Assembly: GCA_030064835.1 (NCBI GenBank)
Contig: JASJEE010000012.1
Coordinates: 1-35,627 of the forward strand
Direction: 5' to 3'
Length of the DNA: 35,627 nucleotides
DNA from: Microcoleaceae cyanobacterium MO_207.B10
GTDB lineage: Bacteria > Cyanobacteriota > Cyanobacteriia > Cyanobacteriales > Microcoleaceae
A program made the translations under genes and the position numbers. Below are positions 1 through 35,627 of this stretch, one piece after another. The notes beneath the pieces were generated by a model. That model did not search any database. It was not told the origin of the DNA and saw only the letters and a program-made list of their open reading frames with translations. Every line of letters starts with the position of its first letter. Within the stretch, counting starts at the first letter, position 1.

Positions 1-207
1 ACTTTTTGTGTATTAACGAAAATATGCCTTTTCAAGGATTGAAGGTTCTATCAACCAATCTCTAAAAGCTAGTAAAATTCTCACTTGATTCTAGAATGAA
101 ATAGCCCTGATAAATATCTGATTAAAATTTATTCCATAACTACAACCTACTACTTAAAGCCTATAAATTTATTTGTAGCAAAATTTTAAAATTTGGTATG
201 ACTAACC

Positions 208-834
208 ATGGATTACGAACATCTAAAAACAGCCATAAGTTTATTAACCGCAGCCACCCAAGAATTACAAAATATTGTTAATACAATTCCCGAAAATCAA
301 GCAAAAAATCAAACAGTTGAAGCAACCAAAGCCACGCTCAAAAAAGCAATATCTGAAATATCCGCCTCTGTAAATCCTCCCCAGACAAATCATATTTCTG
401 ATGAACTTTTAGAAAAAGCAAAAAACCTCGGTATTCCCTTAGATGATATAGAAGTTATAGTCGCTATTTCAGAACATCATCCTAGTCAAATAGCAGGTGT
501 ATTAGCAGAAATTGATAATCGAGCAGAAAATATTAGACGTAGACGAGAATATTTTCTTTTAAGACTACCAGAAATGCTTGTAGAGAAATTAGGTTCTAGA
601 TTACCAGTTGTGAAAGCTAGTGATATGAACTGGCCCCAAGAACCAATTTCTAAAGAATATCGAGAGGCAATTAAAGCTAAATATAAAATTGATAAACTGA
701 TGAAAAATCGACCTTATTTTAGAGCATCTATTTTTGACAAAATCAAAGAAGCTGAAGCAAATTTATCAATCTCTCAAAATCAAATCAAAGAATCTGAGAA
801 AGAATCTGACTTAGATGAAGAAATACCATTTTAA
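208..834 (+). CDS. Hypothetical protein with SSB-like acidic C-terminal tail
   Basis: I do not recognise the family. The 208-residue protein is rich in Lys, Glu and Ile, has no signal peptide or membrane segment, and is probably largely helical. Residues 1-55 look like a helical or coiled-coil segment. A compact central part (about 63-150) contains the basic stretch NIRRRREYF. The last 30 residues are charged and probably disordered. The protein ends ESDLDEEIPF, which closely resembles the conserved tip of bacterial single-stranded DNA-binding protein (acidic run, then Ile-Pro-Phe). That tip recruits repair and replication proteins. The rest does not look like an OB-fold SSB, so a role in DNA metabolism is only inferred. 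The ATG at 208 has no clear ribosome site. It is followed by a strong hairpin and a dead transposase on the other strand. Confidence 0.7.
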   Translation: MDYEHLKTAISLLTAATQELQNIVNTIPENQAKNQTVEATKATLKKAISEISASVNPPQTNHISDELLEKAKNLGIPLDDIEVIVAISEHHPSQIAGVLAEIDNRAENIRRRREYFLLRLPEMLVEKLGSRLPVVKASDMNWPQEPISKEYREAIKAKYKIDKLMKNRPYFRASIFDKIKEAEANLSISQNQIKESEKESDLDEEIPF

Positions 835-893
835 TACAGGGGGATGACATCACCTCTGTCAAAACTGAGGTCTGGTTTTCTCTAGCTGAAGAA

Positions 894-924
894 TCCCGCG
901 CTGTCTCGTAGAGCAGCGTCGGGA
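894..924. repeat. Long imperfect hairpin (palindromic repeat)
   Basis: TCCCGCGCTG (894-903) pairs with CAGCG-T-CGGGA (914-924) with one bulged T, and the loop adds a CTC/GAG pair. It lies 60 bp past the stop of the gene ending at 834. No T run follows, so it looks more like a dispersed palindromic repeat than a terminator. Confidence 0.6.
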
Positions 925-946
925 GTCGAGAGTCGAGAGTCGGGAG
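923..946. repeat. Heptamer tandem repeat (GAGTCGA)
   Basis: Three and a half units of GAGTCGA/GAGTCGG in perfect 7-bp phase. It directly abuts the hairpin at 894-924. It belongs to the class of short tandemly repeated sequences known from cyanobacteria. Confidence 0.75.
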
Positions 947-959
947 TATATCAATCTGA

Positions 960-1412
960 TTATACTGATGTAGTTTGACGGTCTGAACTACATCTTTTCA
1001 TATATTCCCAACCTCGTTGAGGAGACACGCGATCGCGTCCAATTTTTCTGGCAATCCATTCAGCTACTTTTGGCCCAGTCCATACTTCTTGGTCTTTGGG
1101 AGGACTTTTCAGAGCTATCCGTAACTGTTCTTGTTGTTCTGGAGTAAGTAAAGCATGAGATGGGTAAAACTTGCGCGTTTTTCGTCGGTTCAAAACTCCA
1201 GCAGGTCCTTGTTTATTGTAGGTCTTCACTATGTCTTTGGCGTAATCATAGTTAAAACCCAAGGCTTTAGCAGCTTCTTTAACCGTCCATTTCTGAGACA
1301 CTAACCATAACAAGTGCCAGCGCCTAGATTCTACTTTATCCTTGATATTTAGATACTGCTGCTTAATTTCTTCGGTGGTGAGGTGGTGTTTTAGATCAAC
1401 TTTTTTAGGCAT
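960..1412 (-). pseudogene. IS630-family transposase, N-terminal part only
   Basis: The 150-residue product matches the N-terminal half of IS630-type transposases. It has a helix-turn-helix around residues 40-70 (WTVKEAAKALGFNYDYAKDI), the linker RRKTRKFYP, then a winged-helix segment ending QRGWEYMKR at about 139. Full-length members run to about 340 residues, with a DDE catalytic domain. Here the homology stops after MKR and ten unrelated residues lead to the stop. Nothing resembling the DDE domain lies in the 125 bp before the next gene. Some IS630 elements split into two frames, but no second frame is present. I read it as a truncated, inactive remnant. Confidence 0.8.
967..994. repeat. 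Perfect 9-bp inverted repeat at transposase truncation point
   Basis: GATGTAGTT (967-975) and AACTACATC (986-994) form a perfect stem with a 10-nt loop. It lies exactly where the transposase homology ends and contributes its last, non-homologous codons. It may be the end of a different small element, or the truncation scar. Confidence 0.55.
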
Positions 1413-2331
1413 ATTTACTCTAATTCTTTCAGGGAGTACAAAAAGTTCAATGTCAAATCCTCGGAAGCGATCGCCTCAACAGACTATGAGTCTCTCGCGG
1501 AACGGTGCAAATGCACTATCGCTTTTCCAGAAATTCTGAGAAGTAACTCACCCTGATAAAATTTTGATAAACCTAAATATTTTTTTCTATGCTATAATCT
1601 TAAGTTTATCAACTAGTATTGTTTATGCTTTATTTGTCTTAAGTATATCTAGTATAACAGTTTTTAACATCCAGGTAAATACATAAACTTTATATAGCAA
1701 CTAGTAATTTAGTAATCACAGAGCTACTTTTTTTCTTTCCTTTATCCTTATCCTGCTTGAGTTTCAATGTAGTAACTGAACCTAACGGATGTTGAAAAAC
1801 CCTAGCTAATTCTTTCAGTTTATTTAGATCACCTTTACAAACTCTTTAATTTTATTATTAAATTTTACATAATCTTTACAAAAACAAACTTAACTGCTCT
1901 TAAAAAGCTATCTTTAAAACTAAATACATGATTTTTATTTTTTGTCAAGTCATAATACCATTTTGAAAAAAGAATGTGATGCTTGAGAAAACTTCAACTA
2001 TTAACTAATTAATCAAGTTTTTCCACTTTATCCCTTTGATAACTAGCCTTTTTCTTTGTTTTTCCTATTATTTCACCACACCCCAAACCCCACACCCCAA
2101 ACCTCACACCCCAAACCCTACACCCACGATTGATAATACTTGTAGGAAACATTTATCAATTTGGTATAAAGTTTGTATAGTAATCATATCAAATCCGGAT
2201 AATTACTATATCCAAGTCAGCAGGTTTGCGCAGCATTCAGTAAGGAAAACAATCTCAAGGGGGTACAAGATTGCTTCCTATCGTCGCAATGACAATTTTG
2301 CACAAAATTTAGATGTGTCAATCCACTAGGA
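1413..2331. other. Gene-free, AT-rich intergenic region
   Basis: About 920 bp with no convincing gene. The first part (to about 1540) is the upstream flank of the transposase remnant and carries one HIP1 octamer near 1467. The middle is plain AT-rich DNA. The right part holds a dispersed repeat with a GC-rich tandem core (2045-2170). It also has a degraded repeat near 2250-2300, where CAATCT/AGATTG pair around a G-rich loop and a CGCAATGACA motif follows. No tRNA cloverleaf or terminator was seen. Confidence 0.6.
2045..2172 (+). repeat. Dispersed repeat, copy 1, with 14-bp tandem core
   Basis: The left arm contains GTTTTTCC-ATTATTT and the right arm contains GATTGATAA, then CATTTATC and TTGGTAT. 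Between the arms lie three and a half copies of the 14-mer CACACCCCAAACCC (2077-2125). A second copy lies on the opposite strand at about 26688-26800, with the same arms but a different, shorter core. A frame open across both copies gives similar peptides, but I treat it as non-coding. Confidence 0.7.
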
Positions 2332-3840
2332 TTATGAACAAACATCAGGAGGACACAAACCAGCAAATTCCAAAGTAGTAACTTCCAGTGTATCTAACTC
2401 AATTCTTCGGATCGCATGATTATTAGTATCAGCAATAAACAAATGTTGCGCGATCGCACTTAATCCCGACGGTTCAAAAAAGCGACAATGAATACCTCGT
2501 CCATCCTGATGGCCAGGAGTACCATCACCCAACATAGTACGACATAAACCCGCGTGATATTCCACCCGCTTAATCTTATGATTATAAGTATCAGCAACCC
2601 AGACATAGTTTTGGGTATACTCTATACCTAAACAATGCTGCAATAAAACCTGTGCCCCTCCACCATCTTTATCTCCAAAACCAAATAATTCCCCACTACC
2701 ACAGACAGTACGTACTTTCGGGTGTTCATTAACGCCTACAGCCCGAATTGAACTCACCTCGCTATCAGCAACAAATAACTCATTGCCATCTGTACTAATA
2801 CCACTAGGTTGAGCAAAAGCAGATTCAACTAGAGAGCCATCTATACAAGCTTCCGCACCACTACCCGCATAAGTGCCAATAATTCCCGTCTCAAGCTGCA
2901 ACTGCCAAATTTGATGGGAACCTGCCATAGCAATAAAAAGGCGATCGCCTACCATCTCCACATCCCACGGAGAATTCAGTTTTGTTTCCCTCGCAACTCC
3001 GCTATGGGGAGCAATTTGATGACTTTTTTCTCCTGTTCCGGCAATAGTTTCCACCTGCTGAGTATTAAAATCTATCTTGCGTAGAGCATGATTTTCTCTA
3101 TCAGCAACATATAAAACTTGATGTTTCTCATCAAAAGTCATACCTTGAGGATCGAAAAATTGAGCTTCAGAAAATGAACCGTCAGTTAATCCTGCTTTCC
3201 CACTACCAATAACGTGCAAAACATCACCCTCAAGAGTGCTAACAACAATACGATGATGTCCGGAGTCAGCAATAAATAATTGATTAGTATTACTATCAGC
3301 AAGAACTTTACCAGGAAAAGCTAAAGGAGTAACTGAAGGTTGCTTTTGTTTTTCCAGAATTAAACTAACTTCCCTAAAATTGATAGTACCTTTGTTTTGA
3401 TGTTCAGAAATCAACTTACCAATAATTTCATCTAAAGCATCACGCTTTCCTTCTCCAGAAACAGTCCCAACTACATACCCTTCTGGATCGATAATCTTGA
3501 AAGTAGGCCATGCACGTACAGCATATTGTTGCCAAACTCTAGAGCCACTGTCTACTAAAACAGGATGTTCAACATTATAGCGGAGGATAGCTTGGCGGAT
3601 ATTTTCGGCATCTTTTTCATGCTCGAACTTGGCCGAGTGGACACCAATAACCGTCAGGGTATCTGGGTATTTTTGTTCTAAGTATTTGAGGTCTGGTAGA
3701 ACGTGCAGGCAATTTATGCAGCAGTAAGTCCAGAAGTCCAAGATGACAACTCGTCCTTTCAGAGATGCCAGGGATAGGGGTTTATCTGTATTTAGCCAAG
3801 GGTAGTTTCTGGGTAGTTCAGGTGCTCTTACGCGGGCCAT
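2332..3840 (-). CDS. Thioredoxin-like / NHL-repeat protein (NHLRC2-like)
   Basis: The 502-residue protein has two parts. Residues 1-150 are a thioredoxin/TlpA-like fold: the strand VVILDFWTYCCINC carries the redox motif C41-I-N-C44, and the cis-proline strand reads RAWPTFKIID. Residues of about 165-500 are NHL-type beta-propeller repeats, seen as recurring units such as LFIADSGHHRIV, LYVADRENHALRKI and LFIADTNNHAIRRIE. This order (thioredoxin then NHL) is that of the NHLRC2 family found in bacteria and animals. There is no signal peptide, so it is probably cytosolic. The substrate is unknown; a thiol-redox role with a propeller for partner binding is inferred. The length looks complete, and it starts at an ATG about 350 bp from the nearest upstream remnant gene. 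Confidence 0.88.
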   Translation of the reverse strand: MARVRAPELPRNYPWLNTDKPLSLASLKGRVVILDFWTYCCINCLHVLPDLKYLEQKYPDTLTVIGVHSAKFEHEKDAENIRQAILRYNVEHPVLVDSGSRVWQQYAVRAWPTFKIIDPEGYVVGTVSGEGKRDALDEIIGKLISEHQNKGTINFREVSLILEKQKQPSVTPLAFPGKVLADSNTNQLFIADSGHHRIVVSTLEGDVLHVIGSGKAGLTDGSFSEAQFFDPQGMTFDEKHQVLYVADRENHALRKIDFNTQQVETIAGTGEKSHQIAPHSGVARETKLNSPWDVEMVGDRLFIAMAGSHQIWQLQLETGIIGTYAGSGAEACIDGSLVESAFAQPSGISTDGNELFVADSEVSSIRAVGVNEHPKVRTVCGSGELFGFGDKDGGGAQVLLQHCLGIEYTQNYVWVADTYNHKIKRVEYHAGLCRTMLGDGTPGHQDGRGIHCRFFEPSGLSAIAQHLFIADTNNHAIRRIELDTLEVTTLEFAGLCPPDVCS

Positions 3841-4062
3841 AAAAGTTAGCTATGTTGATATTATGGTATTTCTTTAAATTTAGCGAAGTCTGCGGCAATG
3901 AGCAAAGTAGGCCATTTTTAATGAGTTTGGCTCGGAGGGTTGTCAACAATTATGGCCTTATTTTCAGGTAATACCAAATTCAAAAAAGCCATGCCCTTGC
4001 TTATGTGGCAGGGGGGTATTAGAGTAAAATTCGGAAACCGTTCTACTAAACTTACCCAAACT
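3841..4062. other. Intergenic region upstream of the thioredoxin/NHL gene
   Basis: This should hold the promoter of the minus-strand gene that starts at 3840. I see no clear promoter. It contains the short motif TAATACCAAATTCAAAAAA near 3970, which recurs almost unchanged near 18875. To the right it runs into the decayed TnpB tail. Confidence 0.4.
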
Positions 4063-4275
4063 TACCCATACACGATTGCATAAGCTTTGGAGTTAGCTTC
4101 CTGTTTTGCTGACGCAATGCTGCGCAAACACTGAAGACCACTGACTATTGTCTGTAACTTATCTTCAAGAGCAGGCTTAAAATCGCTTGGAATTCAAGCT
4201 ACTGATACACATAGTTTTTCAAGTTGACAGCAGCATTAAAATCTCTGTCAGCTTCAAAACCCTTCGGATCGGAAT
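4063..4275 (-). pseudogene. TnpB (IS200/IS605 OrfB) C-terminal remnant
   Basis: Minus-strand translation from about 4275 gives GFEADRDFNAAVNLKNY and a stop near 4202. This is the conserved C-terminal block of TnpB/OrfB RNA-guided nucleases (the RuvC-III DRDxNA motif). After a frame shift, the same strand continues with a segment ending SAKQEANS and a stop near 4063, typical of the OrfB C terminus. The upstream domains, the RuvC-I/II motifs and most of the zinc-ribbon are gone. This is a decayed tail, not a working nuclease. It lies 13 bp from a 63-bp inverted-repeat element. Confidence 0.75.
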
Positions 4276-4287
4276 ATTTACTAAAAT

Positions 4288-4350
4288 GGTGCGTTACGAC
4301 GGATGGGTGAATCCCCTTCATCATCTGAATTTAAGCCGTAAGTACGCACC
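4288..4350. mobile_element. 63-bp MITE-like element (GGTGCG ends), copy 1
   Basis: It begins GGTGCGTTACG and ends TACGCACC, giving imperfect terminal inverted repeats over 63 bp. An element of the same length with related ends (GGTGTGTTA and GGGCACC) lies at 6232-6294. Short inverted repeats with GGTGCGTTA ends are common in cyanobacterial intergenic DNA. It carries no gene. Confidence 0.5.
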
Positions 4351-4372
4351 CTACAATTTGGCTACAATTTTG

Positions 4373-4419
4373 CTAAAACCTAAAACCTAAAACCTAGCAC
4401 CTAAGACCTAACACCTAAT
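4373..4419. repeat. Heptamer array CTANNAC, providing the stop of the protease gene
   Basis: Nearly seven units in perfect 7-bp phase: CTAAAAC three times, then CTAGCAC, CTAAGAC, CTAACAC and CTAAT. On the minus strand each unit carries TAG, so all three frames are closed within three units. The protease gene reads into it and stops at 4401-4403. Confidence 0.85.
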
Positions 4420-6053
4420 GAGTTTCGTTTACGCTTGAGTAAACAAAATCCTCCCAATGTACTAGCAAATAATCCTAATATTGTCCCAGGTTCTGGTACA
4501 GAAGAAAGCTTAACATTATCAATTAAAACCCCAGACAAAATACCAGGGAATTCTGCATCTATAACTCCTAATCCTAGAGTATAAGTTCCAGTCTCAGGAA
4601 TTACATAAGAAAAACTTTGATATTCTGTTTCTTCAACAAATATCGTTGCAGAATCAACAAATGGAGAAAAAGTATCAGCTAATATATCTAAACCTGAAAT
4701 AGACACAAAATAAAAGTCATTGTAAATTTCATCAGGTGTAAATTCATCAGTTAAAAAGTTAAAGTCAAATGTTAGAGTATCTCCTGCTTTTGCCTGAAAA
4801 GTTTGTTTGATAGCAGAACCTTGAGCTGGGAAACTACCTGTTGGTGATAAATCTACCAAACTGTATAAAGGTAAACCTAAGAAATCTTCTATTTGATAAT
4901 CAGAAACAGCAAGTAAATCGTTAAGAATTAGTGCATTAAAATCACCATCTGAAGGCGTTATACCAAAATTACTATTCTGTATCGTACTAGCACCAATTGT
5001 ACTCCAACCAGAAAAACCTTTTTCAAAAGAACCATTCTCAATTCCATATTTAGGTTCTGTGGGTTTTGGTGTAGGTGTAGGTTTAAGTTCTGGGACAAAA
5101 TCACCAACAAATTGACCACCTAGTTGTTCTATAAACTCCCGATATTCTGTAACACCAGTAAACCAAGAGATATCACCAAATTGACTGGTGTCAGTAGAAC
5201 CACCTGAAAGAACTCCAGCAATTAATAACTCACCATCTACTTCTACCATCAGTGGACTACCACTATCTCTAGGAGCAGTAGTTCCTTCATTGTCAAGGGG
5301 TACATTACTACTACCAAAACTAGACAAAGTATTATTTTCAGGGGTTCCATCGTCAAAGTCAAGGTTGAAAATATTTGACCCAAAAGTAACATTAAAAGCT
5401 GGATCAAAACCACCATCAAGTAGATCGATAATATTCTCAGCACCCCAGCGCAAACCATCAGCAGTAAACTCATGTCCAATACTACCTAAACCATTATTAC
5501 CGAAACCAACCACAGTTGCATTAGTTCCAATGAGAGACTTGGGGTTGTTACCAAATAACTTTAAACGAGTAATTGATTCTGGAGCAGCTTCGGCAAGTTC
5601 AAGTATAGCAATGTCTGTACCATCAAGTAGACTGAAAGTATCATCAACTGCAAAGATATTATTTACTAAAATATTTGCTAAGGTGCTGTTTTCTGGATCG
5701 TCACCGCCAAATAGAATTGTCCAGTCTTCAGCAAAACTATCTTGTATACAGTGTTGAGCAGTAAGTAAATATAAATCTGCAATTAGTGAACCACTACAAA
5801 TACTTTCATCACTATCCAGAAAGAACATCTCAGCGACTGATGTAAAAGGGGCACCTAGTACCTTAGCAGTATCAGCTCCAGCAGTATCATTAATTATGAT
5901 ACCTCGTACCGATGATTGGAAACTCTGACTTGCTGCTAAACCAAGTAGACAAGGAACTGCTAATTTGCTAAGACTAATTGTTGTTATAGGTTTGATTATA
6001 GAATCATTAAATATTTTTACCAATTTCACATTATTCATCAAAGATAGACGCAT
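4401..6053 (-). CDS. Secreted trypsin-like serine protease with PEP-CTERM anchor
   Basis: The 550-residue protein has an N-terminal signal-like hydrophobic segment (about 27-43). An S1 (trypsin) domain covers about 65-315: the histidine is H101 in LLTAQHC, the aspartate is D147 in DGTDIAIL, and the serine is S264 in PRDSGSPL. The usual GDSGGP is changed to RDSGSP. C86 and C102 could form the standard disulphide. A Pro/Thr linker (PTPTPKPTEP) follows, then a beta-rich module starting NGSFEKGFSGW. Last comes a PEP-CTERM signal: VPEPG, a hydrophobic helix and KRKR. That signal predicts processing by an exosortase and export to the outer surface. The last residues (SLGVRS) and the stop come from a heptamer repeat array. 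Start is the ATG at 6053; the Met at residue 6 is an alternative. Confidence 0.88.
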   Translation of the reverse strand: MRLSLMNNVKLVKIFNDSIIKPITTISLSKLAVPCLLGLAASQSFQSSVRGIIINDTAGADTAKVLGAPFTSVAEMFFLDSDESICSGSLIADLYLLTAQHCIQDSFAEDWTILFGGDDPENSTLANILVNNIFAVDDTFSLLDGTDIAILELAEAAPESITRLKLFGNNPKSLIGTNATVVGFGNNGLGSIGHEFTADGLRWGAENIIDLLDGGFDPAFNVTFGSNIFNLDFDDGTPENNTLSSFGSSNVPLDNEGTTAPRDSGSPLMVEVDGELLIAGVLSGGSTDTSQFGDISWFTGVTEYREFIEQLGGQFVGDFVPELKPTPTPKPTEPKYGIENGSFEKGFSGWSTIGASTIQNSNFGITPSDGDFNALILNDLLAVSDYQIEDFLGLPLYSLVDLSPTGSFPAQGSAIKQTFQAKAGDTLTFDFNFLTDEFTPDEIYNDFYFVSISGLDILADTFSPFVDSATIFVEETEYQSFSYVIPETGTYTLGLGVIDAEFPGILSGVLIDNVKLSSVPEPGTILGLFASTLGGFCLLKRKRNSLGVRS

Positions 6054-6144
6054 AACTAATGTCCCTAAGTTTTGGAATTTTTATCAATATTAATTATAAT
6101 ACTTATATCAAGCACACCTGAAATGAAATGGTGCATTAGAAAAT

Positions 6145-6176
6145 GGGGAGATGGGGAGATGGGGAGATGGGGAGAT
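6145..6176. repeat. Octamer tandem repeat, four perfect units
   Basis: GGGGAGAT is repeated four times without change. Purine-rich arrays of this kind are prone to slippage, so copy number probably varies between strains. Confidence 0.9.
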
Positions 6177-6207
6177 GCGGTGTCAGTTATACAAAAAAAG
6201 CTGCACT

Positions 6208-6229
6208 ATTTTAGCTGTGTCGGTCCAGT
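6208..6229 (+). mobile_element. Partial end of the 109-bp MITE family
   Basis: ATTTTAGCTGTGTCGGTCCA is shared, with one mismatch, with the right end of the inverted-repeat element at 30441-30549. The left part of that element is missing here. A looser match (GTGTCGGTCTACTA) follows at 6304-6317, on the far side of the 63-bp element. Confidence 0.5.
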
Positions 6230-6231
6230 AG

Positions 6232-6294
6232 GGTGTGTTAGACGGCTACAATCTTTACTATGACTATAAATTTAACAATCCGTCGCAGGGCACC
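6232..6294. mobile_element. 63-bp MITE-like element, copy 2
   Basis: GGTGTGTTAGACGG at the left and CCGTCGCAGGGCACC at the right form imperfect inverted ends. The length equals that of copy 1 at 4288-4350, and both carry an AATTTAA motif near the right arm. It sits between two partial ends of another element family, suggesting insertion into it. Confidence 0.5.
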
Positions 6295-6359
6295 AAATTA
6301 GTTGTGTCGGTCTACTACATTTTTGCTGATATATCCTATAAAATCTTTGATATTTACAA

Positions 6360-6392
6360 AATAAAAACCCAGTTTATTTCTAAACCTGGGCT
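6360..6392 (-). terminator. Rho-independent terminator of the lipoprotein gene
   Basis: On the minus strand CCCAGGTTTA pairs with TAAACTGGG (one bulge) and is followed by TTTTTATTTT. It lies about 85 bp past the stop of the gene ending at 6476, in the right direction for it. Confidence 0.75.
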
Positions 6393-6475
6393 TTCATCTA
6401 AATTATTTTTTATTAGAGGATAATCACTAGAGAAATTAGTACATTTTCAGACTCAATTGATTCAGTAAATATTTG

Positions 6476-8311
6476 TTAAAACTCAGCCGTTTCAGAGTCA
6501 AAAGATTCTTCCGTAGACTCAGTTTTTTCTACGTCAACAGTTTCTAATTCTGGTGTAGTTTCTGGTTGATCATTTTCTACTTTTTCTACTTCAGGTAGAG
6601 TAGACGTTTCTGGCGACTCCATAATTTCTGATCCATTTGGAGTCAGACTAGAAGTTTCTTCCGGTGCAAGTTCCTCTGGTGGAATTGGTACGGGGGTTTC
6701 CTCTACTATTTCCGGTAGAGTGGGAGACTGATTTGGTTCTAGTGATTCTTTAGTTTCAGATTCTCTTGGGATATTTACAGTTTCTTCAGCAGTTGGTGTT
6801 TCAGTTGTTTGGTTTAACTGTTGTTCCTGTGTACTTGTAACTGTTTCTTTGCCTTTAAATCTACGTCTAACCAGGTTCATAAATTCCCCCATCTTTTCTT
6901 TTGTTGTTTTTTGTGACTTTGTTGATGGAGTCGAATCGGTTTCTGAGGTTTCTGCTTCAATGACAGTCGGTTCGCTTACAGGAGTTTCTTCTGACTCTAT
7001 ATTTGTAGGAGTTTCTGGTGTTGGTTCTACTTCTTCAACCTCGTCAATGACAGTCGGTTCGCTTACAGGAGTTGCTTCTGATTCTGTATTTGTGAGATTT
7101 TCTGGTGTTGGTTCTGCTGCTTCAACCTCTTCAATGACAGTCGGTTCGCTTACAGGAGTTTCTTCTGATTCTGTATTTGTAGGAGTTTCTGGTGTTGCTT
7201 CTGCTGCTTCAACCTCGTCAATTACAGTCGGTTCGCTCACAGGAACTTCTTCCGGTTGAGGCTCAACTTGTATAGACTCACTAGAGGATGTTGTTTCTGT
7301 CTCTGGAGTTGGTTCGGTAACTGCGGGAGTTTCCTCTACTTCAGGAGTTATTTCTGGTTGAGGTTTTTCATATACATAATTCGGGTCAACTATACTATAT
7401 GCTTGCTGGAGTGAAATTTCCCCTTTGATGATCTGACTGAGAATATCTTCTTGATCTGGTTGGTAGGTAACAAGGCGAGCTGTATTGTTATAGATATTAT
7501 TGAGTGGATTGCCTAGTTCATCAATATATTCCAACTTTACCCAATTTTTTCCTGGATGAAATCCCTGTAAATATATTGGCTGCCATTGATCGGTAACAAA
7601 ACTGGTACCATTGACCGTAACGCGGATTCGCCAATCAATTATTTCATCTTCAGGATCTTGTTGTGCGATCAAGTGCAACGGAGCATTGGTAAGATAGAAG
7701 TCTAACATGATTGGTTCTGCTCCATAACTACCTACAGGACTGTTATAGGTTAATAAAGGTAAATTGGGAGCGGGATTATTATTAGATGTTTTAGTAAAGA
7801 TATGAAATGTTGTTTGAGCGTATGCTCCTTCGTTTTTGAAACTTTCATTCCAAGGTCGGCAAGCAAAAATTCTTAGGGTATGAGTGCCTGGTTCTAAGTC
7901 TGATATGGTCAGGGATTGATTTATGTCATAAATTTTTGTATAAGGTTTGTTGTCTAAAATTACTTCTAAGTATGGTCCTAATCCCTGGTCTGACTTAAAT
8001 ACTGGTAAGTCTTGCACCTGTAGTTGAACGTTGATGGTATTATCTTGAAATATTTGGTTGGGTTGGGGATTTTGTATTGTAACTTGGGGTTGGTAAATAT
8101 CGAGGGCCTGATGGAGTTGTTGAATTAGTTCTGGGGGAGAAACTTCTGAGATTTTGGGAGTAACAGCACCAGTTACAGATTTTTGTGGGCGTAGTTTTGG
8201 TAGTTCAGGGAGGCGATCGCTACAACTAACTAGACCTGAAACTAAAACTATTGATATGAGGAATGTCAATAGTTTTCTGAGATATGTTCCTCGCAAATTG
8301 ATGCCAAACAC
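6476..8311 (-). CDS. Putative lipoprotein with Glu/Pro/Thr repeat region
   Basis: The family is not known to me by function. The 611-residue protein starts with a basic then hydrophobic signal (residues 10-29) and a lipobox LVSC at 27-30, so C30 is probably lipidated. Residues 50-300 form a conserved-looking beta-rich region, including a phrase such as HTLRIFACRPWNESFK. This may be two Ig-like modules. From about 310 to the end the sequence is acidic and rich in Glu, Pro, Thr and Ser, probably disordered. It includes a 29-residue tandem repeat built on PVSEPTVI (three full units and a partial one), encoded by exact 87-bp units. It may be a spacer or wall-associated protein. It is divergent from psaA and ends before a clear terminator. 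Confidence 0.8.
   Translation of the reverse strand: MFGINLRGTYLRKLLTFLISIVLVSGLVSCSDRLPELPKLRPQKSVTGAVTPKISEVSPPELIQQLHQALDIYQPQVTIQNPQPNQIFQDNTINVQLQVQDLPVFKSDQGLGPYLEVILDNKPYTKIYDINQSLTISDLEPGTHTLRIFACRPWNESFKNEGAYAQTTFHIFTKTSNNNPAPNLPLLTYNSPVGSYGAEPIMLDFYLTNAPLHLIAQQDPEDEIIDWRIRVTVNGTSFVTDQWQPIYLQGFHPGKNWVKLEYIDELGNPLNNIYNNTARLVTYQPDQEDILSQIIKGEISLQQAYSIVDPNYVYEKPQPEITPEVEETPAVTEPTPETETTSSSESIQVEPQPEEVPVSEPTVIDEVEAAEATPETPTNTESEETPVSEPTVIEEVEAAEPTPENLTNTESEATPVSEPTVIDEVEEVEPTPETPTNIESEETPVSEPTVIEAETSETDSTPSTKSQKTTKEKMGEFMNLVRRRFKGKETVTSTQEQQLNQTTETPTAEETVNIPRESETKESLEPNQSPTLPEIVEETPVPIPPEELAPEETSSLTPNGSEIMESPETSTLPEVEKVENDQPETTPELETVDVEKTESTEESFDSETAEF
6956..7245 (-). repeat. 87-bp in-frame tandem repeat inside the lipoprotein gene
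   Basis: The marker CAGTCGG recurs at 6964, 7051, 7138 and 7225, exactly 87 bp apart. Units differ at scattered positions, so the array is not brand new. Because 87 is divisible by three, copy-number change would keep the reading frame. Confidence 0.9.
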
Positions 8312-9045
8312 TTACTATACTCCTATAAATTTCAAGTTGACCTGGAAGTTTTTTCTAAGTTTTTCTAATGATAATTTTCTCATTAAATTTAATCTTTTGG
8401 CTGATTCTTGATTGATTTGCGACTAACTTAGTTTTTTTTGTATTTGGTGATTAGTCCTGAAACCTTCTAACTGATGTTGATTGATTGGTTTCGGATTTCA
8501 ATAACTATATGTTGCATTCTTATAAGGAAATAGTAATTAATCCATAAACAATATTGATTAACTTTAGTCATAAGTTCAGAAGAGCTATTCAAAATGTCAT
8601 GATGTCCATTGCCAATATTGTCAATATTGTTTTCAATTAACGATTAAATAAGTTTAACTTTGAGTTTTGTAAACTTTAAGGCAATCTGCCTTGACTTTTG
8701 TTCATTGCTGTGAATGATATAACGGTCAATATTAATAGAACATCAAGAAATTTTAATAATTGTAAAGATACAACTTATACTCGTTAAGCAAGTCTATAAT
8801 CTCCTAAAGAACTTCCAAACGACATCGAATCGGTTCAACCGAGTCTATGTATTTGGAAGAGTTTAGCCAAATTCTTATATAATTTTTTTGTTTTTGGCAT
8901 AAATTTAAAGAGTGCGGTGTTGCACTCGGTGCAAAAAGCAACCAAAGGTTGTAAAATTGCAAAAGATGTTGATAATTCGTTACAACTTTTATCAGGATCT
9001 ACAACACCAAATATAGTTAATTGTCTTTCGGAGAGGAGAGTCTTC
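8312..9045 (+). promoter_or_regulatory. psaA upstream region and leader
   Basis: This 734-bp stretch holds the divergent promoters of the lipoprotein gene and psaA. Candidate psaA elements are TTGACT (8691-8696) with an AT-rich GATATA near 8716, a TATAAT at 8795-8800, and a TATAAT at 8878-8883. None has a perfect partner at ideal spacing, so I do not choose among them. Two small hairpins lie at 8910-8951. The ribosome site GGAGAGGAG (about 9030-9038) sits just before the ATG at 9046. I found no clear paired RpaB (HLR1) site. Confidence 0.45.
8910..8951 (+). promoter_or_regulatory. Two hairpins in the psaA leader
   Basis: GAGTGC-GGTGTT-GCACTC (8910-8927) and CAACC-AAA-GGTTG (8939-8951) are perfect small stem-loops about 95-135 nt before the psaA start. 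If transcription starts at the TATAAT near 8880, they would form the 5' end of the leader RNA. A role in RNA stability or translation is inference. Confidence 0.4.
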
Positions 9046-11301
9046 ATGACCATAAGTCCTCCAGAGCGCGAGGCAAAGGTAAAAGTAACCGTTGACAAGG
9101 ACCCAGTAGCTACTTCATTTGAAAAGTGGGGTAAGCCTGGTCACTTTGATCGGACTTTAGCCAAAGGGCCAAAAACCACTACTTGGATTTGGAACCTCCA
9201 TGCTGATGCTCACGACTTTGATAGTCATACCAGCGATTTAGAAGACGTATCACGCAAAATCTTCAGCGCACACTTTGGCCATCTGGCCGTAATATTTATC
9301 TGGTTGAGTGGCGCATATTTTCATGGCGCTAAGTTTTCCAACTACGAGGCTTGGCTGACAGATCCTACAGGGATTAAGCCTAGTGCTCAAGTAGTTTGGC
9401 CAATCGTTGGCCAAGGAATTTTAAATGCGGATGTTGGCGGTGGTTTCCACGGAATTCAGATCACCTCTGGATTATTCCAGCTATGGCGTGCTTCTGGCAT
9501 AACCAATGAGTATCAACTATATTGCACAGCGATCGGAGCCTTAGTAATGGCCGGTTTGATGCTGTTTGCTGGTTGGTTCCATTATCATAAGAGCGCTCCT
9601 AAGTTGGAATGGTTCCAGAATGTGGAATCAATGATGAACCACCACTTATCGGGTTTATTGGGTCTAGGTTGCTTGTCTTGGGCAGGTCACCAGATTCATG
9701 TATCTCTGCCAATTAACAAATTGTTAGATTCTGGGGTAGCACCTGCAGATATTCCTCTACCTCATGAGTTTCTCTTTGACAAAAGCTTGATGGCAGAGTT
9801 ATATCCCAGTTTTGCTAAAGGTTTAACCCCATTCTTTACATTAAATTGGGGCGAGTACGCTGACTTTTTGACCTTTAAAGGTGGTTTAAACCCTTTAACA
9901 GGCGGCTTGTGGTTATCTGATACAGCTCACCATCACTTGGCATTAGCAGTATTATTCATCATTGCTGGCCATATGTACCGGACAAACTGGGGCATTGGTC
10001 ACAGCATGAAAGAAATCTTAGAAGCTCATAAAGGCCCCCTAACCGGAGAAGGTCATAAAGGTCTCTATGAAATTCTGACAACCTCTTGGCACGCTCAATT
10101 AGCCATTAACTTGGCTATGATGGGCTCCCTGAGCATCATCGTGGCGCATCATATGTATGCAATGCCACCTTATCCCTATATTGCAACTGACTACCCAACT
10201 CAGTTATCCCTATTTACACACCATGTGTGGATTGGTGGATTCCTAATAGTAGGAGCAGGAGCTCATGCTGCCATCTTTATGGTGCGGGATTACGATCCAG
10301 CCAAGAATGTCAATAACCTGTTGGATCGAGTCATTCGTCACCGGGATGCAATTATCTCTCACCTGAACTGGGTTTGTATTTTCCTTGGCTTCCATAGTTT
10401 CGGATTATACGTTCACAACGATACGATGCGTGCCTTCGGTCGTCCCCAGGATATGTTCTCAGATACCGGGATTCAATTACAGCCAATCTTTGCTCAGTGG
10501 GTACAAAATATCCACATGATGGCTCCCGGCAATACTGCTCCTAACGCGATATCATCTGTTAGCCCAATTTTTGGCGGAGATGTATTAGCAGTAGGTGGCA
10601 AGGTAGCAATGATGCCAATGACATTGGGTACGGCGGACTTTATGGTTCACCATATTCATGCCTTTACTATTCACGTTACAGCTCTGATCCTTCTCAAAGG
10701 TGTACTGTATGCCCGTAACTCTCGTCTAATTCCTGATAAGAGTGAACTAGGCTTCCGGTTCCCTTGTGACGGCCCTGGCCGTGGTGGTACTTGTCAAGTA
10801 TCTGGTTGGGACCATGTATTCTTAGGTCTGTTCTGGATGTATAATTCCCTATCAATTGTGATTTTCCACTTTAGTTGGAAAATGCAGTCAGATGTGTGGG
10901 GAACAGTAGACCCAGATGGTACAGTATCTCACATTACCTACGGTAACTTTGCACAAAGTGCAATCACAATCAATGGTTGGTTGCGTGACTTCCTGTGGGC
11001 GCAAGCTTCTCAGGTAATTACATCCTACGGTTCAGCCCTGTCTGCCTACGGTTTGTTGTTCTTAGGCGCACACTTTGTTTGGGCATTTAGCTTAATGTTC
11101 CTGTTCAGTGGTCGTGGCTACTGGCAAGAATTGATCGAGTCAATTGTTTGGGCTCATAATAAGTTAAATTTTGCTCCAGCAATTCAACCTCGTGCTCTTA
11201 GCATCATCCAAGGTCGGGCTGTAGGGGTAGCTCACTACCTCTTAGGAGGAATTGCCACAACCTGGGCGTTCTTCTTGGCTCGAATAATTGCAGTAGGATG
11301 A
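9046..11301 (+). CDS. psaA: Photosystem I P700 apoprotein A1 (PsaA)
   Basis: PsaA is one half of the photosystem I core in the thylakoid membrane. With PsaB it binds P700, the primary electron acceptors and most antenna chlorophylls. The 751-residue product matches the family's length. It starts [14 protein letters not shown] and has eleven hydrophobic segments with many His ligands (for example [20 protein letters not shown]). It carries the FX iron-sulphur motif [12 protein letters not shown] near residue 575 and the C-terminal [20 protein letters not shown]. The frame stays open upstream to a GTG at 8917, but the ATG at 9046 follows a strong ribosome site and gives the conserved N terminus. 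It is followed by psaB after 104 bp with no T-tailed terminator, so the two are cotranscribed. Confidence 0.98.
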
Positions 11302-11329
11302 GAATGCAATAGCATTTTAATATTATTCA

Positions 11330-11360
11330 ATTGGGGATTGACTCATCCTCAATCCCCAAT
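11330..11360 (+). promoter_or_regulatory. Perfect intercistronic hairpin between psaA and psaB
   Basis: ATTGGGGATTGA (11330-11341) and TCAATCCCCAAT (11349-11360) form a perfect 12-bp stem with a 7-nt loop. No U run follows, so it is not a standard terminator. In this position it could mark RNA processing or protect the psaA 3' end. That role is inferred. Confidence 0.75.
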
Positions 11361-11405
11361 ACAATCTAAATTCTCAAAGAACCGCGAGACTTAGATACAA
11401 GATTT

Positions 11406-13622
11406 ATGGCCACAAAATTCCCAAAATTTAGCCAAGACCTGGCACAAGACCCGACCACCCGTCGGCTCTGGTACGGGATCGCTACGGCCCATGACTTTGA
11501 AACCCATGATGGCATGACCGAAGAAAATCTTTACCAAAAGATTTTTGCTTCTCACTTCGGCCATATGGCAATCATTTTCCTCTGGACCTCTGGTAGCCTG
11601 TTCCACGTTGCCTGGCAAGGAAACTTTGAACAGTGGATTAAAGATCCTCTAAATATACGCCCAATTGCCCACGCGATTTGGGACCCTCAATTTGGTCAAC
11701 CTGCAGTGGATGCATTCACTCAAGCAGGAGCCTCTAACCCAGTAGATATTGCATATTCTGGTGTTTACCACTGGTGGTACACCATCGGCATGAGAACTAA
11801 CGGTGACTTATATCAAGGATCTATCTTCCTCCTGATCTTGGCATCCATCATGCTGTTTGCAGGTTGGTTACACCTCCAGCCCAAGTTCCGTCCTAGTCTA
11901 GCTTGGTTCAAAAATGCTGAGTCCCGCTTAAATCACCATTTGGCTGGTTTGTTCGGTGTTAGTTCCTTAGCTTGGACTGGTCACTTGGTTCACGTTGCGA
12001 TTCCTGAATCTCGTGGACAGCACGTTGGTTGGGATAACTTCCTAAGTACCATGCCTCACCCAGCAGGTCTAGCTCCTTTCTTTACAGGAAACTGGGGTGT
12101 TTATGCCCAAAATCCTGATACTGCTAGCCATGTGTTTGGTACTTCAGAAGGTGCAGGAACAGCAATTCTGACTTTCTTGGGTGGTTTCCATCCTCAAACT
12201 GAGTCCTTGTGGTTGACTGATATGGCTCATCACCACTTGGCGATCGCAGTTATCTTTATCATCGCTGGTCATATGTACCGGACTAACTTTGGTATTGGTC
12301 ATAGCATCAAAGAAATGCTGGACTCCAAAGCTGGTCTAATCGGTGGTAAGAGTGAAGGTCAGTTTAACTTGCCTCACCAAGGGTTGTATGAAACTCTCAA
12401 CAACTCTCTACACTTTCAGTTAGCTTTAGCTCTAGCTTCCTTGGGTGTAATTACTTCTTTGGTAGCACAGCATATGTATGCTCTGCCTCCTTATGCTTTC
12501 ATAGCGAAGGATTACACTACAATGGCTGCGCTTTATACCCACCACCAGTATATTGCTGGTTTCATTATGGTAGGTGCTTTTGCTCACGGTGCTATTTTCC
12601 TAGTTCGGGATTATGACTCAGAGCAAAACAAAGGTAACGTGCTGGATCGCGTATTGCAGCACAAAGAGGCAATTATCTCACACTTAAGCTGGGTGTCTCT
12701 GTTCTTAGGCTTCCACACTCTAAGTCTTTACGTCCACAACGATGTAGTGGTAGCTTTTGGCACTCCTGAAAAGCAAATCTTGATTGAGCCAGTATTTGCT
12801 CAGTTCGTTCAAGCTGCTTCCGGGAAAGCTTTATACGGCATGGATGTGCTGTTGTCTAACTCTGATAGTCTAGCTGCCAATGCAGGTGCTGTATGGTTAC
12901 CAAATTGGTTAGATGCTATCAATAGTGGTACTAACTCTCTGTTCTTAACCATTGGACCTGGAGATTTCTTGGTTCACCATGCGATCGCTCTAGGTTTGCA
13001 CACCACCACCTTAATTCTAGTAAAAGGTGCTTTGGATGCCCGTGGTTCTAAACTAATGCCAGACAAGAAAGACTTCGGCTACGCATTCCCTTGCGATGGC
13101 CCTGGTCGTGGTGGTACTTGCGATATCTCAGCTTGGGATTCCTTCTACCTATCTATGTTCTGGATGTTGAACACAATTGCGTGGCTAACATTCTATTGGC
13201 ACTGGAAACACCTAGCTGTTTGGCAAGGTAACGTTGCTCAGTTCAATGAATCTTCCACATACTTAATGGGATGGTTCCGTGATTATTTATGGCTGAACTC
13301 ATCTCAGTTAATCAACGGTTATAACCCATTTGGAACTAATAACTTGTCTGTTTGGGCTTGGATGTTCCTCTTAGGACACCTAGTTTGGGCAACTGGTTTC
13401 ATGTTCCTCATCTCTTGGCGTGGTTACTGGCAAGAGCTGATTGAAACTCTAGTTTGGGCTCACGAGCGCACTCCTCTAGCTAACTTAGTTCGCTGGAAGG
13501 ATAAGCCTGTTGCTCTTTCTATCGTTCAAGCTCGTGTAGTTGGTTTAGCTCACTTCACGGCAGGTTTTGTCATAACCTATGCAGCATTTGTAATTGCTTC
13601 TACTGCTGGTAAGTTTGGTTAA
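11406..13622 (+). CDS. psaB: Photosystem I P700 apoprotein A2 (PsaB)
   Basis: PsaB pairs with PsaA to form the PSI reaction-centre core and shares the FX 4Fe-4S cluster. The 738-residue product has the family N terminus ([16 protein letters not shown]), eleven membrane segments, and His-rich chlorophyll sites such as [20 protein letters not shown]. It also has [12 protein letters not shown] near residue 560 and the C-terminal [20 protein letters not shown]. The length is that of intact PsaB. The start ATG at 11406 has little Shine-Dalgarno character, unlike psaA. That may suit translation coupled to, or independent of, the intercistronic hairpin just upstream. A good terminator follows 50 bp after the stop. 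Confidence 0.98.
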
Positions 13623-13668
13623 TTTTTATAGATTATCAAAACCCTAGTTTAGTAGATTAATTAAAAAA

Positions 13669-13697
13669 AACCTCCTGCTTTTAGTAGGGGGTTTTTT
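13669..13697 (+). terminator. Terminator of the psaAB operon
   Basis: AACCTCCT pairs with AGGGGGTT (one G-T pair) around GCTTTTAGT and is followed by a run of seven T. It lies about 50 bp after the psaB stop. Confidence 0.85.
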
Positions 13698-13868
13698 TCA
13701 GTTATATCAAGTCTCATTAATTAGCCGTAATCAATCAGCTATCTTTAGTCATCTAAAGATAACTAACTTTTTGTATTGTGGTTAATTAATGCAACTTTAT
13801 ATTACATTTTCAAATAAATTATCATTCTTTAGTGTGCAACTTCCCTCAATCTATATCTGTAAATTATC

Positions 13869-14162
13869 ATGTCAGCTTCTACTGAAAACCTCTACAATTT
13901 TGTCATTTTCTGTCAACAACGCATCACTGGAGATGAGAAAGGAGAAGCACAAATATTTTTAGACCGCTTTTTTAAAGCTTTCGGACATGAGGGAGCAATA
14001 GAAGCAGGAGCAACTTACGAAAAAAGAGTTAAAAAAGGTAGTAAAAAAGGCAACACAGGTTTTGCTGATTTAGTCTGGAAACCACGGGTTTTAATAGAAA
14101 TGAAAAAACGTGGCGAAGACTTAAATAAATACTATTCCCAAGCATTTGATTATTGGAATTGA
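13869..14162 (+). pseudogene. MmeI-like restriction-methylation enzyme, N-terminal nuclease fragment
   Basis: The 97-residue product matches the N terminus of single-chain MmeI-type (type IIL/IIG) restriction-methylation enzymes. The stretch KGEAQIFLDRFFKAFGH is followed by GFADL and LIEMKKRG, which hold the nuclease residues D67, E77 and K79 of a PD-(D/E)xK site. Intact relatives continue from QAFDYW into a long helical linker. Here TGA (14160-14162) follows FDYWN, and the methylase half resumes at once in another frame. The nuclease fragment alone is unlikely to be stable or specific. About 250 residues of the ancestral protein appear to be missing at this junction, compared with a usual length of about 920. 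Confidence 0.8.
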
Positions 14163-15852
14163 GGCAGCAACTACTATTAAAGAGTTGAATAAATTGCAGC
14201 TTGAACTACAAGGTTATCGAGTTTTAGACCCTGCTTGTGGTTCGGGAAATTTTCTTTATATTGCTTATCAGGAGTTGAAAAGAATTGAACAGTTATTATT
14301 GGAAAAAGTTGTTAGTCGTCGCCGTTCAAAAGGGGAACAAATAGAAATGAGTTTTGTTACTCCGGTACAATTTTATGGAATGGATAATAATCAATTTGCT
14401 GTGGAATTAGCAAGAGTAACTTTAATGATTGCTAGGAAGGTTGCTATTGATAAGTTTAAGTTAACTGAAGCTGCTTTGCCTTTGGATACTCTGGATAAAA
14501 ATATTGTTTGTCAAGATGCTTTATTTACTAAATGGCCGAAAGCTAATGCTATTATTGGTAATCCTCCTTTTTTAGGGGGAAAACATATCAGATTAGCTGT
14601 TGGAGATGAGTATGTGGATAGAGTTTTTGAGAAGTTTTCGGATGTGAAAGATTCTGTGGATTTTTGTTGTTATTGGTATCGAATAGCTCACGAATATTTA
14701 GGAGAAAATGGTAGAGCTGGGTTAGTAGGAACAAATTCTGTTAGTCAGGGAAAAAGTAGAGTTGCATCTCTGGATTTTATTACTCAAAATGGTGGTTATA
14801 TCCATGAGGCTATTTCGACTCAACCTTGGTCTGGGGAAGCAAAAGTTCATGTTAGTATTGTTAATTGGAGTAGGCAAAAACCAGAAATTTACTATTTAGA
14901 TAATCAACAAGTTAGTCAGATTAATTCATCTTTGACTTCGACTATTGATGTTTCTGGAGCTGTTAAGTTAAAGGCTAATAAAAATAAATGTTTTCAAGGA
15001 GTAATTCCTGTAGGTAAGGGTTTTATTATTACTGAGGAATTAGTAATAAATTGGATTGAAGCTGATGGTAAAAATCAAGACGTTTTGAAGTTATTTTCTA
15101 TGGGTGAAAATTTAGCTCAAAATCCATTAGGTAAACCTGAAAGATGGATTATTGATTTTAATGATATGAGTTTAGAAGATGCTAGTAATTATAGTTTACC
15201 TTTTGAATATATTAAAATTACTGTGAAGCCAGAACGTGATAATAATCGGAGAAAAGCAACAAAAATAAATTGGTGGAAATATGGAGAAAAAAGACCAGGA
15301 ATGAGAAAAGCGATCGCTCCTTTATCATATTATTTTGCTGTACCTAGAGTTTCTAAATGGGCGGTATTTTTACCAGTATCTATTAATTGGCTTCCAGGCG
15401 ATAAATCAGTAGTTGTTGCTTCTGAAGATTTTTACATTCTTGGCATTCTTTTATCTCAAGTTCATCGTATCTGGATGAACGCTCAAAAATCTACTCTTAA
15501 AGCAGATATTGCCTATACTCATAATACCTGTTTTGAAACTTTTCCATTTCCTCAAAACCCAAGCCAAAAATTAGTTCAGGAAATTCGCCAAACTACCCAA
15601 AAATTACATCAATACCGCACAGAACAAATGGAAGAAAAACAGTGGGGAATAACTAAACTTTATAATCAATTTTTTACCGAACCTACTAGCCAACTATTTA
15701 AACTTCATGCTCAATTAGATAAGTTAGTCATACAAGCTTATAAATTTAATCAGAATGACAATATTTTGGAAAAAATTTTACAATTAAACTTAGAATTAGC
15801 AGCAATAGAAAAACAAGGTCAACAAATAGTCGGACCTTGGTTTCCTAATTAA
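14146..15852 (+). pseudogene. MmeI-like enzyme, methyltransferase and target-recognition part
   Basis: This frame (TTG at 14146, no ribosome site) encodes the C-terminal part of the same gene. It opens at IEAATTIKELNKL, then has the SAM-binding motif VLDPACGSGNFLY (about 26-38) and the adenine-methylase motif GNPPFLGG (NPPF at 139-142). A target-recognition region and a helical C-terminal tail follow. The GAHYTS-like motif X and the helical linker that should come before motif I are absent, removed by the same deletion that separates it from the nuclease fragment at 13869-14162. The rest reads open for 560 codons without other lesions, so the break may be recent. Activity is doubtful. The flanks show no partner restriction genes. 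Confidence 0.82.
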
Positions 15853-15931
15853 ATAAATATCAATCATTATTATGCTAATATAGCCTTTTTCAAGCTCGTG
15901 AGGTACAGTTGTTTTTCTGATTTTATCCTCC

Positions 15932-15968
15932 CTATTGTCCCTACTCCCTACTCCCTACTCCCTAAAAC
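15932..15968. repeat. Heptamer array CTACTCC, providing the stop of the SAM methyltransferase
   Basis: CTACTCC three times in perfect phase (15941-15961), then CTAAAAC, with a looser unit to the left. On the minus strand it gives TAG every 7 bases. The methyltransferase gene ends at 15948-15950 within the array. Confidence 0.85.
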
Positions 15969-16676
15969 AAAGGAATTTTGTACCTCACCAATATGGGAAT
16001 TGGTATACATACAATAAGACTTAGGAAAACCTGCCACATATTCCGTATAAACCTGTGCTTCTGGAAATAACAACCTTAGCTCACTCACAGTCAAGACACG
16101 AGTTTCACTCATCTGTTGCCGAATAAATTCTTGCCCTTGTTTTTCCCACCAATTAATCCACCACTGCTTTAGTGAAGTTGGATAAAACCACCACAATGGG
16201 AGATTACAGTGAGCCTCAATTGGAAACCAAATTGAAGGTGTTTGTATCCAATAACTAGAAGCTAGTCGGCGTACATTTTGAGCAAACATTTTCTGTTTTT
16301 CTAAACCTCCTATATGTTCAATTACACTATTACTAAAAACTAAATCAAATTCACCATCGGCAAAGAATGGAAGACTACAAGCATCTCCCTCTATCCACCG
16401 ATAATTCTGTTTCCAATTTTTCTCCCTGTTTCTATTATATTTTTCCAGTTCTGTAGACAAATTCAAGAGAGTTATATCTAGGTCAATATCAATCATTTCC
16501 CACATTTCGGGTCTGCCTCCCAGATCGAGAACTTTAGCGCCTTTTTGGGGACGTAATAACTTCAAAAATGTAGCCATCCGACTTGTTCGCCAGACTTTTT
16601 GCATTTTAGGTTTGATTTGTTTATTAATTAGAGAATTTAGCATCATTATTAATGAAATTGATGAATTTACAATCAT
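15948..16676 (-). CDS. Class I SAM-dependent methyltransferase
   Basis: The product is about 242 residues, counted from the ATG at 16676 (a TTG at 16682 and internal Met codons are alternatives). The Rossmann-type motif I reads VLDLGGRPEMW, the acidic strand-2 end is IDIDLD, and the motif II/III region is EGDACSLPF followed by DLVFSNSVIEHIG, which is typical of methyltransferase type 11 proteins. The C-terminal half is rich in Trp and aromatic residues, which may form the acceptor site. The substrate cannot be told from sequence; small-molecule or sugar-linked acceptors are usual in the family. The last residues (VLGSRE) and the stop come from a heptamer repeat. The neighbour across 200 bp is divergent. 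Confidence 0.82.
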   Translation of the reverse strand: MIVNSSISLIMMLNSLINKQIKPKMQKVWRTSRMATFLKLLRPQKGAKVLDLGGRPEMWEMIDIDLDITLLNLSTELEKYNRNREKNWKQNYRWIEGDACSLPFFADGEFDLVFSNSVIEHIGGLEKQKMFAQNVRRLASSYWIQTPSIWFPIEAHCNLPLWWFYPTSLKQWWINWWEKQGQEFIRQQMSETRVLTVSELRLLFPEAQVYTEYVAGFPKSYCMYTNSHIGEVQNSFVLGSRE

Positions 16677-16877
16677 CGACAAAACTCAATAGTATATTAG
16701 CTTTATATATCAAATTTTATCCCATACTTTGAGATAAAGTAAACTCAATCCCTAGCTGATAAGCTTATAATTTAGAAATTAATTGTCAACTTTTGCTTGA
16801 ACAAAGTGGCTATAGTTTTAGATTTAGGTTCTAACTGCCTGGCAATTTCTGCAAATTTTATTTCTTCCTTATTTCTA

Positions 16878-17312
16878 ATGAAAAATTATCAGCAAACTAA
16901 TAAAATTCGCTCCCGAAACTGGTCTATAGAAAAATTACCAGGCTTAAGCAAACAACACCAAAGTCAACTAATAGAATCTGGCATTAATACTACCAGAAAA
17001 CTTCTCCAAATAGCATATACTCCCCAACAAAAATTATCCCTAGCAAATCAACTACAAATTCATCCCCAATATGTGAATAAATGGGTAGCATTAGCAGACT
17101 TAGCCAGAGTTCCTAGTATCGGCTGTGAATACTGCGGACTTTTGCTTCATTCTGGCATTGCTTCAGTTTCCCAACTAGCTCAAATACCAGTTCAAAGATT
17201 GCATCCACAAATCTTAAAATTACAAGTATCAACAATGCAACGCCGTGACCTTTGTCCTCCTGTCGAATTAGTCCAAGAATGGATTCAACAAGCTAAAATT
17301 TTATCATCATAG
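16878..17312 (+). CDS. DUF4332 domain protein (helix-hairpin-helix type)
   Basis: The 144-residue product matches DUF4332, a small cyanobacterial family with helix-hairpin-helix-like repeats. The core reads WSIEKLPGLSKQHQSQLIES, then IHPQYVNKWVALADLARVP. A second unit follows: SIGCEYCGLLLHSGIASVSQL. Paired hairpins of this type often bind DNA non-specifically, but no function is proven. I chose the ATG at 16878 because it gives the usual length; the frame extends to a TTG at 16797, which would add 27 hydrophobic, unconserved-looking residues. It is divergent from the methyltransferase and convergent with the DUF1800 gene. Confidence 0.82.
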   Translation: MKNYQQTNKIRSRNWSIEKLPGLSKQHQSQLIESGINTTRKLLQIAYTPQQKLSLANQLQIHPQYVNKWVALADLARVPSIGCEYCGLLLHSGIASVSQLAQIPVQRLHPQILKLQVSTMQRRDLCPPVELVQEWIQQAKILSS

Positions 17313-17499
17313 TTGACAATTATTAGGTAGATTAAATCCTGACAAAATCTCAAACTTAATTAAACTAGCTAAATAATGTTTTTTGTTTTTAAATCAATTT
17401 TATTTATGCCTAATTTTTTTCAACAACTGACTGATATTAACTAATATTAATTAACCGGAATATAGAAACTATAAATATTGCATGAACGTCCCTATAGGG

Positions 17500-18864
17500 C
17501 TAATATCTCATAAATTCAGGACTACCAAAAATTAAAGCCGCCCTCAACTCAGGGGCACTTTTTTCAACAACGGCACGAGTCTGAGGGGAAAAATTATTAC
17601 CCACAGTAACCATTAATTTTTCTGCACTAATAGGCTTACCCTTACCCAACAAACCACCGGACAAAGGCACAGCTAAACTGCTACGTCTAATCATCGTATC
17701 AGAATTCAACCAAGCCTCTTTAGTATTCTTATAACCATCAGGAGTAACACAACCATAAATAGGCATTCCCAACTGGTCTAAAATACCATTAATAGGTCGG
17801 AAATTATCAACCTCATTACCTATAGCTCTCATAGCAGAAGCCACAAACCGATAGGGATTTTTAAACTTAGTATTGAAAACCTCTGCTTGCCAAAATTCTA
17901 CACTATTGAAGAGAGTATTAAGTACCTCAAAAATATTTCCCCCAGTATCCAAGAAACTCTTTGCTAAAAGTTTAACTAAAGACTCAGTTGGTTGGTCTAA
18001 AACAAAAGTTTGAGCTAACTTATAACTAATATGTTTAGCCGTGGAAGGATGACTAGCCAAAATATCTAAAGCTGCTTCGCCTTCAGCCATGCCATTACTT
18101 TTAATAGTCTGTCCGAGAAAAATTTTATCTCCTGGTTCGTGACGTTTTTCATCAAAATAAAAACCATCATTATCTTCACTTCTTTTAGCACCAGGAGGTA
18201 AACCCCAACCAGTAAAAATCTTTGCTAAAGCAATAACATCATCTTGAGAATATCCTCCATCCACACCCAAAGTATGTAATTCTAATAATTCTCTAGCATA
18301 ATTTTCATTTATTTTTCCCCGACGACTTTGCCAATTATCTAAATAAATTAACATAGCCGGATGATGAGCAGTTGCTCCTAATAATTGACGAAATTTTCCC
18401 AAAGCGTAAGGTCGAATAGCGTGCTGTTCGTAAGAGCTAAAATATAAACGATTTAGTCCTTGACGACCAAAAACATTAAAGTGATTGTACCAAAAATCTA
18501 CCATTACTTCCTCTAAGTGGCGCGGACTTTCTAGAGTGCGTAACATTCGACCTTTTGTTGCTTGTAAAAAGAGTTTTTGTTCAAAGCGTCTTTTGATTCT
18601 ATTTAATCCTTGTCGGTCTAGTTTTAATTCTTTTCCTTGTTGTTGAAGTTTTTGTAATTCTGTGACTATTTGACCAGGAGTTAAGGTCAATGTATCAAGA
18701 TATTCTAGTTTTTTAGTTAAGAGTTTTGGATAGGGAATAGAATTAGGTTTTAGTTGAGATTTTATATAAGGTTCTATACCAATATTTTGAATGTCTTGAA
18801 TTTGCCCTGGAGTCGGTCCGAAACTAAGGCGGTTAATTAAGTGTAAAATTTTAATATCAGTCAT
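17500..18864 (-). CDS. DUF1800 family protein
   Basis: The 454-residue protein has the DUF1800 signature. The N terminus is HLINRLSFGPTPGQI, the middle has VDFWYNHFNVFGR and ARELLELHTLGVDGGYSQ, and this is followed by KIFTGWGL. The C-terminal half has IYGCVTPDGYKNTKEAWLN. The function is unknown. In many bacteria it is paired with a DUF1501 protein, sometimes exported, but no DUF1501 gene is seen here and no signal peptide is visible at this start. It begins at the ATG at 18864, just beside a repeat-filled spacer. Its stop overlaps a small palindrome (CCCTATAGGG, near 17490). Confidence 0.88.
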   Translation of the reverse strand: MTDIKILHLINRLSFGPTPGQIQDIQNIGIEPYIKSQLKPNSIPYPKLLTKKLEYLDTLTLTPGQIVTELQKLQQQGKELKLDRQGLNRIKRRFEQKLFLQATKGRMLRTLESPRHLEEVMVDFWYNHFNVFGRQGLNRLYFSSYEQHAIRPYALGKFRQLLGATAHHPAMLIYLDNWQSRRGKINENYARELLELHTLGVDGGYSQDDVIALAKIFTGWGLPPGAKRSEDNDGFYFDEKRHEPGDKIFLGQTIKSNGMAEGEAALDILASHPSTAKHISYKLAQTFVLDQPTESLVKLLAKSFLDTGGNIFEVLNTLFNSVEFWQAEVFNTKFKNPYRFVASAMRAIGNEVDNFRPINGILDQLGMPIYGCVTPDGYKNTKEAWLNSDTMIRRSSLAVPLSGGLLGKGKPISAEKLMVTVGNNFSPQTRAVVEKSAPELRAALIFGSPEFMRY

Positions 18865-18916
18865 ATTATTTAACTAATACCAATTTCAAAAAATCTTGCT
18901 ACATTTGTTATTTGAG

Positions 18917-18940
18917 GTGGTAGGTGGTAGGTGTTAGGTA
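18917..18940. repeat. Heptamer array in the opposite orientation (GNNNTAG)
   Basis: TAG recurs at 18921, 18928 and 18935, in units such as GTGGTAG and GTGTTAG. It is the inverse of the CTANNNC arrays found elsewhere. It lies 53 bp upstream of the DUF1800 start. Confidence 0.75.
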
Positions 18941-18987
18941 TGAAAGAGAAAAAGTGCAAATATTCTAATTCCCTTTCCCTTCTAAAG

Positions 18988-19100
18988 CTATCAAATAAAT
19001 GCTTAGATATGAGATTATCAAATTTTTGGCAGGACAAATTGAGCGCCAAAATTAATTTTCTTACCACCTAAAACCTACCACCTAAAACCTACCACCTTCT
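18988..19100. repeat. 113-bp direct repeat, copy A
   Basis: It begins CTATCAAATAAATGC and ends in alternating CTAAAAC/CTACCAC heptamers. Copy B at 19231-19343 is the same apart from two changes (TTGGCAGG against TTGCCAGA), exactly 243 bp away. It is non-coding here; an open minus-strand frame across it is probably chance. Confidence 0.9.
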
Positions 19101-19230
19101 GCTTTTTTTATACCGAGCATAGTAGATTTGATATAAGTAAGGAAGAAGAAAAAAATAGGAACTTTGAAACTACTAGGAAAAAATCACATGAATTTTTACC
19201 TAGACTCAACTAAAAGTGTCTTATCCGAAA

Positions 19231-19343
19231 CTATCAAATAAATGCTTAGATATGAGATTATCAAATTTTTGCCAGAACAAATTGAGCGCCAAAATTAATT
19301 TTCTTACCACCTAAAACCTACCACCTAAAACCTACCACCTTCT
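19231..19343. repeat. 113-bp direct repeat, copy B, supplying the tetR stop
   Basis: Near-identical to copy A. Its right end is the heptamer array CTAAAAC CTACCAC CTAAAAC CTACCAC (19311-19338), and the regulator gene ends inside this at 19325. The near-identity of A and B shows recent duplication or gene conversion. Confidence 0.9.
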
Positions 19344-19954
19344 TCTTTTAGCAAAACACCATTCAGGAAAATATCAGCTAATCCTTCTGCCATTTCTTGC
19401 ATTGCTTGTGGCGAAGCATTAGGTTCTAATAAAGTTTGTTGACTGAAACCGGCGATCGCAAACATTCCCAAAAATACCCTCGCTACTATTTTTGAATTCA
19501 TTCGACGATACACACCTTTTTCCATAGCTGTTTCAAAAAAAGCCTCAGCCACATCGGTCATTTTTACAATAACTTCCGATTGAATTTTATCGCGTAAATC
19601 TGGGTGAAACTGTGCTTCCAAAAAACATACTTTCATCATATCAGAATTGTGGCTAATATTTAACATCCGTCTTCGCATCACTTGTGCCACAGCCTTATAA
19701 CTAGACATTTCACTCAATTCAGTTAGTAAATCTGTTAAAATATCAACCCATCCATCAGTAGCCAACTCAATCAAAATCGCCTTTTTATTAGTAAAATGAC
19801 GAAACAAAGTCCCTTCTGCAACTCCAGCTTCCTGTGCCAAATCACGAGTTGTAGTACCATCATATCCATGTCTAGCAAACAATTTTTGAGCTGCTTTTAA
19901 TATCCTTGTTCTGGTCTGGGTTTCTGAAGTTTGTAACGGAGTAAAAACTTTCAT
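19325..19954 (-). CDS. TetR/AcrR-family transcriptional regulator
   Basis: The 209-residue protein has the TetR DNA-binding domain at residues 15-62: RILKAAQKLFARHGYDGTT, then DLAQEAGVAEGTLFRHFTNK, the helix-turn-helix and its conserved FxxK end. The C-terminal helical domain is the variable ligand-binding part, and the ligand is unknown. The gene is divergent from the M16 peptidase pair with about 200-500 bp between starts. A palindrome at 20114-20132 could be the operator. Regulation of the M16 genes and of itself is inferred from position only. The last residues (EGGRF) and the stop derive from the 113-bp repeat, so the ancestral C terminus may have been longer. Confidence 0.88.
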   Translation of the reverse strand: MKVFTPLQTSETQTRTRILKAAQKLFARHGYDGTTTRDLAQEAGVAEGTLFRHFTNKKAILIELATDGWVDILTDLLTELSEMSSYKAVAQVMRRRMLNISHNSDMMKVCFLEAQFHPDLRDKIQSEVIVKMTDVAEAFFETAMEKGVYRRMNSKIVARVFLGMFAIAGFSQQTLLEPNASPQAMQEMAEGLADIFLNGVLLKEEGGRF

Positions 19955-20113
19955 AATTAATTATTAAAAACAAATTGTATCTCGCTTTATTTAGTTGTAG
20001 CTTGATTACTCCACTTTTTAAGGATTAATTAACAAAAGCTTTATATCTGAATCATCGTTGTTCAGAACCAATAAAAAATCACCAAACTACCATCAATTTA
20101 GGAATAGTCCAGA

Positions 20114-20132
20114 ATATACTAGTAGGGTATAT
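20114..20132. promoter_or_regulatory. Candidate TetR operator
   Basis: ATATAC (20114-20119) and GTATAT (20127-20132) form an inverted repeat with a 7-bp spacer. It lies between the divergent tetR-type and M16 genes. The size suits a TetR dimer, but this is position-based inference. Confidence 0.4.
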
Positions 20133-20449
20133 CACCTGCTCAGAAAATTAACCAAGTTGAATTGATTTTATCACTTATGTTCATACGTCCAACTAGCATC
20201 GCTAGGCGTTCGTCAAAACTCAAAAGCCTTAGAAGGGAACTGATGCCCCAAATAGCACAGTCTACTGACAACCTTCAGAGAAAAGCTATCCCTCTAGGAG
20301 GAGTAGATTTGACTTTAAATCTATTATCCCAAATTGTTTTATTTGTAAACTGGTGTAAAAAGTTAATTAGTTCCAGCCTGAATAAGGCCAAGCTAAGAAG
20401 AGGGATTAATATAACTGAGAAAGCCCCAGAGAGACCAGATCAAGGGGAG

Positions 20450-22057
20450 ATGGATATCCAAATAAATAGCCACTACCCACAAAAATGTAACCTCCTGAAA
20501 AAGCAATTCCTGAAGCGAACCTTTTGGGAGTCGCGAAACCTTTGCCTTTGCTTAACTTTATGCGTATTGTGGTTTGGGTTCACACCCAGTATAGCCTTAG
20601 CCAGAGAATTTCCTCCTGAACACACAGTATCAATTAAACCCTACCTAGACCGGGTAATCAAAAAAGTCACAGAATTTCGCCTCAAGAATGATATGAAATT
20701 TATCGTTCTGGAAAGGGATAACGCACCTGTAATTTCCTTTGTAATTTATGCCGATGTTGGTGGGGCAAACGAACCAGATGGCCAAACAGGTGTAGCTCAC
20801 TACTTAGAACATTTAGCCTTTAAAGGCACAAAAAAAATCGGTACAAAAGATTATGAAGCCGAAAAACAAGTCTTAGATAAACTAGACAAAATCTTCGCAC
20901 AAATTCAACAAGCAAGCGCCGATGGTAAACAAGAACAAGTTAGCCAACTTTTAGCAGAATTTGAGGAAACTCAAGAAGAGGCATCCCAATATGTCAATCA
21001 AAATGAGTTATCTAAAATTGTTGAACGAGCAGGAGGAGTGGGAATAAATGCTGCCACCTCTGCAGACGATACTACCTACTTCTATAGCTTACCTGCCAAT
21101 AAACTAGAACTGTGGATGTCTCTAGAGTCAGAAAGATTTTTAGAACCAGTATTTAGAGAATTTTACAAAGAAAAACAAGTCATCCTCGAAGAGCGAAGAT
21201 TACGCACAGACAACTCACCCGTCGCTCAAATGTTAGAGGAATATCTCAGTAAAGCTTTCCAAGTTCACCCCTACCGTCGTCCCATTATTGGTTATCCCGA
21301 AGATATTAGAAATTTAACCAGGGAAAATGTTCAAAATTTCTTCGAGACTCACTATGTTCCTAGCAACTTAACTGTAGCGATAGTCGGGGATGTTAATCCC
21401 AAAGAAGTCAAAAAACTAGCAGAAACTTACTTCGGTCGCTACGAAGTTAAACAAAAACCTCCAAAACTCAACATCGTTGAACCCCCTCAAAGGGAAACAC
21501 GAGAAGTAACGATGAAATTGGAATCCCAACCTTGGTATCTAGAAGGTTATCATCGCCCTGCAGTCAGCCATCCTGATAATGCAGTTTATGAAATGCTTAC
21601 CAGTATTCTCAGTGATGGTCGTACTTCTCGCCTCTATCAATCATTAGTACAGGAACAGCAAATAGCCCTAGTAGCAAAAGGATTTAATGGTTATCCGGGA
21701 AATAAATACCCGAATTTAATTCTATTCTATGCCATGATTGCTCCCGATAGCAATGTGGAGGAAGTCGCAGCAGCATTGCAAAGTCAAATAGAAAGATTGA
21801 AAACAGAACCAGTTTCTCCAGCAGAATTAGAACGGGTAAAAACTCAAGCTAGGGCAGGTTTGTTACGTTCTCTTGATTCCAACATGGGTATGGCTTTTGC
21901 TCTCTTAAACTATGAAGTAAAAACTGGTTCGTGGCAAAATCTATTTAAACAGTTAGATATGATTAATGCTGTCACTGTCGAAGATATTCAGCGTGTCGCT
22001 AAAGAAACATTTGTACCTGAAAACCTTACTATTGGCAGACTGCTTCCCCAATCATAA
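20450..22057 (+). CDS. M16B zinc peptidase, catalytic member of a pair
   Basis: The 535-residue product is an M16 (insulinase/pitrilysin-type) peptidase. A signal peptide covers about 29-51 (LCLCLTLCVLWFGFTP, ending ALA). The inverted zinc motif H117-YLE-H121 is intact, with the further glutamate in VILEERR near 247. Between them is an extra helical, charged insert (about 138-180). The C-terminal M16 domain follows (for example VAIVGDVNPKEVKKLAE). I chose the ATG at 20450, preceded by AAGGGGAG, because it puts the signal peptide near the N terminus. The frame stays open to a TTG at 20162, but that would add 96 basic residues before the signal. The second M16 gene follows after 45 bp, so they probably share an mRNA. 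Confidence 0.88.
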   Translation: MDIQINSHYPQKCNLLKKQFLKRTFWESRNLCLCLTLCVLWFGFTPSIALAREFPPEHTVSIKPYLDRVIKKVTEFRLKNDMKFIVLERDNAPVISFVIYADVGGANEPDGQTGVAHYLEHLAFKGTKKIGTKDYEAEKQVLDKLDKIFAQIQQASADGKQEQVSQLLAEFEETQEEASQYVNQNELSKIVERAGGVGINAATSADDTTYFYSLPANKLELWMSLESERFLEPVFREFYKEKQVILEERRLRTDNSPVAQMLEEYLSKAFQVHPYRRPIIGYPEDIRNLTRENVQNFFETHYVPSNLTVAIVGDVNPKEVKKLAETYFGRYEVKQKPPKLNIVEPPQRETREVTMKLESQPWYLEGYHRPAVSHPDNAVYEMLTSILSDGRTSRLYQSLVQEQQIALVAKGFNGYPGNKYPNLILFYAMIAPDSNVEEVAAALQSQIERLKTEPVSPAELERVKTQARAGLLRSLDSNMGMAFALLNYEVKTGSWQNLFKQLDMINAVTVEDIQRVAKETFVPENLTIGRLLPQS

Positions 22058-22102
22058 GTTAACTCACTTAACTATTTAACATTAATCTAGCAGTAACAAA
22101 AA

Positions 22103-23590
22103 ATGATCTCTCAAGATAGAAAGAAAATTCATAGCTCCAAACTGTTTTTTACAGTATTACTACTACTAACAATGCTGTTAGCTATTTTGGGGCGAACACC
22201 AGCAGTCGCAGCATTACCAGCAAAGCATTATACAGAATTAGAGTTTCCCCCTTTACCAGAGTTACAGTTACCAGAATACACTCGCTTTCAACTGGATAAT
22301 GGCATCATTGTCTATCTGATGGAAGACCATGAACTACCGCTAATAGGTGGACGCGCTCTATTTAGTACAGGTTCGAGATTTGAACCTAAAAAGCAGGTAG
22401 GATTAGCAAATTTGACCGGAACAGTCATGCGTACAGGTGGTACAAAACTCCATAACCCTGAAGAAATCAACCAAATACTCGAACAAAAAGCAGCAGCAGT
22501 AGAAACAGGTATTGGCGATACTGCTGGAAGTGCAAGATTTAGTTCTCTAACTGAAGACTTAGAAACAGTATTTGGATTATTTGCGGAAGTGATTCGCGAA
22601 CCCGTATTTTCAGAACAAAAGTTAGAGTTAGCCAAACAACAATGGCGAGGTAGTATTGCTCGTAGAAATGATGATCCTGAATCAATTGCAGGTAGAGAAT
22701 TCCAAAAGTTAATTTATGGTACAAATAGTCCTTATGCTCGTACTGTTGAATATGAAACCCTCAGTAATATTTCTAGGCAAGATTTAATGAATTTCTATGC
22801 CAAATATTTCAATCCTGACAATATGATGTTGGGAATAGTGGGGGATTTTGAAACCGAAAAAATGCGGGAGCTAATTATTGATAAATTTGGTGACTGGCAA
22901 CCAAATAGCGAAGTAGAAATACCTCCCTTACCTTCAGTTTCTCAAGCTAAAAAGAGTGGTATTTTTTTTGTAGAACAACCTCAGCTAACTCAAAGTTATG
23001 TGCAAATGGGTCATTTAGGAGGAAAATTAGATAACCCCGATTATACAGCTTTGAGCGTAATGAATGAGGTAATCAATGGTATGGGAGGGCGTTTATTTAA
23101 TAATATTAGATCGCGTCAAGGTTTAGCCTATTCTGTTTCTGCTTATTGGAGTCCCAACTATGATTATCCAGGAATATTTATTGCTGCAGGAGAAACTCGT
23201 TCGGATGCTACCGTACCATTTATTAAGTCTATTAATGAAGAAATTGAGCGTATCCGCACCGAACCTATTACAAAAGCTGAACTTACCCATGCTAAAGATT
23301 CAACTCTCAACTCGTTTATTTTCAACTTTCAAGATCCGGCTCAAACTTTATCCCGTTTGATGCGATATGAATATTATGATTACCCTCAAGATTTTATCTT
23401 CCGTTATCGTGAAGAAGTAGAAAATACTACTGTTGAAGACGTGCAAAGGGTGGCTGAAAAATATTTGCAACCGGATAAAATAGTAACTTTAGTAGTTGGT
23501 AATAAAGATGGGATTCAACCGCCTCTAAGTAGTTTAGGAAATGACATTAAAATTACTTCAATAGATATTACAATTCCCGAAGCAAGCTAA
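22103..23590 (+). CDS. M16B peptidase-family protein lacking the zinc motif
   Basis: The 495-residue protein has a signal peptide (about 13-37, ending AVAA) and two M16 domains. The sequence aligned to HxxEH reads GLANLTGTVMRTG, so the metal site is absent. The C-terminal half keeps the substrate-binding Arg/Tyr region: NNIRSRQGLAYSVSAYW. Pairs of one catalytic and one inactive M16B subunit form heterodimers in mitochondrial processing peptidase and in some bacteria. Here the two genes are adjacent on one strand, so a heterodimeric exported peptidase is the natural reading. The length is normal for the inactive subunit and no lesion is seen. The gene after it is convergent, beyond a small mobile element. 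Confidence 0.9.
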   Translation: MISQDRKKIHSSKLFFTVLLLLTMLLAILGRTPAVAALPAKHYTELEFPPLPELQLPEYTRFQLDNGIIVYLMEDHELPLIGGRALFSTGSRFEPKKQVGLANLTGTVMRTGGTKLHNPEEINQILEQKAAAVETGIGDTAGSARFSSLTEDLETVFGLFAEVIREPVFSEQKLELAKQQWRGSIARRNDDPESIAGREFQKLIYGTNSPYARTVEYETLSNISRQDLMNFYAKYFNPDNMMLGIVGDFETEKMRELIIDKFGDWQPNSEVEIPPLPSVSQAKKSGIFFVEQPQLTQSYVQMGHLGGKLDNPDYTALSVMNEVINGMGGRLFNNIRSRQGLAYSVSAYWSPNYDYPGIFIAAGETRSDATVPFIKSINEEIERIRTEPITKAELTHAKDSTLNSFIFNFQDPAQTLSRLMRYEYYDYPQDFIFRYREEVENTTVEDVQRVAEKYLQPDKIVTLVVGNKDGIQPPLSSLGNDIKITSIDITIPEAS

Positions 23591-23591
23591 A

Positions 23592-23828
23592 TAGGGTCTG
23601 CTGAAAAAATTGGTTGGTAGGGGTAAAACACGGGGAAGCACCAGACGCGGAGATGGGGTGAATAGGCGACGGTTTCGGCCATTTTATCTGAATAAATTTT
23701 CTTGCATTTCAGCAGAAAATTTTCGGATTTTGAGGCCAATAAGAGCCAATAAATAGGAGATAAATTGAAGATAAAAAGCTATAAAAGCCTTAGATATCCT
23801 AACTTTTACCTTGATTCAGCCAGCCCTA
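23592..23828. mobile_element. 237-bp gene-free inverted-repeat element
   Basis: It starts TAGGGTCTGCTGAAAAAA and ends TTGATTCAGCCAGCCCTA, giving imperfect inverted ends bounded by TA. Inside are G-rich short repeats and a second TTTCAGCAG motif, but no gene. Related end motifs occur at 30550 and 34872. I take it as a MITE or a deleted insertion sequence. Confidence 0.5.
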
Positions 23829-23832
23829 AATA

Positions 23833-24219
23833 TTATTGTTTAGATGGGGGAAACAAAAATTCCCCCACCCAGTAGAAAATAAAGATACCCATAAAACCAG
23901 CTCCTAAATCCACAAAACTAAAAGTTCGATTCGGGATAAGTTGTTGGATAAATTCTTCGACAACAGTAAATATACTAAATAGCAAAATCCCCAAAGAAAT
24001 TTGATAATTTAAAATAGTCACCATCTTTCTTTTAAAAGCACGATGAATTAAGAAAGCAGCAATACCATATAAAACAAAATGTCCGATAGTATCATAGTGG
24101 GGAATTTTCGATAGTTGTTCCGTTGGCAATTTGCCTAAGTTGGCAACACTAATAATGAAAATAATTCCGCAAAAATATAGTAAAGCAATTACAATCCAGG
24201 TTTTATTTGCTAACTTCAT
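23833..24219 (-). CDS. VanZ-family membrane protein
   Basis: The product is about 128 residues with four predicted membrane helices. It carries the VanZ-like pattern KIPHYDTIGHFVLYGIAAF, then EEFIQQLIPNRTFSFVDLGA, in which the D-x-x-x-H and E-x-x-Q residues are family hallmarks. VanZ-type proteins are small membrane proteins linked in some bacteria to glycopeptide tolerance, but their biochemical role is unknown. Resistance should not be assumed here. I chose the ATG at 24219; the frame extends to a TTG at 24249. No strong ribosome site is seen. The amidase gene upstream on the same strand is 175 bp away, with a strong palindrome between. Confidence 0.82.
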   Translation of the reverse strand: MKLANKTWIVIALLYFCGIIFIISVANLGKLPTEQLSKIPHYDTIGHFVLYGIAAFLIHRAFKRKMVTILNYQISLGILLFSIFTVVEEFIQQLIPNRTFSFVDLGAGFMGIFIFYWVGEFLFPPSKQ

Positions 24220-24343
24220 GGAAAAAAAATTAAATACCAAAAACTTCAAGCGATCGCCAAAGAAATTTTAAATGATTGAGATGCGATAGTCGGTGCTGTT
24301 AAATAATAACTTCGTCTTTTTATCTGTCTGTACTTAAGAGCGT

Positions 24344-24379
24344 AGCTGTTAACTAGAATATATTTTCTAGCTAACAGCT
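24344..24379. repeat. 15-bp near-perfect palindrome
   Basis: AGCTGTTAACTAGAA (24344-24358) pairs with TTCTAGCTAACAGCT (24365-24379) at 14 of 15 positions with a 6-nt loop. No T run follows on either strand. It lies between two minus-strand genes, so it may be an RNA stem at the amidase 3' end or a small element. Confidence 0.7.
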
Positions 24380-24394
24380 CATAAACCCTTCAAT

Positions 24395-26458
24395 TTATTC
24401 AGAACTTTTTACCCACTCCACAATTCCATCTGCTAATACTTTTGCTAACTTCTCTTGTTCCTGAGAATTCATAATCCATTCAAACTCATAAGGATTAATC
24501 ATAAATCCTAATTCCAACAATACAGAAGGAGCGATCGCCGGACGAGTTAAGGCTAAATTATTCCAAAATACTCCATAGGAAGGTCGGTCTAATTTTTCTA
24601 CTAAATAATTATGTAAAAATACTGCCAAACCATGAGCTTGAGGATGATACCAAAAAGTACCTATTCCCTGAGTTTTTAGGGCATCGCCATAATCAGGTAA
24701 AGCATTATAATGAACAGAAAGTGCTAAATCTGGTACTTGTTGATTAATCATTTCTACACGGTCTTTAGGATATAAATCTTCCTCTGCTTTTCTTGTCATA
24801 TACACCCTAGCACCTCGTTCAATTAATTCATCTTGTAATAGCTTTGACACAATTAATGTCACATTTTTTTCAGGATAACCAGTCGGACTTGTTGCCCCTA
24901 AATCATTCTCACTTCCATGCCCCGCATCAATTAAAATGTTCATTCCAGTTAAAGGTTTATATCTAGAAACAATACCACTTTGTACTGCCGGAGGATGTCG
25001 TAAAGTTAAGAGTAAAGTTGTACCATCATACTTTAATTTATAACCCCATTGTTGGTCTGTTTTTAAATAAAATTTATATCTAACTGCCTGTTCATTTTCC
25101 ACTGTTGAAGTTAGAATTGGGTGCCAGTCTAATCGCTCAATTAAGGGGTCATCATCTAAACGAATAGTATCAGTTTGAGCAGTAGTATTATGCAGAGTTA
25201 AACTTAAATAGTTATCGCCCTGTTCAACTGTTATTGGCACCGGTACTTGCAAAGGAAATTTGATTTCTGTTGCACCTTGAACTTGACGAGAAATAGCACT
25301 CCTAATTACCGACCGGGGTGGTGCTGCATCTGTAGATATCTTAGTCTCATCTGCTTTTATCCATCCACCATAGTCAAGTCTTAAATAGTCTCCCTCCCTT
25401 CCTGTAATCAAAGCTTTAGTACCTTTTGGTAGGGGTGTCAAGCGGGAATAAGTGGTACTCGGTCCGGTTCTAGCAACCCCTTCTTCTACTGTCACCTCTG
25501 CTACCTCAAACGTAGTGGGAGAAAGAATAGTCACTTTTCCTGGTGCTTGTTGAGTGACAGTTTGACCGCTGAGAGTCATTTTAAATTCAGGTTGACCTAA
25601 CTCTCCTGGTGTTTCTGCTTTAGCGCACCCTTTATAAAATTCTCCCACAGAGGGAACAGGTTGATTATCTCCTGTTAATACTGCTAAATTTCCTGGTAAA
25701 TTTACTACTTGAGACTGAGAAAGTAAGGGAATAGTTTGGGCAGCTAATAAAACAGAAATATTAGCATTTGGAGGAGCGATCGCCTGAAAACAAATTAACT
25801 CTCCTGGCATTCTTGCAATATCTTTTGCCGGAGTCAAAGAGTCTTGACCAAAAGCTATTCCTACTGGTAAAGCTGGTTGATTTGAATTGCGTGTTATTTT
25901 TAAAATAATTTCTTCATTTTGATGGCGAAAAGTAAATATATTTACTCCTATTTTCAATGGAAAACTAGGAGCAAAATGACCAGATTTACTACGCTCATTA
26001 ATTGGTTTTCCATTAACAGTAACTTCCGCTTCTGGAGAAGCTGTACCAATGAAGAAAATTCGGTCTGAAGTAGTTTTGTGATTTGGTGAAGGATAAGCAA
26101 TAAATAAATCTTTTTGTCTTGACTCGGAGTCCTCTTTAAGTTGATTATTATCTTCATTATTTTGCGACATGGTATGTGAAATGGCATTAGGACAAATGGT
26201 ATTAATTATCCCCAAAAATACTATCAATCCCAGAGCAGATGATCGGAGTAATTGAATAATTATTTTTTTGCTAATGATGTGTTTTTTTCTGGGGATTAGT
26301 ATCTCTGAATTGCTGATATTTCTTAGTAATTTCACTGTTTTTACTAATTCGTTGAATAAGGTTAAGATATTACTTAGTTTTTTATAATAACCTATTTGGG
26401 TATCAATCTGGATATTTTTGTAGATACACCAGATTGCACCTTTGTGACCTACACCCAT
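24395..26458 (-). CDS. N-acetylmuramoyl-L-alanine amidase with SH3b-like domain
   Basis: The enzyme cleaves the amide bond between MurNAc and the peptide stem in peptidoglycan. Of 687 residues, 66-88 form a signal/anchor helix. Residues 120-300 are an unassigned beta-rich region, about 318-370 resemble a bacterial SH3 domain (ARTGPSTTYSRLTPLPKGTK), and 395-490 are AMIN-like. The amidase_3 domain covers 505-685, with zinc ligands H514 (DAGHG), E530 (PEKN) and H583 (SVHYN) and the catalytic E649 (LLELGF). All key residues are present. The ATG at 26458 leaves about 65 residues before the hydrophobic helix, so translation may really start further in, for instance at a GTG near residue 42. It is periplasmic by inference, acting in wall turnover or cell separation. 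Confidence 0.88.
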   Translation of the reverse strand: MGVGHKGAIWCIYKNIQIDTQIGYYKKLSNILTLFNELVKTVKLLRNISNSEILIPRKKHIISKKIIIQLLRSSALGLIVFLGIINTICPNAISHTMSQNNEDNNQLKEDSESRQKDLFIAYPSPNHKTTSDRIFFIGTASPEAEVTVNGKPINERSKSGHFAPSFPLKIGVNIFTFRHQNEEIILKITRNSNQPALPVGIAFGQDSLTPAKDIARMPGELICFQAIAPPNANISVLLAAQTIPLLSQSQVVNLPGNLAVLTGDNQPVPSVGEFYKGCAKAETPGELGQPEFKMTLSGQTVTQQAPGKVTILSPTTFEVAEVTVEEGVARTGPSTTYSRLTPLPKGTKALITGREGDYLRLDYGGWIKADETKISTDAAPPRSVIRSAISRQVQGATEIKFPLQVPVPITVEQGDNYLSLTLHNTTAQTDTIRLDDDPLIERLDWHPILTSTVENEQAVRYKFYLKTDQQWGYKLKYDGTTLLLTLRHPPAVQSGIVSRYKPLTGMNILIDAGHGSENDLGATSPTGYPEKNVTLIVSKLLQDELIERGARVYMTRKAEEDLYPKDRVEMINQQVPDLALSVHYNALPDYGDALKTQGIGTFWYHPQAHGLAVFLHNYLVEKLDRPSYGVFWNNLALTRPAIAPSVLLELGFMINPYEFEWIMNSQEQEKLAKVLADGIVEWVKSSE

Positions 26459-27258
26459 AGCGGGCCAGATGCCTCCACTAAAGAGGTTTGAACATTAATA
26501 TCTGTACTTCATATACTTGGAATTTGCTGTAAATGGTAAAAATATATAAGTAGTCCAGCAAAATAAATTTCCTAGTTGAGAGAGGGAACAGGGAATAGGG
26601 ATAAATAATTGATAATTTATGGATAAGATTGGAGATGTATCATCAAATGTGTAATTAATTTTATATAAGCACTAATGTGTAATACCAAGCGCGATAAATG
26701 TTTGCTACAAATCTTATCAATCTTCGGTATAGGGTGTCGGGTGTTTGGTGTAGTTAAATAATCGGAAAAACTAGAAAAAAAGCTGCTGATGCAACGAATA
26801 AATTTTAACAACCTTGTTAATTAGTTAATATTTTAAGTGTTCTCAAACATAACATTTACCCGCCACCGCGGGGCATGATTTTTTTCACGCATGGTATAAT
26901 TAATTTTGCATAAGCACTTATATTTTTTAATTTCTCCTACACACCCAACATATCCCAAAAACCTCATACTTCCAACAATTCCTATTATATTAGTAACATA
27001 GTGCTTTTTTTATATCTTTTTCATTGTCATACAAAAAACTGCAAAAAATCTAGCAATTTATCAGTTATTAAAAAAGTATTCAGAGATTTAAACATTTATA
27101 TTTGATAGTGCCTGTTACTTAACAGTATAAAAAATAAAAATAAAAAACAGCGATCGCATTATTATTTTTCCAGAAATAACGCAAAGTTAAAGAAATATGG
27201 ATGTAGATGTAATTTCTGATTCATCTGACTACAATGAAAAGAAATATAATCTCATATC
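26459..27258. other. Gene-free region with dispersed repeats
   Basis: About 800 bp between divergent genes, mostly AT-rich. It contains the second copy of the dispersed repeat (annotated separately). It also has two versions of a 24-bp motif, TAATTAATTTTATATAAGC at about 26652 and TAATTAATTTTGCATAAGC at about 26898, and one HIP1 octamer near 27150. No RNA gene was recognised. Confidence 0.6.
26688..26800 (-). repeat. Dispersed repeat, copy 2
   Basis: The minus strand reads GTTTTTCCGATTATTT, a short ACACC-type core, then GATTGATAAGATTTGTAGC, CATTTATC and TTGGTATT, matching the arms of the copy at 2045-2172. The core lacks the 14-bp tandem units. Arm similarity is roughly four in five bases. 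Confidence 0.7.
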
Positions 27259-28617
27259 GTGTCCCAAAATCATAAAAACAACAAGATGAACCTTTCCAAG
27301 CAAACTATTGCCGCCTTTGTCTCACCAGCAATACCCCTTTCTGCTCTCGGTCTGCCCCTTCTTGTCTATCTTCCCCCATTCTATGCAGAACAAATGGGAC
27401 TGGGCCTTTCTTTGGTAGGAACAGTTTTTATGATTACTCGCTTTTGGGACGTTTTCACAGATCCAGTTCTCGGCATTCTTAGTGACAAAGTGACTACTCC
27501 CCTGGGGCGTCGTCGTCATTGGATTATATTATCCGTTCCCATTTTAATGATTTGCGTTTACAAAGTCTTTATCCCTCAAGCTCCAGTAACAGGAAATTAT
27601 CTTTTGTTTTGGATGCTGATGTTATATGTAGGTTGGACTCTATTAAGTATTTCTCATATGTCTTGGGGCGCAGAATTGTCATCAGATTATTATGAGCGAG
27701 CGCGAGTGCAAGGGTGGCGAGAATTTGCGTTAGTTTTTGGTATGTTGGCTGTATTAATACTTCCAACTATTCTGGAGCAGACGGGGAGTGGTGATAATGA
27801 TAGTAAAGTTGCTGCGATGGGATGGTTTACGATTATACTGCTGCCCATAACTGTAGCACTGGCTGTTAGCAACGTTCAAGAACGACCTGTAGAACCATCG
27901 CCTCCCCTTGGTTGGCGGAAGTCAACCTCTGTGTTGTTGAAAAATAAACTGTTAAAACGAGTCCTACTAGCAGATTTATTAATTGGTATGGTTCCTGGAA
28001 TTAGTGGTTCAATCTACATTTTTTTTGTTTCTTATGTAATGCAACTAGGTGAATGGTCTAATCTCATGCTATTGCTGTATTTTATCGCTAGTTTTTGTGG
28101 AATTCCTTTCTGGATGCGTCTTAGTTATAGTTTAGAAAAGCACCGGACTTTTACTATTGCTAAAGTTTATGGTTGCATAATGATCGTTAGTCTACTGTTA
28201 GTTGAACCGGGTAACTTATGGCTCTATGCGTTAATTAACATTCTTTTTGGCTTGGAGTCTGGTTCAGGAGCGTTTTTATTACGCTCAATAATGGCAGACG
28301 TCACAGACCACGATCACTTAGAATCAGGAGTACAACGTACAGGTCTCTACTATTCTTTGTTAACCATGACGACCAAAGTGGGTTCTGCTTTAGGAGTTGG
28401 TATGGTGTATCCTATTCTCGATTGGATTGGTTTTATTCCTGGAGAAGAAAATACTGCTGGAGCAATTGAGGCACTTAAATACATATTTATTGGTATCCCC
28501 ATCCCAATAACTCTTTTGGCAGCATTCTTAATCTGGAACTTTCCACTTGACAGCACTAAACAAAAAGAATTACGTCGTTTGTTGGCAGAACGTGATTCTC
28601 TGGTAAGTTCAAAATAA
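27259..28617 (+). CDS. MFS transporter, GPH (glycoside-pentoside-hexuronide) type
   Basis: The 452-residue integral membrane protein has about twelve membrane helices. Its loop motif DVFTDPVLGILSDKVTTPLGRRRHWI (D-P-x-x-G-x-x-S-D near residues 70-78, then GRRR) is diagnostic of the MFS_2/GPH group, which includes melibiose carriers. The second half has the matching RTGLYYSLLTMTTKVGSALG. GPH carriers move sugars or other small organic molecules with a cation; the substrate here is unknown. The start shown is a GTG at 27259; the ATG at 27286 (residue 10) is an alternative that trims a basic leader. The gene precedes the P450 gene on the same strand, but 300 bp separates them and the P450 has its own promoter candidate. 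Confidence 0.87.
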   Translation: MSQNHKNNKMNLSKQTIAAFVSPAIPLSALGLPLLVYLPPFYAEQMGLGLSLVGTVFMITRFWDVFTDPVLGILSDKVTTPLGRRRHWIILSVPILMICVYKVFIPQAPVTGNYLLFWMLMLYVGWTLLSISHMSWGAELSSDYYERARVQGWREFALVFGMLAVLILPTILEQTGSGDNDSKVAAMGWFTIILLPITVALAVSNVQERPVEPSPPLGWRKSTSVLLKNKLLKRVLLADLLIGMVPGISGSIYIFFVSYVMQLGEWSNLMLLLYFIASFCGIPFWMRLSYSLEKHRTFTIAKVYGCIMIVSLLLVEPGNLWLYALINILFGLESGSGAFLLRSIMADVTDHDHLESGVQRTGLYYSLLTMTTKVGSALGVGMVYPILDWIGFIPGEENTAGAIEALKYIFIGIPIPITLLAAFLIWNFPLDSTKQKELRRLLAERDSLVSSK

Positions 28618-28861
28618 TTTGATATTAATTATATAATTTTAACTAAGACTAGTTTTCTTGTAGATACTGCCTGCTAATAATATCATGATCACAGGTTACT
28701 CCATCTGCATATACATCTGCAATAATTCACTTGCAACTCTTATAAATAATGTTAACAATTTAAGAGGCAAAAAACTGGTAAAGCAAAAGCTCTAAACATA
28801 ATCTCCTTTCATTAACTCTAGTCTATTCTTTGAGGTTTATACTTAAGGCTTTTTTCGATCA

Positions 28862-28888
28862 TATAATATGTTAATTGTTGCAAACAAT
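28862..28888 (+). promoter_or_regulatory. Candidate P450 promoter with operator-like palindrome
   Basis: A TATAAT (28862-28867) is followed by ATTGTT-GCA-AACAAT (about 28874-28888), a perfect 6-bp inverted repeat overlapping the likely transcription start. No -35 box stands out. The rest of the 28618-28917 gap shows nothing else. Confidence 0.4.
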
Positions 28889-28917
28889 ATTCATATTTAT
28901 GAGGGAAGATATCCAAA

Positions 28918-30402
28918 ATGATTTCATTAACTAATAAACCTGAGTGGACAATTCCTGGCCCATCAACTTTACCTCTAATTGGTCCCACTCTAAATGCAAT
29001 TAGTTTTGGAAAAGATTGTATTGGTTATAGTAATCAACTATTTAAAACCTATGGAAATGTAGTCTCTTTAGCAGCATCAGGAGGAACTAATCTTTACTCA
29101 GCAGATACTGATTGTCCAGGAACGATTCTAGCTTATGGTCCAGAAATTGTCCGTCAAGTTACTAATCAACATCATATCTACCATAAACGCCCTTTATCAG
29201 GAACACTTTACCGTCAAAAAGATAAATCAAAAAGAACCCAACCTTTAAATAATTTTGGTGTCGGATTATTCGGCGTTAATGAAGAAGAGCATTTACAACA
29301 ACGTAAATTAATGATGCCAGCCTTTCACAAAACCAAAGTTGAGTCGTATCGTGATGAAATGGTTATGATGACTCAATCTGAAATAGATCAGCTCTCAACC
29401 GATCAACCTTGTGAAATTAGCCAATTGATGCAAAGACTAACCTTGCGAATAGCAACTAAAACTCTGTTTGGTGAGGATATAAACACTGTAGATAGTACCG
29501 CAGGAGAAGTCCTTCAAGAAATTCTCAACTGTCAAAGATCTTCATCAATTAAGTTATTTCCTTTTGATATTCCTGGGCTAGCTTTTCATCGTTATCTCAA
29601 TCTTTTGGCTCAGTATGAAACAAAAATCAAAAAAATTATTGCTGATAAAAGAGCTACAGGGGCTAATGATAACGATGTATTATCTATGTTAATTCAAGCC
29701 CGTGATGAAGAAAGTGGTCATCCCTTAACTGAAGAAGAATTAATTGCCCATACCGGAGTAATTTTTTTAGCGGGTCACGAAACTACTGCTAATGCGCTAA
29801 CTTGGACAATATTTTTGCTTTCACAACATCCTCAAATCACTGGAGATTTGGTGAATGAACTCGACAGTGTACTTCATGGAGAAGCTCCCACCCTCGAACA
29901 GTTGCATCAACTTCCGTTACTAGACCGAGTGATTAAAGAGAGTATGCGAATTTTAACCTCTGTTCCTTGGAATGGTCGGGTGACTTCCGAAACTACTGAA
30001 TTAGGAGGTTATGAACTCCCCAAAGGAACTGAAGTATTTGTCAGTATTTACCATACCCATCATATGTCGGAAATTTATCCAGATCCTGAAGCTTTTAAAC
30101 CTGAACGATGGGAGACTATTAATCCTTCTATTTATGAATATAATCCCTTTAGTGCTGGTCCGCGCCTTTGTCTTGGAGCGACCTTTGCTATGATGGAAAT
30201 TAAAATTGTATTAGCTATGCTATTACAGTGTTTTCGATGGGAGTACGTTCCCGGCCAAACTATCGATCGTGCTGGTGTGCTTTCCATTAAACCTAAATAT
30301 GGACTCTCAATGATGGTTCGTTCCCAAGATCGTGAATTTAATAACGGTGTTGGTAATGTCGAAGGTAATATTAGAGAAACAGTTAACTTACCCTCAAGAT
30401 AG
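28918..30402 (+). CDS. Cytochrome P450
   Basis: A haem-thiolate monooxygenase of 494 residues. It has the C-helix H-x-x-x-R (H125/R129), the I-helix oxygen-binding motif AGHETT (285-290), the K-helix ExxR (E341/R344), the PERW motif (395-398), and the haem loop FSAGPRLCLG with the cysteine ligand C418. All hallmarks are intact. There is no membrane anchor; the N-terminal PGP motif (PGPSTLPLIG) resembles that of class-E type P450s. Family CYP110 or a relative is possible, but I cannot assign it. A redox partner is not encoded nearby. Oxygenation of a lipid, terpenoid or other hydrophobic compound is typical. GAGGGA upstream may be the ribosome site, though at long spacing. A Rieske oxygenase lies downstream, convergent. 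Confidence 0.93.
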   Translation: MISLTNKPEWTIPGPSTLPLIGPTLNAISFGKDCIGYSNQLFKTYGNVVSLAASGGTNLYSADTDCPGTILAYGPEIVRQVTNQHHIYHKRPLSGTLYRQKDKSKRTQPLNNFGVGLFGVNEEEHLQQRKLMMPAFHKTKVESYRDEMVMMTQSEIDQLSTDQPCEISQLMQRLTLRIATKTLFGEDINTVDSTAGEVLQEILNCQRSSSIKLFPFDIPGLAFHRYLNLLAQYETKIKKIIADKRATGANDNDVLSMLIQARDEESGHPLTEEELIAHTGVIFLAGHETTANALTWTIFLLSQHPQITGDLVNELDSVLHGEAPTLEQLHQLPLLDRVIKESMRILTSVPWNGRVTSETTELGGYELPKGTEVFVSIYHTHHMSEIYPDPEAFKPERWETINPSIYEYNPFSAGPRLCLGATFAMMEIKIVLAMLLQCFRWEYVPGQTIDRAGVLSIKPKYGLSMMVRSQDREFNNGVGNVEGNIRETVNLPSR

Positions 30403-30440
30403 ACTGAATTGGAGAATGCTAGGTTTTAGTACAAGATTCT

Positions 30441-30549
30441 AGTGGACCGACACGTCTTAAATGTTGCTTTAGCAAAAATGCTCAAACCTCGCCAGAGTAA
30501 TAATTACACGGAAAAAGCTAATGTACCATTTTAGCTGTGTCAGTCCACT
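30441..30549. mobile_element. 109-bp MITE with 13-bp terminal inverted repeats
   Basis: AGTGGACCGACAC (30441-30453) and GTGTCAGTCCACT (30537-30549) match as inverted repeats at 12 of 13 positions. The inside is non-coding. The right end also occurs, alone, at 6208-6229. It lies between convergent genes. Confidence 0.7.
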
Positions 30550-30566
30550 TTAATCAGCAAGCCCTA
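30550..30566. mobile_element. Solo insertion-sequence end motif
   Basis: TTAATCAGCAAGCCCTA directly abuts the MITE. The same motif ends the 237-bp element (23811-23828, TTGATTCAGCCAGCCCTA) and recurs at 34872-34885 (TTAATCAGCAAGCC). Confidence 0.4.
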
Positions 30567-30649
30567 TTTACACTTCTTCTCTTAAGACCTACCACCGCGC
30601 AACCTATAACCAAGCAATGTAGCAATATTTTATGAAAATTGTATAACTC

Positions 30650-31987
30650 CTATCTCTTAGCATGGATATAATCAACAAAGTAAAATTGAGGAATTAACCA
30701 CAATTTTAACCAAGCATAAATTCCCATTCCTAAAAGTGCCGTAATTACTAAAGGCAAACCTATTTTGATCCGCAAATTATCTGGAAAAATAGCAACTCCA
30801 GACACAATAATTATGAAATAAGTTAGAAGTAAAAATTGTAATCTTTGTAGATTTTTTAATGCCTCCCGACAACTACTACAATGCTGAGTATGTTGTTTGT
30901 AACTATCCAATAGTGAGGCATGATTATTATTTATTAGAGAGTTATTTGAATGACTAATTCCCACTTCATTCCAAGGTAATTTACCATGACAATATTTATC
31001 AAACCAATTCCTAAACTCAATTACTGAACGGTCTGCACTTGTAGGTAACTTATAAGTTGTTTTCCAACTTTCACTTGATTGTTTTTGTTGTAGTAAATGC
31101 TCCTGCTGATTTAGCAAAACCATATCTCCATCAAAAGTCAAATTCCAAATTTTAAGATGATTCCACCAACGGGGTATTAACCGATGAATTGTTTTAGCAA
31201 AGTTCCGAGAATATTGAACAACAATTCTAGATTTTCCAGGGGATACAGGCAAACAATAAAGAATAAGTCCTAATTTTTTTTCACTATTAGCAATACTAAC
31301 TAAATATTCTAACCGACAAGGAGGTTCAAAATTAATTTTTACAAGATTGTTTCCATTGGAGAAATAGAAAATTTCAGTTAAATTGATTGTTGATTGTACA
31401 ATCTCCATCACTATTGGTATTGCTTTGTTTCTATTACCTTGTACTCCGTGATGAGAAAAAGGAACATGACTCGGATCTCCTACATTTTCTACTAGAATTT
31501 GCCAATCATATTCTAGATCGCGGACATAAGAAGACCACACAAAACCTTTCTCTGCATCTATGTTTGGTGATAATGGTAGGGGTGTTGTAGCAGCTAGGTC
31601 TGCTGTTTTTGCATCAGGCCAAACCCAAAGTAAATCATTTTCTTGACGCACTGGTAAGGCAGTTGCACAGAAATTTTGCCGATTTTTTGCTATGATTTCC
31701 TGGTTTTCAGCTTGAGGAATATGGGTACAGATACCTTGAGAATCAAATTGCCAACCGTGATAACTACACATTAAATTACCAGTTTTGTCATCAACACGAC
31801 CTTCGCTTAATGGTGCTAAACGGTGAGGACAAATATCTAAAAATACCTGGTAATTCTCAGAATATCTTGGCTTCCAAATTACTAAACGCATTCCCAACAG
31901 AGTTACGGGAACAGGAATTTCTGGGTCAAGGTCTTCAATAGGTGAAAGAGGATACCAATGCTGAAAAAAGTTGAATTCGGTTTGCAT
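30650..31987 (-). CDS. Rieske non-haem iron oxygenase, PaO/TIC55-like
   Basis: The 445-residue protein begins with a Rieske domain (about 8-125) whose 2Fe-2S ligands are C53, H55, C74 and H77 (CPHR and CSYHGW). The catalytic domain has the mononuclear iron motif NVGDPSHVPFSHH, offering D171, H174 and H179. Two predicted membrane helices sit at the C terminus (about 385-401 and 409-431), preceded by C370-SS-C373. A C-terminal membrane anchor plus CxxC is the layout of the chloroplast group PaO, TIC55 and PTC52 and their cyanobacterial relatives. Pheophorbide-type tetrapyrrole oxidation is known for PaO, but the substrate here is unproven. The 3' end is duplicated as a stub at 32102-32193, upstream of this gene's own start. 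Confidence 0.9.
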   Translation of the reverse strand: MQTEFNFFQHWYPLSPIEDLDPEIPVPVTLLGMRLVIWKPRYSENYQVFLDICPHRLAPLSEGRVDDKTGNLMCSYHGWQFDSQGICTHIPQAENQEIIAKNRQNFCATALPVRQENDLLWVWPDAKTADLAATTPLPLSPNIDAEKGFVWSSYVRDLEYDWQILVENVGDPSHVPFSHHGVQGNRNKAIPIVMEIVQSTINLTEIFYFSNGNNLVKINFEPPCRLEYLVSIANSEKKLGLILYCLPVSPGKSRIVVQYSRNFAKTIHRLIPRWWNHLKIWNLTFDGDMVLLNQQEHLLQQKQSSESWKTTYKLPTSADRSVIEFRNWFDKYCHGKLPWNEVGISHSNNSLINNNHASLLDSYKQHTQHCSSCREALKNLQRLQFLLLTYFIIIVSGVAIFPDNLRIKIGLPLVITALLGMGIYAWLKLWLIPQFYFVDYIHAKR

Positions 31988-32101
31988 TTTATTTGTTTTT
32001 ATAGTTAAAAAAATTACAGTTTAGGAAAAATTCGATGACTAGATTTCATCTTACTAACTTTGGTTTCTATATCTATATTTTTACATACTTTTGACAACAA
32101 T
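31988..32101 (-). other. Short upstream region of the Rieske gene
   Basis: AT-rich DNA between the Rieske start and the stub of its paralogue. It should contain the promoter, but no good -35/-10 pair or terminator is visible. Confidence 0.35.
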
Positions 32102-32193
32102 TCATTTTTTCGCATGAATATAATCAACAAAATAAAATTGAGGAATTAATGAGAATTTCAACCAAGCATAAATTCCCATTCCTAAAAGTATCG
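32102..32193 (-). pseudogene. 3' stub of a second Rieske oxygenase gene
   Basis: Minus-strand translation gives LLGMGIYAWLK, then LIPQFYFVDYIHAKK and a TGA stop at 32104-32102. This matches the last 28 residues of the neighbouring oxygenase (residues 418-445), with a few changes including KLW to KFS and the final R to K. About 30 codons remain; the body is gone and an 85-bp tandem array begins exactly where homology ends. It shows that a tandem paralogue once stood here. Confidence 0.85.
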
Positions 32194-32408
32194 ATCTAGT
32201 TCAACTCAAGATTTTTTTGGCAGTTTTATTATCTCCAGAGAAACGAAGAAAGAATAAGGAATAAAAAAAAGTAGATCGATCTAGTTCAACTCAAGATTTT
32301 TTTGGCAGTTTTATTATCTCCAGAGAAAGGAAGAAAGAATAAGGAACAAGAAAAATAGATCGATCTAGTTCAACTCAAGATTTTTTTGGTAGTTTTGTCA
32401 TCTCAAAA
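32190..32408. repeat. 84/85-bp tandem repeat, about 2.6 units
   Basis: Units begin ATCGATCTAGTTCAACTC at 32190, 32275 and 32359. Each contains ATTTTTTTGG and an A/G-rich tail; the third is cut off near the trpE stop. The units are near-identical, so the array is recent. It is non-coding. Confidence 0.92.
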
Positions 32409-32421
32409 GCTATTCCCTGTT

Positions 32422-33957
32422 TTAATTACTTTTCAAACATCTAATTGCTTCCAACAAACCTCTAGCTTTATTAATAGTTTCCTCGTACTCTGTTTCCGGT
32501 ACAGAATCTGCAACTAAACCAGCTCCCGCTTGCACAGTCACAGTATGTTTACCATCACTTTTGGGCCTAACAACCATAGTTCTGATAGTAATAGCACTAT
32601 TCAATTGACCATCAAAATCATAATGTCCATAAACTCCAGAATAAACCCCCCGGCGACAAGGTTCTAATTCATTAATAATTTCCATGGCTCGAATTTTCGG
32701 GGCACCACTCACAGTTCCCGCAGGAAAACAAGCTTTCAATAAATCCCAAGCAGTTCGATCATCTGCCAATTCTCCCACTACATTACTGACAATGTGCATC
32801 ACATGAGAATAACGTTCAATTACCATTAATTCATCAACTTTAACTGTTCCCACTTGACAAACCCGCCCCAAATCATTGCGCCCTAGATCGACTAACATAA
32901 TATGTTCCGCTCTTTCCTTGGGATCTTGCAACAACTCTTCAGCTAAAGCATTATCTTCTGCATAAGTTTTGCCACGACGACGAGTACCAGCAATAGGTCT
33001 CACAGTTGCAAGGCGTTTACCATCGGGCGTGTTTTCTGCTTTTACCATCACTTCCGGACTCGAACCAATAATTTGCCAGTCACCAAAATTAAAATATGCC
33101 ATATATGGGGAAGGGTTTATTAGTCGCAAGGAACGGTAAAGACTAAAAGGTTCTCCTGTATATTCAGTGGAAAGTTGTTGGGAAATAACTACCTGAAAAA
33201 TATCTCCTGCTTTGATGTAGTCTTTAGCTTTCTCAACGTTGGCACAAAATTCTGCACGAGGTGTGTTACTGGTGTATAAATCTGTAACTTCTTTGTCTTT
33301 TTCTCCTGGTGGTTGCCATTCTAATAAAGTATTTTGTTGTGACAGGGGAGATTGTAATTTCTCTACTAACTTAGAGACGCGATCGCAAGTTTCTTGATAA
33401 ACTTTTTCTAAGTCTACCTCTGGAGAACTAATATCGGCGTAGGCGATCGCCCAAATTTTCCGTTTTACCTGGTCAAAAACCAACAAATTATCCACCTGCA
33501 TCCACAAACCATCAGGCAAATCATTTTCCGTAGCAGGGTAAACAGCAACACGAGGTTCGATCCACCGAATCAACTCATAACCCCAGAAACCAAATAATCC
33601 CCCAATACCAGAAGGTAATTGAGGTAATTTTACAGGTTGATAGGGTTGGAGACAGTTATCTAGAGCATCAAAGGGATCGCCCTCAAAAGTTTTAACTGTA
33701 CCATCCCGATAAGTTTGGGTAGTATATTTCCCTTTTGCTGCTAAAGTCCACAATGGGTTACAACCTAAAAAACTATAACGTCCTATTTTCTCCCCACCTT
33801 CCACTGATTCTAGTAAAAAACTGTAGGGTTGATCCGCACAAACGCGATACCAAGCTGAAACGGGTGTATCGAGGTCTGCTACCCATTCTTGGTAGACAGG
33901 GACAAAGTTACCTTGTTTTGCTAGTTGGGAAAATTGGGAGAAGTCTGGAAATATCAT
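32422..33957 (-). CDS. trpE: Anthranilate synthase component I (TrpE)
   Basis: The enzyme converts chorismate to anthranilate, the first step of tryptophan synthesis, using ammonia from the TrpG glutaminase. The 511-residue product is full length. The N-terminal domain has the regulatory LLES motif (48-51), the site of tryptophan feedback in the family. The chorismate-binding domain includes IGSSPEVMVK, RPIAGTRRRGKTYAED, EHIMLVDLGRNDLGRV, then CFPAGTVSGAPKIRAMEII. The TrpG component is not fused and is not in the window. It sits next to psaD, an order known from Synechocystis. No leader peptide or attenuator was recognised upstream. The start is the ATG at 33957, without a strong ribosome site. 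Confidence 0.95.
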   Translation of the reverse strand: MIFPDFSQFSQLAKQGNFVPVYQEWVADLDTPVSAWYRVCADQPYSFLLESVEGGEKIGRYSFLGCNPLWTLAAKGKYTTQTYRDGTVKTFEGDPFDALDNCLQPYQPVKLPQLPSGIGGLFGFWGYELIRWIEPRVAVYPATENDLPDGLWMQVDNLLVFDQVKRKIWAIAYADISSPEVDLEKVYQETCDRVSKLVEKLQSPLSQQNTLLEWQPPGEKDKEVTDLYTSNTPRAEFCANVEKAKDYIKAGDIFQVVISQQLSTEYTGEPFSLYRSLRLINPSPYMAYFNFGDWQIIGSSPEVMVKAENTPDGKRLATVRPIAGTRRRGKTYAEDNALAEELLQDPKERAEHIMLVDLGRNDLGRVCQVGTVKVDELMVIERYSHVMHIVSNVVGELADDRTAWDLLKACFPAGTVSGAPKIRAMEIINELEPCRRGVYSGVYGHYDFDGQLNSAITIRTMVVRPKSDGKHTVTVQAGAGLVADSVPETEYEETINKARGLLEAIRCLKSN

Positions 33958-34021
33958 AAATTCTGAGGGATTAGATTAGAGATTTAGTAGAGGATACCTT
34001 ATCTAAATTAAGCCATAAAAT

Positions 34022-34066
34022 TAAAACCTCAGCCTCAGATAAAATATCTAGAAGCTAAGGTTTTGA
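34022..34066 (-). terminator. Terminator of psaD
   Basis: On the minus strand AAAACCTTAGCT pairs with a GCTGAGGTTTT arm (one mismatch). An inner AGAT/ATCT stem is present, and TTTTAATTTTAT follows. It lies about 100 bp after the psaD stop and just before the trpE start region. Confidence 0.65.
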
Positions 34067-34162
34067 TCATCAAATGATAGGAATTTGAAAAATTGCCAAT
34101 ATTAAAAGCCTATATAATTCAGGCTAATCCTATCCCATCACTCACCGATAAACTACAACACC

Positions 34163-34591
34163 TTATGGCTCGTATGATTTCTTACCAGTAAATTTAAGGG
34201 CTGCAGGTTCAGGGTTACTGCCAATATTACGGTCAATCTTACCTACATAAGGACGACCTTCATTGACCTTTTCAGGGAAGACTCCATCCTTCGGATGTAG
34301 GTACTCAGTGGAACCATCGGGGAAAATCCGATAGATTTTGAAATCCTCAATTTTTGGCTTAAATTTAGTCCGCAATTGAGTCCCAAGGGCCAAGCATTGC
34401 TCTTTGCGGGCCAAATATAAAAGGTTTTCACCTTCCTGCATAATTGCAGCACCACCTGTGGGCATTTCAAATACCTGTTCTTTGGGGCTAGTCCAGGTAA
34501 TAGCGTACTTTTCTTCTACTTCGGCTTTGGTCAGCAAACCCCCTGTGCTGCCACCGAATATCGGAGATTGTCCAGTCAGTTCTTCTGCCAT
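34163..34591 (-). CDS. psaD: Photosystem I subunit II (PsaD)
   Basis: PsaD sits on the stromal (cytoplasmic) side of PSI, where it docks ferredoxin and stabilises PsaC. The 142-residue protein has the family's sequence throughout: [54 protein letters not shown], and a basic C-terminal part, [15 protein letters not shown]. The length is typical of cyanobacterial PsaD. It begins at an ATG at 34591 with AAGGA as ribosome site. A triple TNANA-type repeat 56-80 nt upstream resembles an RpaB (HLR1) site. It is followed by its own terminator and then trpE. Confidence 0.97.
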
Positions 34592-34646
34592 AGATTCCTT
34601 ATAATATGAACCTTTTTATGGAATCCTATCACTCTCGTTACTCAGG

Positions 34647-34671
34647 TTTAAGAAATTGTAAGGTTCTGTTA
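34647..34671 (-). promoter_or_regulatory. Candidate HLR1 (RpaB) site upstream of psaD
   Basis: On the minus strand TAACA, TTACA and TTAAA recur at exact 10-bp spacing (starts at 34671, 34661 and 34651). The known HLR1 site for the response regulator RpaB is two TTACA-type repeats 10 bp apart. Placed just upstream of a possible -10 (TAGGAT, 34628-34623), it fits a photosystem-gene promoter. Confidence 0.5.
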
Positions 34672-34760
34672 CAAAAGATGATTGGGACTTAAGTTATCTT
34701 GTGTCCATTTGCATATATCAGCAGAGGGGAGGGTGGGAAGGGTGTAAGATTTGACAGGGT

Positions 34761-34790
34761 GACGCGAGGATGCGGGGACGCGGGGACGCC
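34761..34790. repeat. Octamer tandem repeat (GACGCGGG)
   Basis: GACGCGAG, GATGCGGG, GACGCGGG and a partial GACGCC are in 8-bp phase. It is G-rich within AT-rich surroundings and similar in flavour to the purine-rich array at 6145. Confidence 0.75.
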
Positions 34791-35001
34791 TTTGAGCATC
34801 AAGAACTGAAAACTTGGTACTTTTATTGACCGAAATCAGGCTAAAGCCTTTATATATGAATCCTTTGAGCATTAATCAGCAAGCCAGAATTAATTGTGCA
34901 TTTTTGATGGCTCTGCCATAAAGCAATCACAGGATAAATAACAAATTTATATACAAATAATCTTGTCCACCTAGTTATTAATACTAAAGAGTGGGAAATT
35001 A

Positions 35002-35106
35002 TATAGCGCTACGCACAAATCAGAAGTCATCTAATTGAGTTTTTCCTGGGGAAATGCTCTTTGCGGAGCATTTATTAATTTTCCTCCCTATTTGTATAGT
35101 GCTATA
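35002..35106. mobile_element. 105-bp inverted-repeat element with hairpin core
   Basis: The left end is TATAGCGCTACGCACAAAT and the right end ATTTGTATAGTGCTATA. They are inverted copies apart from a 2-bp gap and one mismatch. In the middle AAATGCTC (35052-35059) and GAGCATTT (35066-35073) form a perfect 8-bp hairpin. It is gene-free, so it is a likely MITE. Confidence 0.65.
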
Positions 35107-35244
35107 GAAAAATCTATTAGTAGTAGCAGACGAAATAATCATTGAAATACACAAACTACTAGTTTAAAAGTATTCTCAAAGAAATATAAAAGAATGATAG
35201 TACCTACATTTAGGAACAGGTTGCTTTCTAGTAGAGAGTTTTTT

Positions 35245-35265
35245 CTTAAACCTTAAACCTAAAAT
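35245..35265. repeat. Short heptamer run (CTTAAAC)
   Basis: CTTAAAC twice, then CTAAAAT, in 7-bp phase. It is related to the CTANNNC arrays. Confidence 0.6.
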
Positions 35266-35627
35266 GATTATCATCAACATCACCCGAAATATTACGGAGT
35301 TACCAATAGAAAAAGTGGGTAATTGCAATAGTCCTCTTGAATTAACTAAAAATTTATTTTACTTTAGATGAGAGATAAATAATTTCATCATCTAGTCACA
35401 TAGATAATTTTTCAACATATCAAGTAGAGGTATTATTATTCAGCAATTAACAATGACCCCTGATTAAAATCAGGATATTTGATCAAAGCAAAATTTGGAA
35501 TTTCATCGTCTTCAAAGGAGAGGCTAATAAATCTGAATTGTTTAATTAATAATTATTAACTATCGACTCTTAGAGACTGTTTGTAAAAGGAATATTAAAT
35601 CCAGGCGTAGGGTGGGGAGGGTGAGGC

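Follow-up and report, generated by a model that had tools for sequence, protein, structure and literature searches.

A short copy of the 3'-end of a Rieske oxygenase gene lies between that gene and a trpE gene in the window, the 35,627-nt stretch of DNA analysed here. The question is whether this stub is what is left of a second gene, a small piece copied on its own, or a repeat of another kind. The source is a Trichodesmium/Okeania-type cyanobacterium, and its draft assembly consists of 465 contigs and is 83% complete.

Organisation of the locus

The features of the locus are listed below by coordinate. The intact gene is designated copy B and the putative lost gene copy A; D and U denote the flanking segments between the stub and copy B.

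30565–30648, strand not given: dispersed ~85-nt repeat abutting the copy B stop codon, in place of the native 3'-flank (genome copies, aligned)
30650–31987, minus strand: intact Rieske/PaO-type oxygenase gene, copy B, 445 aa (open reading frame and Pfam domains)
31988–32061, minus strand: U, native 5'-flank of copy B (match to the Trichodesmium trpE–Rieske intergenic region)
32075–32101, minus strand: D, native 3'-flank of the putative lost copy, straight after the stub stop codon (fixed-register match to Okeania post-stop sequence)
32102–32191, minus strand: stub, final 30 codons of putative copy A, TGA stop codon included (direct repeat, genome search and codon alignment)
32190–32405, strand not given: 2.5 copies of an 84–85-nt repeat, between trpE and the stub; putative boundary of the copy A deletion (repeat analysis, array match in Hydrocoleum)
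32422–33957, minus strand: trpE-type anthranilate synthase component I, upstream neighbour and synteny anchor (Pfam Chorismate_bind and Anth_synt_I_N)

The product of copy B has Rieske (PF00355), PaO (PF08417) and VanA_C (PF19112) domains, all above the Pfam cut-off, and is a membrane Rieske oxygenase of the PaO type. A trpE gene adjoins the Rieske gene also in Trichodesmium erythraeum GBRTRLIN201 (G007), Hydrocoleum CS-953 (G034) and G019. A literature search found no published work specific to this locus.

Extent and uniqueness of the stub

A direct repeat of 86 nt (30652–30737 and 32104–32189) has 90% identity between its two members, which share the same orientation and are spaced 1,452 bp apart. 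The first member belongs to the 3'-end of copy B, whose C terminus reads ALLGMGIYAWLKLWLIPQFYFVDYIHAKR before the stop. The second, the stub, reads ILLGMGIYAWLKFSLIPQFYFVDYIHAKK up to an in-frame TGA stop codon of its own at 32104–32102 and is located between trpE and the Rieske gene, upstream of the copy B ATG and on the minus strand like copy B. Thus, the initial annotation was right to report thirty codons with a stop of their own that correspond to the C-terminal end of the intact oxygenase, upstream of its start and in the same orientation. The coordinates given there, 32102–32193, are accurate to within ~4 nt, but the clean match to the gene stops at 32189, at the start of the 84–85-nt repeat array. 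An apparent continuation of the homology into the array in tblastn (residues 401–403, to 32239) is a weak in-frame run with a stop and was not counted.

When used as a query against its own genome, the stub matched only itself and the tail of copy B (E = 1.6e-26, 91% over 81 nt), and with copy B DNA as the query, the stub was likewise the only match besides copy B (E = 2e-25). The genome, 83% complete, yielded no third copy of the stub, and blastn and tblastn detected no part of copy A other than the tail. The stub thus has no copies elsewhere in the genome, as a dispersed repeat or mobile fragment should have, and its location within a mobile element was ruled out on the same ground.

The stub most likely does not function in its own right: its coding capacity is limited to the last part of the C-terminal hydrophobic segment, neither catalytic domain is present, and substitutions have accumulated in it.

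Over 81 aligned nt, the stub and copy B differ at 9 positions. Copy B shows 1–7 differences from the genes of nine close relatives and the stub 8–13; with the Okeania and Hydrocoleum genes only, the ranges are 1–4 and 8–12, respectively. Relative to the nearest genes, ~8 changes are private to the stub and 1 to copy B, and no change common to the stub and copy B but absent from the relatives was found in this comparison. The pattern is star-like, with the stub at much the same distance from each close relative. As judged by these sites, the divergence is drift on the side of the stub, as expected of an unconstrained fragment. The amino-acid changes had been taken initially to mean that the intact gene was not recently copied. 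That step does not follow, since nearly all differences are found in the stub alone and hence do not date the duplication. Dating from 81 nt was rejected as not possible: the aligned sites fit a duplication on either side of the Hydrocoleum split.

Sequences flanking the stub and copy B

The spacer between the stub stop codon and the copy B ATG is 114 nt long. Judged by the relatives, nucleotides 1–27 resemble a 3'-flank and nucleotides 41–114 a 5'-flank of the gene. The first 25 nt of the 3'-flank-like segment D were compared in fixed register with the sequence following the Rieske stop codon in relatives, and matched at 21 of 25 positions in Okeania G018 and G012 (p ~1e-7 for each) and at 20 of 25 in Okeania G023 (p ~2e-6). 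In these three loci, which, being of a single genus, do not count as independent, the in-register placement was the best by 3–5 matches. The match to Hydrocoleum was weaker (15/25, p = 5e-4). The D match is short (25–27 nt) and its significance positional; D on its own was not picked up when the whole spacer was used as a genome-wide query.

The 5'-flank-like segment U shares 81% identity over 74 nt with the trpE–Rieske intergenic region of T. erythraeum G007, with a local score of 78 against a shuffle maximum of 32, and the genome-wide search with the spacer found the same region at E = 8e-13. The final 29 nt of U also match Hydrocoleum. The junction between D and U falls within 32062–32074. 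In the direction of transcription, the order is therefore stub tail, native 3'-flank, native 5'-flank and copy B; the fragment is oriented like the intact copy, and the 3'-flank of one copy is joined to the 5'-flank of the next. Such a join between copies of the same direction is the footprint of a head-to-tail duplication. It is the strongest evidence for deriving the stub from a second copy in the same direction.

The 3'-flank of copy B itself matched the post-stop sequence of any relative at only 4–12 of 25 positions, none significantly, and the final two codons and stop codon of copy B differ from those of all relatives. The ~85-nt repeat at 30565–30648, which has ~40 places in the genome at 75–98% identity, stands here in place of the native flank, and this accounts for the sharp divergence of the stub and copy B at their very end. 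Two dispersed repeat families lie between the convergent P450 and Rieske genes, the ~85-nt one (~40 copies) and one of ~108 nt at 30440–30547 (few copies).

The repeat array at the edge of the stub

On its upstream side, the stub passes directly into the array, which runs almost up to trpE and occupies a single place in its own genome. The same array (86%, E = 9e-51) is found after trpE and 5' of the single Rieske gene in Hydrocoleum G034, where no stub was found and the order is trpE, array, gene. Hence the array has long adjoined the gene on its 5' side, and the position of the stub is that expected for the 3'-end of a first copy. An origin of the array from the lost gene was ruled out by its position in stub-less Hydrocoleum and by scattered partial relatives elsewhere.

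At the 5'-edge of the stub, the array reads GATCGATCTACTTTT, the gene reads GCACTTTTAGG and the junction reads GATCGATACTTTTAGG. The motif ACTTTT is common to both sides of the breakpoint, which is only suggestive of a deletion at microhomology. The array also contains the palindrome TAGATCGATCTA. Partial relatives of the array (~56 nt, ~80%) are scattered through other genomes of the family.

The locus in related genomes

Two adjacent Rieske genes were looked for in related genomes, as the initial annotation had proposed, and all relatives examined have a single gene at this locus. Neither the nine close loci nor the remaining named ones contain such a pair; the sole second gene beside a Rieske gene there is a 35% paralogue on the opposite strand (L127). 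An apparent second copy in Hydrocoleum (G034:C152:1-53, 96%) repeats the sequence with which contig C1087 ends and was discarded as a contig overlap. Single-gene relatives were half of what had been named as grounds for rejecting a lost paralogue; the other half, a stub free-standing as a repeat elsewhere, was not found. Like Hydrocoleum, G019 and G007 have trpE adjoining and no stub upstream of the gene, which is compatible with a lineage-specific duplication. Two full copies in a relative, or other detectable parts of the lost copy, would support a duplication but are not required for it; gain and loss can be lineage-specific.

In T. erythraeum G007, two decayed copies of the Rieske 3'-end lie directly downstream of the intact gene (L040:6153-6559). 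These are tandem units of ~184 nt, made up of the last ~123 nt of the gene and ~60 nt of flank, and the second is interrupted by an N gap. Like the stub, these repeats (L040/L083) are a part of the 3'-end of the same gene, duplicated and decayed beside the intact gene. Unlike it, they are located downstream, are contiguous and comprise only the tail and its flank. They are most simply explained by an event independent of the stub. A ~220-nt internal Rieske fragment (gene nt 708–928, 84%) at an unrelated locus of the same genome (L184, G007:C92:34268-34496) is another pseudogene piece.

Conflict between the Rieske and trpE trees

In the trpE tree, the window groups with Hydrocoleum (SH-aLRT 98) and the Okeania sequences group together (100). 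For the Rieske gene (30650–31987 of the window and orthologues L075–L083), monophyly of the five Okeania genes was rejected (p-AU 0.00013), as was monophyly of the window and Hydrocoleum (p-AU 0.0005); these p-values are somewhat optimistic, as the groups tested were named after a first quick tree had been seen. The Rieske gene of the window groups with no donor in the tree. Divergence at four-fold sites is lower for Rieske than for trpE between genera (0.24 versus 0.35) and higher within Okeania (0.21 versus 0.12). The 5'-flanks remain genus-specific, that of copy B being of the type of the window's own clade.

The strong tree conflict, which concerns Okeania as well as the Trichodesmium/Hydrocoleum clade, the four-fold divergence and the genus-specific 5'-flanks together suggest that the gene body was likely exchanged laterally or recombined. 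Ancient hidden paralogy is disfavoured as the only cause of the conflict, since between genera the synonymous divergence of the Rieske gene is lower than that of trpE and not higher.

Origin of the stub

The stub is probably the tail of a mostly deleted upstream copy that arose by head-to-tail duplication and then eroded. A unit consisting of the 5'-flank, the Rieske/PaO gene and ~27 bp of its 3'-flank would have been duplicated head to tail beside trpE. The upstream copy A would then have lost its own 5'-flank and first ~416 codons by one or more deletions ending at the 84-bp array. This would leave the last ~28–29 codons, the stop codon and a short native 3'-flank joined to the 5'-flank of copy B. 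Separately, the dispersed repeat stands in place of the native 3'-flank of copy B. As nothing of copy A beyond its last ~29 codons survives, duplication of the whole gene is an inference, as are the order of events and the mechanism of deletion. The original reading, an older tandem paralogue that was deleted, thus holds for the remnant of a second same-direction copy, to which the flank junction testifies, but "older" is not established by changes private to the stub.

The duplication and deletion of a gene may be replaced by one event, the copying of a piece of ~115 nt (the tail and 27 nt of 3'-flank) by template switching or slippage, with no full second gene ever present. The ~184-nt repeats of G007 show that the 3'-end of this gene is prone to local copying. 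However, those repeats are contiguous and downstream, whereas the stub is 1.45 kb away, upstream and in the same direction, and a 3'-flank joined to a 5'-flank is the arrangement that head-to-tail duplication gives without further assumptions. Such a short insertion is therefore considered unlikely. An artefact of the draft assembly, a dispersed repeat or a chance resemblance might also come to mind at a locus with other repeats, but these are hardly credible given the E value of 1.6e-26, the presence of only two copies in the genome, and a 9% divergence between the copies with a flank that matches genomes of other species, unlike a misjoin.

The tree conflict raises a further alternative, in which a single crossover placed an incoming allele of a related genus next to the resident one, giving a merodiploid, and the resident was then mostly deleted, so that the stub and copy B would be xenologues and not duplicates formed within the lineage. 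The lower between-genus and higher within-Okeania divergence of the Rieske gene is what lateral exchange would give. On the other hand, copy B has a 5'-flank of its own clade and groups with no donor, and the 81 nt of the stub, with 8–13 differences from each close relative, cannot place it. Such displacement is very unlikely. Likewise improbable is the broader scenario of repeated exchange of the gene by Okeania with the Trichodesmium/Hydrocoleum clade, its genus-specific flanks remaining in place and the stub being the last piece of a displaced resident copy. Head-to-tail duplication followed by erosion remains the preferred explanation.

Comparison with known gene remnants

The genome of Trichodesmium is given as ~40% non-coding (PMC4649490). 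The stub is a well-preserved example of one way in which non-coding DNA can be added to the genomes of this clade, which are rich in repeats: a gene is copied, and erosion of the copy between repeats follows. The conflict between the Rieske and trpE trees is a more useful lead than the duplication scar.

Formation of truncated pseudogenes by tandem duplication and subsequent deletion is a general process in bacterial genomes. Compared with its parent family, the PaO-type oxygenases defined by Rieske and PaO domains, the stub has neither domain and only the end of the C-terminal segment. It shares with tandem-duplication pseudogenes a same-strand partial copy next to the intact parent, a junction of 3'- and 5'-flanks and a higher substitution load in the fragment. 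Nothing essential sets it apart from an ordinary member of that class; only ~29 codons remain, and the edge of the deletion lies in a tandem repeat array. The event is therefore ordinary in kind, a pseudogene scar that is unusually well documented by the DNA on either side of it.
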